Of a stretch of 64,000 bases of DNA, positions 1-64,000 are shown one piece after another (position 1 is the first letter of the stretch; every line of letters begins with the position of its first letter). Both the position numbers and the translations under genes were made by a program. The notes below the pieces were generated by a model. It did no database searches. It was given only the letters and a program-made list of their open reading frames with translations, and had not been told where the DNA came from. Origin of the DNA: an uncultured delta proteobacterium. GTDB taxonomy: Bacteria > Myxococcota_A > UBA9160 > JAFDET01. The stretch lies in NCBI GenBank assembly GCA_947259215.1, contig CAMYLJ010000015.1:1-64000 (forward strand), written 5' to 3'.

Positions 1-16
1 GCTGAGCTACAGCCCC
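1..16 (-). tRNA. tRNA-Ala, 5' end only (clipped by window edge)
   Basis: The reverse complement of these 16 bases reads GGGGCTGTAGCTCAGC, the usual 5' acceptor and D-arm start of bacterial tRNA-Ala. The anticodon lies outside the window, so the isoacceptor cannot be read. A good promoter sits directly upstream at 26-53 on the same strand, which supports a real gene start rather than a chance match. Confidence 0.65.
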
Positions 17-25
17 ACGCGGCTC

Positions 26-53
26 AGGCTAGCGCCGCGCGGGGGGGTGTCAA
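26..53 (-). promoter_or_regulatory. sigma70-type promoter of the clipped tRNA-Ala
   Basis: On the minus strand a perfect TTGACA (48-53) is followed after 16 bp by TAGCCT (26-31), and transcription would begin close to position 19, a few bases before the tRNA. It is the clearest housekeeping promoter in the window and shows that this genome uses TTGACA-like -35 boxes. Confidence 0.6.
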
Positions 54-104
54 AGCAGGATTGTGGCGGTCAAGCGCCGTGGGAAGCCCTCCGAAGAGGC
101 TCCC

Positions 105-674
105 ATGACAGGGAGCCGGGCGATCGCGATCGGACTCATGGCGGCGCTGCTGGGCGCGCCCGCGGCGGCCGAGGTCTACCGCTGGCGCGACGCGGACGGG
201 CGGGAGCACTTCACCACCGAGCTGCACCGCGTGCCTGCCCGCTACCGGGATCAGGCCGAGCAGGAGGCCTCCCGGCCGCGCGGGACCGTGAACCGGTCCC
301 AGGCTCCCGCCGCACCGGCTCCCGAGCCGGCGGCGGTGCCCGAGCCGGGCGGGGCCGGGGCGGCCGATCCGGTGGAGGGCGAGCGGATCGCGGGTCGCAG
401 CGAGGCGGAGTGGCGCCAGCGTGCCGCCGGATCGGCGGACCGGATTCGCGAGCTGGAGACGGTGGTCTTGGCCTGTGGCGAGTCGCCCTTGCCCGGGGCC
501 GAGTTCGACTCCAACGGCCAGCGCCGGATCAAGCGCCAGCACGCCGAGCGCCAGCGGGCCGCGGCGGATCGCTGCTCCGAGGCCCGCTTCCAGCTCGACG
601 CCGCCCGCCGCGCCGACGCCAAGATGCGCGAGAACGCCCGCACGCGGGGCGTGCCGCCGGGCTGGCTGCGCTAG
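105..674 (+). CDS. secreted DUF4124-like protein
   Basis: A protein of 189 residues. Residues 1 to about 20 form a signal peptide ending in an Ala-rich stretch (APAAA) before EVYRWRDADGREHFT, which is the typical start of DUF4124 domains (a small periplasmic beta domain of unknown role). A Pro/Ala-rich linker follows, then a charged, probably helical C-terminal half rich in Arg, Ala and Glu. ATG 105 is preferred over an upstream GTG at 63 because the signal peptide begins there and a GAAGAGG-like ribosome site precedes it. No enzymatic motif is visible. It lies between two tRNA genes and has no obvious operon partner. Confidence 0.7.
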   Translation: MTGSRAIAIGLMAALLGAPAAAEVYRWRDADGREHFTTELHRVPARYRDQAEQEASRPRGTVNRSQAPAAPAPEPAAVPEPGGAGAADPVEGERIAGRSEAEWRQRAAGSADRIRELETVVLACGESPLPGAEFDSNGQRRIKRQHAERQRAAADRCSEARFQLDAARRADAKMRENARTRGVPPGWLR

Positions 675-756
675 GCCCCAGCCTCGAAAACCCTTCGATT
701 GCCCGCATCTACGCCCCTGTAGCGAGGGGCGGGCCGTGGTACTCTACGCGGCTCGC

Positions 757-844
757 GCCGGAGTGGCGGAACTGGCATACGCAGGGCCCTCAAAAGGCCC
801 CGGTCCTCGAGGCCGTGTGGGTTCGAATCCCACCTCCGGCACCA
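757..844 (+). tRNA. tRNA-Leu (anticodon CAA), CCA encoded
   Basis: The acceptor strands GCCGGAG (757-763) and CTCCGGC (834-840) pair perfectly, followed by discriminator A and an encoded CCA. The anticodon stem GGGCC/GGCCC encloses the loop CTCAAAA, giving anticodon CAA, which reads UUG. A long variable arm, as expected for class II tRNAs, precedes the T arm with GGTTCGAATCC. A possible -10 box TACTCT lies at 740-745, about 12 bp before the mature 5' end. Confidence 0.95.
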
Positions 845-939
845 CGCCGAGAGCAGCCCCGAGGGTTCGAATGCGCGGTCCGTCCGTGGCGTCCAACCGG
901 AATCGCGCGAGAGGGGCGCGGCACAGGAGAGGAGATTCC

Positions 940-1293
940 ATGCACAAGGTCGTCACTGGGTTGGTTGCTTCGATGTTCGTCCTGGGCGCGGCGGGAGCCG
1001 CCGACGCCGGCACGTGCGACGAGCTCGAGGGCATGCACCGTCAGTTCACGGGCAAGCTCGACAAGATCGACAAGAAGAAGGGCCGCATCTACGTCGACAA
1101 CCGCAAGGGCGACAAGGTCCAGTTCTTCATGATCGACGACCCCCCCACGAAGGTCGGGACCGAGGTGGCGGATCTGGAGCGCCCGGACTTCGACTCCCTG
1201 AAGAAGGAAGACTGGGTCACCGTGTACTGGAAGTTCACGGACAAGCCGCGCAAGGCCTACTGCATCGACGTGCTTCCGCCCCGCGAGGAGTAG
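940..1293 (+). CDS. small secreted protein, VYW...IDVL family
   Basis: A protein of 117 residues with an N-terminal signal peptide (about residues 1-24, MHKVVTGLVASMFVLGAAG then ADA before the mature GTCDELEG). The mature part is small, charged and probably all beta, with a Lys-rich turn followed by alternating hydrophobic residues and a C-terminal segment DWVTVYWKFTDKPRKAYCID. It has two Cys (near the mature N-terminus and near the C-terminus) that could form a disulfide. The start is fixed by an AGGAGAGGAG ribosome site just upstream. The C-terminal pattern resembles that of the secreted protein at 61998-62435, so the two may be paralogues. The function is unknown. Confidence 0.75.
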   Translation: MHKVVTGLVASMFVLGAAGAADAGTCDELEGMHRQFTGKLDKIDKKKGRIYVDNRKGDKVQFFMIDDPPTKVGTEVADLERPDFDSLKKEDWVTVYWKFTDKPRKAYCIDVLPPREE

Positions 1294-1311
1294 GGCCGTC
1301 CGAGCTCGAGC

Positions 1312-1348
1312 GCGAGGCCCCTCGCCCCTGCCGGCGGGGGGCCTTCGC
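1312..1348 (+). terminator. GC-rich hairpin after the small secreted protein gene
   Basis: GCGAGGCCCC (1312-1321) pairs with GGGGCCTTCGC (1338-1348), leaving one bulged T. It lies 18 bp after the stop codon at 1293 and before moeB. There is no T tract, so intrinsic termination is only possible, not shown. Confidence 0.35.
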
Positions 1349-1378
1349 GTTCGGGGGCGGCCCCGGTACCCTCTGGCC

Positions 1379-2527
1379 ATGGCGCGCGACCTGCGACCCG
1401 ATCAGTACGAACGCTACAAGCGGCACCTGATCCTGCCGGAGCTGGGCCTGCGCGGGCAGCAGGCGCTGCTCGAGGCGCGCGTGCTGCTGGTCGGGGCCGG
1501 CGGGCTGGGCTGCCCCCTGGCCCAGTATCTGGCCGCCGCCGGCGTGGGGACGCTCGGCCTGGTGGACTTCGACGTGGTGGACGTGTCGAACCTCCAGCGC
1601 CAGGTGCTGTACGGGACGGCGGACGTGGGGCGGCCGAAGCTGGAGGTGGCGCGCGAACGGATCGCCGCCCAGAACCCGGATGTCGCGGTCGAGCCGCACC
1701 CGGTTCACCTGAGCTCGGAGAACGCCCTGGAGATTCTCGGCGCCTACGACGTGGTGGTGGACGGCACCGACAACTTCCCCACCCGCTACCTGACGAACGA
1801 TGCCTGCGTGCTCCTCGGCAAGCCGAACGTGCACGGCTCGATCTTCCGCTTCGACGGCCAGGCCACGGTCTTCGATGCCACCCGCGGGCCCTGCTACCGC
1901 TGCCTCTACCCGGAGCCCCCGCCGCCGGGCCTGGTGCCCTCGTGCGCGGAGGGCGGCGTGCTCGGTGTGCTGCCGGGAATGATCGCACTGATCCAGGCGA
2001 CGGAGACGATCAAGCTCGTCACCGGTATCGGCGAGCCCCTGATCGGACGGCTCGTGCAGTACTCGGCCCTCGAGCTGAGCTTCAGCGAGTTCCGGCTGCG
2101 CAAGGACCCGGACTGCCCGGTCTGTGGCAGCTCGCCCAGCGTGACCGAGCTGATCGACTACGACGCCTTCTGCGCGCCGCGGCCGGAGGAGGCCGAGCGC
2201 CCGGTGCGCGAGGTGACCCCCACGGAGGTGGCGGCGCGGCGCGAGGGCGGCGCGGAGTTCCTGCTGCTCGACGTGCGGGAGGCCCACGAGCGGGAGATCG
2301 CCAGCATCGCGGGTGCCACCTGGATCCCGCTGGGCGAGCTCGAGCGCCGCGCGGGCGAGCTGGCGGACTGGAAGGAGCGCCCGCTGGTCGTCCACTGCAA
2401 GACCGGCGGCCGCAGCGCCACGGCTTGCCGGCTGCTGGAGGACCTGGGCTTCCGCGACGTCATCAGCATGGCCGGCGGGATCGATCTCTGGTCCCAGGCC
2501 GTGGATCCGGAGGTCCCGCGCTACTAG
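1379..2527 (+). CDS. moeB: MoeB/ThiF-type adenylyltransferase with C-terminal rhodanese domain
   Basis: A 382-residue E1-like enzyme that adenylates the C-terminal Gly-Gly of ubiquitin-like sulfur carriers (MoaD/ThiS) in cofactor biosynthesis. Residues 10-250 are the ThiF fold, with the nucleotide motif GAGGLG at 39-44 and two zinc CxxC pairs (CYRC and CPVC). Residues about 280-378 form a rhodanese domain whose active-site Cys is at 340 in HCKTGGRS. This is the MOCS3/Uba4-like arrangement, which both activates and sulfurates the carrier. ATG 1379 is preceded by TACCCT at 1367-1372 without a Shine-Dalgarno sequence. Two MoaD-like proteins in the AOR operon (30400 and 32087) are plausible partners, which is an inference. 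Confidence 0.92.
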   Translation: MARDLRPDQYERYKRHLILPELGLRGQQALLEARVLLVGAGGLGCPLAQYLAAAGVGTLGLVDFDVVDVSNLQRQVLYGTADVGRPKLEVARERIAAQNPDVAVEPHPVHLSSENALEILGAYDVVVDGTDNFPTRYLTNDACVLLGKPNVHGSIFRFDGQATVFDATRGPCYRCLYPEPPPPGLVPSCAEGGVLGVLPGMIALIQATETIKLVTGIGEPLIGRLVQYSALELSFSEFRLRKDPDCPVCGSSPSVTELIDYDAFCAPRPEEAERPVREVTPTEVAARREGGAEFLLLDVREAHEREIASIAGATWIPLGELERRAGELADWKERPLVVHCKTGGRSATACRLLEDLGFRDVISMAGGIDLWSQAVDPEVPRY

Positions 2528-2529
2528 CC

Positions 2530-2883
2530 ATGGCCCGTCCCGTCATTCCCGATCCGCTCACCCGCCGCCATCTGGTGGAAGGCGAGCTCGACCCGACGAA
2601 GGCCCTGCGGATCGCCGAGGCCTACCTCGAGGAGGGCCGCGACTGCGACGCGGTGCCCTTCCTGCGCAAGGCGGAGGCCCGCGAGCAGCTCGAGGCCTTG
2701 CGCGAGCGCGCGGTGGAGTCGGGCGACGCCTTCCTGCTGCGTCAGGCGTCGGGCGCCCTCGGCGACGAGCCCGGCCCGGAGCGCTGGCGCAGCCTGGCGG
2801 CGAACGCGCGCCGCCTCGGCAAGGAGGTGTCCGCGCGCGACGCCGAGCGCCAGGCGGAGCTCGACGCCCTGTCGTCGGATTGA
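2530..2883 (+). CDS. small helical protein of unknown function
   Basis: A 117-residue cytoplasmic protein that starts 2 bp after moeB and is probably co-transcribed with it. It is almost entirely Ala/Leu/Glu/Arg, and helices are predicted by eye. Segments such as ALRIAEAYLEEGRDCDAVPF look like a single TPR-like helical hairpin, with further helices around ERWRSLAANARRLGKEV. It has no signal peptide, no membrane segment and no recognised catalytic motif. High charge and codon use match its neighbours. It could be a small scaffold or a degenerate TPR protein; I do not recognise a named family. Confidence 0.6.
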   Translation: MARPVIPDPLTRRHLVEGELDPTKALRIAEAYLEEGRDCDAVPFLRKAEAREQLEALRERAVESGDAFLLRQASGALGDEPGPERWRSLAANARRLGKEVSARDAERQAELDALSSD

Positions 2884-2908
2884 GGGGCCGGGGGTCGCCT
2901 CCTACACT
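2880..2908 (+). promoter_or_regulatory. promoter of the first SCP2-like gene, apparently leaderless
   Basis: TTGAGG (2880-2885) and TACACT (2903-2908) are separated by exactly 17 bp, and only 6 bp separate the -10 box from ATG 2915. Transcription would therefore begin at or next to the start codon. There is no Shine-Dalgarno sequence between them. Confidence 0.5.
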
Positions 2909-2914
2909 CGCGCC

Positions 2915-3241
2915 ATGGACCTGGCGGAGTGGACGGCGGCCTGGCTGCACGAGCACTTCCGGGCGGACGCCGCCCGGGGCGTGGCGGCGGTGTTCGAGCT
3001 CGTGCTCAGCGGGCCCGACACCGGGACCGTCTGTGTCCAGGTGGAGGAGGGCCGCATCAAGGCCTGCGTCGGCCGGGACGCGGCGCCGGACGTCCGCTAC
3101 ACGCTTTCGTCCGACGACTGGCGCGACTTCCTGGCGGGCCGCGCCAGCGCGGAGATGCTGGCCATGACCGGCCGGGTCCGGATCGAGGGCGACCACGCGC
3201 TGGCGCTGAAGCTCCGCGCGCTCTTCCGGAGGACGGCATAG
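2915..3241 (+). CDS. SCP2-like sterol/lipid-binding domain protein
   Basis: A 108-residue protein consisting of one SCP2-like domain. Alternating hydrophobic strands (VFELVLSG, TVCVQVEEG) are followed by SSDDWRDFLAGRAS and the C-terminal signature GRVRIEGDHALALKLRALF typical of the fold. SCP2 domains form a hydrophobic tunnel for sterols, fatty acyl chains or acyl-CoA; the ligand here is unknown. The stop TAG (3239-3241) overlaps the likely ATA start of uvrA. A second protein of the same type lies at 7413-7781 and shares the same closing motif. Confidence 0.75.
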   Translation: MDLAEWTAAWLHEHFRADAARGVAAVFELVLSGPDTGTVCVQVEEGRIKACVGRDAAPDVRYTLSSDDWRDFLAGRASAEMLAMTGRVRIEGDHALALKLRALFRRTA

Positions 3242-6000
3242 CCGGCGCCTCCGAAATCCGCATCACCGGGGCCCGCTCCCACAACCTGAAGGGGGTGAGC
3301 TGCACGATCCCCCTGCGGCGGCTCACGGTGGTGACGGGGCCTTCGGGCTCCGGCAAGTCGAGCCTCGCCTTCGACACGCTCTACGCCGAAGGCCAGCGAC
3401 GCTACGTGGTGTCGCTCTCGACGTACGCGCGCCAGTTCCTCGAGCGCTTGCCGCGGCCCGACGTGGACGCCATCTCGCACCTGCCGCCGGCCATCGCGAT
3501 CGAGCAGCGCAACACGGTGACGAACGCGCGCTCCACGGTGGGGACGGCCACCGAGATCCTGGACCACCTGCGGCTCCTGTGGGCCAAGGTCGGCGAGGCC
3601 CGCTGCCCGGACTGCGAGCGCCCGGTGGAGCGGGGCACGGTGCAGGGCGTGGCCGACGCGGTGCTGGCGCGCTGGGAAGGGAAGCGTGCCTCGGTCGGCG
3701 CGCCGCTCCCGGCAGGCGGCAAGGCGGGCGAGCTGCGCGACGCGCTGGTCGCCGAAGGCTGGGGCCGGCTGCTGGACGGCGAAGGGCAGGTGGTGGCCCT
3801 CGAGGAGGTCTCGGCCCGCGGGTTCGCGAAGCTGCGGCGCGAGGGGGCGCTGGTGCTGGTGGACCGCCTGCGCCTGGACGGGGAGGGCGGCCGCACGCGC
3901 CTGGCCGAGGCCGTGGCCGCGGCCTTCGCGCGCGGCGGCGGCGTGGCGGAGATCGTGAGCGAGGCCGGCGAGCGCGAGTCCTTCCGCGAGGGGTTCGCCT
4001 GCGACGGCTGCGGCCGGCGCCTGCCCGCGCCGGAGCCCGCGCTCTTCTCCTTCAACAGCCCGCTCGGCGCCTGCCCCGAGTGCCAGGGCTTCGGGCGCGT
4101 GGCGGCGCTGGATCCCGAGCGCCTGGTGCCCGACGCGACCCGCTCGCTGCGCCAGAACGCGATCGCTCCCTTCCGCACCCCGTCGAACCGCGACTGCCAG
4201 CGCGATCTCCTGCGCGCCGCCAAGCGCCTGGGCATCCCCGACGATGCGCCCTTCAGCGCCCTCAGCGCAGCCCACAAGCGCGTGGTCTTCGAGGGAGAGG
4301 ACGACGGCCCCTGGTACGGCGTGCGGGGCTTCTTCGAGTACCTGGAGCGCCGCCGCTACAAGGTGCAGGCGCGGATCCAGATCGCGCGCTACCGGCGCTT
4401 CGATCCCTGCCCGGCCTGCGCGGGTCACCGCCTGCGGCCCGAGGCCCTGTGCGTGCGCGTGGCCGGCCGGCACCTGGGCGAGGCCAGCGCCGCGACGATC
4501 GGGGAGCTCGGCGCCTGGCTCGGCGAGCTGGCGCTGTCGGACGCGCAGATCGCCCGGGCGGGGCGCCTGCGCGAGGGGCTGCGCGCGCGGGTGGAGACGG
4601 CGCGGGAGGTGGGCCTCGGCTACCTCGCGCTCTCGCGGCCGATGCGAACGCTGTCGGGGGGAGAGGCCCAGCGCATCCAGCTGGCGACGGCGCTCGGGGG
4701 CGCGCTGACCTCGGCCCTCTACGTCCTCGACGAGCCTTCGATCGGTCTCCACGCCCGGGACGTGGCGCGGCTGCTGGCGGTGATGCGCCGGATTCGCGAC
4801 CGGGGCAACACCCTGGTGGTGGTGGAGCACGCGCCGGAGGTGGTAGCCGCCGCCGACCACGTGATCGATCTCGGGCCGGGCTCGGGGCGCCTCGGGGGGG
4901 AGTGCGTGGTCGAGGGGCCGGTGGCGGCGGTGCGCGACCACGCCTCGTCGCTCACCGGGCGCGCCCTGCGCGGCGAGCTGGGACGCGAACCGCGGCGCGC
5001 GCGCCGTCCGCGCGGCGAGCTGGTGATCGAGGGCGCGAGCGAGAACAACCTGGCCGACCTGTGCGTCACGCTTCCGCTCGGTCAGCTGGTGGTGGTGACC
5101 GGGGTTTCCGGCGCGGGCAAGTCCACGCTCGTGCGGAGCGTCCTGGTGGGGCAGCTGCGCGGCGAGCCGGAGCGCGGCGCGTGCCGCGGGATCCGCGGCG
5201 CGGAGCAGGTGCGTGAGGTGGTGGTGGTGGATCCGACCCCGCCCGCCCGCAGCGCGCGCTCGAACCCGGCCACGGTGTCGAAGTCCTTCGACGGCATCCG
5301 CCGCCGTTTCGCGTCGACCCGCGAGGCGCGCCGGCGCGGGCTCGGCCCGGGCTGGTTCTCCTTCAACGTTCCGGGCGGACGCTGCGAGGCCTGCGAGGGC
5401 AGCGGTCAGACCGTGGTGGACATGCAGTTCCTGGAGGATGTGCGCGTTCCCTGCGAGCGCTGCGGCGGCACGCGCTACACCGCGGAGGCCCGCGGGCTGC
5501 TTCTCGAGGGGCGGAGCATCGTGGAGGTGCTGGACCTCACCCTGGACGAGGCGGTCTCCGCCTTTGCGGGCGACCCGCTGGTCGAGCCGAAGCTCGAGCC
5601 GTTCGTGCGCGTCGGACTCGGCTACCTGACGCTCGGCCAGCCGCTGTCCACGCTCTCGGGCGGCGAGGCGCAGCGGTTGCGTCTGGCCCAGGCGCTCGCC
5701 GCCGGGGACGCCCGCGGCGGTCTCTTCGTGCTGGACGAGCCCACCACGGGGCTCCACCCGGCCGAGGTGGAGGTGCTGGTGGCGTGCCTCGACGAGCTGC
5801 TCGACGCGGGCGGGAGCGTGCTGGTGGTGGAGCACAACCTGGACCTGATCCGGCGCGCGGACCACGTCCTCGACCTGGGGCCCGAGGGTGGGCCGGATGG
5901 GGGCCGCGTGGTGGCCCAGGGGACGCCCGCCACCGTGGCCAGATCCAGAAAAAGCTATACGGGAAGAGCACTTCGGGGAGAGTTGCTAGAACTGGCCTGA
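3238..6000 (+). CDS. uvrA: excinuclease ABC subunit A (UvrA)
   Basis: The DNA damage sensor of nucleotide excision repair: a dimeric ABC ATPase that loads UvrB. About 920 residues, close to the usual 940. The first ATPase half has Walker A GPSGSGKSS at 34-42 and a zinc site (CPDC). The UvrB-binding insert follows, with a second zinc module (CDGC ... CPEC) and LSGGEAQRIQL. The second half has GVSGAGKST, CEAC ... CERC, LSGGEAQRLRL and LDEPTTGLH. The retained UvrB-binding domain argues against the UvrA2 class. No ATG, GTG or TTG is suitably placed: the conserved N-terminus begins at ATA 3238, four bases after GGAGGA, inside an ATAG overlap with the previous stop. The start is therefore unusual and uncertain. 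Confidence 0.93.
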   Translation: MAGASEIRITGARSHNLKGVSCTIPLRRLTVVTGPSGSGKSSLAFDTLYAEGQRRYVVSLSTYARQFLERLPRPDVDAISHLPPAIAIEQRNTVTNARSTVGTATEILDHLRLLWAKVGEARCPDCERPVERGTVQGVADAVLARWEGKRASVGAPLPAGGKAGELRDALVAEGWGRLLDGEGQVVALEEVSARGFAKLRREGALVLVDRLRLDGEGGRTRLAEAVAAAFARGGGVAEIVSEAGERESFREGFACDGCGRRLPAPEPALFSFNSPLGACPECQGFGRVAALDPERLVPDATRSLRQNAIAPFRTPSNRDCQRDLLRAAKRLGIPDDAPFSALSAAHKRVVFEGEDDGPWYGVRGFFEYLERRRYKVQARIQIARYRRFDPCPACAGHRLRPEALCVRVAGRHLGEASAATIGELGAWLGELALSDAQIARAGRLREGLRARVETAREVGLGYLALSRPMRTLSGGEAQRIQLATALGGALTSALYVLDEPSIGLHARDVARLLAVMRRIRDRGNTLVVVEHAPEVVAAADHVIDLGPGSGRLGGECVVEGPVAAVRDHASSLTGRALRGELGREPRRARRPRGELVIEGASENNLADLCVTLPLGQLVVVTGVSGAGKSTLVRSVLVGQLRGEPERGACRGIRGAEQVREVVVVDPTPPARSARSNPATVSKSFDGIRRRFASTREARRRGLGPGWFSFNVPGGRCEACEGSGQTVVDMQFLEDVRVPCERCGGTRYTAEARGLLLEGRSIVEVLDLTLDEAVSAFAGDPLVEPKLEPFVRVGLGYLTLGQPLSTLSGGEAQRLRLAQALAAGDARGGLFVLDEPTTGLHPAEVEVLVACLDELLDAGGSVLVVEHNLDLIRRADHVLDLGPEGGPDGGRVVAQGTPATVARSRKSYTGRALRGELLELA

Positions 6001-6043
6001 GGCGCCCGAACGCCCCCCTCACAAGCCGCTAAGACCTTCGGCC

Positions 6044-7315
6044 GTGCGCGCCGATAACGCCCACGTGCCCGCATCCGCAACGAAACCCGCTGCAGCGCCC
6101 CTCGGCGGCGTCGACGGCTTCCCCGAGCTGGTCGAGCGCTTCGGCAGCGTGGGGTCGGTCGGCGTGATCGTGGTCGACGCCAGCCCGCTGGCGCAGGTGG
6201 AACGGGTCTACGGGAGCGAGGCGCACCAGCGAACGCTCGCGGCGCTGGCGGCCGCGGTGGCCGAGGTGAGTGCCGGCGAGCGTCGCCCCGACGATCGCGT
6301 GCTGGTGCCGCGACTCGGTGGTGACGACGTGGCGCTGGTGCTGTTCCGCGCCAAGGACGACGCCGAGTTCTGGTGCGAGGGCCTGCAGGCCCTCGGCGCG
6401 GCGATCGCCGAGCACCTGACCAAGCAGGCGAGCCGGATCTTCTATCCCTACCTGCGCTCGGGCGAGCCGTTGTCCGTCGGCTGCTCCATCACCCTGCGCA
6501 ATCCGGTGCTCGCCGCCGCGCGCCAGCTCTCCGCGGCGCTTGCCGACGCGCGGGCCGAGGCGCTGCTCAATGCGGAGACGAGGCGACGCGAGCGGCGCCG
6601 AGGCTTCCTCCAGCTCCTCCTCGCCGAGGACATCAGCGTGCTCTTCGAGCCGATCGTGAACCTCTCGAGCCGCGAGGTGCTGGGCTACGAGGCGCTGGTT
6701 CGCGGACCCCAGGGCTCCGCGCTGCAGAGTCCGGGCGCCTTCTTCGCGGCGGCCGAGGAGGCGGGCCTGCTCTTCGAGGCCGACACGCTCTGCCGCCGGC
6801 GCGCGCTCGAGAGCGCGCACGGAGTCGGGCCGGGGAAGAAGCTCTTCCTGAACTGCCTGCCCTCGGCCATCCGCGACCCGAGCTTCCACGGCGCCACCCT
6901 GCGCAGCACCCTCGAGCGCCTGCGCCTGCGGCCCACGGACGTGGTGTTCGAGATCTCCGAGCGCGAGTCCATCGGCAACTTCGCCGTCTTCCGCGAAGCG
7001 CGCGATCACTTCGCCAGCATGGGCCTCGGGATCGCCCTCGACGACATGGGCGTCGGCTACTCCTCGCTCGAGGTGCTGATGGAGCTGGCGCCGGACTTCA
7101 TGAAGATCGACCAGTCCCTCGTGCGCGGGATCGACACCGACCCGCCGCGCCAGGAGCTGCTGCGCGCCCTGGGCTCCGTGGCCGGCAAGCTCGGCGCCAA
7201 GGTGATCGCGGAGGGGATCGAGACCAGCGAGGAGCTCACCACGGTCCAGGGCCTGGGCGTGCCCTTCGGCCAGGGCTACCTGCTCGGCCGCGCCGCACCC
7301 TTGAGCCGCGCCTAG
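6044..7315 (+). CDS. c-di-GMP phosphodiesterase with degenerate GGDEF and intact EAL domain
   Basis: A 423-residue soluble protein starting at GTG 6044. Residues about 30-160 resemble a GGDEF domain but carry GGDDV in place of GG[DE]EF, so cyclase activity is unlikely. Residues about 185-415 are an EAL domain with the catalytic set present: EAL at 216-218 (YEALVRG), FLNCLP, EISERES, ALDDMGVGYSSL, KIDQSLV, IAEGIET and GQGYLLGR. It should hydrolyse c-di-GMP, with the GGDEF remnant perhaps sensing GTP. There are no membrane segments. It stands alone after uvrA; a copy of the 70-bp hairpin element begins at its stop codon. Confidence 0.88.
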   Translation: MRADNAHVPASATKPAAAPLGGVDGFPELVERFGSVGSVGVIVVDASPLAQVERVYGSEAHQRTLAALAAAVAEVSAGERRPDDRVLVPRLGGDDVALVLFRAKDDAEFWCEGLQALGAAIAEHLTKQASRIFYPYLRSGEPLSVGCSITLRNPVLAAARQLSAALADARAEALLNAETRRRERRRGFLQLLLAEDISVLFEPIVNLSSREVLGYEALVRGPQGSALQSPGAFFAAAEEAGLLFEADTLCRRRALESAHGVGPGKKLFLNCLPSAIRDPSFHGATLRSTLERLRLRPTDVVFEISERESIGNFAVFREARDHFASMGLGIALDDMGVGYSSLEVLMELAPDFMKIDQSLVRGIDTDPPRQELLRALGSVAGKLGAKVIAEGIETSEELTTVQGLGVPFGQGYLLGRAAPLSRA

Positions 7316-7381
7316 CAGGCCGACACAAGACGAAGTCTCGAGTCGGCTTGCGCCGCAAACGGGCCCTTTGGGCTCCGTCAG
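7312..7381 (+). repeat. copy 1 of a dispersed 70-bp hairpin element
   Basis: From CTAGCAGGCCGAC to GGGCTCCGTCAG this segment matches the reverse complement of 32343-32413 with only about six differences and one indel. It contains the imperfect hairpin GCCGAC ... GTCGGC with an inner AAGAC/GTCT, the short palindrome TTGCGCCGCAA, and a second weak hairpin. It includes the stop codon of the EAL gene. It could be a transcription terminator or a REP-like element; copy 2 has perfect stems. Confidence 0.8.
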
Positions 7382-7397
7382 CCAGCTGCGTCCGCGG

Positions 7398-7403
7398 TAG
7401 ACT
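7398..7403 (+). promoter_or_regulatory. putative -10 box before the second SCP2-like gene
   Basis: TAGACT ends 9 bp before ATG 7413, with no Shine-Dalgarno sequence between them. CCGTCA at 7375-7380 would be the -35 at 17 bp spacing but is a weak match. It fits the short-leader pattern seen at other genes here. Confidence 0.35.
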
Positions 7404-7412
7404 GGTCGCGCC

Positions 7413-7781
7413 ATGTCCGAGCGCGTGCGGCCTCCCGAAGACATCCCTGCGGGCGAGTTCTTCACCCGCTGGATCGGGGACGCCGTGGCCGGGGACTCCG
7501 ACCGCCGCAGCAAGCTCGGCGGCACCGAGGCCACGGTCGAGTTCGAGCTCACGGGAAACCCGGCGCCGGTCGGGACCTGGACCGTGCAGATCACCGGCGG
7601 CCGGGTCTCGGGCCGTGAGGGGGCGGCGCCGGAGGCCGACCTGCACGTGCGCGTCGACGAGGCCACCTGGCGGGATCTCAACGCCGGGCGTATCTCGGCG
7701 CCGGAGGCGCTGCTGCGACGCCGGGTCCACGTGCGGGGCAGCTTTCTGCTGGCCCTGAAGCTGCACCTCATCCTGGGCTGA
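7413..7781 (+). CDS. SCP2-like sterol/lipid-binding domain protein (second copy)
   Basis: A 122-residue single-domain protein. After an acidic N-terminal segment, strands such as ATVEFELTG and TWTVQITGG lead to DLHVRVDEATWRDLNAGRIS and the closing RVHVRGSFLLALKLHLIL, the same layout as the protein at 2915-3241. A non-enzymatic lipid or acyl carrier is the expected role of the family; the ligand is unknown. It is probably monocistronic, flanked upstream by the hairpin element and downstream by the convergent HPF-like gene. The two SCP2-like genes are not adjacent, so any shared pathway is inferred. Confidence 0.72.
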   Translation: MSERVRPPEDIPAGEFFTRWIGDAVAGDSDRRSKLGGTEATVEFELTGNPAPVGTWTVQITGGRVSGREGAAPEADLHVRVDEATWRDLNAGRISAPEALLRRRVHVRGSFLLALKLHLILG

Positions 7782-7895
7782 TCCCGATGAACTCCGCTCG
7801 CCTGCGGCTCGCTGCGCGCCCGGCGGCGGGGGTTGGCGGGTACGCGGGCTGCGGCGCGTTGGGCTTGCGGGGCCGCCTGGGCGGGTCACGGAGGT

Positions 7896-8240
7896 TCAGC
7901 TCCCGCTGCGCCGCCGCTGGGAGGATCGCTGCGCCTCGCGCCGGCGGCCGAAGATCTTCTTGTCGTGGGTCTTGCGCAGCTGGCGCTCGAGGGCGTCGAG
8001 CAGCTTGTCGCTGGCCAGCCGGCCTTCGGGGGCGTCGGCCTGTCCGGCCGCCTCGGTTTGGCGGCCGGTGACGTGGCCGTGGGCCGTGAACCCGTTGCCG
8101 TCGTGACTCACCGTGACCTCGAAACGGGTGGTCTCGGGGAACTCCTCGGCCAGGGCCTGGCAGCCCTTCTCCACCAGCGGGCGCAGGGCCTCCGTTCCCT
8201 CCGGTTCGATGTCCTTGAAGCTGATCACGATCGTGGCCAT
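7896..8240 (-). CDS. HPF/RaiA-like ribosome-associated protein
   Basis: A 114-residue protein resembling the short hibernation-promoting factor fold. It opens with beta strand MATIVISFKDIEP, has a helix EALRPLVEKGCQALAEEF, strands RFEVTVSHDGNGF and a second helix SDKLLDALERQLRKTHDKK, a pattern typical of HPF/YfiA, followed by a basic tail. Family members bind the 30S decoding region and silence ribosomes in stationary phase. It lacks the C-terminal dimerisation domain of long HPF. A GGGGGGA ribosome site precedes ATG. It lies next to the tRNA-Sec gene on the same strand. Sequence similarity is moderate, so the family assignment is likely but not certain. Confidence 0.7.
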   Translation of the reverse strand: MATIVISFKDIEPEGTEALRPLVEKGCQALAEEFPETTRFEVTVSHDGNGFTAHGHVTGRQTEAAGQADAPEGRLASDKLLDALERQLRKTHDKKIFGRRREAQRSSQRRRSGS

Positions 8241-8270
8241 GGGTCCCCCCGGGCTGGCGAGAGCCGGTCT

Positions 8271-8369
8271 TGGCGGAAGCGGACGGGAATCGAACCCGCC
8301 GGAGCCGCGTCGCCGCGGCTCCCGCCGGATTTGAAGTCCGGGGGCGTCACCAGACGGCCGAACGCTTCC
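8271..8369 (-). tRNA. selC: tRNA-Sec (anticodon UCA), CCA encoded
   Basis: The minus strand starts GGAAGCG and ends CCGCTTCC-G-CCA. The anticodon stem CCGGA/TCCGG encloses CTTCAAA, giving UCA. The very long variable arm GAGCCGCG-GCGA-CGCGGCTC and a long D arm are the hallmarks of selenocysteine tRNA. The T arm reads GGGTTCGATTCCC. The eighth acceptor position (T against C) appears unpaired. Its presence implies that UGA is decoded as selenocysteine in some genes; selA, selB and selD are not in this window. Confidence 0.95.
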
Positions 8370-8415
8370 TCTCCTTGGACGCTACCAGAACCGGCGGGCG
8401 GCGACCGCTGCGCGC

Positions 8416-8452
8416 AAAAGGGATTCCCTTTTTCGGTGCGCGGGTCTACAAT
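8416..8452 (+). promoter_or_regulatory. palindromic operator and -10 box of the MerR-TPR gene
   Basis: AAAAGGGA-T-TCCCTTTT (8416-8432) is a perfect palindrome around one central base, unusually AT-rich for this genome. TACAAT (8447-8452) follows and ends 7 bp before GTG 8460. The palindrome would cover the -35 region and lies between the divergent tRNA-Sec and MerR-TPR genes. The one-base centre cannot form an RNA loop, so a protein-binding site, perhaps for the MerR-like product itself, is more likely. Confidence 0.5.
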
Positions 8453-8459
8453 CGCGGAC

Positions 8460-9350
8460 GTGGGGGTGAACGCGTACTCGCGCCGCGAGGTCGCGCGTAT
8501 TTTTCATATCTCGCCGTCGCGACTCCGCTACTGGGAGCGCACCCGACTCGTGCGCGCCAGCGCCGAGGCCGACTCCGGGGCCGCCTTCGACTTTCTCGAC
8601 CTCCGCTCGATCCAGCATGTCCTCGGCCTGCTGGAGCGTGGCATGCCGCTGCGCCGCATCCGCCGCAGCCTGTCCGACGTGGCGCGTCGCCTGCCCGAGC
8701 TGACCGAGCCGCTGCCGGCGCTCCAGGTCTGGGCCGAGGGATCGCCGCGGATGGTGGTCGAGCACGCGGGCGGCCTGTTCGAGCCGGGCGGGCAGATGGT
8801 GCTCGACTTCCGGGCTCCGGGGCCGGAGGAGCCGCGGGTCGCCGCGCTTCCGGCGGCGGGCTCTCCCCTCGACGCCGCCGAGTGGTTCGAGCGCGGCTGC
8901 ACCCTGGACGCCGAAGCCGCCACCTGGGGCGAGGCCATCGAGTCCTATCAGCGCGCCCTGGAGCTCGATCCGGAATACGCCGACGCCCACTGCAACCTGG
9001 GCACCGTCTTCTACAACCAGGGCCGGCGATCCGCCGCGACCGAGGCCTTCCGCCGCGCGCTGGAGCTCGAGCCCCTGCACCTGGAGGCCAACTTCAACCT
9101 CGCCAATCTGCTCGAGGAGGAGGGGGACGCCGAGGCCGCGCTGGAGCGCTACCAGAACGTGCTGCGGATCGACCCGCTCTACGCCGACGCCCACGTGAAT
9201 CTGGCGCTCTTGTTCGAGAAGATCGGCTCGCTCCGCCGCGGGCGCGACCACTGGCGGCGCTACCTCCAGGTGGATCCGGAGGGAGCCTGGGCCGACGTGG
9301 CCCGGCGTCACCTCAGCGCGTCGCCCCCACCGGATCCGGGGCTCGGCTGA
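8460..9350 (+). CDS. MerR-type DNA-binding domain fused to TPR repeats
   Basis: A 296-residue protein. Residues about 4-75 are a MerR-like winged helix (YSRREVARIFHISPSRLRYWERTRLV, then SIQHVLGLLERGMPLRRIRRSL). A Pro/Ala-rich linker follows, then three to four TPR motifs from about residue 140 (ESYQRALELDPEYADAHCNL, EAFRRALELEPLHLEANFNL, ERYQNVLRIDPLYADAHVNL). MerR proteins usually bind DNA as dimers; here TPRs replace the coiled coil and effector domain, suggesting protein-mediated control. GTG 8460 (or 8466) is chosen because TACAAT lies just upstream and there is no ribosome site. The 3' end overlaps the convergent M48 protease gene by 38 bp. Confidence 0.85.
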   Translation: MGVNAYSRREVARIFHISPSRLRYWERTRLVRASAEADSGAAFDFLDLRSIQHVLGLLERGMPLRRIRRSLSDVARRLPELTEPLPALQVWAEGSPRMVVEHAGGLFEPGGQMVLDFRAPGPEEPRVAALPAAGSPLDAAEWFERGCTLDAEAATWGEAIESYQRALELDPEYADAHCNLGTVFYNQGRRSAATEAFRRALELEPLHLEANFNLANLLEEEGDAEAALERYQNVLRIDPLYADAHVNLALLFEKIGSLRRGRDHWRRYLQVDPEGAWADVARRHLSASPPPDPGLG

Positions 9351-10899
9351 ACCGGAAGTTCCGGTGATCGAGCAGCTGGCCCTCCAGGAGGGCCTCGACG
9401 CTCCAGGTCTGCTCGCTCGCCGGAGGCTCGGCCGGCAGGGCGAGGCGCGACTCCACCCACGGGCGGCGCCGTTCCCGGACCTCGCTCTCCTGGAGCACCA
9501 CGCCGTCGGAGCGCGTCCAGCGCACCACGATGTCGTCGCGCCGGCGCATGTGGCGCCCGCCGATGCGCGCCCACCAGACCACCTCGTCGCCCGGGGCGAA
9601 GCGGGTCTGCTCGCGGCCCGGCCCGCCGTCGAACACGTCGTCGGCCAGGCCCGCCTCGACGATCACGGGAAACTCCAGCTGTTCGATCTGCTGCTCCGCG
9701 CGCTCGCGGAGCGCGCTCCCCTCACCCAGGTGCAGGCTGGCCTGCTCCAGGTAGTAGCTGCCGCGCAGCCGGTCGCCGGTGCTCGCGTAGGCGTTGCCCA
9801 GCTTGAGGAGGACCAGGCCGGTGGTGGGGTCGAGGTCGACCGCGCGCCGGTAGGCGGCCACGGCCTCCTCCATGCGGCCCTCCTGCTCCAGGAGCTCGCC
9901 GCGACGGAAGGGCAGGCGCGGGTCGCCCCGCGCGCTGCGCTCGGCGCCGGCCAGCACCGCCAGCGCGGCCTCGCGATCCCCGCGCTCGGCCAGCTCTCCC
10001 GCCCGGGCCAGGGCCGGGTCCGAGCGCGCCTTGTCGGCCGGGAGCTGCGGGGTCAGCCAGAGCGTGCGGCCCGAGGCCTGCAGCAGGGAGACGCGCGTGC
10101 GGGCTTGCCGGAAGGCCCGGTCCATGCCGGGCGGCGGCTCGCTGACGGGGCTCAGCTCGTCCGCCAGGTCGTGCACGCCCTCGATGCGGTCCTTCACGTC
10201 CGGGTGGGTGTAGAGGTAGGGCGGGATCTCGATGCCGATGGGCCTCGGCTCGGTCAGGATCCGCGAGAAGAAGCGGCCCATGCCCTCCACCCGGTAGCCG
10301 CCCCGGGTCATGAACACCGCGCCGAAGCGGTCGGCCTCGGTCTCGAGCCCGCGGCTGTACTGGAGCTGGAACGCCACGTTCACACCCTGGGCCACGATCA
10401 GCGGGGCGGCGTTCTTGGTGGCCATGGCCGCGCCGACGGCGGCGATCTGGGTCAAGAGCTGCGGGATCGCGTTCCGCTCCACCATGCGCTTGTAGTGCTG
10501 GCGCTTCACGTGGGCGATCTCGTGGCCCATCACGCCGGCCACCTCGTGCAGGCTGCCCGCCCGCGCGATCGTCGCCGAGTGGAAGTAGATGTAGCCGCCG
10601 GGCACCGCGAAGGCGTTCAGCACGGGATCGTTGATCACCCGGAAGCGGTAGACGAAGGGCTGGGGCTCGATGGTCTCGACGATCGACTGGCCCAGGTCGT
10701 TGATGAAGCCCATCACGACCGGGTCCTCGATGATGGGCAGGTGCTCCCGCGCCCAGCGATCGAACTCGAAGCCCGCCTCGCGCTCCTCGCTCTCGCTCAC
10801 CTCGACGAAGCTGGTCGGGCTCCAGCGGCCGCCGTCGTCCTGGACGCAGGCGGACCCGAGGGCCGCCGCGAAGCTCAGGACGAGGAGTCGGGCTGCCAT
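9313..10899 (-). CDS. M48 family metalloprotease with C-terminal TPRs (BepA-like)
   Basis: A 528-residue envelope protease. The N-terminus MAARLLVLSFAAALGSAC looks like a lipoprotein or Sec signal with a weak lipobox. The peptidase M48 core has HEIAH at 126-130, zinc-binding with catalytic Glu, and the third ligand in ETEADRFG. Residues about 310-400 hold TPR-like repeats (RRAVDLDPTTGLVLLKLGNA). A beta-rich C-terminal tail of about 100 residues follows. The layout recalls BepA/YfgC, which checks outer-membrane protein assembly. It is the last gene of the glycine-cleavage operon; its start overlaps the gcvPB end by 25 nt, so it may share that transcript although no metabolic link is obvious. 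Confidence 0.88.
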   Translation of the reverse strand: MAARLLVLSFAAALGSACVQDDGGRWSPTSFVEVSESEEREAGFEFDRWAREHLPIIEDPVVMGFINDLGQSIVETIEPQPFVYRFRVINDPVLNAFAVPGGYIYFHSATIARAGSLHEVAGVMGHEIAHVKRQHYKRMVERNAIPQLLTQIAAVGAAMATKNAAPLIVAQGVNVAFQLQYSRGLETEADRFGAVFMTRGGYRVEGMGRFFSRILTEPRPIGIEIPPYLYTHPDVKDRIEGVHDLADELSPVSEPPPGMDRAFRQARTRVSLLQASGRTLWLTPQLPADKARSDPALARAGELAERGDREAALAVLAGAERSARGDPRLPFRRGELLEQEGRMEEAVAAYRRAVDLDPTTGLVLLKLGNAYASTGDRLRGSYYLEQASLHLGEGSALRERAEQQIEQLEFPVIVEAGLADDVFDGGPGREQTRFAPGDEVVWWARIGGRHMRRRDDIVVRWTRSDGVVLQESEVRERRRPWVESRLALPAEPPASEQTWSVEALLEGQLLDHRNFRFSRAPDPVGATR

Positions 10900-12404
10900 C
10901 GCAGGACGGGGCGGCGGGCGGCGCGGGTCTCGTCCAGGCGGGAGCGGGGGGTGTAGTGCGGCGCCCCGTGCAGCAGCGCCGGGTCCTCGCGCGCCTCGCG
11001 CGCGATGGCGAGCAGCGCCTCGGCGAAGCGATCGAGGCCCTCCAGCGATTCGCTCTCGGTCGGCTCGATCATCAGGGCGCCGTGCACCACCAGCGGGAAG
11101 TAGATCGTGGGCGGGTGGTAGCCGTAGTCGATCAGGCGCTTGGCCACGTCCAGGGTGGTGACGCCGGTGTCCTCCAGACCCTGGTCCGAGAGCACGCACT
11201 CGTGCATCACGCGGCCCTCGTAGGGCACGTGGAAGCTCTTGGCGAGCCGGGTCTTCAGGTAGTTGGCGTTGAGCACGGCCATCTCGGCGCAGCGGCGCAG
11301 CCCGTCGGGGCCGAGCGAGCGGATGTAGGCGAAGGCGCGCACCAGCATGGCGACGTTGCCGAGGTTTCCGTGCAGTCGGCCGATCGAGAGGGGCAGCTCG
11401 TAGTCGAGGCGATAGCCCGCGCCCTCGTCTTCGCCGGTCTTGCGCACCAACGGGGTCGGCAGGAAGGGGGCCAGGATGTTCTTCACGCCGACGGGCCCGG
11501 ACCCGGGGCCGCCGCCGCCGTGGGGCGTGGAGAACGTCTTGTGCAGGTTGAAGTGCATGACGTCCACGCCCTGGTCGCCGGGCCGGGTCACGCCGAGCAT
11601 CGCATTCAGGTTGGCGCCGTCGCAGTAGATGAGGCCGCCTCCCGCGTGCACGATCTCGCACAGCCGGGCGATGTGCTGCTCGAAGAGCCCCAGGGTGTTC
11701 GGGTTCGTGATCATGAGCCCCGCGACCTCGGGAGTCATGCGTTCGGCCACGGCCTCGGGATGGAGCATGCCGTCGGGTCCGGTGGGCACGGGCACGCACT
11801 CGTAGCCGTTCAGGGCGGCGCTCGCGGGATTCGTGCCGTGGGCACTGTCGGGGATCAGGACCTGGCTGCGGCGGTCCCCGCGGTGCTCGTGGTAGGCGCG
11901 GATCATCATGATCCCCGCCAGCTCGCCCTGGGCGCCCGCCGCGGGCTGAAGGCTCACACGATCCATGCCGCTGATCTCCGCCAGGAAGGTCTCCAGGCGG
12001 GCCATCAGCTCCAGCATCCCCTGGGACAGGGCGGCCGGCTGCATGGGGTGGGACGCCGCGAAGCCCGGCAGCCGCGCCACCTGCTCGTTCAGCTTGGGGT
12101 TGTACTTCATCGTGCACGAGCCCAGCGGGTAGAGGCCCAGATCGACGGCGTAGTTCCAGGTGGAGATGCGCGTGAAGTGGCGTACGACCTCCACCTCGGA
12201 TAGCTCCGGGAGCTCCGGGATGTCGTCGCGCAGCCAGTCGGCCGGCAGCACGTCGCTGGCCTCCACGGCGGGCACGTCGAGCGGGTCCTGGGAGTAGCCT
12301 ACGGCGCCGGGCCGGCTGCGCTCGAAGAGCAGCGGCTCCTCCCACGCCAGGCCGCGGGTGGCGTGGCCGAGCGCCTCGATCCCCGTGCGCTGCGAGTTGC
12401 TCAC
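10875..12404 (-). CDS. gcvPB: glycine dehydrogenase (decarboxylating) subunit 2
   Basis: The 509-residue C-terminal half of the P-protein of the glycine cleavage system, carrying the PLP site. Lys289 in NLHKTFSTPHGGGGPG is the Schiff-base lysine. Other family motifs are GSCTMKYNPK, PDSAHGTNPASA and ITNPNTLGLFE. With GcvPA it decarboxylates glycine and passes aminomethyl to the lipoyl arm of GcvH. GTG 12404 is chosen because it forms a GTGA overlap with the gcvPA stop. The length matches split P-proteins found in many bacteria and archaea. Confidence 0.96.
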   Translation of the reverse strand: MSNSQRTGIEALGHATRGLAWEEPLLFERSRPGAVGYSQDPLDVPAVEASDVLPADWLRDDIPELPELSEVEVVRHFTRISTWNYAVDLGLYPLGSCTMKYNPKLNEQVARLPGFAASHPMQPAALSQGMLELMARLETFLAEISGMDRVSLQPAAGAQGELAGIMMIRAYHEHRGDRRSQVLIPDSAHGTNPASAALNGYECVPVPTGPDGMLHPEAVAERMTPEVAGLMITNPNTLGLFEQHIARLCEIVHAGGGLIYCDGANLNAMLGVTRPGDQGVDVMHFNLHKTFSTPHGGGGPGSGPVGVKNILAPFLPTPLVRKTGEDEGAGYRLDYELPLSIGRLHGNLGNVAMLVRAFAYIRSLGPDGLRRCAEMAVLNANYLKTRLAKSFHVPYEGRVMHECVLSDQGLEDTGVTTLDVAKRLIDYGYHPPTIYFPLVVHGALMIEPTESESLEGLDRFAEALLAIAREAREDPALLHGAPHYTPRSRLDETRAARRPVLRWQPDSSS

Positions 12405-13741
12405 GCTGCCTCCGCCAGGATCGCCAGCAGCCGGTCCACGTCTTGCCGCGACACGCGTTCGGTGGTGCAGACGAGCAGCGCCGGTCCCAGATCCGGCGCG
12501 TAGGGGGCGAGGTCGAGCCCCGCCACGATGCCGGCCCCGTGCGCGCGGGCCAGGGCGGCGTCCGCCGGGCCCGGCAGTCCGACCACGAACTCGTTGAAGC
12601 CGGGCGCGGCGCAGGGGAGGCTGAGCCCCGGCGTCTCGCGCACGCGCGCCTTGGCGTACTCCGCCTTCGCGAGATTCGCCTTCGCCAGCCCGCCCAGGCC
12701 GCGGCGCCCGAGCAGCGACAGGTAGACCGTCGCCATCAGCAGGCACAGGCCCTGGTTGGTGCAGATGTTGGAGGTGGCGCGCTCGCGCCGGATGTGTTGC
12801 TCGCGGGTCGAGAGGGTGAGCACGAAGCCGCGGCGTCCCTCGCTGTCGCTGGTCTCGCCGACGAGCCGCCCGGGGATCTGGCGCACCAGCTTCTGGCGCG
12901 TGGCCAGGAAGCCCAGGTGCGGGCCGCCGAACGCCATGGGGAGGCCGAAGCTCTGGGCTTCGCCGCACACGATGTCCGCGCTCAGGTCGCCCGGCGCGCG
13001 CAGCAGCCCCAGGGAGAGCGCCTCGCTCACCACGACGACGAGCAGTGCGCCGTGGGCGTGGGCGGCCTCGGCGGCCGCGGCCACGTCCTCCACCGCGCCG
13101 AGGAAGGCCGGGTTCTGGAGCACCACGCAGGCCGTCTCGTCGTCCACCCGCGAGGCCAGCGGCGCCGTGCGCCCGTCCGCCTCGCGCTCCACGTCCAGCA
13201 ACTCCGTGCCGAGGCCCGAGACGTAGGTGCCGAGGACGTCGCGGTAGTGGGGATGGAGTCCAGAGGAGACGACGACCTTGTTGCGCCGGGTCACCCGCAG
13301 CGCCATCAGCGCGGCCTCGGCCGCCGCGGAGGCCCCGTCGTACATGGAGGCGTTGGCGACGTCGAGCCCGGTCAGCCCGCAGATCATCGTCTGCCACTCG
13401 AAGACGGCCTGGAGCGTGCCCTGGCTGATCTCCGGCTGGTAGGGCGTGTAGGCCGTGTAGAACTCCGCCCGCGACGCCATGGCGTCGACGGTGGACGGCG
13501 AGAAGTGCGGATAGGTGCCGGCGCCGAGGAACCAGGCGAAGCGGTCGGCGTGGGCGTTGCGCTCGGCCAGCGCCTGCATCTCCCCGAGCACGCGCTGCTC
13601 GGAGCCGGCGGCCGGGATCTCCAGGGGACGCTCGAGCTGGAGCTCCGCGGGAACGCTCGCGAAGAGGTCGGCCATCGACGCGACGCCGATCGCTTCGAGC
13701 ATGCGCCCGACCTCGGCCTCGGTGTGGGGGATGTAGCGCAC
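12401..13741 (-). CDS. gcvPA: glycine dehydrogenase (decarboxylating) subunit 1
   Basis: The 446-residue N-terminal half of the split P-protein. It starts VRYIPHTEAEVGRMLEAIG and carries the typical YTPYQPEISQGTLQAVFEWQ and MYDGASAAAEAALMA segments, GEAQSFGLPMAFGGPHLG, and TLSTREQHIRRERATSNICT. It pairs with GcvPB to form the PLP-dependent decarboxylase. GTG 13741 shares one base with the stop of gcvH. It is the fourth gene of the folD-gcvT-gcvH-gcvPA-gcvPB series. Confidence 0.96.
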   Translation of the reverse strand: MRYIPHTEAEVGRMLEAIGVASMADLFASVPAELQLERPLEIPAAGSEQRVLGEMQALAERNAHADRFAWFLGAGTYPHFSPSTVDAMASRAEFYTAYTPYQPEISQGTLQAVFEWQTMICGLTGLDVANASMYDGASAAAEAALMALRVTRRNKVVVSSGLHPHYRDVLGTYVSGLGTELLDVEREADGRTAPLASRVDDETACVVLQNPAFLGAVEDVAAAAEAAHAHGALLVVVVSEALSLGLLRAPGDLSADIVCGEAQSFGLPMAFGGPHLGFLATRQKLVRQIPGRLVGETSDSEGRRGFVLTLSTREQHIRRERATSNICTNQGLCLLMATVYLSLLGRRGLGGLAKANLAKAEYAKARVRETPGLSLPCAAPGFNEFVVGLPGPADAALARAHGAGIVAGLDLAPYAPDLGPALLVCTTERVSRQDVDRLLAILAEAA

Positions 13742-14139
13742 TACTCCTTGCGCTCTTCGCAGTGCTTCGCGTAGGCGGCCGAGTCCATCCGGCCCTCCAG
13801 CTCGCTCGCGTCCCCGGGCGCGATGGCGATCATCCAGCCGTCGCCGTAGCAGTCCTCGTTCACCTGCTCCGGGTGGTCGGCCAGGTCGCGGTTCACGTCG
13901 ACCACCTCGCCCGAGACGGGGGCGTAGAGATCGGAAACGGCTTTCACGGATTCGATCACGCCGAAGGGATCGCCTTTCTCGACGGAGGTGCCGGGATCCG
14001 GGAGCTCCACGAACACCACGTCCCCGAGCTGCTGCTGCGCGTAGTCCGTCACGCCCACCAGCACGCGCTTTCCCTCGACGCGCGCCCACTCGTCGGTTTC
14101 GTTGTAGATCAGGTTATCCGGGAGGTCGTACTCCGCCAC
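13741..14139 (-). CDS. gcvH: glycine cleavage system H protein
   Basis: A 132-residue lipoyl carrier protein. The lipoylated lysine is Lys66 in GVIESVKAVSD, flanked by the conserved LGDVVFVELPDPGTSV and the later GEVVDVNRDL and GWMIAI motifs. It shuttles the aminomethyl group between the P, T and L proteins. ATG 14139 follows 3 bp after the gcvT stop (14143). The length is normal for the family. Confidence 0.97.
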   Translation of the reverse strand: MAEYDLPDNLIYNETDEWARVEGKRVLVGVTDYAQQQLGDVVFVELPDPGTSVEKGDPFGVIESVKAVSDLYAPVSGEVVDVNRDLADHPEQVNEDCYGDGWMIAIAPGDASELEGRMDSAAYAKHCEERKE

Positions 14140-14142
14140 CGT

Positions 14143-15264
14143 TCACCCCTCTTGCACTCGTGTTGCCGATGGTCCTCGCGCGGGAGGCACGAAGGGCGTC
14201 TCGACGACGCTTGCCGCGACCGCGCGGTTGCGGATGATGACTTCGAGGCGCGTACCCACGTCCGCCAGCGCGGGCGGAACGTAGCCGAGTCCGATCGATC
14301 TGCCGAGGCTCGGCGACGGCGCGCCGGACGTGACACGCCCCACCTCGCGCCCTTCGGCGGCCAGCGGGTAGTCCGCGCGCGCGATCCCGCGCTCGTCCAG
14401 CGCGAAGCCCACGAGCAGGCGCCGGGGGCCCTCGGCGGCTCGCCGCGCCAGGGCCTCGGCGCCCAGGAACCCCCCGCGTTCGAGCTTCACGAAGCGCTCG
14501 AGGCGCGCCTCCAGCGGCGTGGTGTCGTCGTCGAGCTCGTGGCCGTACAAGGGCAGGGCGGCCTCGAGGCGCAGGGTGTCCCGGGCGCCGAGGCCGGCCG
14601 GGGAGAGCGTCTCGCCGCCTGCGTCGAGGAGGGCGCCCCAGAGCGGCACCACGTCTTCGGCGGCCACGTAGAGCTCGTAGCCGTCGGATCCGGTGTAGCC
14701 GGTGCGGGAGACGAGGGCGGGCCGCCCCCCGACGGCCATCTCCGCGAAGCGGAAGCGCCGCACGCCGGCCGCGTCTCCGTCGGCCAGCTTGGCCAGGATC
14801 GCGGCGCTCTCCGGGCCCTGGAGTGCCAGCAGCCCGGTCTCGCTACTGCGGTCGACAACCCCGGCCTCGGCGGGGGAGTGCGATTCGATCCAGGCGCGGT
14901 CCTTCGCGATGTTGGAGGCGTTCACGCACAGGAAGAGCCGGTCCTCGGCCAGGCGGTAGACCGTGACGTCGTCCACCACGCCGCCGGCCTCGTTGCAGAG
15001 CAGGCCGTAGCGGACCCGCCCGGGGCGCAGGCTCGCCACGGGACAGGTGACCAGGCGCTCGACCGTCTCCACGGCCGCCGGCCCGGCGAAGTGGATCTGG
15101 CCCATGTGGGAGACGTCGAAGAGCCCCGCCCGCTCGCGCACCGCCGCGTGCTCGTCGAGGATCGAGGTGTACTGCACGGGCATCTCGAAGCCCCCGAACG
15201 GCACCATGCGGGCGCCGAGCGAGCGGTGCTGCTCGTAGAGCGGGGTGCGCTGGAGCTCGCTCAC
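14143..15264 (-). CDS. gcvT: glycine cleavage system T protein (aminomethyltransferase)
   Basis: A 373-residue enzyme transferring the C1 unit from the H-protein arm to tetrahydrofolate with release of ammonia. Family landmarks are TPLYEQHRSLGARMVPFGGF, AGLFDVSHMG, ALQGPESA, RTGYTGSDGYELY and GLGARDTLRLEAALPLYGHE, where the Asp is the catalytic residue region. The product methylene-THF feeds FolD, encoded directly upstream. GTG 15264 forms a GTGA overlap with the folD stop at 15261. Confidence 0.96.
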   Translation of the reverse strand: MSELQRTPLYEQHRSLGARMVPFGGFEMPVQYTSILDEHAAVRERAGLFDVSHMGQIHFAGPAAVETVERLVTCPVASLRPGRVRYGLLCNEAGGVVDDVTVYRLAEDRLFLCVNASNIAKDRAWIESHSPAEAGVVDRSSETGLLALQGPESAAILAKLADGDAAGVRRFRFAEMAVGGRPALVSRTGYTGSDGYELYVAAEDVVPLWGALLDAGGETLSPAGLGARDTLRLEAALPLYGHELDDDTTPLEARLERFVKLERGGFLGAEALARRAAEGPRRLLVGFALDERGIARADYPLAAEGREVGRVTSGAPSPSLGRSIGLGYVPPALADVGTRLEVIIRNRAVAASVVETPFVPPARGPSATRVQEG

Positions 15265-16124
15265 GCGCCGCTGCGCTCGCGATACGCCTGAAGCGTGTTG
15301 CGTAGCAGCATGCTGATGGTCATCGGGCCGATGCCGCCGCGCGAGGGTGTGAGCAGGCCGGCCACGCCCAGCAGGCCGTCGAAGTCCACGTCGCCCACCA
15401 GCTTGCCGTCGACCTCGTTCACGCCGACGTCGATCACCGCCGCGCCGGGCTTCACCCAGTCCGGCTGCACCAGGCGCGGGCGGCCGACCGCGGCGACCAG
15501 CACGTCCGCCTCGCGGCAGACGGCCGGGAGGTCCCGCGTGCGCGAGTGGCAGACCGTCACCGTGGCGTGGCGGTGCAGCAGCAGCAGCGACACGGGCTTG
15601 CCCACGATCTCGCTGCGTCCGAGCACCACCGCCCGGGCGCCTTCGAGCTCCACGCCGTGACGGTCCAGCACCTCCAGGATCCCGCACGGGGTGCACGCGT
15701 AGAGCCCGGGCACGCCCTGGAGCAGGCGGCCGGCGTTCACGGGGTGGAGCCCGTCCACGTCCTTCGCCGGATCGATCGCGAATGCCACGCGGGCCGCCGA
15801 TACGCCCGCCGGCAGCGGGAGCTGCACCAGGATGCCGTCGACCCCATCGTCGCGGTTCAGCTCGTCGACCAGGGCCAGCACGTCGGCCTCGCTGGCCGAT
15901 CCGGGCAGGTCGCGCTCGACCGACTCCATGCCGATGCGCGCGCACGCGCGCCGCTTGCCCTTGATGTAGGAAGCGCTGGCCGCGTTGTCGCCGACGAGCA
16001 CCACCGCCAGGCACGGCGGGCGGCGCCCGGCCTCGACGAGCTTGCGGATCTCCTCGGCGAGCTCGCCGCGGATCTCCTGGGACAGGGACTTGCCGTCGAC
16101 GACGACGGTCTCGAGGGGAGCCAT
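15261..16124 (-). CDS. folD: methylenetetrahydrofolate dehydrogenase / methenyl-THF cyclohydrolase
   Basis: A 287-residue bifunctional enzyme that interconverts methylene-, methenyl- and formyl-THF. Visible are ASASYIKGKRRACARIGM with the catalytic Lys, DGILVQLPLP, PAKDVDGLHPVN, VVLGRSEIVGKPVSLLL for NADP binding, and GGIGPMTISMLL. It heads the glycine cleavage genes, matching its role in processing their C1 product. ATG 16124 has a GGAGG ribosome site. A TATACT -10 box lies upstream at 16151-16156. Confidence 0.97.
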   Translation of the reverse strand: MAPLETVVVDGKSLSQEIRGELAEEIRKLVEAGRRPPCLAVVLVGDNAASASYIKGKRRACARIGMESVERDLPGSASEADVLALVDELNRDDGVDGILVQLPLPAGVSAARVAFAIDPAKDVDGLHPVNAGRLLQGVPGLYACTPCGILEVLDRHGVELEGARAVVLGRSEIVGKPVSLLLLHRHATVTVCHSRTRDLPAVCREADVLVAAVGRPRLVQPDWVKPGAAVIDVGVNEVDGKLVGDVDFDGLLGVAGLLTPSRGGIGPMTISMLLRNTLQAYRERSGA

Positions 16125-16150
16125 GGAGCGCCTCCGGGATTCGGGGCGCG

Positions 16151-16156
16151 AGTATA
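16151..16156 (-). promoter_or_regulatory. -10 box of the folD-gcv operon
   Basis: The minus strand reads TATACT, 26 bp before ATG 16124 and followed by the Shine-Dalgarno CCGGAGG. No good -35 box is visible. The short distance to the upstream fmdB-like gene leaves no room for a glycine riboswitch, and none was seen. Confidence 0.5.
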
Positions 16157-16164
16157 CCAACCGG

Positions 16165-16500
16165 TCAGGCGGCGGCCTTCGGCCCCTTGCCCTTCTTGCC
16201 GCTCTCCTTGCCGTCCTTCTTCTTGTCCTTCTTCGGCTTCTTCTCGGGCGAGTCGGACTTGGCATCCGGTGCGGCGTCCGAGCCCGCATCGGCGGCGCCC
16301 TTGTCCTTGCCCGGCTTCTGGCTCGAGTAGAGGTCCGAGTACCAGCCGCTGCCCTTCAAGACGAACGACGTTCTGGAGATCAGCCGCTTCACCTTGCGCT
16401 TGCGGCACTCGGGGCAGGTCTTGACCGGATCGTCCGTGATGCGCTGCTCGCGCTCGAACTCGTGACCGCAGCCGTTGCAGAGGTACTCGTAGGTGGGCAT
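16165..16500 (-). CDS. FmdB-family zinc-ribbon protein
   Basis: A 111-residue protein whose first 45 residues are the FmdB zinc ribbon (MPTYEYLCNGCGHEFE, then CPECRKRKVKRLIS), with four Cys as two CxxC pairs. The remainder is a long Lys/Asp/Pro-rich, probably disordered tail beginning after a region GSGWYSDLY that is common in the family. The name comes from the fmd operon of Methylophilus; the molecular role in most bacteria is unknown, possibly regulatory. An AAGGA ribosome site precedes ATG. Confidence 0.88.
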   Translation of the reverse strand: MPTYEYLCNGCGHEFEREQRITDDPVKTCPECRKRKVKRLISRTSFVLKGSGWYSDLYSSQKPGKDKGAADAGSDAAPDAKSDSPEKKPKKDKKKDGKESGKKGKGPKAAA

Positions 16501-16504
16501 CGCA

Positions 16505-16777
16505 TCATTCCTTCGCTTCGGCCAGCTCCGACAGCCGCGCCGCCAGCTCGCGACCCGGCCCGGCGACGGAGACCCGCTTGCGCCGGCCCCGGGCTCCGGC
16601 CTCGATCTCGACCGCCCCCGGGCTCACTCCCAGCGCGCGCGCCAGGGCCCGTCGGCACTCGAGATTGGCCCGACCCTCCGCGGGCGGAGCCACCACGCCG
16701 ACCCGCAGGGCGCCGTCGTGCAGCCCGCCCACTCCGGGGCGCCGGGCCCGGGGGGTGACGTGGATCCAGAGCGTCAC
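16505..16777 (-). CDS. DUF167 (YggU-like) protein
   Basis: A 90-residue protein of the UPF0235/DUF167 family: VTLWIHVTPRARRPGVGG at the N-terminus, then LRVGVVAPPAEGRANLECRR and a basic RGRRKRVSVAG near the end, all typical of YggU. GTG 16777 is chosen because the domain begins there; upstream codons have no usual start. The gene often sits with yggS and proC, as it does here. Its function is unknown. Confidence 0.85.
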   Translation of the reverse strand: MTLWIHVTPRARRPGVGGLHDGALRVGVVAPPAEGRANLECRRALARALGVSPGAVEIEAGARGRRKRVSVAGPGRELAARLSELAEAKE

Positions 16778-16821
16778 TCCCCGCTCGCTGACCTGAATGT
16801 CTAAGGCCTTCCCGCCGCCCG

Positions 16822-17349
16822 TCAAGCGCCCTCGCCGCCGCCCGATGCCCTCCGGGGCGGCGCAAGGTAGGCGATCTTCTCCTCGCCTGCGTCGTCCGGG
16901 TCGGCCTCGGCCAGACCTTCCAGCAGGTTCAGGTGGGTCTCGATGGTGGTGCGGACGGCCGCGGCGATCCGGGTTCGGAGCTGCTTCATCTCGCGGATGT
17001 CCTCCGCCAGCCGGGCGGCCCGGCGGTGGGCGGCGTCGAGGACCTTCTCGGCCTTCACCTCGGCCTCGGCGATCCGCAGCTCGGACTCCTTGAGCGCCGT
17101 CTGCTTCAGGTCCTCCGAGAGGGACTGGGCGGTCACCAGGGTCGAGCGCAGGACGTCCTCGTTGGCGCTGAACTCGGCCACCCGGGCCTCCAGGGTCCGG
17201 ACCTTCTCGCGCAGGGCCTCGGCCTCGTGGACCAGGGACTCGTAGTCGCCGGCCAGGAGCTCCAGGAAGGCGTCCACCTCGCCCGGGTCGTAGCCCCGCA
17301 GGCGGGCGGCGAAGCGGTGGTTCTGGATGTCCAGGGGCGTCATGCGCAT
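16822..17349 (-). CDS. DivIVA-domain coiled-coil protein
   Basis: A 175-residue protein with the N-terminal DivIVA motif MRMTPLDIQNHRFAARLRGY followed by DPGEVDAFLELLAGDYESLV, then a long coiled coil (about residues 35-150). DivIVA proteins bind curved membranes and place division or polar proteins. In delta-type bacteria such genes commonly follow yggS/proC, as in Gram-positive division clusters. ATG 17349 is preferred over an upstream GTG since GAAGGAGG lies eight bases before it. The role in cell polarity or division is inferred from the family. Confidence 0.85.
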   Translation of the reverse strand: MRMTPLDIQNHRFAARLRGYDPGEVDAFLELLAGDYESLVHEAEALREKVRTLEARVAEFSANEDVLRSTLVTAQSLSEDLKQTALKESELRIAEAEVKAEKVLDAAHRRAARLAEDIREMKQLRTRIAAAVRTTIETHLNLLEGLAEADPDDAGEEKIAYLAPPRRASGGGEGA

Positions 17350-17441
17350 GCCGGGGCCCTCCTTCGGCGCTCGGCAACCGCATCGGCCAACCGGCCGGTC
17401 TGCTGGAGGTACCGGCGTCACACGCGGCCCGACGCCGCGCC

Positions 17442-18284
17442 CTAGCGCTCGCCGGGCTCCTTGGGGCCGCGGAGCTCCTTCGAGCGGCGGGTGGCGGCGG
17501 CGACGGCCTCGTAGAGGGCGGCTCGCAGGCCGCCGGCCTCGAGGCGTTCCAGGGCGGCGATGGTGGTGCCGCCGGGAGAGGTGACCCGGTCCTTCAGCTG
17601 GGCGGGGTGGAGGCCGCTCTCCCGGGCCAGCTTGGCGGAGCCGAAGACGGTCTGGAGCGCCAGGGTGTGGGCCGCCTCCCGGGGCAGGCCGACCCGGACG
17701 CCGGCGTCCGCCAGGGCCTCCAGGATCAGGAAGACATACGCCGGGCCGCTTCCCGAGAGCCCGGTCACCGCGTCGAGGAGGTCCTCGTTGGGCGCCTCCC
17801 AGACGCTGCCGACGGCGGCGAAGAGCGCCCGCGCGACGGCGCGGTCGGCGTCCTTGGCGTTCCGCGCCGCGCAGAAGCTCGTCGCGCTCTCGTGCACCTG
17901 GGCGGCCGTGTTGGGCATGGCGCGCACGACCCGCGCCGTGGAGCCCAGGGCCCGCGCCAGCTCGTGCAGGGTCACGCCGGCGGCGATCGAGATCCAGAGC
18001 GGCCGCAGCTTGTCGACGCTCACGGCCTGGAGCACCGGACGCACCTGGTCGGGCTTGACCGCCACCACCAGCACGTCGCAGGCCCCGGTGAGCTCGTCGT
18101 TGTCGGCAGCAGCGCGCACCCCGAGCCGCTCCTCGAAGGCCTTGCGGCGGGCGGGGTCGGGGTCCGACGCCAGCAGGGCGTCCGCCGGTGCCGCACCGGA
18201 CTGCACCAGACCGCCCGCCAGGGCCTCGGCCATGGCTCCGGCCCCGAGGAAGCCGATGCGCTTGCCGTCGAGCTCTCCCGCCAT
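17442..18284 (-). CDS. proC: pyrroline-5-carboxylate reductase
   Basis: A 280-residue enzyme catalysing the last step of proline synthesis, NAD(P)H-dependent reduction of pyrroline-5-carboxylate. The Rossmann motif GFLGAGAMAEALAGGL lies near the N-terminus, followed by VLVVAVKPDQV, RVVRAMPNTAA and the C-terminal signature VTGLSGSGPAYVFLILEALADAG and TSPGGTTIAAL. Length and motifs are normal. It follows yggS by 2 bp, a classical pairing. Confidence 0.96.
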   Translation of the reverse strand: MAGELDGKRIGFLGAGAMAEALAGGLVQSGAAPADALLASDPDPARRKAFEERLGVRAAADNDELTGACDVLVVAVKPDQVRPVLQAVSVDKLRPLWISIAAGVTLHELARALGSTARVVRAMPNTAAQVHESATSFCAARNAKDADRAVARALFAAVGSVWEAPNEDLLDAVTGLSGSGPAYVFLILEALADAGVRVGLPREAAHTLALQTVFGSAKLARESGLHPAQLKDRVTSPGGTTIAALERLEAGGLRAALYEAVAAATRRSKELRGPKEPGER

Positions 18285-18286
18285 GT

Positions 18287-19003
18287 CTAGCTCTCCCGGG
18301 GGCCGAAGATCGCCGTGCCCACGCGCACGATCGTAGCCCCTTCCTCCACCGCCACCTCGAAGTCGGCGCTCATGCCCATGGAGAGGTCGCGCAGGGCCTC
18401 GCCGCCGGGAAGCCGCGCCAGGCGCTCGCGCAGGTCCCGCAGGCGCGCGAAGACGGGCCGCACCGCCTCGGCGTCGCCCGGGGCCGGGAGGGTCATCAGG
18501 CCCTGGACCTCCAGGCCGGGGAGCCCGGCGCAGGCCGCGAGCAGCGCTTCGGCCTCCGCGGGCGCGCAGCCGGCCTTCTGCGGCTCGCCGGAGAGGTTCA
18601 GCTGGAGATGGACCGGGAGCCGGCGCCCGGCGGCCTCGGCCCGGCGCGCCAGCTCGCGGGCCAGGGAGGCGCGATCGACGCTCTGGACCACGTCGAAGAG
18701 GGCCACTGCGTCCTTGGCCTTGTTGCGCTGGAGGGCGCCGACGTAGTGCCAGCGGGGCGCGTCCTCGCCCAGGATCTCCGCCACGGCGGGGATCTTCTCC
18801 CGGGCCTCCTGCACGTAGTTCTCGCCCAGATCGTGGAGGCCCGCGCGCACGCCGGCGACCGCCAGCGCCACGGGCATCCGCTTGCTGACGCCGACGAGCG
18901 TCACCTCGGCCGGGTCGCGCCCGGCGCGCCCGGCGGCGGCGGCGATGCGCGCGCGCACCTCCGCCAGGCGCCCGGCCACCGCACCCTCCTCCACCGGGCT
19001 CAC
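18287..19003 (-). CDS. yggS: PLP homeostasis protein (YggS/PROSC family)
   Basis: A 238-residue PLP-binding TIM-barrel protein without known catalysis that buffers pyridoxal phosphate. PLP would bind Lys41 in TLVGVSKRMP. Family motifs are DLGENYVQEAREK, WHYVGALQRNKAK, LQLNLSGEPQKAG and the closing LSMGMSADFEVAVEEGATIVRVGTAIFG. GTG 19003 overlaps the maf stop as GTGA. Proximity to proC is widely conserved. Confidence 0.95.
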   Translation of the reverse strand: MSPVEEGAVAGRLAEVRARIAAAAGRAGRDPAEVTLVGVSKRMPVALAVAGVRAGLHDLGENYVQEAREKIPAVAEILGEDAPRWHYVGALQRNKAKDAVALFDVVQSVDRASLARELARRAEAAGRRLPVHLQLNLSGEPQKAGCAPAEAEALLAACAGLPGLEVQGLMTLPAPGDAEAVRPVFARLRDLRERLARLPGGEALRDLSMGMSADFEVAVEEGATIVRVGTAIFGPRES

Positions 19004-19590
19004 CGCGCCCCCGCCTCCGCCAGCAGGGCCAGGGTCTCCTCCAGCGGCAGTCCGATCACGTTGGTCTCGCTGCCCTCGATACGCTCGATGAAGCGGCGTC
19101 CCTCGCCCTGGGCCGCGTAGGCGCCGGCCTTGTCCAGGGGCTCGCCGCTGGCCACGTAGGCGCGCAGCTCCGCCTCCGGGGCCGGGCGCATCAGCACCTG
19201 GCTCGCCGCGGCGAAGCTTCGTGGCGCCAGAGAATCGCTGGCCACCAGCGCCACGGCCGTCACCACGGTGTGTCGACGGCCCACGAGCAGGCCCAGGAGC
19301 TCCACGGCGTGCTCCGGGTCGCGCGGCTTCCCCAGCAGCCGGTCGTCCACCACGACCACGGTGTCGGCGCCGAGGACCCAGCGCGCCGGCTCGGGGCCGA
19401 GCCGCCGCGCGACCGTCAGCGCCTTCTCGCGCGCCAGGCGCTCCGCGTGCTCGGCGGCCGACTCGCCGGGCTGCGCCTCCTCCGGGATGTCCGCCGGCTG
19501 TACCTCGAACGCCACGCCGGCGCGGGTGAGCAGGTCCCGCCGGCGCGGTGAGCCGGACGCCAGCACCAGCGGCGGGTCGGGAACGGGCAC
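19000..19590 (-). CDS. maf: Maf-like nucleotide pyrophosphatase
   Basis: A 196-residue Maf/HAM1-type protein that hydrolyses non-canonical or house-cleaning nucleoside triphosphates. It has the P-loop-like LVLASGSPRRRDLL at the N-terminus, VLGADTVVVVDDRLLGKP, and GAYAAQGEGRRFIERIEGSETNVIGLP split here as GAYAAQGEG and IEGSETNVIGLPL. It is first in the minus-strand block with yggS and proC. GTG 19590 is preceded by TACCCC and six bases, resembling the short-leader promoter before moeB. Confidence 0.93.
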   Translation of the reverse strand: MPVPDPPLVLASGSPRRRDLLTRAGVAFEVQPADIPEEAQPGESAAEHAERLAREKALTVARRLGPEPARWVLGADTVVVVDDRLLGKPRDPEHAVELLGLLVGRRHTVVTAVALVASDSLAPRSFAAASQVLMRPAPEAELRAYVASGEPLDKAGAYAAQGEGRRFIERIEGSETNVIGLPLEETLALLAEAGAR

Positions 19591-19731
19591 GGCCCGGGGG
19601 TACCGAGGGCGCCTGGGGCCGTCAAGCGGCCGGGCGGAGCGCGGCGACGGGCCGGCGTCGGCCAGACGACAAGATCAGGGGTGCGCAGGCCGCACGAAAG
19701 TGGTTGAGTCCGGGGACGGGAGGAACGCCAC

Positions 19732-20232
19732 ATGACCCTGACGGCTCGGGACTTGATGCAGAGGGACGTCGTGTCCATCTCACCGGAGACGCCGCTGGCG
19801 AGCGTGTATCGGGTGCTCGTCGCCGAGGCGATCACCGGCGCCCCGGTGGTGGACGAGAGCGGCCGCGTGCTGGGGGTGATCTCCAGCGCCGATCTGCTGC
19901 GTGCCCTGGCCGAGGAGCAGGATTCGAGCGGGAACGACACGACCTATTTCGAGGGGCTGCTCGAGTTCTCCAGCTCCCGCGGCGAGGGCCTGCCGGAGGA
20001 CTTCCAGAACCGCCTGGAGCAGATTCCTGCGTCGGAGGCCATGACCGAAGGCGCCATCTCCGTCTCCCCCGACGCCCCGCTCTCCGAGATCGCGCGCACG
20101 CTGCGCTTCCAGCGCATCCACCGGGTGCTGGTGGTGGAAGACGGCGTCCTGGAGGGCATCGTCACCAGCTTCGACCTGGTCGGGCTGCTGGAGGACGCCG
20201 GCGCGGCGAGCGAGGTCTCGACCTCCGGGTAG
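19732..20232 (+). CDS. CBS-pair domain protein
   Basis: A 166-residue soluble protein made of two CBS motifs (about residues 1-60 and 100-155): ARDLMQRDVVSISPETPLAS with GAPVVDESGRVLGVISSADL, then EAMTEGAISVSPDAPLSEIA with RVLVVEDGVLEGIVTSFDL. An insert of about 35 acidic residues separates them. CBS pairs bind adenosyl ligands and sense energy state. A GGGAGG ribosome site precedes ATG. It stands alone, so its partner is unknown. It may modulate another protein in trans. Confidence 0.85.
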   Translation: MTLTARDLMQRDVVSISPETPLASVYRVLVAEAITGAPVVDESGRVLGVISSADLLRALAEEQDSSGNDTTYFEGLLEFSSSRGEGLPEDFQNRLEQIPASEAMTEGAISVSPDAPLSEIARTLRFQRIHRVLVVEDGVLEGIVTSFDLVGLLEDAGAASEVSTSG

Positions 20233-20250
20233 ACGGCGGCTCCTGGTACG

Positions 20251-20400
20251 ATGTCCGCCGGGGCCCTTCGCGAGCTCGGCCCGCTGCTGCTGCTGACCAT
20301 CGCTCTCGCCGCGCCGACGTGCCCGCCGCGCGTGCGCGTGATCCGTCGGCAAGTCAGGTACGTCCGGCCCGCCAGTCGCGGACACGGGCGGGGTGGATAG
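20251..20400 (+). CDS. possible small secreted peptide
   Basis: A 49-codon open frame that begins MSAGALRELGPLLLLTIALA, resembling a short signal or membrane segment, followed by a basic tail with Pro, Arg and Gly. It starts 18 bp after the CBS gene. There is no clear ribosome site and its end reaches the terminator-like hairpin of the opposite gene. It may be chance coding in GC-rich DNA; it is reported because it fills an otherwise empty gap. Confidence 0.25.
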   Translation: MSAGALRELGPLLLLTIALAAPTCPPRVRVIRRQVRYVRPASRGHGRGG

Positions 20401-20401
20401 A

Positions 20402-20414
20402 GGGGCGGCGCCCC
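20402..20414 (-). terminator. possible terminator of the PEP-CTERM gene
   Basis: GGGGC-GCC-GCCCC on the minus strand lies 35 bp after the stop codon of the frameshifted PEP-CTERM gene and is followed by TCTAT. The stem is short and the T tract poor, so termination is only suggested. Confidence 0.3.
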
Positions 20415-20448
20415 GCGTTCCTCGAAACGGCCAAGGGTCCGCTCCCGA

Positions 20449-21148
20449 CTACTTCCTCCTGGACTTCCTCGCGAATCGTGCAAGACCCAGCAAGCCGGAG
20501 CCGAGCAAGAGAATGGTTGCGGGTTCGGGAACGAGATCTCCTGTGAGATTGAAGGGCCAAGTCGTAATCACTCGTTCCCCAGGATCCAGTCTGGGGGTCT
20601 TCAAAATAGTTGGTTCCGCTGCCGGGACTCGTCGATCCCATCCAGTACCAATCATCTGGATCACCGGAAGTATCGTTCGCAATCACGATGAGATAGGTTC
20701 CTGGGTCGAGGCGAAACGGTGCAACGTCCGCAGAGTATTGAAACAGATGCGGGTTGCCGATAAATCCAGTCAGGACTGTGTTCGTGTCGACTCTCGAGAA
20801 ATTCGTAGAAACCAGCTGCACGCCGTTTCCAGAATCGGGCACTCCCGAGAGGAAAGGATAGATCCAGAAAGAAAAGGAATCAGGCGCGACATAGTCACCC
20901 GTATCTTCTGGGTCAGCAATGTAGATTCCCCACCAATGGATATCGGTAAGAAAGACGGCTTCGGAAACAAGAAAGTCGTCGCCTCTTCCTGCCAGCGGCC
21001 CGAGATCGAGATCACTCGATCCAGCCACGAAATTGGGCAGGAGTGGCTGACCGTTGTCGTAGAAGATCGGGGAGCCCGAAGCCACGACTGGGGTCACGAA
21101 AAGCACCAATACCAGAAACAGAAAAACAGAAACAGATAGGCCCTTCAT
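20449..21148 (-). pseudogene. PEP-CTERM sorting-signal protein, one-base frameshift
   Basis: The reading frame starting at ATG 21148 has a signal peptide (MKGLSVSVFLFLVLVLFV ...) and a beta-rich extracellular domain of about 175 residues. It loses its natural end near 20554-20556. Removing one base of the GGG run there (CCC on the coding strand) restores SDYDLAFNLTGDL and then the exosortase tag VPEPATILLLGSGLLGLARF with basic tail, ending at TAG 20449; the repaired product has about 232 residues. The frameshift is either a real inactivation or a sequencing error at a short homopolymer. PEP-CTERM proteins are processed by exosortase; none is encoded here. Base composition is much lower in GC than the surroundings, suggesting acquired DNA. 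Confidence 0.8.
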
Positions 21149-21492
21149 CTTCTTCCTCCGCCCCTCCTCATGTCTGGAAACACCGACGTGTCAGCCTGCA
21201 CTGCCGGGTAGCAAGAGTCCATTGGGACCTGGAGCCTCAGCGATGCGAATACCGTGCAATCGCTAGCTGTTCGAAAAGCGCAGAAGATTCAAACAGTTAT
21301 CTGCATGCGCAGGAAGGCGAAACAGGCTGGTGTGTAACTGGGTACCACTTGTGACCTGGAACCCGCCCTCCGGGACTCGGGATCCCCTCACGGGATGACG
21401 ACGAGTGGCTCCACCGGCTCGACAGAGGCCGGGACGCCGGCACAATCTGGCACACTGGGCCCCGAAGGCCCGCAGGCCGTGGGGGGAGCAGC
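21149..21492. other. intergenic region of 344 bp, lower GC
   Basis: No gene is evident. It holds the upstream region of the PEP-CTERM gene (minus) and of the DUF7064-like gene (plus). An inverted repeat CTGTTCGAA (21267-21275) / TTCAAACAG (21288-21296), one mismatch and 12-nt spacer, could be an operator or hairpin. A short tandem GGCACAATCT/GGCACACTGG lies near 21439. No convincing paired -35/-10 elements are seen. Confidence 0.5.
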
Positions 21493-22473
21493 GTGCCCAT
21501 CCTCTCGGAAAGACACGACTTCCAGCACCCGGTCGAGGGCGACGAGGCCTGGAGCGAGTCCTATTACTTCAACGCCTACGACCCCGGCTGCGACGCGGGG
21601 CTCTTCACGCGCGTCGGGATCCGGCCCAACGAGGGCACGATCGATGTCGGGCTCTCGGTGTGGCTGCCGGGCGACGAGATCGCCCACGTGTTCGGCGTGC
21701 GCGAGCAGAAGGAGATGCTGGACCGCGTGCTCGAGGTAGGCGGCGTCCGTTACGAGATGGTCGCGCCGATGAAGACCTGGCGGATCGCGGCCGACGCGGA
21801 GGCGTACGTGCGCAACCTCGCGAGCGGTGCCCGGCGCAAGGCGCCGCTCGCGCTCGACCTGCGCTTCGAGGCGCTGATCCCGGCAGTGGGGAGCGACGGC
21901 CAGGGGAGCGAAGGGCAGGGCGCCAGCGCCGAGACGCGCAAGACGGTCGGCAAGGGTCACCTGGAGCAGGCGGGCCGCTGGACGGGGACGATCGCCGTCG
22001 ACGGGCGCCGGCTCGAGCTGGGGGAGGCGCGCGGCAACCGGGACAAGTCCTGGGGGCCGCGGCGCTGGGGCGGGCCGCGCATGTGGCGCTGGTTCTCGAT
22101 CAACATCGGCGACGACGTCCACTTCGGCGGGATCCGGATCGGGACCGACGCCGGCGACCTCCACCGCGGCTGGGTCTGGAAGGACGGCGCCCACGCGAGC
22201 ATCCGCGAGTGGGACGTGCGCACGGAGCTGGCGGAGGACGGCGTCACGCACCAAGTGAGCCATGTGCGCGCCACGGACAAGCGCGACCGGGTGCACGAGC
22301 TGAGGGCGGACGTGCTGCGGGTCGCGCCCATGCCCTCCGAGCGCGGCGGGAAGAAGACCCTCGTCAACGAGGGACTCGCGCGTTGGACCTACGAGGGCCG
22401 CAGCGGCCACGGCATCGCAGAGTACCTGCACCAGCTCGACGCCGACGGGCGGCCCGTGGTCCCGATCGCGTAG
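21493..22473 (+). CDS. DUF7064-like protein (lipocalin/CrtC-like beta fold)
   Basis: A 326-residue soluble protein with many Trp, Gly and Arg residues in beta-type patterns. The central stretch GNRDKSWGPRRWGGPRMWRW, followed by FSINIGDDVHFGGIRIGTD and GWVWKDG, matches a family annotated as DUF7064/DUF7065, which resembles lipocalin or CrtC-like hydratase folds and is common in lipid- and terpenoid-metabolising bacteria. No catalytic assignment is possible. GTG 21493 follows a GGGGGGAG ribosome site. The next gene (EthD-like) begins 10 bp downstream, suggesting an operon. The function is inferred only from the family context. Confidence 0.65.
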   Translation: MPILSERHDFQHPVEGDEAWSESYYFNAYDPGCDAGLFTRVGIRPNEGTIDVGLSVWLPGDEIAHVFGVREQKEMLDRVLEVGGVRYEMVAPMKTWRIAADAEAYVRNLASGARRKAPLALDLRFEALIPAVGSDGQGSEGQGASAETRKTVGKGHLEQAGRWTGTIAVDGRRLELGEARGNRDKSWGPRRWGGPRMWRWFSINIGDDVHFGGIRIGTDAGDLHRGWVWKDGAHASIREWDVRTELAEDGVTHQVSHVRATDKRDRVHELRADVLRVAPMPSERGGKKTLVNEGLARWTYEGRSGHGIAEYLHQLDADGRPVVPIA

Positions 22474-22476
22474 ACT
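22471..22476 (+). promoter_or_regulatory. putative -10 box before the EthD-like gene
   Basis: TAGACT overlaps the stop codon of the DUF7064-like gene and ends 7 bp before ATG 22484. No Shine-Dalgarno sequence lies between them and no -35 box is clear. It fits the short-leader pattern but could be chance. Confidence 0.35.
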
Positions 22477-22483
22477 GCTCGCC

Positions 22484-23185
22484 ATGGAGAAGCTGGTCTA
22501 CGTGCTGTGGAACCGGGACGGGGCGACGGGCGCGGACCTGCGCCGGGCGCTCCTGGGGCCCGTTGCCAAGGCCCTGCGCGAGGGTGGAGCCGTGCGCATC
22601 GCGCTGAACGTCTCCGACGAGGACGTGGCCTACGCGCTCTCCTCCCGGCTCACGCACCTCGATCCGCCCCCCGCCGGCCTCTGCTCCTTCTGGCTCGACT
22701 GCGCCGACGATCGCGACGCCTGCGAAGGGGCGCTGGCCGAGGTCTCGGGCCGGCTGGCCGGCTACCTGGTGGTCGAGTCCGAGCCGCTGCTCAACACCAC
22801 GCACGTCGCGCCTCCGGGCGAGCGCACCCCCGGCACCAATCTGGTCGCGTTGATCGAGCGTCCCGAGCGCATGACGTGGGACGCGTGGATCCACCACTGG
22901 CACGGACATCACAAGCGGGTGGCCCTGGAGACCCAGTGCACCTACGCCTACGTGCGCAACGTGGTGGTGCGCCGGCTCAGCGAGGACGCGCCGCCCTGGG
23001 CCGGCATCGTGGAGGAGGGCTTCCCCGCCGAGGCGGTCAGCGACCCGATGCAGTGGTACTGCGCCGACGGCGATCCCGAGACCCTGAAGGCCAACCTGGG
23101 ACGCATGCTCGACAGCTGCCGGGCCTTTCTCGACCTCGACCGGGTCGAGAGCCACCCCATGTCCGAGTACCGCCTCGACCGCTGA
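22484..23185 (+). CDS. EthD-like dimeric alpha/beta-barrel protein
   Basis: A 233-residue protein that looks like two ferredoxin-like barrels in tandem. The N-terminal one starts EKLVYVLWNRDGATGADLRR. The C-terminal one includes NLVALIERPERMTWDAWIHH and WHGHHKRVALETQCTYAYVRN, the His-rich EthD/stress-responsive barrel pattern. EthD-type proteins are accessory or monooxygenase-like proteins in ether, aromatic and steroid metabolism. The pairing with the DUF7064-like gene suggests a common lipid or terpenoid substrate, which is unproven. Confidence 0.7.
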   Translation: MEKLVYVLWNRDGATGADLRRALLGPVAKALREGGAVRIALNVSDEDVAYALSSRLTHLDPPPAGLCSFWLDCADDRDACEGALAEVSGRLAGYLVVESEPLLNTTHVAPPGERTPGTNLVALIERPERMTWDAWIHHWHGHHKRVALETQCTYAYVRNVVVRRLSEDAPPWAGIVEEGFPAEAVSDPMQWYCADGDPETLKANLGRMLDSCRAFLDLDRVESHPMSEYRLDR

Positions 23186-23195
23186 GCTGACGCCC

Positions 23196-24818
23196 TCAGC
23201 TCAAGGCCAGCAATGCTCGCGCCACCGCGATGAGGGTGGCGTTGTATCCAAAGTGGACCGCCACCGCGTCCCACACCGACCCGGTCCGGATCCGTACCGC
23301 CAGGGTCGCCAGCGCCAGGGCGGTCAGCCCGAAGGCGGGCGGCCAGTAGGCCTGGAACTCCGCGTAGTGGAGCCCGATGAAGAGGACGCTCGTGACCACC
23401 GCCGCCGCGGGCACGCCCCAGGACCAGGCGAAGCCGGCGAAGAGCGCGCCGCGGAAGACCAGCTCCTCGACGGGTGGCGCCGCCACGAGGCCGAGGAAGG
23501 TCCAGAGCTCCCGCTGCCAGCCGCCCTCCGCCGCCATCTGCGTCGTGGGCCCCAGGGTGGTATCGGGCGCGGGCCGCCAGAGCGTCGTGCTGAGGCCCAG
23601 GTAGACGCCGGCCACCAGGGCGCCGATCAGGATCGCCGCCACCAGGCTCCCGAGCCGTGGCGTGACCAGCCCCACCTGTCGCAGCAGCGAGGGGCCGCCG
23701 CCCCGACGCGCCCGGCGCAGCACGAGGGCCAGGACCAGGAGTCCGCCCAGCAGCGCGCAGACGATCCCGACCGGCGCCTGGAACTCGAGGGCGGCCTTGG
23801 CGCCGGCATCGGCGTCCCGGAAGTCTCCGCCCCGCGCCGCCACGATGAACGGGCCTGCCATCCCGAGCAGGACGCCGCCGACGGCCTGCGTGCCCAGGTA
23901 GACCGCCAGGAGCCCCAGCGCGAGCACGGCTCCGATGCGGCCCGGGGCCCCGGGCGCCGGTCCCCGCACGTGCCAGCGCGGGCGATCGCCGCCGGTCTCG
24001 ATCTCGATCCGCGTCTCCGGTCCGGCCGCGGCGGCGCGTCGCTCGGCCTCCGCCGCCAGCGCGCCCAGCAGCTCCGGGTCGTGGGTGGCCAGGACGGACG
24101 GGGCTCGTGCGGGCTCGCTCGGCTCGACCACCACGTGACCCGGACCGAGCGTCCGCACCCGGATGCGCTCCCCCGCCGTTTCCGCGGCTGGCGTCGGCGC
24201 CGATTCCATGCCCTCGCCCACCTCGAGGAGCGGGGGACACTCGCCCTGGAGGTCGGCGGCCAGGCCGGCCCGGGTCGCGGGCTCGAGCGCGGTCGCGTGG
24301 CGGTAGCTCGGGTGCCCGATCGCCAGCGCCACCGGCAGCGCGGGATCCGCGAAGCGCGCGGCCTGCCCGGCATCCAGCTGGAAGCGGATGTACTGGACCG
24401 CGGAGATCCGGTCCGACTCCATCTGCTTGGGATCGAAGCGCGCCGGGACCCGCTCGTCGCCGATCCGAAGGTGCACGTGCTCGTCGATCCCGACCAGGCG
24501 ATCGAGCTCGCTTCGGATCTGGCCCAGGTCCGGAATCTCGATGAAGAGCGTCGCCGAGAGCTCACGCTCGCCCGGCACCAGCTCGTTGTAGACGGCGAGC
24601 TCGTCCTGCACGCCCGCCGGATCGTCGATGCGCTCGACCCGGCACATCTCCTGCACCTGGAAGCGCAGGGTCTCCCGGTTCTCGAAGACGACCGTCACGC
24701 GATCGCCCACGGGCACCCGCCGGTCCCGCTTCAGGGCGATGATGCGCGCGCGGTAGTCCGGCCGCAGGCCCTCGTAATGCTGGCGCGGGACGATCTCGCG
24801 CAGCTCGAGGGGCCTCAC
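23196..24818 (-). CDS. DUF3501 domain fused to a CPBP intramembrane protease
   Basis: A 540-residue fusion. Residues 1 to about 185 match DUF3501 ([67 protein letters not shown]). A soluble linker follows. From about residue 285 there are roughly eight hydrophobic segments with the CPBP motifs: [13 protein letters not shown] (the EExxxR-like motif), FIGLHYAEF and HFGYNAT. CPBP proteins are intramembrane glutamic proteases. DUF3501 normally is a separate small protein encoded beside rubrerythrin and an Fe-S oxidoreductase, as here. GTG 24818 overlaps the Fe-S gene stop as GTGA. I found no stop between the domains. Confidence 0.85.
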
Positions 24819-26110
24819 GGCAGCGGGTCCGTCGACAGGCCGCAGGCGTAGCGCAGCAGCACCACCGGATGGACCGCCTTGCGCCCGAGGCCCTCCTCGA
24901 TGCGCAGTGCGGAGAGCGGGCAGTCCGTGGCGATGTGGTCGGGCTCGAAGGCCGCGATGCGGTCGAGGAGCTTGCTCGCCACCTTCAGGGACTCCGCGTG
25001 GAAGCGCGCCTGCATGCCCCAGGTGCCGTCGACGCCCGAGCAGGCGTCCACCAGCTCCACCTCGGCCCCCGCCCAGCGCAGGAGATCCCGGCTCTTGAAG
25101 CCGATGTTCTGGTGCCGCAGGTGGCAGGGGGCGTGGTAGGCCACCTTGCCGAGGGCGTTGGGGAACTGCTTGGGCAGCTGCTTCGCCTTGGCGAGGGCGT
25201 GCACGTGCTCCATCAGGTCGCGGGTGGCCTCGGAGACGCGCCGCGCGCCCTCGTCGCCGAGGAGCTTCGGGTACTCCTCCTTCAGCATCAGCGAGCAGGA
25301 CGGCCCCGGCGCCACCACCACGGCTCCCTGCTCCACGGAGGGAAGCAGCGCGTCCACGTTGCGGCGGGCGTTGCGGCGCGCCGAGTCGAGGTCGCCCACG
25401 TCGGTGAAGGGCATGCCGCAGCAGCGCTCGTAGCAGACCTCGACCCGCACACCCGCGTGCTCCAGGATCTCGACCGCGGCGCGCCCGGCCAGCGGGTCGT
25501 TGTAGTTGACCGAGCAGGTCGTGAAGAGCACGGCTCGCCCGGCCTCGCCGCTGCCGCGGGGGCCGCGCTTGGAGAACCAGCGGTCCACGGTCTCGTGGTA
25601 GTAGCTCGGCTGGACCCAGTCGCGGTGGATCCCGAGCGTCTTCTCCATCAGGAGCCGCGAGGCGCGGTTGCGGTTGGCGAAGTTCATCAGCGGCGGCGCC
25701 AGGCCGCCCACCTTCCCCAGCAGGTCCGTGCGGGTGGTGAGCTTGCGGGCCAGCGGCGTGCCGTCGCGCTCGGCCCGGAAGAGCTGATGGCGCCGCATCA
25801 GCGCCGGGAAGTCCACGTCCCACTCGTGGGGCGGCGTGTAGGGGCAGTGGTTGTAGCAGAGCTTGCAGTGGTAGCAGAGCTCGTTCACCTGCTCGAAGCC
25901 CTGCTCGCTCACGCCTGCGATCTCGCGATCGCTGGCGTCGATCAGCTCGAAGAGCTTCGGGAAGGACGGGCACAGGGGCAGGCAGCGCCTGCACTGGTGG
26001 CAGATCTCCCCGACCCGGCGAAGCTCGCGTTCGAGCTTCGCCGGGTCGAGATAGTCGGGATCCTCGTAGCGCCAGTCGGCGGACGGGCGCTCGGGGGGAG
26101 GGACCTTCAT
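24815..26110 (-). CDS. (Fe-S)-binding protein with CCG domains (GlpC-like)
   Basis: A 431-residue redox protein. Near the N-terminus two ferredoxin-type clusters appear ([13 protein letters not shown] and [16 protein letters not shown]). Two cysteine-rich CCG modules follow: CCGMPF after TTCSVNY, and APCHLRHQ with [11 protein letters not shown]. It resembles GlpC and heterodisulfide-reductase subunits but lacks a partner flavoprotein here. It belongs to a conserved trio with rubrerythrin and DUF3501, thought to act in peroxide or oxidative-stress handling; the electron donor is unknown. The next gene upstream, rubrerythrin, ends 12 bp away. Confidence 0.88.
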
Positions 26111-26122
26111 GTCCCGGGACCG

Positions 26123-26548
<426 letters not shown>

Positions 26549-26572
26549 CATTCCCTCCAGTGCTTCTGAGCC

Positions 26573-26601
26573 AATGTGTCGAACCCCGCGCGGGGGGTCA
26601 A
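26573..26601 (-). promoter_or_regulatory. promoter of the rubrerythrin operon
   Basis: On the minus strand TTGACC (26596-26601) is followed after 17 bp by CACATT (26573-26578). The spacer contains the palindrome CCCCGCGCGGGG. A leader of about 15 nt with GGAGG precedes the ATG. The -35 match is good, the -10 moderate. Confidence 0.45.
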
Positions 26602-26662
26602 ATGAGCCGGCAGGCTACCCCCGAGTCCGGTCCGATACCAGCCACGCGGTGGAGGAGAGCCG

Positions 26663-28048
26663 ATGAGCGGCCGACGCAGCGAGCGCGATTCCATGGGCCC
26701 CGTGGAGGTCCCCGCCGAGGCCCTCTGGGGGGCCTCGACCCAGCGGGCCGTGGAGAACTTCCCCGTGAGCGGGCGGCCCCTGCCGCCGCTCCTGATCCGC
26801 GCCCTCGGCTACGTGAAGGAGGCCGCCGCGGCGACGAACCACGAGCTCGGCGTGCTCGACGCCGAGCGCGCGGCCGCCATCCGCCAGGCGGCCCGCGAGG
26901 TGGCCCAGGGGGGGCACCTCGAGCACTTCCCCGTGGACGTCTTCCAGACGGGATCGGGCACCTCGTCCAACATGAACGCCAACGAGGTGATCGCGCGCCG
27001 GGCCAGCCAGATCCTGGACGGAGGCCCGCCCATCCACCCGAACGACCACGTGAACGCCAGCCAGTCGTCGAACGACGTGGTCCCGACGGCGCTCCACGTG
27101 GCCGCCCGGCTGGCGCTGCACCGGGAGCTGCTGCCCGCCCTGGCGCGGCTGCACGAGGTGCTCGCCGCCAAGGCGCGGGAGCTGGACGACGTGGTCAAGC
27201 TCGGACGCACGCACCTGATGGACGCGGTGCCGGTGCGCCTGGGGCAGGAGATCGCGGGCTGGGCCCGGCAGGTGGAGCTGGCGATCGGGCGTATCGAAGC
27301 CGCCGACGACGGGCTGGCGGAGCTGGCGCTCGGCGGGACCGCAGTCGGCACCGGCCTGAACTGCCCGCCGGGCTTCGCCCGCAAGACCGTGGCCCGGCTC
27401 GGCCGCCGCACGGAGCTCGAGTATCGCGTGGCGGGCCACGGCTTCGAGGCCCAGGGAGCCCGGGACGCGGCGGTCCACGCCAGCGGCGCCTTGCGCACGA
27501 CCGCCGTGTCGCTGATGAAGATCGCGAACGACGTGCGCCTGCTGGCGTCGGGACCGCGCGCCGGCCTGGCGGAGCTGCGCCTGCCCGCAGTCCAGCCGGG
27601 CTCCTCGATCATGCCCGGCAAGGTGAACCCGGTGATCTGCGAGTCCGTCACCCAGGTCTGCGCCCAGGTGATCGGCAACGACGCCGCGGTGGCCGTGGGT
27701 GGCATGTCCGGCCAGCTGGAGCTCAACGCCTTCGTGCCCCTGATCGCGCGCAATCTGCTCGAGTCGATCGAGCTGTTGGCGGCAGCCTGCCGGATCTTCG
27801 CCGAGCGCTGCCTGGCGGGCCTGGAGGCGGACCGCGAGCGCGCCGCGGCCTCCGTGGAGCAGAGCCTGGCCATGGCGACCGCACTGGTGCCGGAGATCGG
27901 CTACGACGCCGCCGCGGAGATCGCCAAGGAGGCCTTCGCCAGCGGGCGCACCGTGCGCGAGGTCTGCCTCGAGCGCGGGGGATTGGCCCCCGAGCGGCTG
28001 GAGGCCCTGCTGGATCCCCGGCGCCAGACCGGAGCCGACGGGGAATGA
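26663..28048 (+). CDS. fumC: class II fumarate hydratase
   Basis: A 461-residue TCA-cycle enzyme interconverting fumarate and malate, iron-independent. Motifs are GTSSNMNANEV, HPNDHVNASQSSNDVVPTAL, VKLGRTHLMDAVPV and the family signature GSSIMPGKVNPV. Length is normal. ATG 26663 has a GGAGGAGA ribosome site. It is transcribed divergently from rubrerythrin and is followed by the AOR operon, which begins 26 bp later with its own putative promoter. FumC is oxygen-stable, which fits a neighbourhood with oxidative-stress proteins. Confidence 0.96.
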   Translation: MSGRRSERDSMGPVEVPAEALWGASTQRAVENFPVSGRPLPPLLIRALGYVKEAAAATNHELGVLDAERAAAIRQAAREVAQGGHLEHFPVDVFQTGSGTSSNMNANEVIARRASQILDGGPPIHPNDHVNASQSSNDVVPTALHVAARLALHRELLPALARLHEVLAAKARELDDVVKLGRTHLMDAVPVRLGQEIAGWARQVELAIGRIEAADDGLAELALGGTAVGTGLNCPPGFARKTVARLGRRTELEYRVAGHGFEAQGARDAAVHASGALRTTAVSLMKIANDVRLLASGPRAGLAELRLPAVQPGSSIMPGKVNPVICESVTQVCAQVIGNDAAVAVGGMSGQLELNAFVPLIARNLLESIELLAAACRIFAERCLAGLEADRERAAASVEQSLAMATALVPEIGYDAAAEIAKEAFASGRTVREVCLERGGLAPERLEALLDPRRQTGADGE

Positions 28049-28062
28049 CCTCTGCACCGGGT

Positions 28063-28068
28063 TAGAAT
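28063..28068 (+). promoter_or_regulatory. putative -10 box of the AOR operon, leaderless
   Basis: TAGAAT, one of the best -10 matches in the window, ends exactly 6 bp before ATG 28075. No Shine-Dalgarno sequence lies between, so a leaderless transcript is suggested. No clear -35 box is seen; fumC ends at 28048. Confidence 0.45.
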
Positions 28069-28074
28069 GGCGCC

Positions 28075-28554
28075 ATGAACGCGCTCCAGATCCACCCCGA
28101 GAAGTGCACCGGCTGCAAGCAGTGCGAGCTGGCCTGCTCCTGGGTCCAGACCGGGGGCTTCCAGCCCTCGCGCTCGCTGATCCGGGTCCACATCTTCGAC
28201 GAGCAGGCGAGCTACGCGCCCTACACGTGCTTCCAGTGCGACGAGGCCTGGTGCATGCAGGCCTGCCCGGTGAATGCCATCGACGTGGACGAGGCCAGCG
28301 GCGCCAAGATCGTGCTGGACGAGGTCTGCGTCGGCTGCAAGCTGTGCGTGATCGCGTGTCCCTTCGGCACGATCTTCTTCGACAAGCCCGGCGGGGTGGC
28401 CGCCAAGTGCGACCACTGCGCCGGGGATCCGGCCTGCGCGAAAGTCTGCCCCACCGCGGCCATCGAGTGGACGCAGGCGGACCCGGGTGCCTGGATCGGG
28501 CCCTTCGGCGATCGGGTCGACCGGGACTACCGGGCAGCAGAGGAGGCGGACTGA
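28075..28554 (+). CDS. aorA: four-cluster ferredoxin subunit of aldehyde oxidoreductase
   Basis: A 159-residue electron-transfer protein of the HycB/NrfC type. Four cysteine clusters are visible: CTGCKQCELACS, CFQCDEAWCMQACPV, CVGCKLCVIACPFG and CDHCAGDPACAKVCPT, enough for four 4Fe-4S centres. It should carry electrons from the AOR subunit encoded next (TGATG overlap at 28552-28556) to the FAD subunit. The set matches AorA of the Aromatoleum-type AOR complex. There is no signal peptide, so it is cytoplasmic. Confidence 0.9.
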   Translation: MNALQIHPEKCTGCKQCELACSWVQTGGFQPSRSLIRVHIFDEQASYAPYTCFQCDEAWCMQACPVNAIDVDEASGAKIVLDEVCVGCKLCVIACPFGTIFFDKPGGVAAKCDHCAGDPACAKVCPTAAIEWTQADPGAWIGPFGDRVDRDYRAAEEAD

Positions 28555-30395
28555 TGCACGGCTGGACGGGCTGCGTGCTGCGGGTGGATCTGTCGACCGG
28601 CGCCATCGGACGCGAAGAGCTGAACCCCGACTGGGCTCGGGACTTCGTCGGCGGCCGCGGCATCGGCGCGCGTTACCTGTGGCAGGAGGTCGATCCCCAG
28701 GTCGATGCGCTGGCTCCGGAGAACAAGCTCATCTTCGCCACGGGCCCCCTCACCGGCACCAACGCCTCCTGCGGCTCGCGCTACATGGTCGTCACCAAGG
28801 GGCCGCTCACCGGCTGCATCACCACCTCCAACTCCGGCGGCCATTGGGGCCCGGAGCTGAAGTTCGCGGGCTACGACCTGCTGATCCTGGAGGGACGCGC
28901 CGAGCGACCGGTCTATCTCTGGATCTTCGACGACGTGGTCGAGCTGCGGCCCGCGGAGCACCTGTGGGGCACGGGCGTCTTCGACAGCGAGGACGCGATC
29001 CGGCGCGAGACCGGGATCCCCGGCACCTCGGTCGCTTGCATCGGACCCGCGGGCGAGAACCTCGTGCGCTACGCGGCCATCCTGAACGACAAGTTCCGGG
29101 CCGCGGGCCGCTCGGGCGTGGGCGCGGTGATGGGCTCGAAGAACCTGAAGGGCATCGCGGTGCGTGGGACGGGCGCGGTCTCGGTGGCGGACCCGAGCGC
29201 GCTGATGGCGGCCCAGTGGGCCCAGAAGCAGGTGCTGTCGGAGGCGCCGCTCACCTCGGAGGGTCTCCCCGCCTACGGCACGCTGGCGCTCATGAACGTG
29301 ATCAACGAGCACGGCGCGCTCCCCACCCGGAACTACCGCGAGGCGCAGTTCGAGGAGGCCGAGGCCATCTCGGGCGAGGAGCTGGCGCAGACGCGGCTGG
29401 CGGCCAACAAGGCCTGCTTCGCCTGCACCATCGCCTGCGGGCGGGTCTCGCGGATCTCCGAGGAAGGGCGGGCGCGCTACACGCTGAACACGAGCCCGCG
29501 CAACTGGAAGCACGCGACGGAGGGACCGGAGTACGAGAACGCCTGGTCCCTGGGCGCCGACTGCGGCGTGGCGGACCTGGACGCGATCCTCAAGGCGAAC
29601 ACGATCTGCAACGACCTGGGCCTGGATCCGATCTCGCTCGGGGCCACCATCGCGGCGGCCATGGAGCTGTACGAGGGCGGCGTCCTCAGCGAAGAGCAGA
29701 CCGGGATGCCGCTGCCCTTCGGGAGCGGAGACGCGCTGGTCGCGCTGTCCGAGGCCACGGGCTACCGCCGGGGCTTCGGCGACGACCTGGCCGAGGGCTC
29801 GAAGCGGATGGGCGAGAAGTACGGCCATCCCGAGGTCTTCATGGGCGTGAAGGGGCAGGAGTTCCCGGCCTACGATCCGCGCGCGCTTCAGGGAATGGGT
29901 CTCGGCTACGCCACCAGCAACCGCGGAGCGTGTCACTTGCGGGCGTACACGGTGGCGGCGGAGGTGGTGGGAGAGCCGGAGCCGATGGATCCGCGCGCCA
30001 CCGAAGGGAAAGCGCAGCTCGCGGTGGACATGCAGAACATCTCGACGGCGGTGGATGCCGCCGGCCTCTGCGTATTCCTGACCTTCGGCAACACGCTGTC
30101 GGACCTCACGCCGCTGGTGGCTGCTGCCACCGGCATCGCCTACGACGACGACGCGCTGGTGCGGGCGGGCGAGCGGATCTGGAACCTGGAGCGGCTCTGG
30201 AACCTGCGCGCCGGCATCGACCCGAGCGAGGACAAGCTGCCGAAGCGGATGCTCGAGGACGCGATTCCGGCCGGCCCGGCGCGGGGAGAGGTGAGCCGGC
30301 TCGCCGAGATGCTGCCCGAGTACTACGCGGTGCGAGGCTGGTCCCCCGACGGCCGTCCGGACGCGGCGAAGCTGGCCGAGCTCGGGCTGGGCTAG
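28554..30395 (+). CDS. aorB: tungsten-type aldehyde ferredoxin oxidoreductase
   Basis: A 613-residue AOR family enzyme that oxidises aldehydes to carboxylic acids (or the reverse) with a bis-pterin tungsten or molybdenum centre and one 4Fe-4S cluster. The N-terminal domain MHGWTGCVLRVDLSTG and GGRGIGARYL is typical, as are GPLTGTNASCGSRYMVVTKG and NGGH-like SNSGGHWGPELKFAGYD. Cluster ligands are Cys288, Cys291 and Cys295 (CFACTIAC) and probably Cys506 (AGLCVF). The metal cannot be deduced from sequence. Its operon has the AorA, MoaD-like, AorC and MoaD-like order. Confidence 0.95.
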   Translation: MHGWTGCVLRVDLSTGAIGREELNPDWARDFVGGRGIGARYLWQEVDPQVDALAPENKLIFATGPLTGTNASCGSRYMVVTKGPLTGCITTSNSGGHWGPELKFAGYDLLILEGRAERPVYLWIFDDVVELRPAEHLWGTGVFDSEDAIRRETGIPGTSVACIGPAGENLVRYAAILNDKFRAAGRSGVGAVMGSKNLKGIAVRGTGAVSVADPSALMAAQWAQKQVLSEAPLTSEGLPAYGTLALMNVINEHGALPTRNYREAQFEEAEAISGEELAQTRLAANKACFACTIACGRVSRISEEGRARYTLNTSPRNWKHATEGPEYENAWSLGADCGVADLDAILKANTICNDLGLDPISLGATIAAAMELYEGGVLSEEQTGMPLPFGSGDALVALSEATGYRRGFGDDLAEGSKRMGEKYGHPEVFMGVKGQEFPAYDPRALQGMGLGYATSNRGACHLRAYTVAAEVVGEPEPMDPRATEGKAQLAVDMQNISTAVDAAGLCVFLTFGNTLSDLTPLVAAATGIAYDDDALVRAGERIWNLERLWNLRAGIDPSEDKLPKRMLEDAIPAGPARGEVSRLAEMLPEYYAVRGWSPDGRPDAAKLAELGLG

Positions 30396-30399
30396 GGCC

Positions 30400-30696
30400 A
30401 TGGCCGCGGTCAAGCTCCTGGGCGGTCTGCGCAACAAGGTGGGAGCCGGGAGGCTCGACGTGGACGCCGCCACGGTGCGGGAGCTGCTGGACGCGCTGGT
30501 GGCGCGGGGGGGCGAGGCCCTGACGGTGCTCTTCTTCGACGATCCGCGCGCCACGCCCACGGAGCCCCACCGCGACCTGCGGGTGCTCGTGAATGGCCGC
30601 AGCATCGCGTTCCTGCACGGACTCGAGACCGGAGTGGAATCGAAGGACACGGTGACGGTGCACCTGTCCGGAGCCCGGGGCTACCCGGGCGGCTGA
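30400..30696 (+). CDS. MoaD/ThiS-like ubiquitin-fold protein in the AOR operon (first)
   Basis: A 98-residue protein with the beta-grasp fold pattern (VKLLGGLRNKVG, TVRELLDALVARGGEAL, DLRVLVNGRSIAFLHGLETG, DTVTVHLSGARG) ending in Gly-Gly. The terminal GG is the site activated by MoeB-type enzymes for thiocarboxylate formation in molybdopterin synthesis. It lies 4 bp after aorB, the position of aorD in Aromatoleum-type operons. It probably helps build or insert the tungsten-pterin of AorB; MoeB-rhodanese at 1379 could activate it. Confidence 0.8.
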   Translation: MAAVKLLGGLRNKVGAGRLDVDAATVRELLDALVARGGEALTVLFFDDPRATPTEPHRDLRVLVNGRSIAFLHGLETGVESKDTVTVHLSGARGYPGG

Positions 30697-30716
30697 CGCG
30701 AAGCGAGGGAGGAGCG

Positions 30717-32090
30717 ATGGCGACGCGGCACGTGATCGTGGGAGCGGGGCCGGCGGGGCTCGCCGCGCTGGAGACCCTGCGCGCCCTGGACGCGGACGCC
30801 CGGCTGACGCTCGTGTGCGACGAGCCTGCCTACGCGCGCATGGTGCTGCCCTACTACGTGGAGGGCCGCATCGACGAGTGTGCCGTGGCGACCGGGGACC
30901 CGGGCTGGTTCGAGGAGCTCGGCGTGGAGACCCGTTTCGGCGTCCGGGTGGCGCGCGTCGAGCCCGACGCGCATCGGCTCGTCCTGGACGACGGCGCGAC
31001 GCTCGAATACGACCGGCTGCTGGTGGCCACGGGCTCCCGGGTGCGGATCCCGCCCATCGACGGCGCGGACGCCGAGGGCGTGATCCCCATGTGGACCCTG
31101 GACCATGCGAACGGCTACCTGGCGGCGCCCCACGGCGAGACCGTGATCGTGGGGGCGGGCTTCATCGCCTTCACGGTGCTCGATGCCATCGCGAAGCGGG
31201 CGAACGAGGTCACCTTCCTGGAGCTCGAGCCGCAAATCCTGCCGCGGATGCTGGATGCGCCGAGTGCGGCCGTGCTGGAGGGGCGGCTCGTGGAGCGGGG
31301 AATCGCGGTGCGCACCGGGGTGCGGCTCGAGCGCATCGAGTCCGCGGGGCGACGCCGGCGCCTGCACCTGGCGGGCGGTGACGTGGTGGAGTGCGATGCG
31401 GTGATCCTGGCCACGGGCGTGCAGCCCAATGTCGAGCTCCTGGAGGGCACGGGCGTCGACGTCGGCCAGGGCATCGTGGTGGACGAGCGCATGCGCACCA
31501 GCGCGCCGGACGTCTACGCCGCCGGCGACGTGGCCCAGGGGCCGGACCTGCTGGGCGGGGAGCGCGAGGTGCGCGCGATCCAGCCCGTGGCCGTGGACCA
31601 CGGGCGCGTGGCCGCCGCCAACATGGCGGGGGCCGACGTCCGCTACGAGGGCGCCCTCACCATGAACGTGCTGGCCGCCCAGGGGCTCGAGGCGTGCAGC
31701 TTCGGGCGCTGGTCGGAGGACGGGGACGTCACGCGCGTGGAGAACCCCGCCAGCCGGGTGGTGCGCAAGTACGTCTGGGAGGGCGATCGCCTGGTGGGCG
31801 GGATCCTGATGGGCCCCAGCGTCGCCGTCACCGGCGCTCACGACGCGGGCATGCTCAAGGGTCTGATCCAGACCGGCGTGCCGCTCGGGCCCTGGAAGGC
31901 CTGGCTGACGGAGAACCCGCTCGACCTGCGACGGGCCTACGTGGCGAGCGGTGCGGCGCCGAGGCTCCTGGCTTCGACCCTGCTCGCCGGCCGCGCCGCC
32001 ACGGGCGGCGGCTTTCGCTGGCCCCGGGTGAAGCCCGCCCGGGCCCGCTCCGCCCACCACGGGGTGCTGGTCTCCGGCGCAACGCGGTGA
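30717..32090 (+). CDS. aorC: FAD-dependent NAD(P)H oxidoreductase of the AOR complex
   Basis: A 457-residue flavoprotein of the pyridine nucleotide-disulfide type without the redox-active CxxxxC. The FAD motif GAGPAGLAALETL is at residues 8-20, the second dinucleotide motif VIVGAGFIAFTVLD near 143, and FAD-binding TSAPDVYAAGDVAQG near 260. By analogy with AorC of Aromatoleum it passes electrons between the ferredoxin subunit and NAD. A GGAGGAGCG ribosome site precedes ATG. The C-terminal 60 residues are basic and less conserved. Confidence 0.88.
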   Translation: MATRHVIVGAGPAGLAALETLRALDADARLTLVCDEPAYARMVLPYYVEGRIDECAVATGDPGWFEELGVETRFGVRVARVEPDAHRLVLDDGATLEYDRLLVATGSRVRIPPIDGADAEGVIPMWTLDHANGYLAAPHGETVIVGAGFIAFTVLDAIAKRANEVTFLELEPQILPRMLDAPSAAVLEGRLVERGIAVRTGVRLERIESAGRRRRLHLAGGDVVECDAVILATGVQPNVELLEGTGVDVGQGIVVDERMRTSAPDVYAAGDVAQGPDLLGGEREVRAIQPVAVDHGRVAAANMAGADVRYEGALTMNVLAAQGLEACSFGRWSEDGDVTRVENPASRVVRKYVWEGDRLVGGILMGPSVAVTGAHDAGMLKGLIQTGVPLGPWKAWLTENPLDLRRAYVASGAAPRLLASTLLAGRAATGGGFRWPRVKPARARSAHHGVLVSGATR

Positions 32091-32341
32091 CGGTGGAGGT
32101 GCGGCTCTTCGCCAACCTGCGCGACCGCCTTCCGGAGGCACCGCGTGGGCGCAGCCAGCTGGCGCTGGCCGACGGTGCCAGCCTCCAGGATCTGCTGGAG
32201 CGCCTGGACATCCCCGATCGCGTCGCCCAGATGGTGCTGGTGAACGGCGTCCAGTCTCGTCGCGGCCGAACCGAGCGCGCCGCCCACACCCTCGCCGACG
32301 GCGACGTGGTGGCCATCTTTCCGCCCCTCGCCGGCGGCTAG
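32087..32341 (+). CDS. MoaD/ThiS-like protein in the AOR operon (second)
   Basis: An 84-residue beta-grasp protein: VTVEVRLFANLRDRLPEAPRG, LQDLLERLDIPDRV and LADGDVVAIFPPLAGG, ending in the Gly-Gly that is adenylated by MoeB. GTG 32087 overlaps the aorC stop as GTGA. The end of the operon is marked by copy 2 of the 70-bp hairpin element. It is closer to classical MoaD than the first copy, because VAIFPPLAGG is the canonical MoaD ending. The role is inferred as sulfur carrier for the pterin dithiolene. Confidence 0.85.
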   Translation: MTVEVRLFANLRDRLPEAPRGRSQLALADGASLQDLLERLDIPDRVAQMVLVNGVQSRRGRTERAAHTLADGDVVAIFPPLAGG

Positions 32342-32342
32342 A

Positions 32343-32413
32343 CTGACGGAGCCCGAAGGGCTCCGTTTGCGGCGCAAGCCGACCCAAGACTCCGTCTTGG
32401 GTCGGCCTGCTAG
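32343..32413 (-). repeat. copy 2 of the dispersed 70-bp hairpin element
   Basis: It contains two perfect hairpins: GCCGACCCAAGAC-TCC-GTCTTGGGTCGGC, a 13-bp stem, and CGGAGCCC-GAA-GGGCTCCG, an 8-bp stem, with the short palindrome TTGCGGCGCAA between them. The reverse complement matches 7312-7381. It separates the convergent AOR operon and CoA-transferase genes and is an ideal bidirectional terminator position, though T tracts are absent. Confidence 0.85.
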
Positions 32414-32414
32414 A

Positions 32415-33644
32415 CTAGATCACGCCCACTTCGCGCAGGCGGCGGCGGGCGTCCGCGTCGTAGCCGAGGTCTTCCAGGATGGCGTCGGTGTGGGCGCCGA
32501 GGGCGGGTGCGCCGCTGCGCACGCTGACGGGCGTGCGGCCCAGCTTGGCGGCCGGGCCCACGATCGGCGCCTCGCTGCCGTCCTCCTGGGTCACGGGCTG
32601 GAGCATGTCGCGGGCGAGCACGTGGGGGTCGGCCGCGCTCTCGGCGTAGGTGCGCACCGGGGCGACGGGAAGCCTGGCACTCTTCGCAGCGGTCACCACC
32701 TCGTCGACCGTCCGCTCCGCAACCCAGTCCGAGACCAGCCCGTTCACCTCGGCACGGTGGGCCAGGCGGGCCGGCACCGTGGCCCAGTCGGGATGGTCCG
32801 CCAGCTCCGGGCGTTCCAGGAGCCCGGCGAGCTCGCGCCAGTGGCTGTCGAGCAGGACGCCGAGCATCACCCAGCCGTCCCGGGCGCGATAGGCGTTGGC
32901 CGGAGCGCCGATCCGGAACTCGTTGCCCATGCGCGGCAGCTCCACGCCGAGGGCCGCCAGGGTGGGGTAGCCGGTCGACTGGAAGAGCAGCGAGTCGAGC
33001 AGCGAGACGTCGACGTGCTGACCCTCGCCGGTCGCGTCGCGGTGGCGCAGGGCGGCCAGTGCTGCCAGCGCTGCGTGCAGGCCGGCCAGGTCGTCGGCTA
33101 GGAAGGTAGGGGACTTCACCGGGTCGCCCTCGGGGCTGCCGTTCAGGGACAGGAAGCCGCTGCTCGCCTGGGCCAGCGGGTCGTAGCCCGGCCGCTCGTG
33201 CTCCGGCCCCCACTGGCCCCAACCGCTGATGGAGACGTACACCACGTCGGGCCGCACCCCGCGCGCGGCCTGGTAGCCGACGCCCCAGCGATCGACGGTG
33301 CCCGGCCGGAAGTTCTCGATCACCACGTCCGCCCGGGCCACCAGCGCGAGGAAGACCTCGCGCGCCCCCTCGACGCCCAGGTCGAGGGTGAGGCTCTGCT
33401 TGTTGCGGTTCAGGGTGGCGTGCATGAACGAGACCGGCGGATCGCTGCCCGGGAGGAAGGGCGGCACCCTGCGTGCCACCTCGCCCGCAGGGTGCTCCAC
33501 CTTGATCACGTCGGCGCCGAAATCGGCCAGCACGCAGCCGCAGAGCGGGCCCGCCCAGGTCGTCGTCAACTCGACCGCGCGCACTCCCGCCAGGGGGCCG
33601 GGCAGGTCGTGGCGCGCGTCGCGGTAGAAGTCCTCGCGCCGCAT
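32415..33644 (-). CDS. class III (CaiB/BaiF-type) CoA-transferase
   Basis: A 409-residue family III CoA-transferase. Motifs are GVRAVELTTTWAGPLCGCVL, LADFGADVIKVEHP, RNKQSLTLDLGVEGAREVFL, NFRPGTVDRWG, GYDPLAQASSGFLSLNG and LADDLAGLHAALAALAALRH. Members move CoA between carboxylic acids (for example carnitine, bile acids, aromatics), and the substrate here is unknown. It is the last gene of the very long minus-strand series. The ATG at 33644 overlaps the stop of the DUF190 gene. Confidence 0.9.
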   Translation of the reverse strand: MRREDFYRDARHDLPGPLAGVRAVELTTTWAGPLCGCVLADFGADVIKVEHPAGEVARRVPPFLPGSDPPVSFMHATLNRNKQSLTLDLGVEGAREVFLALVARADVVIENFRPGTVDRWGVGYQAARGVRPDVVYVSISGWGQWGPEHERPGYDPLAQASSGFLSLNGSPEGDPVKSPTFLADDLAGLHAALAALAALRHRDATGEGQHVDVSLLDSLLFQSTGYPTLAALGVELPRMGNEFRIGAPANAYRARDGWVMLGVLLDSHWRELAGLLERPELADHPDWATVPARLAHRAEVNGLVSDWVAERTVDEVVTAAKSARLPVAPVRTYAESAADPHVLARDMLQPVTQEDGSEAPIVGPAAKLGRTPVSVRSGAPALGAHTDAILEDLGYDADARRRLREVGVI

Positions 33645-33982
33645 CAGCCACCCGAGTCGGCGCGGAAGAGCAGGACCTCCACCTTCTCCAGCGTGGCCAG
33701 GCCGTCGGGGATGGCCGGGTCGATCTCCGCCAGGAAGGCCTCGAGCTTGTCCCGGGCGTCGACGATCTCGATCACGATCGGGAGGTCGCCCGACAGGGCC
33801 AGGATGGAGGCCTTGTGCATGTGACTGCGGGCCCCGAAGCCTTCGATGCCGCGCAGCACGGTGGTCCCAGCCAGCCCGCGGGCACGCGCGCGCCGCACGA
33901 TCCACTCGTAGAGCGCGACGCCCTCGTGGCGGTCGCGCTCGCCGATGAAGATGCGCAGCAGGTGGCCATCGCGGGGAAGCAC
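33644..33982 (-). CDS. DUF190 protein (GlnB-like fold)
   Basis: A 112-residue cytoplasmic protein with the DUF190 signature: LPRDGHLLRIFIGERDRHEG, LYEWIVRRARARGLAGTTVL, GIEGFGARSHMHKASILALS and DLPIVIEIVDARDKLEAFL. GTG 33982 is chosen because the conserved domain begins there. DUF190 proteins share the PII-like fold and are usually encoded beside crcB, as here, suggesting a link to fluoride resistance. The CrcB gene ends 7 bp upstream. Its molecular role is not established. Confidence 0.88.
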   Translation of the reverse strand: MLPRDGHLLRIFIGERDRHEGVALYEWIVRRARARGLAGTTVLRGIEGFGARSHMHKASILALSGDLPIVIEIVDARDKLEAFLAEIDPAIPDGLATLEKVEVLLFRADSGG

Positions 33983-33989
33983 GTCGCCG

Positions 33990-34382
33990 CTACCTCGTGC
34001 TGCCCAGGCCGTAGCCGAGCCAGCAGGCGGCGAGGCCGATGACCACGCTGCCCGCCACGTTGGCGGCTGCCGGCGCCCAGGCGCCCTCGCGCAGGAGGGC
34101 AAGGGTCTCGTAACCGAACGTCGAGAAGGTCGTGAAGCCTCCGAGCAGGCCGATCATGAGGCCGAGGCGTGCCTCGGGACCCAACACGCCGCGGGCGTCG
34201 GCCAGCCCGGCCAGCAGGCCCAGTGCCAGGCAGCCGAGGCCGTTCACGGCCAAGGTGCCGTAGGGGAAGCTGGCGTCGGGGTCGAGCCGTTGCACGCCCG
34301 TCGACACTGCATAGCGAAGCATCGAGCCGAAGAATCCCCCGAGACCGATCAGGAGGTAGACCTGGAAGCCGGAGAGCGTCAC
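33990..34382 (-). CDS. crcB: fluoride channel CrcB/FluC
   Basis: A 130-residue four-helix membrane protein that exports fluoride. Visible family motifs are GLGGFFGSMLRYAVS, FPYGTLAVNGLGC and GGFTTFSTFGYETL, with the pore-lining Phe/Thr residues. Dual-topology dimers are typical. GTG 34382 lies 1 bp after the SDR stop (34384-34386). No fluoride riboswitch fits in this gap. It shares a transcript with DUF190 and probably with the long upstream series. Confidence 0.95.
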   Translation of the reverse strand: MTLSGFQVYLLIGLGGFFGSMLRYAVSTGVQRLDPDASFPYGTLAVNGLGCLALGLLAGLADARGVLGPEARLGLMIGLLGGFTTFSTFGYETLALLREGAWAPAAANVAGSVVIGLAACWLGYGLGSTR

Positions 34383-34383
34383 C

Positions 34384-35079
34384 TCAGACCGGCACGATCC
34401 CGCCGCGCACCGAGGCCGCGGCGTCGCTGGCCAGCCAGCGGATCACGCCGGCGATGGCCTCGGGAGCCGTCCAGCGGCTGCGGTCCGCATCCGGCATCGC
34501 CGCGCGGTTGGCCGGCGTGTCGATGGTGGTGGGCGCGATCGCGTTCACGCGCACGGCCGTGCCCTCGAGCTCGTGGGCCAGGGTCTCGGTCAGGACCGAG
34601 ATTCCGGCCTTGGAGGCGGTGTAGGCCGCCAGGGTCGCGGGCCGCGAGAGGACCGCCGTCGCGGATACGTTGACGATGCAGCCGGCGTCGCGCTCGCGCA
34701 TGCCCGGCAGCGCGGCCCGCGAGAGCGCCACGGCGGTCCGCAAGTTCATGCGGTACAGCTGGTCCCAGGTCTCGAGCTCCGTCTCCCATACCGGCGTCCC
34801 GCCGGCGAAGCCCCCGGCGCCGTTCACCAGCACCGACACCGGCTCGGCCGCCTTCACGGCCGCCGCGGCGCCGTCGGCCTCGGCCACGTCCGCGCCGACC
34901 AGCACCAGGCTGCCGGCGGCCACGGCGTCGGCGAAGGCCTTCTCGACGTGCGCACGCTCACCCTCGACGATCCAGGGCACGACCACCCGGTCCCCGGCCT
35001 CGAGGAAGGCGTGCACCACCGCCCGGCCCAGGGCGCCGGTGCCGCCGCTGACCAGGACGTTGCGTCGGGAGTCGCTCAT
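34384..35079 (-). CDS. SDR family oxidoreductase
   Basis: A 231-residue short-chain dehydrogenase. The nucleotide-binding motif GGTGALG is near residue 12, the NNAG-equivalent is LVNGAGGFAGG, catalytic Ser lies in IVNVSATAVL and the YxxxK motif is YTASKAG. It has a typical Rossmann fold and no membrane segment. It may be NADPH-dependent (SR near the N-terminus), but the substrate is unknown. ATGA overlap with the upstream HEAT-repeat gene. Confidence 0.88.
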   Translation of the reverse strand: MSDSRRNVLVSGGTGALGRAVVHAFLEAGDRVVVPWIVEGERAHVEKAFADAVAAGSLVLVGADVAEADGAAAAVKAAEPVSVLVNGAGGFAGGTPVWETELETWDQLYRMNLRTAVALSRAALPGMRERDAGCIVNVSATAVLSRPATLAAYTASKAGISVLTETLAHELEGTAVRVNAIAPTTIDTPANRAAMPDADRSRWTAPEAIAGVIRWLASDAAASVRGGIVPV

Positions 35080-35783
35080 GCGGGGGCACCTCCGGGCTCG
35101 GACGCGAGCAGCTCGAGCGCCCGCCCGGCGAGCCGCCGCGCGACCTCGTCCGGGTCGTCGCCGCGAGCCTCGGTCAGGCGCGCGCGCACGGGGGGCGGAG
35201 GATCCACCAGCGCCGCCATGGCGGTCAGCGAGGCCCGGCGCACGTGGACGTCGTCGTCGCGGGATGCGGCCACCAGGGCGCGCGCGGCCTCGGGCACGTC
35301 CGGCGCCAGCTCGCGCACGCAGTAGGCGGCCATGCGCCGGGCGGTCGGCGTCTCGGCGGCGCCGAGCAGGCCGAGGACGACGCCGAGCACTTCCGGGTGG
35401 AGGCGTCCGGTCGTGACCAGCAGACGCGCGGCCGCCCAACGCACGTCGCCCTCGGGATGGCGCAGGCCGTCGATCAGCGCGGGCAGGATCCGGTGCCCCG
35501 GCGGCTCCAGCTCCGCCCAGGTGAAGGCGGCGAAGAGGCGGCGGTCGCGGTCCTCGCCGCGCAGCGCCTCGCGCAGCGCGTCGCCGGCGCCGCCGGTCTC
35601 GCGCGCGATCCGGGCCAGGGCGGCGGAGGCGGCGCGCGCCACCCGTCGGTCGGCGTCGCCCAGGGCCTCGCACAGCGCGTCCACCAGCAGCGTGGCCGCC
35701 GGATCCTCGGGAGCCGCCTCGCAGGCGGCGCGGCGCTCGTCGGCGTCGCCGCGACGCAGGCGTTCGACGAGCGGATGGCTCAC
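35076..35783 (-). CDS. HEAT-repeat protein
   Basis: A 235-residue Ala/Leu/Arg-rich helical protein with about five HEAT-like repeats (for example LVDALCEALGDADRRVARAA, ILPALIDGLRHPEGDVRWAA, ARALVAASRDDDVHVRRASL). Such repeats form a curved scaffold for protein binding. It has no catalytic motif, signal peptide or membrane segment. GTG 35783 overlaps the preceding stop as GTGA. Its partner is unknown; SDR and metallo-beta-lactamase neighbours give no clear hint. Confidence 0.78.
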   Translation of the reverse strand: MSHPLVERLRRGDADERRAACEAAPEDPAATLLVDALCEALGDADRRVARAASAALARIARETGGAGDALREALRGEDRDRRLFAAFTWAELEPPGHRILPALIDGLRHPEGDVRWAAARLLVTTGRLHPEVLGVVLGLLGAAETPTARRMAAYCVRELAPDVPEAARALVAASRDDDVHVRRASLTAMAALVDPPPPVRARLTEARGDDPDEVARRLAGRALELLASEPGGAPA

Positions 35784-36670
35784 GCCAGCCGCCAGCGCGC
35801 ATTCGAAGCCTCCGCCTGCGGGTCGTCCCGTGCGGCGCGTGCCTCGCGCTCGAGCTTCAGCAGGTGCGACGTCACCGACGCGGCGGCGGCCGGGTGCAGC
35901 ACCTCCGGCACGTCGGTGTAGACGTGCTTCACGATCTCGGGAGGCGTGCCGCCGCCGAGGGCGCCGAGGGCATCCACGATCTGGCGCTCGCGCTCCTCGC
36001 GGTGCGCGCGGTACTCGCGGATCTTCCCGCAGCCGTCCTCGATGCGGGGGCCGTGGGCCGGATAGATGCACCCGGGTTCCTCCGCCAGCAGCCGCTCCAG
36101 GGAGCTCATGTAGTCGAGCAGATCGCCGCCTTGCGAAGGGATCACGGTGGTGCCCACGCCGAGCACGTTGTCACCGGAGAAGAGCGCGCCTTCCTCTTCG
36201 AGCATGAAGCAGAGGTGGTCCTCGGCGTGTCCCGGCGTGTGCACGGCGCGCAGGGTGGCCCCGTCGGTCTGGACCCGGCTGCCGTCGGCGAGGGCTCGCA
36301 CCTCCACCGGACAGGCCACGTCCATCCCGACGTGGGGGAGCTTCGAGACGCGCAGCTCGCCGAAGCGCTCGATCAGCTGCTGGCAGCCGCCGACGTGATC
36401 CGGGTGACCGTGGGTGAGCACGATCTCCTGCAGCTCGTCGCAGCCGACCCGCGCCATGGCCTGCTCCAGCACGGGCAGGTAGCCGGGCACGCCCTGGCCC
36501 GTGTCCAGCAGGATCCGCCGCCGTCCGGTGCCGACCAGGTAGGTGTTGGTGCCCGGTCCGGTGAAGAGGCCGGGGTTCTGGCCCAGTGCCACGCCGACGC
36601 GCTCCGACCAGACGTCCACGTCCGGCAGGCTCAGACCGATCATGGTGGGCTGCATCCGGTTCCCGCTCAC
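35780..36670 (-). CDS. metallo-beta-lactamase fold hydrolase (LACTB2-like)
   Basis: A 296-residue MBL protein. The zinc motif HGHPDH lies in ELQEIVLTHGHPDHVGGCQQ, with further ligands in RAVHTPGHAEDHLCF, LFSGDNVLG and CIYPAHGPRIEDG. The C-terminal helical region with VPEVLHPAAAASVTSHLLKL matches the winged-helix tail of LACTB2-type proteins. Substrate unknown: LACTB2 is an RNA endonuclease, others are lactonases or glyoxalases. GTG 36670 overlaps the pmbA stop as GTGA. Confidence 0.87.
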   Translation of the reverse strand: MSGNRMQPTMIGLSLPDVDVWSERVGVALGQNPGLFTGPGTNTYLVGTGRRRILLDTGQGVPGYLPVLEQAMARVGCDELQEIVLTHGHPDHVGGCQQLIERFGELRVSKLPHVGMDVACPVEVRALADGSRVQTDGATLRAVHTPGHAEDHLCFMLEEEGALFSGDNVLGVGTTVIPSQGGDLLDYMSSLERLLAEEPGCIYPAHGPRIEDGCGKIREYRAHREERERQIVDALGALGGGTPPEIVKHVYTDVPEVLHPAAAASVTSHLLKLEREARAARDDPQAEASNARWRLA

Positions 36671-38031
36671 GCGCCGCCCACCGTCATGCGGCCGATGCGG
36701 ACGCTCGGGGCCGCCGTGCGGCCCTGCCACAGCAGGTCGTTTCCGACCGCGTCGATCCCCATCAGCATGTCGCCCAGGTTGCCTGCGATGGTGATCTCCT
36801 CCACCGGATGCGTGGGCCGCCCGTCCTCGATCCACATGCCCGCCGCGCCGCGGGAGAAGTCGCCGGTCACCGGGTTGAAGCCGTGGCCGAACAGGTAGGT
36901 CACGAGCAGGCCGCGCGGCGTGTCCGCCACCATCTCGTCGAGGGAGGCGTCGCCGGGCTCGAGCCAGAAGTTGCCGGGCCCGGCGCTGGGTGCGCTCCCG
37001 ACGCCGCGCGTGGCATTGCCGGTCGAGGCGAGCGCGAGCTTGCGGCCGGAGTAGCTGTCGAGCAGCCAGCTCGCCAGGCGACCGTCGTCGATGACGACCG
37101 TGCGGCGCGTGGGCAGGCCCTCGCCGTCGAACGGTCGGCTTCCGAGGCCCCCGGGCAGGCGCCCGTCGTCGATCAGGCGGACCTGCGGGCTGGCGATGGG
37201 GTCGCCGAGCCGGTCGGCCAGGAACGAGGTGCCGCGGTAGACGGCGCCGCCCGTCACGCAGGCCGCGACGTGGGAGACGAGGCTGCGTGCCACGCTCGCT
37301 TCGAAGATCACCGGGACTTCGCAGGTGGGTGCCTGCTGCGCGCCGAGGCGGCGCAACGCGCGCTCGGCGGCGCGTCGGCCGACCGCCTCCGGGTCCTCGA
37401 GGGCCGCCCAGCTGCGCGCCACGCTCGTCCACCAGTCCACCTGCATGGCGCCGTTCTCGACGGCCACCGGCATGCTGTAGATGCCGTGGGTGGCACCCTC
37501 GTAGGCGGCGAGGAAGCCCTCGCTGTTTCCGTACACCACGCGCGTGGTGTCGGAGTTGGCCCCGGAGCCCTCGGAGTTGCTGATGCGCGGGTCGAGGGCG
37601 CGGGCGGCCGCCTCCGCACGGCGGGCCGCGTCGATCCGTGCCTCCACGTCGAGCGCGGCGTCGGCCGGGTCCAGCAGGGCCAGGTCCGGGGCGTCCTCCG
37701 CGAAGCCGCCCTCGGGCAGGCCCGCCGCCGGGTCCTCGGCGGTGGCGCGCGCCAGGGCCGCGGTCTCGTCCGCCATGCGGTCGACGGTGGCGTCGGAGAG
37801 ATCGCTGGTGGAGGTCAGGGCGGAGCGCAGGCCCGTGCTCCCGCGCACCAGGGCGCGGATGCCCAGGGTGCGCTCGCGCGCCTGCTTCACCACGTCGATC
37901 TCGTCGTCGCGCACGCGCACCTCGACGGAGGTGCTGTCCACCAGCAGCGCGTCGGCGGCGTCGGCGCCGGCGCGCCGCACCCGGGCCAGGGCGCGTTCCA
38001 GCGGCTCGGATCCGGGCGCAGCGCTGCTCAC
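36667..38031 (-). CDS. pmbA: metalloprotease-like TldE/PmbA
   Basis: A 454-residue protein of the TldE/PmbA family, the non-catalytic-site partner of TldD. It contains DSTSVEVRVRDDEIDVVKQA near the N-terminus, ISNSEGSGANSDTT, DDGRLPGGLGSRPFDGEG and GDFSRGAAGMWIEDG, as in the family. TldD/TldE form a heterodimer that processes peptides such as microcins and degrades unfolded peptides. It follows tldD with a GTGA overlap, the common gene order. Confidence 0.92.
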   Translation of the reverse strand: MSSAAPGSEPLERALARVRRAGADAADALLVDSTSVEVRVRDDEIDVVKQARERTLGIRALVRGSTGLRSALTSTSDLSDATVDRMADETAALARATAEDPAAGLPEGGFAEDAPDLALLDPADAALDVEARIDAARRAEAAARALDPRISNSEGSGANSDTTRVVYGNSEGFLAAYEGATHGIYSMPVAVENGAMQVDWWTSVARSWAALEDPEAVGRRAAERALRRLGAQQAPTCEVPVIFEASVARSLVSHVAACVTGGAVYRGTSFLADRLGDPIASPQVRLIDDGRLPGGLGSRPFDGEGLPTRRTVVIDDGRLASWLLDSYSGRKLALASTGNATRGVGSAPSAGPGNFWLEPGDASLDEMVADTPRGLLVTYLFGHGFNPVTGDFSRGAAGMWIEDGRPTHPVEEITIAGNLGDMLMGIDAVGNDLLWQGRTAAPSVRIGRMTVGGA

Positions 38032-39473
38032 CCCTGGGTACCTCCGACGGTGACCTGGTCGACCCGGATCGTCGGCAGCCCGACCCCCACCGGCACGCCC
38101 TGGCCGTCCTTGCCGCAGGTGCCGATGCCGAGGTCGAGGGCCAGGTCGTTTCCGATGCGCGACACGCGGGTCAGGACGTCGGGACCATTGCCGATCAGGC
38201 TCGCGCCCTTCACGGGGGCGCCCAGGCGGCCGTCCTCGATGCGGTAGGCCTCGGTGGCGGAGAACACGAACTTGCCGCTCGTGATGTCGACCTGACCCCC
38301 GCCGAACGACGCGATGTAGAGCCCGCGGTCCACGGACCGGACCACGTCCTCTGGCGCCTCCTGGCCGGCCAGCATGAAGGTGTTGGTCATGCGCGGCATG
38401 GGCACGTGGGCGTAGCTCTCGCGGCGCCCGTTGCCCGTGCTCTCGGTTCCCATGAGCCGCGCGTTCAGGCGGTCCTGCAGGTAGCCCACCAGGATGCCGT
38501 CCTCGATCAGCACGGTGCGTCGGGTCGGCGTGCCCTCGTCGTCCACGTTGAGCGAGCCGCGGCGCTCGGCCAGGGTGCCGTCGTCGATCACGGTCACGCC
38601 CTCGCTGGCGACCCGCTCCCCGACACGACCGCTGAAGGCGGAGACGCCCTTGCGGTTGAAGTCTCCCTCCAGCCCGTGCCCCACCGCCTCGTGCAGCAGC
38701 ACGCCCGACCAACCGGGGCCGAGCACCACGTCCATGGTGCCGGCGGGGCAGGGTTCGGCGTCGAGGTTCAGGGTGGCAACGCGCACCGCCTCGCGCACCC
38801 GCGCCTGCCAGAGCTCGGGATCGAGCAGGCGCTCCAGCTCGTAGCGCCCGCCCGCACCCTCGTAGCCCAGCTCGCGGCGATCGCCGTCCGCCGCGATCAC
38901 CTGGACGTTGAGGCGCACCAGCGGCTGCACGTCGCCCACCAGGGTTCCGTCGCTGGCGGCCAGCAAGAGCTGGCGGTGCTGGCTGACGACGCTGGCCATG
39001 ACCTGATCCACGCGCGGGTCGAGGCTGCGGGCGTAGGCGTCGATCGCGGACAGGAGATCCACCTTGGCGTCCACCGGCACGTCGGTGGGGGCCCGCTCCA
39101 CGGGGTAGAGATCGTGGCGCGCGCCGCTGGTGATCCGAGCCGGGGCCGCCGCTCCGGAGCCCTCGGAGATGGCACGGGCGGTACGGGCGGCGAGCTCGAG
39201 GCTCTCGACGGTGATCTCGTCGGAGTGGGCGTAGCCCTGGCGGGAGCCCGCCTGCACCCGCACGCCGACGCCCTGCTCCAGGTGCCGGTCGCCGCTCTTG
39301 ACGATGCCCTCCTCGAGGGAGACCGCTTCCTGGGTGCTGTACTCGAAGAAGAGGTCCGCGTGGTCGACCTCGCGTTCGAGGGCGGTGCCGAGTGCGCGGT
39401 CGAGGTTGCGGTCGTCCATGCCGAAGCGGTCCCTGAAGAAGGTCAGGCAGCGATCGGCGGTGGGTGCGGTCAC
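38028..39473 (-). CDS. tldD: zinc metalloprotease TldD
   Basis: A 481-residue peptidase with the zinc motif HEAVGHGLEGD (HExxxH) and downstream Cys/Asp ligand region (IGTCGKDGQGVPVGVG). Other family features are DLFFEYSTQEAVSLEEGIV, GVGVRVQAGSRQGYAHSDE and GTPTRRTVLIEDG. It cleaves peptides in a tunnel formed with TldE, encoded next. GTG 39473 is chosen since it forms a GTGA overlap with the HAD gene; a later ATG at residue 19 would cut the conserved N-terminus only slightly. Confidence 0.94.
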   Translation of the reverse strand: MTAPTADRCLTFFRDRFGMDDRNLDRALGTALEREVDHADLFFEYSTQEAVSLEEGIVKSGDRHLEQGVGVRVQAGSRQGYAHSDEITVESLELAARTARAISEGSGAAAPARITSGARHDLYPVERAPTDVPVDAKVDLLSAIDAYARSLDPRVDQVMASVVSQHRQLLLAASDGTLVGDVQPLVRLNVQVIAADGDRRELGYEGAGGRYELERLLDPELWQARVREAVRVATLNLDAEPCPAGTMDVVLGPGWSGVLLHEAVGHGLEGDFNRKGVSAFSGRVGERVASEGVTVIDDGTLAERRGSLNVDDEGTPTRRTVLIEDGILVGYLQDRLNARLMGTESTGNGRRESYAHVPMPRMTNTFMLAGQEAPEDVVRSVDRGLYIASFGGGQVDITSGKFVFSATEAYRIEDGRLGAPVKGASLIGNGPDVLTRVSRIGNDLALDLGIGTCGKDGQGVPVGVGLPTIRVDQVTVGGTQG

Positions 39474-40168
39474 GGGGCGTTCTCCAACGTTGCGAGGCGC
39501 GCGGGCAGGTCGGCGAGGGTAGCAAGCTCGTCCACGCAGACCGCCCGCAGGCCTGCAGCCCGGGCCGCAGCGAGGTCGCGCTCGGCGTCGTCGCCGACGT
39601 AGACGGCCTCGGCGGCGGCCGCGCCCAGGCGCGCCAGGGCCCGCTCGAAGAAACGCGGGTCGGGCTTCGCGGTCCCCAGCTGGGCCGGCAGCAGCACGGC
39701 GTCCAGCAGGGGTGCGAGCTCCAGCCCGGTCAGGATCCCCGGCAGGCGGCCGTCGAAGTTCGAGGCGACTGCGATCCGAAGGCCTCGCTCTCGCAAGGCG
39801 GCGAGCGCCTCCCGGGCGCCGGGCAGGGGCCGCCACGCGTCCGCTCGTGCGAAGTGTTCCCAGAGCGCTGCGAAGAACGCCTCGAAGTCCGGGATGCGCA
39901 CCTGGCTGTCCGCGGCGCGCACGGTCTCGCGCACCCGCTCGCGCCACCACTCGCGCTCGCGCGCGGGGATCGCGTCGGGCGCGAGCTCCGGGAAGGCCAT
40001 CGGCTCGGCGCGGGCCAGGACCCGGGCGAGGGCGTCGGACCAGCGCCAGGCCGGGATGCGGACCTGCTGGCGACCGGCGCACTCGGCGTAGGTCTCGCCG
40101 ACGGGCCGGGCCGTCGCCAGCAAGGTGCCGTGGGCGTCGAACAGGACCGCGCGCAGGCGAGGGCTCAC
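39470..40168 (-). CDS. HAD-superfamily hydrolase
   Basis: A 232-residue HAD subfamily IA protein. Motif I is VLFDAHGTLL with the nucleophile Asp followed by Ala-His instead of the usual DxD. Motif II (IAVASNFDGRLPG), motif III Lys (GTAKPDPRFF) and motif IV (YVGDDAERDLAAARAAG) are intact. The missing second Asp of motif I suggests altered acid-base chemistry, similar to HDHD3-like proteins. The substrate cannot be predicted. GTG 40168 is 3 bp after the methyltransferase stop (40172). Confidence 0.85.
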   Translation of the reverse strand: MSPRLRAVLFDAHGTLLATARPVGETYAECAGRQQVRIPAWRWSDALARVLARAEPMAFPELAPDAIPAREREWWRERVRETVRAADSQVRIPDFEAFFAALWEHFARADAWRPLPGAREALAALRERGLRIAVASNFDGRLPGILTGLELAPLLDAVLLPAQLGTAKPDPRFFERALARLGAAAAEAVYVGDDAERDLAAARAAGLRAVCVDELATLADLPARLATLENAP

Positions 40169-40171
40169 GAG

Positions 40172-41116
40172 TCAGGCGCGGCGTCCCGAGGCGATGAACG
40201 GTGCGGGCAGGTCGCGGCCGACCCCGCTGGCCTCGCCGCGCTCGATGTCCACGTCGCGGAGGCCCGCGCGTTCCAGCCAGCCGTGCACGTCGTCGAGCGG
40301 AAAGCCCAGCCACTGGACGCCCAGCTCCTCGCGCATCCACTGGCGGTCGTGCTCCTCGAAGTCCACCACCACCACCACGCCGCCCGGTCGGACGATGCGA
40401 CCCATCTCCGCCACGGCGTCGGCTGGCGACGGCAGGTAGTGCAGCACCATGTGGGCGAAGGCGGCGTCGACCGAGGCCTCTTCGAGAGGCAGGTCGGCGG
40501 CGTCGCCGCGGCGCAGCTCGACGCGGGAGAGGCCCTCGGCGGCCAGCTTGGCGCGCGCGGCGTCGAGCATGCGCGCCGAGTGGTCGACCGCCACCACCCG
40601 CAGGCCCAGGCGCGCCAGCTCCAGCGCCAGCACCCCGGTGCCCGTCCCCACGTCGCAGACCGTGATGCCCGGGGGCACCAGCCGCGCCACCGCGCGCGCG
40701 CGCAGGGCATCGTCGTTGAAGACCTTGCGCAGGGCGTCCCACTCGGGGCCGACGCTGTCGAACCAGCTTCGCGTGCGCGCCGCCCGGGCCTCCAGCACGT
40801 TCGCGAGCGATGCCCGGTCGCGCTGGGTCGCCGCGTCGTCGTGCTGTGCGCGCTTCACCAGCTCCCAGACGGAATGCCACTCGCCGCGCAGCGGCGTCGG
40901 GAAGCGGTAGTAGACGTAGGTCCCGTCGCGGCGATCGCGCAGGAGTCCGGCGTCGCGCAGGATGGCCAGGTGCCGCGACACCCGGGACTGCGCCATCTCG
41001 AGCACCGCCATCAGCTCCTGCACCGCCAGCTCCTCCTGCTCGAGGAGCGCCAGCAGCCGCACCCGGGTCGGGTCGGCCAGCAGCTTGAACGCTTTCTGCA
41101 GTGCGTCGACGCTCAT
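40172..41116 (-). CDS. ArsR-type HTH fused to SAM-dependent methyltransferase
   Basis: A 314-residue fusion. Residues 1-95 form an ArsR winged helix (ALQKAFKLLADPTRVRLLAL, AVLEMAQSRVSRHLAILRDA, then DGTYVYYRF). Residues about 145-290 are a class I methyltransferase with the SAM motif VCDVGTGTGVLALELARLG, VDHSARMLDAARAKL and DAAFAHMVLHYLPSPADAV. Such fusions are common and the methylated substrate is usually unknown; some relate to arsenite or demethylmenaquinone-like compounds. No metal-binding CxC is seen in the HTH. ATG overlaps the gspN stop by ATGA. Confidence 0.88.
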   Translation of the reverse strand: MSVDALQKAFKLLADPTRVRLLALLEQEELAVQELMAVLEMAQSRVSRHLAILRDAGLLRDRRDGTYVYYRFPTPLRGEWHSVWELVKRAQHDDAATQRDRASLANVLEARAARTRSWFDSVGPEWDALRKVFNDDALRARAVARLVPPGITVCDVGTGTGVLALELARLGLRVVAVDHSARMLDAARAKLAAEGLSRVELRRGDAADLPLEEASVDAAFAHMVLHYLPSPADAVAEMGRIVRPGGVVVVVDFEEHDRQWMREELGVQWLGFPLDDVHGWLERAGLRDVDIERGEASGVGRDLPAPFIASGRRA

Positions 41117-41982
41117 CGGCTCGAGCGTACCCGTGGCTGCGCCAGGGTTCCCGTCAGCCTCAGGTCGGCGGTGCCGTCCGCGTCCAGACGCACCATGCCG
41201 GCGAGGGCGGGGCGCAGGCTCTCGTCGCGCACCTCGAGGCGGAGCTTGACGTCGAGCGGAGATCGGGGCACGTCGGCTCCGGGCCCCACCCGGCCCTCGC
41301 CGCGCGCGGACAGCATCGGGCCCTCCAGCTCGAGTCGCTCCAGGCTCAGGCTGCGCTCACCCAGGTCCACGTCGCCGGCCAGGGTGACGAAGGGCAGCGC
41401 CAGCGGCAGGCCGGGCAGGCCCACGGATCCGTCCGCGGCGCGCAGCTCCACGCGGCCGCTGGGGCCGTCGGCGGTCTGGCGCAGGTCGATCTCGGCCGAG
41501 GCCAGACCGTCGAGGGCCAGACCGGGGACCCAGCTCTCGTAGGGCAGCCGCCCCAGCTCCAGCCCCTCGAGGCTGCCGTCGAAGCCCGGCTCGCCGCCCG
41601 CGTACACGGTTCCGCGCAGGCGCCCCTCGGGCGCGGCCAGGTCGACGGCCAGGGCTGCGTTGCCGGAGAGCCAGGCCGTGGACCACGCGGGCCGCAGCCG
41701 CGCCCGGTCCAGCTGGAGGGCGGTCCCGTCCGGCAGCTCGGCGCTCACGCCCAGGGCCACCAGCACCGGACCGCCCAGCGACAGGCCCGGTCCGAGCCCG
41801 CGGATCACGACCCGTGCGCCGGTGGCGGCGCCGAGCTGCGCCGAGAGGCTCTCGCGCACGCGGTCGTAGGGGAAGCCCAGGAACACGAAGAAGCCGGTCA
41901 GGATCAGCGCGGCCAGCGGGATGCCCAGCCACAGCAGCGGACGGGGCAGGGGGCCCGGTCCGCCCGCACGCGCGGCGCTCAT
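41113..41982 (-). CDS. gspN: type II secretion system protein N
   Basis: A 289-residue inner-membrane-anchored periplasmic protein. A single N-terminal membrane segment (LLWLGIPLAALILTGFFVFL) precedes a beta-rich periplasmic domain with the AsmA/GspN-like sequence GARVVIRGLGPGLSLGGPVL, DGTALQLDRARLRPAWSTAW and KLRLEVRDESLRPALAGMVR. GspN is a late and often missing component of T2SS. It is assigned here mainly by position after gspM and by this layout. The stop overlaps the following gene by ATGA. Confidence 0.75.
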   Translation of the reverse strand: MSAARAGGPGPLPRPLLWLGIPLAALILTGFFVFLGFPYDRVRESLSAQLGAATGARVVIRGLGPGLSLGGPVLVALGVSAELPDGTALQLDRARLRPAWSTAWLSGNAALAVDLAAPEGRLRGTVYAGGEPGFDGSLEGLELGRLPYESWVPGLALDGLASAEIDLRQTADGPSGRVELRAADGSVGLPGLPLALPFVTLAGDVDLGERSLSLERLELEGPMLSARGEGRVGPGADVPRSPLDVKLRLEVRDESLRPALAGMVRLDADGTADLRLTGTLAQPRVRSSR

Positions 41983-42530
41983 GAGACGGGCTCGAAGCTG
42001 GAGACCGTGAAGGTCACGTCCATCAGGGTCGCGTCGTCCCGGCGTGTACGCATGCGCAGGCTCTTCACGGACAGCAGCTGGGGCGCCGTCTCGATCTGGT
42101 GCAGGTAGTTCACCGCCTGGGCCAGGGTGACGCTCTTCAGCACGACCTGCACCTTGGTCTCGCGGTAGAGCTCGCTGGCGAGCGCGGCCTGGGGCTCCAT
42201 GGCCTCCACCCCCACCGAGGCGCGCCGGGCCAGCGACTCCAGCAGGGTGAAGATGTTGCCCTGCGGGCCGCCCTGGATGCGTTGCTCCACCGTCGACAGC
42301 CGGGCGTTCACCTCGTCGAACTCGCCGCGCAGGCGCCGCATCATTTCGAGCTGCTGCTCGGCGGCAGCGACGCGCTGCTGCGCGCGATCCCGGGAAGACA
42401 GGATGGGCTGCACCAGCGCGAGCCAGGTCACGGTCAGCGCCAACATGCCGCCGGCCAGGGTGAGCAGCATCCGCTCGCGCGGGGCCAGCCCGTCGAGCAG
42501 GGTGCGCAGGCGCGCGAACAGGCCGCTCAT
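41979..42530 (-). CDS. gspM: type II secretion system protein M
   Basis: A 183-residue bitopic membrane protein. After a short cytoplasmic segment it has one membrane helix (MLLTLAGGMLALTVTWLALV), a coiled coil of about 40 residues (AAAEQQLEMMRRLRGEFDEV) and a ferredoxin-like periplasmic domain (VQVVLKSVTLAQAVNYLHQI). It partners with GspL at the inner membrane assembly platform. Overlap with gspL and gspN by ATGA-type junctions confirms the order. Confidence 0.88.
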   Translation of the reverse strand: MSGLFARLRTLLDGLAPRERMLLTLAGGMLALTVTWLALVQPILSSRDRAQQRVAAAEQQLEMMRRLRGEFDEVNARLSTVEQRIQGGPQGNIFTLLESLARRASVGVEAMEPQAALASELYRETKVQVVLKSVTLAQAVNYLHQIETAPQLLSVKSLRMRTRRDDATLMDVTFTVSSFEPVS

Positions 42531-44095
42531 GTGGTCCCGTCCGTGGCAGACATGCTGATGGTGACGCTGAAGCTCTTGCCCTGGGCGCCGCGTCCGCTGG
42601 TGATCTCGCTGACCTTGATCTGCGAGAACGGTGCGAAGCGGGAGAGCTCGGCCCGCAGCTGGTCCACGGCCTCGAAGCTGGTCGAGTGGCCGCGGATCCG
42701 GACCACCTGCCGGTCGATGGAGAGCTCCTCGAACGTCACCTGCAGTTCCTGGGGAATGCGGGCGGAGATTTCGGTCAGGAGGTCCAGCGCGGAGAGGTTC
42801 CCGCGGTAGACGCCCAGGAAGTCGGCACGCTCCTGGGCCTGGCCGACCGCCCCACGCATGGCACCCACCAGATTGCCGGGCGCCCGGCCGCCCGGGAAGG
42901 CCTCGCGGTAGAGCTGGGTCATCTGGCTCTCGAGCCCGTCCGCGCGGCGCGACTGGAGCACGATCGACGTGGTGGCCACGCCGGCGGCCAGCAGCAGGGC
43001 GACCCCGGCCATCACGCCCGGCCAGACGAGCTCGCGCCCGAGCTGGGCCACGTCGAAGCGCACGGCGAACTCGTCCTGGCGGAAGTTGGTGCGCGTGCGC
43101 GCGCGCAGGCTGCCGCGCAGCGACAGGGCCGCCGCCGGGCCGAAGAGCGCCGGGTCTCCCGACGCCAGGAACGCGCGGCCCGCCTCGTCGTCCGGCGGCG
43201 AGAGTCGCGCCGCCGGCACGCCGACGCGCTCGCCGAGCCAGGCCTCGACGCCACGCAGGTGCGCCCCGCCTCCGATGAGGGTCAGGCCGTCCACGCGCGC
43301 CGCGCCGAACTCCACCAGCACGGGCTCGAAGGATCCCAGGGTCCGCACGATCTCGCGCGCGATCCGGTCCAGCACCTGGGAGGCGCCGTCGGCGCCGCCC
43401 GGGGCGACGCCTTCCTCGCACTTGATGCGCTCGGCCTCGCGCAGGTCGACGCCGCGGTCGCGGGCCAGCGCCTCGGTCACGGCACGGCCGCCCAGGGGCA
43501 GCGTTCGAGCGGCCAGCGGCTCTCCCTCGATGCAGAGGCAGAGGGTCGTCTTGCGGTGTCCCAGGTCCAACACCACCTGCACGCCGTCCAGCGGGAACCA
43601 CAGCGACAGGTTGCCGAGCACCAGCCCCTCGGCCTCGACCACCCGCGGCGAGGCGTCTGCTTCGCCGAGGAGATCCAGCAGCCGCGCCACCTCGATGCGG
43701 GGCGCGACGTTGGCCGCCACCTCGGCCTCGCGCTTGTCGCCGCCCACGAGCTCCCAGTCGACGACCAGGTTCTCGGCGTCGAGGGGCAGATCGTCCTCCA
43801 CCTCCAGGGGGACGGCCTGGGAGAGCTTGCGGCGATCGCGGAAGGGCAGGCGCAGACGGCGCCCGGTGAGCCGGTCTCCCGGAAGCGCGCACACCACGTG
43901 GTCCGTCGGCAGCTTGTGGCTGCGCAAGAAGCTCCGCAGCCGCTCCGAGCGGGGGCGCGGGTCGTCGGGGTCTTCCGTGGGCATGACGTGGACGCCGCCC
44001 ACCTCGATCCCGCGCAGGGTGTGGCGCAGCTCCACGGCCTTGATCTGGTGGCTGCCCAGATCGAGTCCCAGCGCGCTGCGCCCCAGGATGGCCAT
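42527..44095 (-). CDS. gspL: type II secretion system protein L (PilM/PilN-like)
   Basis: A 522-residue protein of the assembly platform. The cytoplasmic half is an ASKHA/PilM-like domain (ALGLDLGSHQIKAVELRHTL, VCALPGDRLTGRRLRLPF, VVLDLGHRKTTLCL, GLTLIGGGAHLRG). A membrane segment follows near residue 375 (VMAGVALLLAAGVATTSIVL). The periplasmic remainder resembles PilN/GspL (VTFEELSIDRQVVRIRGHST). It links the GspE ATPase to the membrane complex. The start is ATG 44095 after GAGGGGGG. The fused PilM-PilN character is common in delta-type T2SS. Confidence 0.88.
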   Translation of the reverse strand: MAILGRSALGLDLGSHQIKAVELRHTLRGIEVGGVHVMPTEDPDDPRPRSERLRSFLRSHKLPTDHVVCALPGDRLTGRRLRLPFRDRRKLSQAVPLEVEDDLPLDAENLVVDWELVGGDKREAEVAANVAPRIEVARLLDLLGEADASPRVVEAEGLVLGNLSLWFPLDGVQVVLDLGHRKTTLCLCIEGEPLAARTLPLGGRAVTEALARDRGVDLREAERIKCEEGVAPGGADGASQVLDRIAREIVRTLGSFEPVLVEFGAARVDGLTLIGGGAHLRGVEAWLGERVGVPAARLSPPDDEAGRAFLASGDPALFGPAAALSLRGSLRARTRTNFRQDEFAVRFDVAQLGRELVWPGVMAGVALLLAAGVATTSIVLQSRRADGLESQMTQLYREAFPGGRAPGNLVGAMRGAVGQAQERADFLGVYRGNLSALDLLTEISARIPQELQVTFEELSIDRQVVRIRGHSTSFEAVDQLRAELSRFAPFSQIKVSEITSGRGAQGKSFSVTISMSATDGTT

Positions 44096-44105
44096 GGATC
44101 CCCCC

Positions 44106-45131
44106 TCACCAAACCCGCCACGAGAGTACCAGCGGCTTGCGCGGATCGCCGCGATCGAGCACTGCCTCCACCCGGCGGCGCACGTCGCCCACACGCGCGT
44201 CGGCGGTCACGAGGAAGACGTTGCTCTCGCTGGCCGCGGCGGGAAAGGTCTTGCCCACCACCATCTCCTGGATCGACGCCGTGCACAGGGGGTTGGTCTG
44301 AGCCTCCGGGCACAGGACCGCGCCGTCGTTGCGTGTTCGTACCAGGCGTTGCACGTCGTCGAGGGACGCAAAGCGATAGTCCCCGGCGACGCCGTGATAG
44401 AGGACGCCGAGCACCCAGGGCGGTGCGGTGTTCGGGTTGATGCCGGCGCCATCCACGTACGGGTGCACGGTCAGGTAGGGGCGCAGGGCCTCGATCAGCC
44501 GAGGCTCGAAGCCCCGCACGAGGGACAGCTCGTCCAGGGCCAGCAGGGGACGGTTGGCGGCGCGGTAGGGCGGCTCCTGGAGCTGGTAGTAGTCGTCCTC
44601 GGGATCGCCCCGCTGGCCGGTCTCGTCCCGGTCGATGTAGTCGATCAGGTTCCGGGCCAGCTCGAGGGCGTCGTAGTTCGCCTCGTCGGGGGAGATCTGC
44701 GCGTCCACGATCGCCTTGTCGATGAGCTCCACGAGGAGGACCTCCGTGGCGGCGTCCAGGGGATTCCCATCGTCGAACAGGGCGTTCAGGTTGAGGCGTG
44801 AGCCGGCGTCCTCGATCACCAGGGAGAGCCGGGAATCCTCGGCGATCGGGAGCGTCAGGTCGCGGGTCCGGGCCCAGACGTCGTAGCGCGTCTCCACGTC
44901 GAGCTGACGCTGCTCGTCGCGGATCCGGTCCTCCAGGATCAGGGCGGTGGCCAGACGCACGCCCCCGCGCGCCAGGGCCTCCGCCCGGGCCACGGAGTCG
45001 CGATTGCTCGCGATGGTGCGGTCCAGGGTGGCCCGCCTCCCGAAGGTGGCCACCGATCCCACCAGCAGCAGCAGGAAGATCAGCACGATCACCAGCACGA
45101 TCCCGTGCTCCCGCCGACCGGCGCCGCTCAT
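44106..45131 (-). CDS. gspK: type II secretion minor pseudopilin K
   Basis: A 341-residue minor pseudopilin. The prepilin-like N-terminus GIVLVIVLIFLLLLVGSVAT follows EHG and, as usual for GspK, lacks Glu5. The large alpha-domain has SRLNLNALFDDGNPLDAATE and LIDYIDRDETGQRGDPEDDY, typical of the calcium-binding GspK head, and GINPNTAPPWVLGVL near the end. It caps the pseudopilus tip with GspI and GspJ. The start overlaps the gspJ stop. Confidence 0.9.
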   Translation of the reverse strand: MSGAGRREHGIVLVIVLIFLLLLVGSVATFGRRATLDRTIASNRDSVARAEALARGGVRLATALILEDRIRDEQRQLDVETRYDVWARTRDLTLPIAEDSRLSLVIEDAGSRLNLNALFDDGNPLDAATEVLLVELIDKAIVDAQISPDEANYDALELARNLIDYIDRDETGQRGDPEDDYYQLQEPPYRAANRPLLALDELSLVRGFEPRLIEALRPYLTVHPYVDGAGINPNTAPPWVLGVLYHGVAGDYRFASLDDVQRLVRTRNDGAVLCPEAQTNPLCTASIQEMVVGKTFPAAASESNVFLVTADARVGDVRRRVEAVLDRGDPRKPLVLSWRVW

Positions 45132-46126
45132 TGGCAGTCTCCTGGCAGCGGCAGGAAGCTCGAGTAGTCGCCGGCGCACTGGCCGCCGACGCTGTTGATG
45201 AAGGAGCGGGGCATGCCCGCCGCGTCGAGGGCGGCGCCGACGTCGATCTCCGGATGACTCGCGATGCACTGGGAGACGGTCACGCAGAGCTTCTCGTCCT
45301 CCTCCTCCGGGTCGCCCGAGGCGACGGTCGAGGGGTCGTCGGGCTGGCCGTCGCCGTCCAGGTCTTCGCCTTCTTCCCCCTCCTCGCCTTCGCCGCGGCC
45401 GGCGCGCTGGGCCTCCGGCACCAGCAGGGTCTCGAAGTCCAGCAGGCGGACCGGGATCACCACCTGGCGGCGCAGGGTCTCGGGCTCGTAGAGGAAGGCG
45501 CCGTCGTCGTCGCGTGGCGTGGCCAGGGCCAGCTGGATCTCGACCGCCACCGGCAGCTGGTTCGAGTCGAGCGTCGAGGTGTCCCAGGTCTCCTTCCACT
45601 CGCCCCCCTCGCTCAGGAAGCGGGCGCCGAACGCGTGCACGTCCTCGATCAGGACCTGGGCCCCGTCTTCTTCCCGGTCCGGAACCGTCCGGTCGAGCGC
45701 CTCCGGGAGCCGGGGTGCCAGGCTGCGCAGGATCTGGCCGCGCCCCTCGTCGTCGGGCACGAAGGCATACGTGATGACGGCCAGGTCGGATTCGTGCTGG
45801 GCGCTGGCGCGGCTGCGGTGGGCGCGGGTCACGAAGCGGAGCCGGTCGGCGCCTTCTCCTCCGGCGTCGCGCTCGGCGAAGAAGACCCAGGGATGCGCGA
45901 GCGGATCCACGTCGTCGGGCTTGCGTACCAGGACGCTGCCTTCGAGCTCGCGCGCGACCCGGTCGAGCACCGCCGCGGTCCGGCGCGTGGTGCGCGTTCC
46001 TTCGGCGGCGGTGTTGCTCTGGCTCGACATCTGGAAGAAGAAGCTCGTGGCGGCGCTCACCACGATGCCGAGCAGCACGATCACCGCCAGCATCTCGATC
46101 AAGGTGAAGCCGGCCGCGCGGCGCAT
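45128..46126 (-). CDS. gspJ: type II secretion minor pseudopilin J with acidic C-terminal extension
   Basis: A 332-residue minor pseudopilin, longer than the usual 200-230. Prepilin peptidase site is after Gly6 (RRAAG then FTLIEMLAVIVLLGIV). The middle contains the expected beta-rich domain. The C-terminal 90 residues are unusual: an acidic Glu/Gly tract (GEGEEGEEGEDLDGDGQPDD) resembling a calcium-binding DxDxDG loop, then two Cys-containing segments. The extension could bind calcium in the pseudopilus tip. The ATG overlaps the gspI stop. Confidence 0.87.
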   Translation of the reverse strand: MRRAAGFTLIEMLAVIVLLGIVVSAATSFFFQMSSQSNTAAEGTRTTRRTAAVLDRVARELEGSVLVRKPDDVDPLAHPWVFFAERDAGGEGADRLRFVTRAHRSRASAQHESDLAVITYAFVPDDEGRGQILRSLAPRLPEALDRTVPDREEDGAQVLIEDVHAFGARFLSEGGEWKETWDTSTLDSNQLPVAVEIQLALATPRDDDGAFLYEPETLRRQVVIPVRLLDFETLLVPEAQRAGRGEGEEGEEGEDLDGDGQPDDPSTVASGDPEEEDEKLCVTVSQCIASHPEIDVGAALDAAGMPRSFINSVGGQCAGDYSSFLPLPGDCQ

Positions 46127-46653
46127 CAGGGGGCCTCCTCGTCGACCAGGGTCTCCAGGGTGGACTGCACCGCGGACTGGTCGAAGACGAAGGTCTCGCG
46201 CAGCACGGCGAGCTCCGCGCCGGCGTGCGGCCAGGCCACCTCGATGCGCACCAGCCGCAGCGGCGAGCCCTCGGCGCGCCCCGGAGCCGCGAGCAGGGTG
46301 GCTCCGCCGTCGTTGGCGTCGAAGGCCGCGGGCGCGCCCTCCGGCAACGGGTCCAGGCCGAGTTCCAGGGGCTCCACCGTCGTGCGCACCACGAAGTTCC
46401 CCTCCTCACGTTCGTCGCTTCCGACGCCCGGGGCGCTACCCGTCAGGAGGCCCGACTCGAGCTCGGCCAGCGCGCGGTCGGCCACCAGGGAGGCTTCGAG
46501 CTGGCGCCGGGCCACGTTCTCGGCGCGCAGGGCCTGGATGTTCGCCCGTGCCAGCAGGGTGAAGGAGACCCCGATCACGACCACCGCGCCCAGGACCTCG
46601 AGCAGGGTGAAGCCCGCGCCGGCGCGTCGGGCGCGCGCGCGCTCAGCCCGCAT
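46126..46653 (-). CDS. gspI: type II secretion minor pseudopilin I
   Basis: A 175-residue minor pseudopilin with prepilin cleavage after Gly14 (RRAGAG then FTLLEVLGAVVVIGV). Glu5 is present, and the following NIQALRAENVARRQLEASLV is typical for GspI. The C-terminal beta domain is rich in charged residues. ATG 46653 sits inside the end of gspH (11-bp overlap), so translational coupling is likely. It nucleates the tip complex with GspJ and GspK. Confidence 0.88.
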   Translation of the reverse strand: MRAERARARRAGAGFTLLEVLGAVVVIGVSFTLLARANIQALRAENVARRQLEASLVADRALAELESGLLTGSAPGVGSDEREEGNFVVRTTVEPLELGLDPLPEGAPAAFDANDGGATLLAAPGRAEGSPLRLVRIEVAWPHAGAELAVLRETFVFDQSAVQSTLETLVDEEAP

Positions 46654-47239
46654 CGCGAATCCGTACCGCGTCGGACAGGGGTTGGATCTCGAGCACGACG
46701 CGCCGCTCGCCGTCGTCTCCCTCCAGGCCGATCGAGGTGGGATCGGCCGTCCCATCGTGCTCGAAGGCCACCTCCACCTGGCCCCTGTCGATGGAGCCCT
46801 CCGGCGTCTCCACCCACGCGATCCAGACGCCGCCCGAGAGATTCTCGCGGCGGCCCGTGCCCGCGGGCAGCGGCTCGTAGCCTGCGACGGCCCGGCGCGG
46901 CGGCGCCAGGTCGAGAAGCGGGGCGTCCTGCAGCTGCGCGTCCTCAGGCGCGGCCTCCGCCGGCTCCTCGTCCGGCGGCGGAGCCCACTCCAGCTGCCAG
47001 CTGCCGCGGTCCAGGTCGAGTACCACCCGGTGCGCCACCTGGGTCATCACCGTGCGCTGGCGGGCGAACTCCAGGTCCGCGGCCAGGCGCCGGGCCTGCT
47101 CGTCCACGGCGCGGGCCGCCGTGAGGCCGAGCCCCGGCACCACGAAGGTGAACAGCATGCCGATGATCAGGATCACCGCCATCATCTCGAGCAGGGTGAA
47201 GCCGGCGGCCCGGCGCGGCGACGGAAGGCAGCGGGTCAC
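46643..47239 (-). CDS. gspH: type II secretion minor pseudopilin H
   Basis: A 198-residue minor pseudopilin with prepilin cleavage after Gly13 (SPRRAAG then FTLLEMMAVILIIGMLFTFV). The head domain contains QRTVMTQVAHRVVLDLDRGS and GRRENLSGGVWIAWVETPEG. GTG 47239 is chosen for proximity to the prepilin motif and lies 4 bp after the gspG stop. GspH links the major pilin shaft to the GspI-J-K tip. It is somewhat longer than average because of an acidic Pro-rich insert. Confidence 0.85.
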   Translation of the reverse strand: MTRCLPSPRRAAGFTLLEMMAVILIIGMLFTFVVPGLGLTAARAVDEQARRLAADLEFARQRTVMTQVAHRVVLDLDRGSWQLEWAPPPDEEPAEAAPEDAQLQDAPLLDLAPPRRAVAGYEPLPAGTGRRENLSGGVWIAWVETPEGSIDRGQVEVAFEHDGTADPTSIGLEGDDGERRVVLEIQPLSDAVRIRDAG

Positions 47240-47243
47240 GCGC

Positions 47244-47693
47244 TCAGGCCTCCTCGTCGCTCCAGTTGCCGATGTCGGCGTCGACTCCCTCGCCGCCATC
47301 CTGGCCGTCCGCGCCCAGGGACCAGAGATCGAACCCGCGCGGGTTCTGCACTCCCGGCTGCTGGTACTCGAACGGGTTGCTCCAGGGGTCGAGCGGATCT
47401 TCCTTGAGGTAGCCGTCCGGGTTGTAGCGGGGCGGCACCGGCTCGATGCTCGGCTTCCGGACCAGCGCGTCGAGGCCCTGGTCGGTGCTGGGGAAGCGTC
47501 CGTTGTCGAGCCGGTAGAACTCGAGGGCGCCCTCGATCATCTTCATCTGGGCGCGCGCGGTGGTGCCCCGGGCCTGCTCCACGCGCGAGAAGACCTGATA
47601 GCCCACCAGCCCGATCAGCATGCCCATGATCAGCACCACGGCCATGATCTCGATCAGGGTGAAGCCCCGCGTGCGGTTCCGGTTTCTGTGCAT
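47244..47693 (-). CDS. gspG: type II secretion major pseudopilin G
   Basis: A 149-residue major pseudopilin. The cleavage site is after Gly10 (NRTRG then FTLIEIMAVVLIMGMLIGLV). The calcium-binding C-terminal loop is recognisable in YLKEDPLDPWSNPFEYQQPG and LWSLGADGQDGGEG with DIGNWSDEEA. It polymerises into the pseudopilus that pushes substrates through GspD. It lies 16 bp after gspF, within the operon. Confidence 0.96.
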   Translation of the reverse strand: MHRNRNRTRGFTLIEIMAVVLIMGMLIGLVGYQVFSRVEQARGTTARAQMKMIEGALEFYRLDNGRFPSTDQGLDALVRKPSIEPVPPRYNPDGYLKEDPLDPWSNPFEYQQPGVQNPRGFDLWSLGADGQDGGEGVDADIGNWSDEEA

Positions 47694-47709
47694 CGAAGTC
47701 TCTCTCCTC

Positions 47710-48942
47710 TCAGGACAGCGAGCTGGTGATCTCGAGGAGCGGCACCAGCGTCGCCAGGATGATGACCAGCACCACGCCCACCATGAGCAGGATCAGCGTC
47801 GGCTCGAGCAGCGCGGTGAAGCGCTGCACGCTGGTCTCCACCTGCTCGTCGTAGGTGTCGGCGACCTTGATCAGCATGGCCTCCAGCTCGCCGCTCGCCT
47901 CGCCCACCTCCACCATGTGGGTCACGAGCGGGGGGAACTGGCCGCTCTTGCGCAGCGGCTGCGCCAGGGACGCGCCCTCGGTGATGCTGTCGCGCGCCGC
48001 CTCGATGGTCTGGCCGAGCACCACGTTGTTGGTGACGTGCTTGGAGATGTCCAGGCTACGCGTGATGGGGATCCCGCCGGCGAGGAGCGTGCCCAGGGTG
48101 CGGGTGAAGCGCGAGATCCCCACGGAACGGATCACGCGGCCGACGAGCGGCATGTGCAGCTTGGCGCGGTCCCAGCGCTCACGCCCACGCTCCGTGCCCA
48201 CCGCGAACCGGAAGCCGACGGCCGCGGCGACCGCGCCCATCCCGACCGCCCACCACCAGGCGCGCATGAAGTCCGCCAGGCCGATGATGATCCGGGTGTA
48301 GATGGGCAGCTCCTGGTCGAGGCTCTCCAGCAGCTCGGTGATCTGTGGCAGCACCACGGTCACCAGGGCGACGACGACGACGATGGAGAAGGCGAGCATG
48401 AAGAGGGGGTAGGTCAGGATCGCGGTCACCTTGTTGCGGAGGCGCTGCTGGCCTTCCAGGTAGTCCGCCAGCCGGCCGAGCACCTGCTCGAGCGCGCCGC
48501 CTTCCTCGCCCGCGCGCACCATGCTGACGTAGAGGGTCGAGAAGAGGCCAGCCTGCTCCAGGGCTTCGGCGAGGGACGCGCCCTCGTTCACCCGGTCGCG
48601 CACGGTCCCGATCACGGCCTTGAGGCGGGCGCTTTCCACCTGCTCGGACAGCGCGCCGAGCGCCTCCACCAGCGGGATGCCCGCCCCGACCAGCGTGGAC
48701 AGCTGGCGCGTGGCGATCGCGAGGTCGATGCCCGAGACGCGCCGCAGGCTGGGCAGCGCAAAGCTGCGGGTCGACGCGGCTCGGGTCTGGATCGCGGCTC
48801 GAGCGCCGCCTTCCTGGACCTCGGTGGGCACGATGCCGTCGCGACGCAGCTTGGCCCGCGCGGCGCGCGCGTTGTCGGCGTCGATGAACCCGCGCGCGGC
48901 TCGGCCGCTGGCGGCGACTCCTCGGTAGGCGTAGACGGGCAC
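47710..48942 (-). CDS. gspF: type II secretion inner-membrane protein F
   Basis: A 410-residue polytopic platform protein with two GspF domains (about residues 70-195 and 275-395): DLAIATRQLSTLVGAGIPLVEAL and ISRFTRTLGTLLAGGIPITRSL are the paired conserved starts. Three membrane segments (LTYPLFMLAFSIVVVVALVT, WWWAVGMGAVAAAVGF and LILLMVGVVLVIILATLVPL) are clear. The N-terminal domain PVYAYRGVAASGRAARGFID is also typical. It couples GspE to pseudopilus assembly. Confidence 0.96.
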   Translation of the reverse strand: MPVYAYRGVAASGRAARGFIDADNARAARAKLRRDGIVPTEVQEGGARAAIQTRAASTRSFALPSLRRVSGIDLAIATRQLSTLVGAGIPLVEALGALSEQVESARLKAVIGTVRDRVNEGASLAEALEQAGLFSTLYVSMVRAGEEGGALEQVLGRLADYLEGQQRLRNKVTAILTYPLFMLAFSIVVVVALVTVVLPQITELLESLDQELPIYTRIIIGLADFMRAWWWAVGMGAVAAAVGFRFAVGTERGRERWDRAKLHMPLVGRVIRSVGISRFTRTLGTLLAGGIPITRSLDISKHVTNNVVLGQTIEAARDSITEGASLAQPLRKSGQFPPLVTHMVEVGEASGELEAMLIKVADTYDEQVETSVQRFTALLEPTLILLMVGVVLVIILATLVPLLEITSSLS

Positions 48943-48952
48943 GATGCAGCCC

Positions 48953-50698
48953 TCAGATCTGGGCGACGACGCCCTCTTCCTCGGTCACGCGCAGCAGCTC
49001 TGCGATGGAGGTCACGCCCTGCACCACCTTGCGGGCGCCATCGGCCCGCAGGGTGTGCATGCCGAGCTCCACGGCCTTGCGCTTGACGGTCTTGGCGTCG
49101 GTGGTCTGGGTGGCGAGATGCCGGATCTCGTCGTCGATCATCATCAACTCGAAGATCCCGAGACGCCCCCGGTAGCCCGTGTGGTTGCAGCGCGCGCAGC
49201 CTCGGGGCTCGTAGACCCGGACGGGGCGCCCGTCGCGGCTGCGCACGCCGATCTCCGCCAGCTCCTCGGGCGTGGGCTCCACCGCCTCCTTGCACTCGTC
49301 GCACAGGACGCGGATCAGCCGCTGGGCCAGCACGGCCGCCAGCGACGAGCCCACCAGGAACGGCTCGACACCCATGTCGACGAGCCGGGTGATGGCGCTC
49401 GGGGCGTCGTTGGTGTGCAGGGTGGAGAAGACCAGGTGGCCCGTGAGGGACGCCTGCACGGCGATCTCGGCGGTCTCGAGGTCGCGGATCTCGCCCACCA
49501 GGATCACCTGGGGGTCCTGGCGCAGCACGGAGCGCAGGCCGCCGGCGAAGGTCAAACCGATCTTGGGATTCACCTCGATCTGCCCGACTCCCTTGAGCTG
49601 GATCTCCACCGGGTCCTCGATGGTGATGATGTTCTTGTCCACCGAGTTGATGCGGGAGAGCGCCGCGTACAGGGTCGTGGTCTTGCCGCTGCCGGTAGGG
49701 CCCGTCACGAGCACGATGCCGTTGGGTCGCTGGATCAGCCGGGTCATCCCGGCCAGCTGGATTTCGTTGAGGCCGAGCCGCTCTAGGTCGAACATGTCGG
49801 TGGTGCGGGGCAGCAGGCGCATCACCACCCGCTCGCCGTGGGCGATGGGTACGGTGGACATGCGCACGTCGTAGTCGCGGCCCGCGATCTTGAGGCGGAT
49901 GCGGCCGTCCTGGGGCAGGCGCTTCTCGGCGATGTTGAGGCCGCCCATGATCTTCATGCGCGACACGACGCTGGCCTGGAGCGCCTTGGGCAGCGGGTCG
50001 ATGGGCTCGTGCAGCACGTCGTCCACCCGGAAGCGGACCCGGATCTCCGACTCGAAGGGCTCGATGTGGATGTCGCTGGCGCGCTCCTTCACGGCCTGCT
50101 GGAGCAGGGAGTTCACCAGCCGGATGATCGGCGCGTCGTCGGAGGCGTCGAGCAGGTCCTGGGGCTCTTGGCCGATCTCGCTGGCGAGGGCGGTCAGGTC
50201 CTCGGCCGCGTCCTCCACCAGGTCGGCGGCGCTCTCGGTGCCCCGGTCGTAGGCGGTGTTGATCGCCGTCACGATCGTGCGCCGGTTGGCCAGCTCCGCC
50301 TGCACCTCGACGCCTTCGAAGAGCAGGCGCAGGTCGTCGAGCGGGGCCGTGTCGAACGGGTCCGCCACCGCCACGACGACGCTCCCGTCTCCCGCGATGG
50401 CGAGCGGCAGCAGGGTGTGGGCCTTGGCGAATCCGATCGGGATCTTCTCGAGCAGCTCGCTCTCGATGGCGTCGGGCTCGATCGCGGCGCGCACCGGCAG
50501 CCCGAGCTGCTGACCCAGGGCCTCCAGCACCTCGTCCTCGTTCAGGTGGCCCAGGGACACCAGCACGTCCGAGAGCCGCTCGCCGGTCTCGGCGCGGCGC
50601 TGCAGGGCGTCCTCGAGCTGGTCTGCCGTCAGGCGGGTGCTGCCCAGCAGGATCCTCTCGAGCCCGAGGCCCCCGTGCATCTCGACGGCGTGGCTCAT
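48953..50698 (-). CDS. gspE: type II secretion ATPase E
   Basis: A 581-residue cytoplasmic ATPase. The N-terminal MshEN/T2SSE_N domain (SDVLVSLGHLNEDEVLEALG) is followed by the secretion ATPase with Walker A GPTGSGKTTTLYAALS near residue 330, Asp box GEIRDLETAEIAVQASLTGH, His box LHTNDAPSAITRLVDMGVEP, and a zinc tetracysteine module (CDEC and CARC). It powers pseudopilus extension. The ATG overlaps the gspD stop. Confidence 0.97.
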   Translation of the reverse strand: MSHAVEMHGGLGLERILLGSTRLTADQLEDALQRRAETGERLSDVLVSLGHLNEDEVLEALGQQLGLPVRAAIEPDAIESELLEKIPIGFAKAHTLLPLAIAGDGSVVVAVADPFDTAPLDDLRLLFEGVEVQAELANRRTIVTAINTAYDRGTESAADLVEDAAEDLTALASEIGQEPQDLLDASDDAPIIRLVNSLLQQAVKERASDIHIEPFESEIRVRFRVDDVLHEPIDPLPKALQASVVSRMKIMGGLNIAEKRLPQDGRIRLKIAGRDYDVRMSTVPIAHGERVVMRLLPRTTDMFDLERLGLNEIQLAGMTRLIQRPNGIVLVTGPTGSGKTTTLYAALSRINSVDKNIITIEDPVEIQLKGVGQIEVNPKIGLTFAGGLRSVLRQDPQVILVGEIRDLETAEIAVQASLTGHLVFSTLHTNDAPSAITRLVDMGVEPFLVGSSLAAVLAQRLIRVLCDECKEAVEPTPEELAEIGVRSRDGRPVRVYEPRGCARCNHTGYRGRLGIFELMMIDDEIRHLATQTTDAKTVKRKAVELGMHTLRADGARKVVQGVTSIAELLRVTEEEGVVAQI

Positions 50699-53256
50699 TC
50701 CGGGCGCTCCACCACGACGGCGGAATCCAGCTTGAAGGCCTTGCGCAGCACGTCGCTCACCCGCTCGGCGTCGTCCAGGCTCTGGTAGGGGCCCACGTGC
50801 AGCTCGTAGAGCACGCCGTCGGCGGTGGCTGCCGAAACCAGCCGGCCTTCGTAGCCGGCGTCCACCAGCTCGGTCAGCGCGGCCATCGCGGAGCCCTCGT
50901 CGTCGTAGGCGCCGATCTCGAGCCGGTAGCGGAGCCCCGCTTCGGGCTCACCCTCGGCTTCGGCGTCGCGCTGCTCGCGCCGATTCTCCTCGATCTCGAG
51001 CATGCGCTCGAGCGGGTACTGCTCTTCCAGCACGCGCATCTGGTCGCGCGCCGGGTTGCGCTTGCCCCGGAAGGCGCGCGGGATCCCCATCTCGTCCACG
51101 GCGTCGACGTCCGCCGTCCGCTTCTCGTCCTTGCGCGGATCCATCAGGCCGCCCTTCGACCGGCGTCGGAACTCCTCGCGCTTGCGGATCGACTCGTACT
51201 CCAGGTCGTCGGACTCCCGGATCACGTGGGGCGTGAGGAAGACCAGCAGGTTGACCTTCTGCAGCTCGCGGCGGGTGCTCTTGAACCCCCAGCCGAGGAT
51301 GGGGATGTCGCCGAGCCACGGCACCTTGTTCACGGTGTCGCGGTACTCGTCCCCGATCAGGCCGCCGATCACGACGGTCTGCCGGTCGAAGACGACGACG
51401 GTGTTCTCGACCTTGCGGCTCGAGAGGGAGACGCCCACCTCCTGCGGGTCGCCCGTGATGGCCGAGGAGGCCGGGTCGATGGCGGTGATCTCCTGGAAGA
51501 TGTCCAGGCGCAGGGTGTCGCCCTCGGTGATCTGGGGCGTCACGCGCAGGGTCACGCCGATGTCGCGGCGCTCGATGTTCTGGGAGGTGGCCAGCCCGAG
51601 CTCCTGGCCTTGCGCGGACTGCACGCGGCTGGTCACGATGGGGATGTTCGAGCCGATCTTGATCTCCGCCTCCTCGTTGTCGGAGGTCAGGATGTGGGGC
51701 GCGGACAGGATGTTCGAGCCGGCGACGTTGGCGGAGGCGCGGATGATTCCCGCGATCAGCGTGCCGCCCGTGATGGCGCCCGAGACGGGATCCACGGCGA
51801 GCGTGTTGCGGCTGGCGGCAGCCACCAGGTTCGAGACGGCGCTCTCCGCGAACTTGCCGACCGCGGTCGAAACGCCGCCATCGTCAGTCCCGTCCGTGCC
51901 CGCGTCCGTGCCCATGTCCGTGCCCGTGCCGTCGGTGCCTTCGCCGCTGCTCGTGCCCGTGATGTCCCCGAAGACGCTGGGGCGAGCCTGGCTGTCGGTG
52001 AGCGAGCCGATGGTGTACTGGGTGTCGCCCTTGAAGATGGTGGCCAGGCCGTTGAAGCCGAGCTCCTCGTTGTTGCCGACGGAGACCTCCATGATGAGCG
52101 CCTCCACCAGCACCTGGGGCCGCGGGATGTCGAGCTGGTCGATCACGGCGGCCAGGGTGGCGTAGGCCTCCTTGCTGCCCTGGATCACCAGCGAGTTGGT
52201 GCCCACGTCCGAGGTCAGCGTCACGCCGTCGGCCAGGGCGCTGACCGCCGAGCGCAGCGCCTGGGGAGTCTGCGCCCCCGGGCGCGGGCCGGCGGGCGCG
52301 GCGGGCTGGCCCGAGAGCAGCGCGTTCAGGGTCTGGGTCAGCTCCTCGGCGTCGGCGTGCTTCAGGTAGTAGACGTGGATGCGTCCGGTGCCGGTCACCG
52401 GCACGTCAAGACGCTGCACCAGGTCGCGGATCTCTTCCAGGCGCGGGCGCGAGGCCAGCACGATCAGCGAGTTGGTGCGATCGTCGGTGATGATCCGGGG
52501 CGGGTTGCGGCCGCCGCCCGGCTGGGTCGGAACGGCGGCGCGTCCCGTGCGGCGGCGGGCCGGCTGGGCCGCTGTGACGGTCTCGGCGCCGTAGATCTCC
52601 GCCAGCTGGGAGGCCAGGGTGGCGGCGTCGGCGTGCTCCAGGTTCAGCACCGCCAGCTCCTCGCGGTAGGTCTCCACGTCGATGGAGTCCAGGATCGAGA
52701 GGATGCGGCGGATGTTGGACGCCGAGTCGGTGAGGATGATCGTGTTGGTGGGCGCGTAGGCCACCATGTTGGCGTCCTTCGACACCAGCGGCTTCAGGGT
52801 GTTGGTGATGGCCTCGGCGTCGATGTACTTGAGCGGGATCAGGCGCGTGATGAAGCGGTCGCGGTTGCTCGGGGGCGCCTGGCTCTGGCTGGTGGGGATG
52901 CTCGACTCCTTGGCCTCGCGGATCGGCACCACCTTGAGGGCGCCGCCGGGGGAGAGCACCGTGGTGAAGCCCTTCACCTGCAGGACCGACTCGAAGACGG
53001 CGTAGGCCTGGTCCACGGTGATCTTGCTGGGCGAGACGATCGTCACGCGCCCGCGGACGCGGTCGTCGTAGATGAAGTTCTTCCCGGTCAGCTGGGCGAT
53101 GGTCTCGATCACCACCGAGAGCTCGACGTCGTTGAAGTCGAGCTGCACCAGCGCCGCGCCCTCATCCGACACATCGTCGGCGCGCACCGGGACACCGCCG
53201 GCGAGCCAGCCGCTGACTGCAATCGCCACGAGTGTGGCCCGCGCCGCGCGCCTCAC
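50695..53256 (-). CDS. gspD: type II secretion secretin D with C-terminal SPOR domain
   Basis: An 853-residue outer-membrane secretin. GTG 53256 gives a signal peptide (VRRAARATLVAIAVSGWLAG) and has GGAGGGG upstream. N0 (LDFNDVELSVVIETIAQLTG), N1-N3 (FITRLIPLKYIDAEAI, LAVLNLEHADAATLASQLAE, IHVYYLKHADAEELTQTLNA) and the secretin core with VENTVVVFDRQTVVIGGLI and LLVFLTPHVI are all visible. A Thr/Asp/Gly-rich low-complexity segment (GTDGTGTDMGTDAGTDG) lies before the gate. The last 80 residues are an additional SPOR domain (YRLEIGAYDDEGSAMAALTE ... ELHVGPYQSLDDAERVSDVL), which normally binds denuded peptidoglycan. It may replace an S-domain/pilotin in anchoring the channel. Confidence 0.93.
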   Translation of the reverse strand: MRRAARATLVAIAVSGWLAGGVPVRADDVSDEGAALVQLDFNDVELSVVIETIAQLTGKNFIYDDRVRGRVTIVSPSKITVDQAYAVFESVLQVKGFTTVLSPGGALKVVPIREAKESSIPTSQSQAPPSNRDRFITRLIPLKYIDAEAITNTLKPLVSKDANMVAYAPTNTIILTDSASNIRRILSILDSIDVETYREELAVLNLEHADAATLASQLAEIYGAETVTAAQPARRRTGRAAVPTQPGGGRNPPRIITDDRTNSLIVLASRPRLEEIRDLVQRLDVPVTGTGRIHVYYLKHADAEELTQTLNALLSGQPAAPAGPRPGAQTPQALRSAVSALADGVTLTSDVGTNSLVIQGSKEAYATLAAVIDQLDIPRPQVLVEALIMEVSVGNNEELGFNGLATIFKGDTQYTIGSLTDSQARPSVFGDITGTSSGEGTDGTGTDMGTDAGTDGTDDGGVSTAVGKFAESAVSNLVAAASRNTLAVDPVSGAITGGTLIAGIIRASANVAGSNILSAPHILTSDNEEAEIKIGSNIPIVTSRVQSAQGQELGLATSQNIERRDIGVTLRVTPQITEGDTLRLDIFQEITAIDPASSAITGDPQEVGVSLSSRKVENTVVVFDRQTVVIGGLIGDEYRDTVNKVPWLGDIPILGWGFKSTRRELQKVNLLVFLTPHVIRESDDLEYESIRKREEFRRRSKGGLMDPRKDEKRTADVDAVDEMGIPRAFRGKRNPARDQMRVLEEQYPLERMLEIEENRREQRDAEAEGEPEAGLRYRLEIGAYDDEGSAMAALTELVDAGYEGRLVSAATADGVLYELHVGPYQSLDDAERVSDVLRKAFKLDSAVVVERPE

Positions 53257-53291
53257 TGCATCCCCTCCTCGTGCACGTACTCGTGCCATGG

Positions 53292-54170
53292 CTACGGGCT
53301 GAAGCTCAGGGTCTCCTGGGACCCGTCTTCCCGGGTGACCGAGACCTCGAAGTTGTCCGCCTCCGTCAATTCCCGCAGGACCTGTGCGCTGGCCTGGGGG
53401 TTGTCGATCTGGATGCCGTTGAACTGGGTGATCACGTCGCCGTTGCGGATGCCGACCTCTTCGAACAGGCTGCCGGCCTTCACGTTGTTGAGCTGGATCC
53501 CCACCATCTGGCCCTCGTCGTACTTCGGCAGGATGCGCGCGGAGGAGAAGATCTCGGCCGGGCTGCGACCGGCGATCTCGACCGGCATCTCCGGCTCGGG
53601 GGCCGAGCGCCCCTCCTGGAGCCGGCGTACGCGGTCGCGCAGGTTCGAGACGTCGCGGCGCGGCGCTGCGCGACGCGGGGCGGGGCGGGCCGCGCCCGGG
53701 CCCTCCTCTTCGAACGCCAGCTCCTCGCGCTGGCCGCGGTTCTCCAGCACGACGCGCCGCCGCTCGATGGCCACGACGGTGGCGCGGCCGACCAGCTGGT
53801 CCTGCAGCCGGACCACCGAGGACTCGCGGTTCTGCGTGTCTTCGATCGCGGCCCACGAGAGCGCGGGCACGCCCGACGCCACCGTCGCCAGCAGCCGGAC
53901 CGGCAGCTTGGTGGTCTCGTACTCCTCCTGCAGCTCCGCGGGCGGTGCTTCCCCGAGACCCGTCGACGCCTTGAACACGTTCCTCTCCAGGATCACCTGG
54001 CGCTCCTCCCACGTGCGCTGGGCCGGCGCCGGCGCCTGCGCGCGGGGCAGTGCCCGCCCGACGCCGGGTGCGAGCACCTCGGCCAGGACCTCGTTCACGA
54101 TCGCGGCGGCCAGATAGCAGCACAGCACGAACAGCGTGCCGGTCGCGATCCAGATGGCGATGCGGTTCAT
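53292..54170 (-). CDS. gspC: type II secretion protein C
   Basis: A 292-residue inner-membrane protein that connects the platform to the secretin. An N-terminal membrane helix (IAIWIATGTLFVLCCYLAAA) is followed by the HR domain (LERNVFKASTG, LPVRLLATVASGVPALSWAA, QDQLVGRATVVAIERRRVVL) and a C-terminal PDZ domain (VGIQLNNVKAGSLFEEVGIR, NGDVITQFNGIQIDNPQASA). It is the first gene of the T2SS operon. The start ATG 54170 has a GGGAAG ribosome site and an upstream TATAAT at 54268-54273. Confidence 0.93.
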   Translation of the reverse strand: MNRIAIWIATGTLFVLCCYLAAAIVNEVLAEVLAPGVGRALPRAQAPAPAQRTWEERQVILERNVFKASTGLGEAPPAELQEEYETTKLPVRLLATVASGVPALSWAAIEDTQNRESSVVRLQDQLVGRATVVAIERRRVVLENRGQREELAFEEEGPGAARPAPRRAAPRRDVSNLRDRVRRLQEGRSAPEPEMPVEIAGRSPAEIFSSARILPKYDEGQMVGIQLNNVKAGSLFEEVGIRNGDVITQFNGIQIDNPQASAQVLRELTEADNFEVSVTREDGSQETLSFSP

Positions 54171-54267
54171 CGCTTCCCGTCGGCTCTCCTGGCCCGCCGC
54201 GGTCGGCTGGCAGGGCTGAGGCGGGCGGTCGGGGGAGCCTCCCGCAAACTACCTGAAAAACCGGGGG

Positions 54268-54273
54268 ATTATA
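54268..54273 (-). promoter_or_regulatory. TATAAT promoter of the gsp operon inside a palindrome
   Basis: A consensus TATAAT on the minus strand is flanked by CCGGGG and CCCCGG, so the -10 box sits within a nearly perfect inverted repeat (54261-54279). CTGTCC at 54291-54296 (spacer 17 bp) is a weak -35. A regulator or methyl-sensitive site could overlap it. The leader to ATG 54170 is about 90 nt. Confidence 0.5.
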
Positions 54274-54341
54274 CCCCGGGCTGCGCATCCGGACAGCGTT
54301 TGTTCCGGTCCGCGCGGCCCGATCCCCCCGCCTGCTTGGCT

Positions 54342-54845
54342 ATGCTGTCGGACACCGTCGGAGACGCAGCGGTTCCGCGCCTCCGGCCCGCCACGGGAGG
54401 CCCGCACCTGGCCGGAGCGCTGCGTTCCCACCGACCCCTCCGAGGGTGGCTGGCGGCAGTCGCCGGGGTCCTCATCGGCCTGACGGGCCTGGGGCTTGCG
54501 TGGGTTCGACACCGCCCGCTGGGCCCCCCGATCATCGAGATCACGTCCCCGGCGCCGGGGGACGTCCTGGGCAATCGCCAGCTCGAGGTCTTCCTGCTGT
54601 TTCCGGAGCCCGAGCGCACGGCTCCCGGCACCCTGCGGGTGCTCCTCAACGGGGCGGACGTGACCCGCTCCTTCGAGACCGCCAGCAACGGGGCCTACGG
54701 AAGCGTCGTCCACCTGGTGGACGGCGAAAACGTCTTGCGCGCCGAGGTGTTCGGGCGCCCCTGGTGGCCGTCCGGCCGGCTGGTGGAGCAGGCCACGGAG
54801 GTTCGCTTCCGGATCCGCCGCCCCATCGATCGCAACTGGGGCTGA
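54342..54845 (+). CDS. membrane-anchored Ig-like domain protein
   Basis: A 167-residue protein. One membrane segment near residues 35-55 (WLAAVAGVLIGLTGLGLAWV) is followed by an extracytoplasmic beta domain (PPIIEITSPAPGDVLGNRQL, GTLRVLLNGADVTRSF, GSVVHLVDGENVLRAEVFG), similar to Ig-like or bacterial carboxypeptidase-regulatory folds seen in surface proteins. ATG 54342 is the only plausible early start. It is divergent from gspC. The domain may bind proteins or sugars; no enzyme motif is present. Confidence 0.7.
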   Translation: MLSDTVGDAAVPRLRPATGGPHLAGALRSHRPLRGWLAAVAGVLIGLTGLGLAWVRHRPLGPPIIEITSPAPGDVLGNRQLEVFLLFPEPERTAPGTLRVLLNGADVTRSFETASNGAYGSVVHLVDGENVLRAEVFGRPWWPSGRLVEQATEVRFRIRRPIDRNWG

Positions 54846-54856
54846 TCCGCCCCCGG

Positions 54857-54881
54857 GGGGACTGCTTCCACGGAAGTCCCC
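54857..54881 (+). terminator. hairpin between the Ig-like gene and dnaK
   Basis: GGGGAC (54857-54862) pairs with GTCCCC (54876-54881) and TTCC (54866-54869) with GGAA (54872-54875), with a three-base bulge. It lies 11 bp after the stop codon at 54845. There is no T tract. It is not a CIRCE element. It may terminate the upstream gene. Confidence 0.4.
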
Positions 54882-54903
54882 GCAGCCCCGAAACGTCGCC
54901 GGT

Positions 54904-54909
54904 TTGACA
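54904..54909 (+). promoter_or_regulatory. TTGACA box upstream of dnaK
   Basis: A perfect TTGACA lies 73 bp before the dnaK start, within TTTGACAGGG. The matching -10 is poor (AGGCTT at 17 bp; CCCAGGCTT could be a diverged heat-shock -10). Regulation by a sigma32-type factor is possible but not demonstrated. Confidence 0.35.
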
Positions 54910-54982
54910 GGGCTCGGCGCGTGCCCAGGCTTCGCGTCGCCCGGGAGCCCGGAGCGGCTCGGCGGCACAGGAGAACTTCAGG

Positions 54983-56908
<1,926 letters not shown>

Positions 56909-56914
56909 GGGCCC

Positions 56915-57322
56915 GTGGACCGACCCACGCGCCGCGCGCTCTTCGGGGACACCCTGTCGGACGAGCTGGGTGACTCGGCCTGGCGGCCCGCCGTCGACGT
57001 CTTCGAGACCGAGAAGGCGGTGGTCGTGCAGGTGGAGCTGGCCGGCGTGGCGCGGGGCGACTTGCGCATCACCATCGACGCTGACGTGCTGCGGATCCGC
57101 GGGGTGCGCGGCCCGGGCCGCGACGGCGAGGTGCAGCGCCTGCACCAGATCGAGATCGAGCGCGGCCCCTTCGAGCGGGCCGTGCGAATCGCGATTCCCT
57201 TCGAGCGCGACGGTGTGCGCGCAAGCCTGGACGACGGCTTCCTGCGCGTGACGCTTCCGAAGCGCCTGCCGCAACACCGGCGGATCCCCGTAGAGGGGAC
57301 GCCGCCGGCGGACGACGCATGA
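56915..57322 (+). CDS. small heat-shock protein (Hsp20/alpha-crystallin)
   Basis: A 135-residue Hsp20 protein with an alpha-crystallin domain from about residue 25 to 115. Visible elements are DVFETEKAVVVQVELAGVAR, DLRITIDADVLRIRGVRG, FERAVRIAIPFERDGVRASL and the A-x-x-x-n-G-v-L-like DDGFLRVTLPKR. It holds unfolding proteins for DnaK. The start is GTG 56915 with GGGG upstream; its stop overlaps the lon ATG by 4 nt (ATGA). Confidence 0.9.
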   Translation: MDRPTRRALFGDTLSDELGDSAWRPAVDVFETEKAVVVQVELAGVARGDLRITIDADVLRIRGVRGPGRDGEVQRLHQIEIERGPFERAVRIAIPFERDGVRASLDDGFLRVTLPKRLPQHRRIPVEGTPPADDA

Positions 57323-59781
57323 GTGACGAACGAGACGAGCGCGGCCAGGAGATCCTGCCCGAGCATGCGGGAGATGATCCCGTGGAGGTCGACGTCCAGT
57401 CCGGGGTGGACGAGGAGCCGGTGCAGCTCGAGGTGCCGTCGCTGCTGCCCGTGCTGCCGCTGAAGAACACCGTCATCTTTCCCAGCTTGCTGGCGCCGCT
57501 GCTGGTGAACACCCCGCGCTCCAGGCGCCTGATCGACCACGTGCTGCTCACGCCGGAGCGCATGTTCGTCACGGCGGCGGTGAAGGGCCCGCTCGAAGGC
57601 AGCCCCGAGGCCGGCGACATCTACCACCTGGGGACGGTCGTGCGCGTGGCGCGGATGCTGAAGTTCCCGGACGGCTCCTACCGGCTGCTGATCCAGGGCA
57701 TCTCCCGGGCCCGGGTGAGCGAGTTCGTGGTGTCGCCGGAGGAGGGCCTGCCCCCGGGCGAGAAGCCCTTCCTGCGCGGTCGGGTCGCGGTGGCGCCGGA
57801 CGGCGGCGACGTGGAGTCGGTCGAGGTGACCGCCCTGGCGCGGAACGTGAACGAGCACTTCGCGGCGCTGGTGGCCGAGAGCCCGCGCCTCTCCGACGAG
57901 CTCCAGGTGCTGGCCGGGAGCCTCGAAGACCCGGCGCGCCTGGCGGACCTGGTGGCGTCGAATCTCGAGATCGACGTGGCGCACAAGCAGGCCGTCCTGG
58001 AGGAGTCCGACGTTCCCGCGCGGCTGCGACGGGTGCTGAACGAGATCGTGCGCGCGCTCGAGGTGACCCAGATCGAGGGCGAGATCCGCGACAAGGTCCA
58101 GAGCGAGATGGGCAAGACGCAGCGCGAGTACATGCTGCGCCAGCAGCTCGAGGCGATCCGCCGCGAGCTGGGGGAGAGCGAGGACGAGACAGCGGAGGCG
58201 GAGCGCCTGCGCGAGCGGATCGAGGCCGCGGGCATGTCGGAGGAGGCGCTGGCCCAGGCCACGCGCGAGCTCGACCGCCTGGCGCAGATGCCCACGGCCG
58301 CGGCCGAGCACGGCGTGATCCGCAGCTACCTCGAGTGGCTCGCCGACCTCCCCTGGACCCGGGCGTCCGAGGACCGGCTCGACGTGGACGAGGCGCGCCG
58401 GATCCTGGACGAAGACCACCACGGCCTGGAGAAGGTGAAGGACCGCATCCTCGAGTACATCGCGGTGTTGTCGCTGAAGCGCGACCTGAAGGGCCCGATC
58501 CTGTGCTTCGTGGGTCCGCCCGGGACCGGCAAGACCTCCCTCGGGCGCTCGATCGCCCGCGCCCTGGGGCGGGAGTTCGTGCGCCTGTCGCTCGGCGGCG
58601 TGCGCGACGAGGCGGAGATCCGCGGCCACCGCCGGACCTACGTGGGGGCGCTGCCCGGGCGCATCCTCCAGGGCCTGCGCCGCGGCGGCACGCGCAACCC
58701 GGTCTTCCTGCTCGACGAGGTGGACAAGGTGGGCACCGACTTCCGCGGCGATCCGTCCTCGGCGCTGCTCGAGGTGCTCGACCCGGAGCAGAACGACAGC
58801 TTCAGCGACCACTACCTGGAGGTTCCCTTCGACCTCTCCCAGGTGCTGTTCATCGCGACCGCGAACTGGATGGACACGGTCCCGCCCGCGCTGCGCGACC
58901 GCATGGAGGTGATCGAGCTCCCCGGCTACACGGAGGAGGAGAAGCTCGAGATCGCGCGCCGCTTCCTGCTCCCGCGCCAGCGCCAGCAGAACGGGCTGGG
59001 CGAGGTGGCGGTCGAGGTGTCGGACGACGCGTTGCGCACCCTGGTGAGCAGCTACACCCGCGAGGCGGGGGTGCGCAGCCTCGAGCGCGAGATCGGCGCG
59101 GTGTGCCGCAAGCTCGCGCGCCGGGTCGCCGAGGGCGACGCGAGCGCGCCGTTTCGTGTCGAGGCCAGCGACCTGCCGGAGCTGCTCGGTCCGGTGCGCT
59201 TCGAGCCGGAGCTGGCGGAGCGCGCGGGCAAGCCCGGCGTGGCGGTCGGCCTGGCCTGGACCCCGGCGGGCGGCGACATCCTGTTCGTGGAGTCCAGCGA
59301 GATGCCGGGCAAGGGCGGGCTCAAGCTCACCGGCTCGCTCGGCGACGTGATGCGGGAGTCCGCCGAGGCCGCCCGCTCCTGGCTGCACAGCCACGCCGAC
59401 GACCTCGGGATCGCCCCGGGGCGCTTCTCGGAGCGCGACCTGCACCTGCACGTCCCGGCGGGCGCGGTACCCAAGGACGGGCCGTCGGCCGGCGTGGCCA
59501 TGGTCAGCTCCCTGGCGTCGCTCATCACCGGGCGCGCGGCGCACCCCGACGTGGCCATGACGGGCGAGATCACCCTGCGCGGGAAGGTGCTGCCGGTGGG
59601 CGGCATCAAGGAGAAGGTGCTGGCCGCGCGCCGCGCCGGGATCCGGCAGGTGGTGCTGCCCGAGCGGAACCGCCGCGACGTTTCCGAGATTCCCCCGGAG
59701 CTGCTAAAAGGGCTCGAGGTGGAGTACGTGGGAACGATCGATGAGGCTCTTTCACACACCCTGGCCCCGGTCCACGCCTAG
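57319..59781 (+). CDS. lon: ATP-dependent protease Lon
   Basis: An 820-residue LonA protease. The N-terminal LON domain begins [20 protein letters not shown]. The AAA+ module has Walker [10 protein letters not shown] at about 399-406 and Walker B/sensor regions ([40 protein letters not shown]). The protease domain carries the Ser723-Lys764 dyad ([11 protein letters not shown] and [10 protein letters not shown]). It degrades misfolded and regulatory proteins. It is the third gene of the dnaK-hsp20-lon series; its 3' end overlaps the next gene by 41 bp. Confidence 0.98.
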
Positions 59782-60607
59782 CGTCTGGCTCTGCGTCCTG
59801 CTGCTGGCGGGCGGCTGCGTCACGCGCGGTACCCACCAGACCGTGGTCGAGGAGCGGGACGAGCTGGCGCGGGAGCGCACCGCGCTGTCGGAGCGGGTGG
59901 AGCTGCTCGAGGCCTCCAACGAGAGCCTCTCCGCGGAGCGCGTGACCTTGCTCGAGCAGGTGGAGGACCTGCGGGAGCTGCGCGCTGACCTCGAAACCGA
60001 CGTCCGCACCCTGGGAAAGGCCCACGACGAGCTGGAGGCGGAGCTCGCGGCGCGGGAGCGCGTGCTGCTGGAGCAGAGCGACGCCCTCGCGATCCGGGAG
60101 GCGGAGCTCGAGGAGCTCCGGTCCACCTACGACGGGCTGGTGGGCGATTTGGAGGCCGAGGTCGAGGCGGGGCGCATGCAGGTCGAACGCCTGCGCAGCG
60201 GGATGAGCATCGCGCTGCCTAACGAGGTGCTCTTCGCGCCCGGTTCTGCGCAGATCAAGGAGTCGGCGCGGGAGGTGCTCGGGCGCGTGGCCGCCCGGCT
60301 GCGCGAGAGCGAGGACGCGGTCCAGGTGCATGGCCACACCGACAACGTCCCCATCGCGGGCCCGAGCAACTATCCCAGCAACTGGGAGCTGGCCGGCGCC
60401 CGGGCCGCCCGTGTGGCCCGGCTGCTGGTGGAGGGCGGCGTGGACGCGACGCGCATCGTAGCCGTCTCCCACGCGGAGTTCGCGCCCCTCGGTCCGAACG
60501 ACACGCCCGAAGGCCGCGCCCGCAACCGCCGGATCGAGATCCGCCTGCTGCCCACGACCCTGGAGGAGGCCGAGGAGTCGCTGCCCGCCGACGGCGCGAG
60601 CCCGTGA
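59741..60607 (+). CDS. OmpA-like peptidoglycan-binding lipoprotein with coiled coil
   Basis: A 288-residue envelope protein. The N-terminus [11 protein letters not shown] is a lipoprotein signal (Cys near residue 23). Residues about 30-145 form a long Glu/Leu/Arg coiled coil. Residues about 150-270 are an OmpA/MotB peptidoglycan-binding domain ([73 protein letters not shown]). It tethers the outer membrane or a complex to the wall. The ATG 59741 lies inside lon, suggesting coupling. Confidence 0.9.
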
Positions 60608-61923
60608 GCCCGGCCGCGGGCCTGCGCGCGGAGCTCGAGGGCTTCTTCCGCGCGGGTGTGGCGGCCGCCGACCCGGCGGCTGCGGTGCGCGGAGCGCTGC
60701 GTCGCACGCCGGAGGGGCTCGCGATCGCGGGTCGTCGCCTCGAACCGGGCGCGCGGATCACGCTGCTGGCGGTCGGGAAGGCTGCCGCCGCGATGGCCGG
60801 GGCGTTCGAAGAGATCGCCGGCGACGCCGTGGCGTCGGGGCTCGCGATCACGAAGGACGGTCACGGGCGTCCGCTTCGCCGCCTGGCGTTGCGCGAGGCG
60901 GGGCATCCCGTGCCCGACGCGCGCAGCGAGTCCGCTGCCCGCGAGGCGCTGGCGCTGGCGGCGGCGACCCCGGCCCCGGAAGCCCTGGCGCTGCTGCTCT
61001 CGGGAGGCGCATCGGCGCTGTGGGCGTGCCCGCTCCCGGGTCTCGACCTGGCCGGACTGGCGGGAGCCACGGAGGCGCTGCTCGCGTCGGGAGCCTCGAT
61101 CGACGAGCTCAACTGCGTGCGGAAGCACCTGTGCGAGCTCGCCGGCGGGCGGCTCGGGGTGGCCGCGGTGGCTCCGCGGGTGGAGCTGCTGGTGATCTCG
61201 GACGTGCTGGGCGATCGCCTGGACGTGATCGGCTCCGGGCCCTGCACGCCGGACCCGAGCCGCTACGCCGACGCCCTGGAGATCGTCGCCAGCCGTGTGC
61301 GCGGGGGCGATTTTCCCGCCTCGGCACGCCGGGTCCTCGAGGAGGGAGCGCGGGGCGAGCGGCCGGAGTCACCGAAGCCCGGCGACCCGCGTCTCGCTCG
61401 GGTCGCGGCCCGGGTCCTGGCCTCCAACGCCACGGCCCTCGACGCCGCCGCCGCCGCCGCGCGCGGGGCGGGGTGGGAAGTCCACGTGGTCTCGCGTGCT
61501 CTCTGCGGCGAGGCGCGCGAGGTGGCCCGGCAGCTGGCGGCCGCGATCCGGGCGCTGGGACCGGGCGGCCGGCGGCTGCTCGTGGCGGGGGGCGAGACCA
61601 CGGTGACGGTCCGCGGCGGCGGGCGCGGGGGGCGCAGCCAGGAGCTGGCGCTGGCGGCTGCGCTCGAGCTGGCGGGCCTGGAGGGGGTGGGGCTCCTGGC
61701 CGCCGGGACCGACGGCAGCGACGGGCCCACGGACGCCGCCGGGGCCTTCGCGGACGGCGGGACGGCGGCCCGGGGGCGCGCTCGCGGCGCCGACCCCGAG
61801 CGGGCCCTGGCCGAAAACGACGCCTACGGCTTCTTCGACGCCGAGGGCGGGCTCCTGCGCACGGGCCCTACGGGCACCAACGTCGCGGATCTCGTCCTGC
61901 TGGCGGCCGGATCGGCAGACTGA
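60604..61923 (+). CDS. glycerate 2-kinase (MOFRL family)
   Basis: A 439-residue protein of the GckA/TtuD glycerate kinase family. The N-terminal domain has GARITLLAVGKAAAAMAGAF and LREAGHPVPDARSESA, then LLLSGGASALWACPLPGL, INELNCVRKHLS-like IDELNCVRKHLCELAGGRL, SDVLGDRLDVIGSGPCTPDP, and the MOFRL domain with VAGGETTVTVRGGGRGGRSQ and AAGTDGSDGPTDAAGAF. It phosphorylates glycerate to 2-phosphoglycerate. It may link glycine/serine metabolism (gcv operon) to glycolysis. GTG 60604 overlaps the OmpA-like stop as GTGA. Confidence 0.92.
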   Translation: MSPAAGLRAELEGFFRAGVAAADPAAAVRGALRRTPEGLAIAGRRLEPGARITLLAVGKAAAAMAGAFEEIAGDAVASGLAITKDGHGRPLRRLALREAGHPVPDARSESAAREALALAAATPAPEALALLLSGGASALWACPLPGLDLAGLAGATEALLASGASIDELNCVRKHLCELAGGRLGVAAVAPRVELLVISDVLGDRLDVIGSGPCTPDPSRYADALEIVASRVRGGDFPASARRVLEEGARGERPESPKPGDPRLARVAARVLASNATALDAAAAAARGAGWEVHVVSRALCGEAREVARQLAAAIRALGPGGRRLLVAGGETTVTVRGGGRGGRSQELALAAALELAGLEGVGLLAAGTDGSDGPTDAAGAFADGGTAARGRARGADPERALAENDAYGFFDAEGGLLRTGPTGTNVADLVLLAAGSAD

Positions 61924-61997
61924 ATCCGGGCCTTCGCCCCCGCGTCCAAAGCGTGTACGCTGGTGGGCCCCAGCGGGATCATGGAGGAAAGCACGAC

Positions 61998-62435
61998 ATG
62001 CAGATGAGCATTCCGCGCGGCGTCGCCGCGCTGGCGGCGCTGGCCCTCGCGACGTTCGTCAGCGCGGCGCCGGCGACGGCGCAGCCGAAGTCCAAGAGCG
62101 TCCAGAGCGAAGCCGAGTGGATCAACTTCAACCCCTGCGACAACACGGTCACCGTCAAGGTGAAGAAGGCGGGCACGGGCGGGAAGCCGCCCAAGGAGCT
62201 GAAGCTGAAGACGGGCCAGGAGGCCGCCTTCAACGTCAAGCCCGAGGGCTCGATCCTGGTGCGGACCTCCGTGGCGATCAACGGCAGGAAGGCCGATATC
62301 ACGGACATTCCCGCCGGCAAGACGGTGAACGTCTACTGGATCCCGGACGAGAAGGACCCGAGCAAGCGCTTCGCCCGCAAGATCGACGTCATCCTGAGCG
62401 AAGAGGAGCTCGACGCGCGCTACGGCAAGGAGTAG
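61998..62435 (+). CDS. small secreted protein, VYW...IDVL family (second copy)
   Basis: A 145-residue protein. Signal peptide MQMSIPRGVAALAALALATF ... AQ, then a small beta-rich mature domain with one Cys. The C-terminal part KTVNVYWIPDEKDPSKRFAR followed by KIDVILSEEE echoes the end of the protein at 940-1293 (VTVYWKFTDKPRK ... CIDVL). The start has an AGGAGGAAA-like ribosome site (GGAGGAAA at 61983-61990) and a possible -10 TACGCT at 61956-61961. It lies between glycerate kinase and the flavin reductase gene. The function is unknown. Confidence 0.75.
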   Translation: MQMSIPRGVAALAALALATFVSAAPATAQPKSKSVQSEAEWINFNPCDNTVTVKVKKAGTGGKPPKELKLKTGQEAAFNVKPEGSILVRTSVAINGRKADITDIPAGKTVNVYWIPDEKDPSKRFARKIDVILSEEELDARYGKE

Positions 62436-62456
62436 GGGGGGGCAGTCGGTCTCCAC

Positions 62457-62936
62457 GTGCCCGTCCCCGTCGAGCGGTTTCGGCAGGCGCTGTCCCAGTG
62501 GGCGAGCGGTGTCACGATCGTGACCTCGCGCAGCGGCGACGTCGTGCACGGCATGACGGTGTCGGCGTTCACCAGCGTGTCCCTGGATCCGCCGCTGGTG
62601 CTCGTGTGCGCGGACAAGGCCTCGAATACCCACGGTGTGATCGCCGAGAGCGGGAGCTTCGCCGCCCACGTCCTGGCGCAGGGGCAGGAGGATCTCTCCT
62701 CCCTCTTCGCGGACAAGCAGCGGGAGGCGGAGCGCTTCGCCGGGCGCGCCTGGAGCGAGGGCGCGACGGGCGCCCCGATCCTCGAGGACGCGCTGGTGGT
62801 GATCGACTGCAAGGTGGTGGCCGCGCACGACGCCGGGGACCACGTGATCTACGTGGGCTCGGTGGAGGAGGCGAGGTTCGGCGCGGGAGAGCCTCTGCTC
62901 CACTACCACGGCCGCTACCGACAGCTGGCGAAGTAG
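62457..62936 (+). CDS. flavin reductase family protein
   Basis: A 159-residue flavin reductase-like domain: FRQALSQWASGVTIVTSRSG, MTVSAFTSVSLDPPLVLVCA, SNTHGVIAESGSFAAHVLAQ, and the C-terminal VIYVGSVEEARFGAGEPLLHYHGRY split as VGSVEEARFG and LLHYHGRYR, typical of FMN reductases that supply reduced flavin to monooxygenases. No partner monooxygenase is adjacent. GTG 62457 is chosen because the domain begins immediately. DsbA-like follows 7 bp later. Confidence 0.88.
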   Translation: MPVPVERFRQALSQWASGVTIVTSRSGDVVHGMTVSAFTSVSLDPPLVLVCADKASNTHGVIAESGSFAAHVLAQGQEDLSSLFADKQREAERFAGRAWSEGATGAPILEDALVVIDCKVVAAHDAGDHVIYVGSVEEARFGAGEPLLHYHGRYRQLAK

Positions 62937-62943
62937 CCCGCCC

Positions 62944-63561
62944 GTGGATCCGGTCCGCTTCACGGTCTGGTACGACTACCTGTGCCCGTGGTGCTACAAC
63001 GGCTCGCTGCGCATGCGGCGGCTCGCGGGCGAGTTCCCGGGCCAGGTGGAGCTCACCTGGCGCAGCTTCCTGCTGCGGCCGGCGGAGCGCGGGGCGCGGG
63101 ATCTGGAGCGGTTCCGGGCCTACACCCGCAGCTGGCAAGGCCCCGCCGCGGAGGAAGACGCGGGGACCTTCCGCGTCTGGGAAGGCGACGCGGGCCCGCC
63201 GAGCCACAGCGTCCCGCCGCACCGTGTGGCGAAGGCGGCCGCCGAGCTGGGCCCCGAAGCCTTCGACGCGATCCACGAGCGGCTGCTGCACGCGTACTTC
63301 GCGGAGAACCGGGACGTGAGCGAGCGTGACACCCTGGCCGAGCTGTGGCGCGAGTCCGGGCTGCCGGACGCCGGCTTCGCCCGCTCGTGGGACGAGGACC
63401 TGCTCTCCGCGGTGCTAGGCGAGCACGACGACGCCATCGAGGCCGGCGTGACCGGCGTCCCCGCGGTGCGGCTCGAGGGTCGCGACGCGGTGATCGTCGG
63501 CGCCCAGCCCCTGGAGCTCTATCGCCGCTGGACTCGCCGGGCGCTGGATGGCATCGCGTGA
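62944..63561 (+). CDS. DsbA-family thioredoxin-fold protein (FrnE-like)
   Basis: A 205-residue cytoplasmic DsbA-type oxidoreductase. The CxxC active site C14-P-W-C17 lies in VWYDYLCPWCYNGSLRM and the cis-Pro region is VTGVPAVRLEG. It resembles FrnE/2-hydroxychromene-2-carboxylate isomerase-type proteins without a signal peptide, with the helical insert SHSVPPHRVAKAAAELG. The substrate is unknown; it may reduce or isomerise thiols in xenobiotic metabolism. The stop overlaps the following GTG start as GTGA. Confidence 0.88.
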   Translation: MDPVRFTVWYDYLCPWCYNGSLRMRRLAGEFPGQVELTWRSFLLRPAERGARDLERFRAYTRSWQGPAAEEDAGTFRVWEGDAGPPSHSVPPHRVAKAAAELGPEAFDAIHERLLHAYFAENRDVSERDTLAELWRESGLPDAGFARSWDEDLLSAVLGEHDDAIEAGVTGVPAVRLEGRDAVIVGAQPLELYRRWTRRALDGIA

Positions 63562-64000
63562 ACGCGGCGACGGGAACGCGCAGGCCGGAGGGACGCACGG
63601 CGGACGCGCGGGTCGAGGGAATCTACACCGCGGAGGCCAAGGGCACACCGATGCAGGCGCGCGACCGCGTCGAGGCGGTGGCGGGCGCCGGGCTCACGGG
63701 CGATCGCTACGCGGGTGGCGAGGGCACGTGGTCCACGGGCGAGACCGGACCGGATCGCCAGGTCACCCTGATCGAGGCCGAGGCCCTGGAGGCCGTGCGG
63801 CGCGACTACGGCCTCGCGCTGGCTGCGGAGGCCACGCGCCGGAACCTGCTGGTGCGCGGCGTCGCCCTCAACCACCTGGTGGGCGAGAGCTTCCGCGTGG
63901 GCGAGGCCCGGCTGCGGGGCGTGGAGCTGTGCGAGCCGTGCGCGCTGATGGAGAAGACCGGCGGCCCCGGCGCCCGGGCCGCGCTCGTCCACCGCGGCGG
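63558..64000 (+). CDS. MOSC-domain protein, 3' end outside the window
   Basis: The frame opens at GTG 63558 (GTGA overlap with the DsbA-like stop) and is open to the window end, 147 codons. It reads VEGIYTAEAKGTPMQARDRV, GDRYAGGEGTWS, QVTLIEAEALEAVRRDYGLA, TRRNLLVRGVALNHLVGESF and GVELCEPCALMEKTGG, the MOSC (molybdenum cofactor sulfurase C-terminal) pattern with its conserved Cys. MOSC proteins carry sulfur to, or use, molybdenum cofactor, for example in reducing N-hydroxylated bases. Confidence 0.85.
   Translation, partial: MNAATGTRRPEGRTADARVEGIYTAEAKGTPMQARDRVEAVAGAGLTGDRYAGGEGTWSTGETGPDRQVTLIEAEALEAVRRDYGLALAAEATRRNLLVRGVALNHLVGESFRVGEARLRGVELCEPCALMEKTGGPGARAALVHRG

Follow-up and report, generated by a model that had tools for sequence, protein, structure and literature searches.

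A DUF3501 protein of a myxococcotal aerobic-type rubrerythrin cluster carrying a HIT-like domain and a CPBP/Rce1-like membrane domain

The window (the whole stretch of 64,000 nucleotides analyzed here) contains one gene that joins a DUF3501 domain, a HIT-like domain and a CPBP intramembrane protease domain in a single reading frame, next to the other two genes of an aerobic-type rubrerythrin system. The reading we favor, to which we give roughly an even chance, is that the product is a real three-domain membrane protein of this system, which would tether DUF3501 and, by extension, its partners to the inner membrane. As a novelty, the order's DUF3501–HIT-like architecture is both broader and safer; the CPBP fusion is a real-looking singleton. 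The gene, its parts and its neighbors are as follows.

23196 to 24818, minus strand: three-domain gene DUF3501–HIT-like–CPBP, 540 aa, GTG start, TGA stop
24249 to 24818, minus strand: DUF3501 domain (aa 1–190), from Pfam and the match to 3FJV
23961 to 24182, minus strand: degenerate HIT domain (aa 213–286), catalytic His triad lost, from profile, Pfam and Foldseek
23199 to 23960, minus strand: CPBP/Rce1-like intramembrane protease domain (aa 287–540), ∼7 predicted TM helices, from Pfam and hydropathy
23448 to 23468, minus strand: CPBP motif 1, EELVFRG (EExxxR), aa 451–457, from the sequence
23367 to 23381, minus strand: CPBP motif 2, FIGLH (FxxxH), aa 480–484, from the sequence
23241 to 23255, minus strand: CPBP motif 3, HFGYN (HxxxN), aa 522–526, from the sequence
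24815 to 26110, minus strand: RFO, a GlpC-like Fe-S oxidoreductase with CCG domains
26123 to 26551, minus strand: aerobic-type rubrerythrin (RBR), 142 aa, no rubredoxin domain
22484 to 23185, plus strand: convergent EthD-domain gene, a neighbor kept in the three nearest relatives

The sequence-only reading had placed the fusion within a trio of RBR, RFO and DUF3501, and this agrees with the published aerobic-type rubrerythrin system, which is defined by the same three clustered genes (PMC5114695). The window shares with that system a rubredoxin-less rubrerythrin and an adjacent GlpC-like RFO, whose best match was GlpC (E 6.4e-70, below the NCBIfam cut-off), and differs from it in that its DUF3501 bears HIT-like and CPBP membrane domains. 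In the published system DUF3501 has no assigned function, and the route by which electrons reach the rubrerythrins is unsettled (PMC5114695). Gene fusions of DUF3501 with RFO have been reported, for example in Nitrosomonas (PMC5114695); there, as in the window, DUF3501 is joined to another protein, but the Nitrosomonas partner is the trio's own RFO, whereas the partner in the window is a membrane protein foreign to the trio. On the plus strand (28075–30395), a ferredoxin-like gene and, after it, one resembling aldehyde ferredoxin oxidoreductase lie beside the fumarase and rubrerythrin genes.

The N-terminal domain was assigned by Pfam DUF3501 (PF12007), which aligned to aa 5–190 over profile positions 3–187 of 187 (E 7.7e-65), and by the structure model, whose DUF3501 part matched the crystal structure 3FJV at a TM of 0.91 of the target (Foldseek). 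3FJV, a Burkholderia pseudomallei protein of unknown function, has this fold in common at 36% identity but is DUF3501 alone, whereas the window protein adds further domains. The sequence-only reading had described two domains, with DUF3501 running directly into CPBP, and so overlooked the HIT-like domain between them; the actual joint is between HIT-like and CPBP.

Evidence for this middle domain came from both sequence profiles and structure models. A profile built from 20 C-terminal extensions of DUF3501 gave 37 matches in the PDB, nearly all of them HIT proteins (best E 2.5e-6), and Pfam HIT was found in 11 of the 20 extensions themselves (best E 4.7e-7). When the AlphaFold2 model of a relative (L069, mean pLDDT 91.6) was searched with Foldseek, Fhit, HINT and hinT structures occupied ranks 3–50 behind 3FJV, and the window protein's own model returned the matches in the same order with weaker HIT scores. 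Residues 213–286 share fold and sequence profile with the HIT superfamily (Fhit, HINT) but are shortened relative to it, and the catalytic HxHxHxx motif is absent in all aligned members (RPRWHVRG in the window; for example LRIDLFAP in relatives), indicating that the domain is HIT-like and probably non-catalytic. Relatives from the same family align no further than residues 287–301 of the fused protein and stop with TAG where the “(R)PRW(H/I)VR” strand ends or no more than a few residues from that point; in the three nearest relatives the DUF3501 protein ends just past the HIT-like domain, beside the convergent EthD gene. Because the relatives' genes end after the HIT-like stretch, residues 213–286 belong to the DUF3501 gene and not to the protease. 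No description of a HIT-like extension of DUF3501 was found in the literature searched.

Among the DUF3501 genes that we read, 23 from the UBA9160-like Myxococcota order, the window's included, carry this extension, and sampled genes from outside the order end at about residue 190. In a tree of the DUF3501 domain the HIT-bearing rows group together with one exception (L016), the deep branches being weakly supported; the window protein is sister to three family members (98/77), and order members without the extension form a separate lineage common to the rest of the class. The C-terminal slot of the HIT-bearing group has been replaced several times; it is truncated in G309, and three further variants carry other sequences there, each of these four variants being known from one draft genome.

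5001 to 6188 of L071/G319 (Myxococcales MAG, B22T1B5): DUF3501 joined to a two-TM HAMP-like membrane module
5001 to 6080 of L078/G074: DUF3501 with a DUF6998 domain (E 1.2e-10) in place of HIT-like
4998 to 5870 of L076/G030: DUF3501 followed by ∼95 residues of an unrelated, helical C-terminal tail to which Pfam gave no match

The HAMP-like module of L071 is unrelated to CPBP and has DUF3501-free relatives, one in the same genome (55%) and one in G347 (45%).

The CPBP fusion itself was found in none of the three same-family genomes, in none of 80 genomes of the order and in none of the best 80 of 181 relatives from a collection of 84,980 species, which was scanned with patterns in DUF3501. The proposed search for the same architecture thus gave no second DUF3501/CPBP fusion in the genomes searched. 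Absence from all relatives, which the sequence-only reading had named as counting against it, is what these genomes gave for the CPBP part; accordingly, this part is a lineage-specific singleton and not a conserved system, and the fusion rests on one draft assembly (128 contigs). Judged from this distribution, the CPBP domain is a gain confined to the source genome's lineage and later than the HIT-like domain.

The in-frame fusion of DUF3501 and CPBP claimed earlier holds at the level of the frame, which runs from 24818 to 23196 on the minus strand as 540 codons without interruption and contains both Pfam domains; its GTG start overlaps the RFO stop (GTGA). Codon-usage log-odds preferred frame 0 in each 20-codon block scored from codon 180 to codon 340, across the joint, and GC3 there was 0.83–1.0 everywhere. 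The two shifted frames have no stops close to the joint, the next one lying at codon 396 in one frame and the other frame having none within the ORF. Allowing for a one-base indel would thus expose no concealed DUF3501 stop, and a hidden frameshift between the domains was ruled out as the cause on this ground. The order FumC–RBR–RFO–DUF3501–EthD is identical in the three nearest relatives (L064–L066), and synteny kept on both flanks means that the contig is not mis-joined there, which rules out a chimeric contig.

These results bear on the idea that two neighboring genes were merged by an assembly or base-calling error, which we regard as quite improbable. It is favored by the single draft, by a PEP-CTERM gene that seems to be frameshifted and lies ∼3 kb from the fusion on this contig, and by a GC-rich palindrome, CCCGGGGCCCCGGG, inside the linker; against it, an indel is no explanation, a precise substitution removing a stop would be needed, and GTG codons 283 and 297, near the CPBP start, have no well-spaced ribosome site. 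Judged from the sequence, the DUF3501–HIT-like–CPBP joint looks real, but it is a singleton.

The C-terminal half is a CPBP/Rce1-like domain both by profile (Pfam PF02517, aa 438–527, E 8.5e-14) and by its motifs, for when the residues of EELVFRG and the two His motifs singled out earlier were checked in the sequence, all three CPBP motifs were intact. Hydropathy gave six clear hydrophobic helices plus the EELVFRG helix in this half and no hydrophobic helix in the N-terminal soluble half (maximum mean 0.85). The most positive loop (RRARR...R) comes after TM2, and the N-terminal half is therefore predicted to be cytosolic. The CPBP half was modeled at low confidence (pLDDT about 40–75, few relatives), with no CPBP match from Foldseek, and a PDB sequence search with this half gave nothing beyond chance matches. 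It resembles known CPBP/Rce1 proteases (MmRce1, the myxosortase MrtX, MrtJ) in the three motifs, length and helix count but differs from them in carrying a 286-residue soluble N-terminal half and in falling under the NCBIfam cut-offs for named subfamilies. A myxosortase/Mrt sorting protease was rejected on the same profiles (MrtJ 34 bits, cut-off 75; MrtS 16, cut-off 130; MrtX no match).

With regard to origin, the nearest CPBP homologue in 379 genomes of the phylum is a free-standing gene from another order of the class (G147; 41% over 196 residues), which has the EELxFRG and HFxYN motifs in common with the window. A duplicate of a CPBP gene of the same genome was rejected, as none of the seven Rce1-like genes there resembles this one beyond family level, and so was an ancestral neighbor of DUF3501, as the flanks (up to 5 kb) of 80 loci held no match.

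A free-standing homologue would fit a neutral, recent stop-loss fusion in which DUF3501–HIT-like and CPBP work separately and nothing is gained from their linkage. The singleton status, the intact motifs and a linker of ∼10 Gly/Pro/Ala-rich residues between HIT-like and CPBP all favor such a fusion. We nevertheless consider it unlikely, though it deserves weight, since DUF3501 has gained membrane modules twice within one order, and since the only DUF3501 of the genome bears the load; being single-copy there, the fused form must perform DUF3501's job.

The complete EExxxR, FxxxH and HxxxN motifs, two of which recur in the nearest homologue, also raise the possibility of a redox- or ligand-gated intramembrane protease, in which DUF3501–HIT-like would monitor the rubrerythrin complex and, according to its state, control cleavage of a membrane substrate. 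Myxosortase is a precedent, being a CPBP enzyme that cleaves specific substrates in Myxococcota (PMC11980579), but no substrate gene was recognized nearby, the window protein is no myxosortase by NCBIfam, and the catalytic triad is gone from the HIT-like domain; we consider this gating improbable. Its extension to a rubrerythrin complex bound at the membrane, with DUF3501 and HIT-like gating the protease and coupling peroxide or quinone state to membrane-protein cleavage, is more doubtful still. Proteolytic control, as suggested in the sequence-only reading, would be compatible with the intact CPBP motifs.

Membrane attachment, the other suggestion of that reading, gained support both from the ∼7 predicted helices past the soluble half and from the independent membrane fusion in L071. 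With DUF3501 naturally joined to one membrane module in the window and to another, unrelated one in L071, the evidence favors the membrane over proteolysis as the common factor. We propose that an ancestor in the order had already attached a degenerate HIT domain to the DUF3501 C terminus, and that the source lineage then gained a CPBP gene directly downstream and lost the stop codon, which would have brought the DUF3501–HIT-like half to the inner membrane. This cytosolic half would sit on the membrane's inner face, carried by a CPBP domain with intact motifs that may still cut some substrate. One point against tethering is that a domain serving purely as an anchor could do without intact protease motifs, unless the fusion happened recently or the protease has work to do.

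As a tether, the protein would place DUF3501, and by extension RFO and rubrerythrin, at the membrane close to the quinol pool. GlpC in GlpABC is a membrane-associated subunit that feeds the quinone pool. Since the RFO resembles GlpC, quinol is a natural guess as electron source for a rubredoxin-less rubrerythrin, and the RFO could take electrons from the quinol pool for peroxide reduction; membrane fusions of DUF3501 make this source testable. The order-wide HIT-like extension is, for its part, a candidate ligand-binding or docking domain for DUF3501.

Two further observations concern the surroundings of the gene. About 3 kb from the fusion, a secreted-protein gene (20354–21148, minus strand) occupies a low-GC stretch (about 54–57%), with a PEP-CTERM tail, VPEPATILLLGSGLLGLARFARKSRRK (about 20450–20532), in a different frame, apparently reflecting a frameshift that may be real or an assembly error. 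The stop codons of the fused gene and the EthD gene are both covered by an inverted repeat.

23183 to 23203: inverted repeat TGAGCTGA-cgccc-TCAGCTCA over both convergent stop codons, a terminator-like hairpin

The folding z-score of this repeat is only −1.3, and a hairpin stands at the corresponding place in L004 and L006, after their shorter genes.
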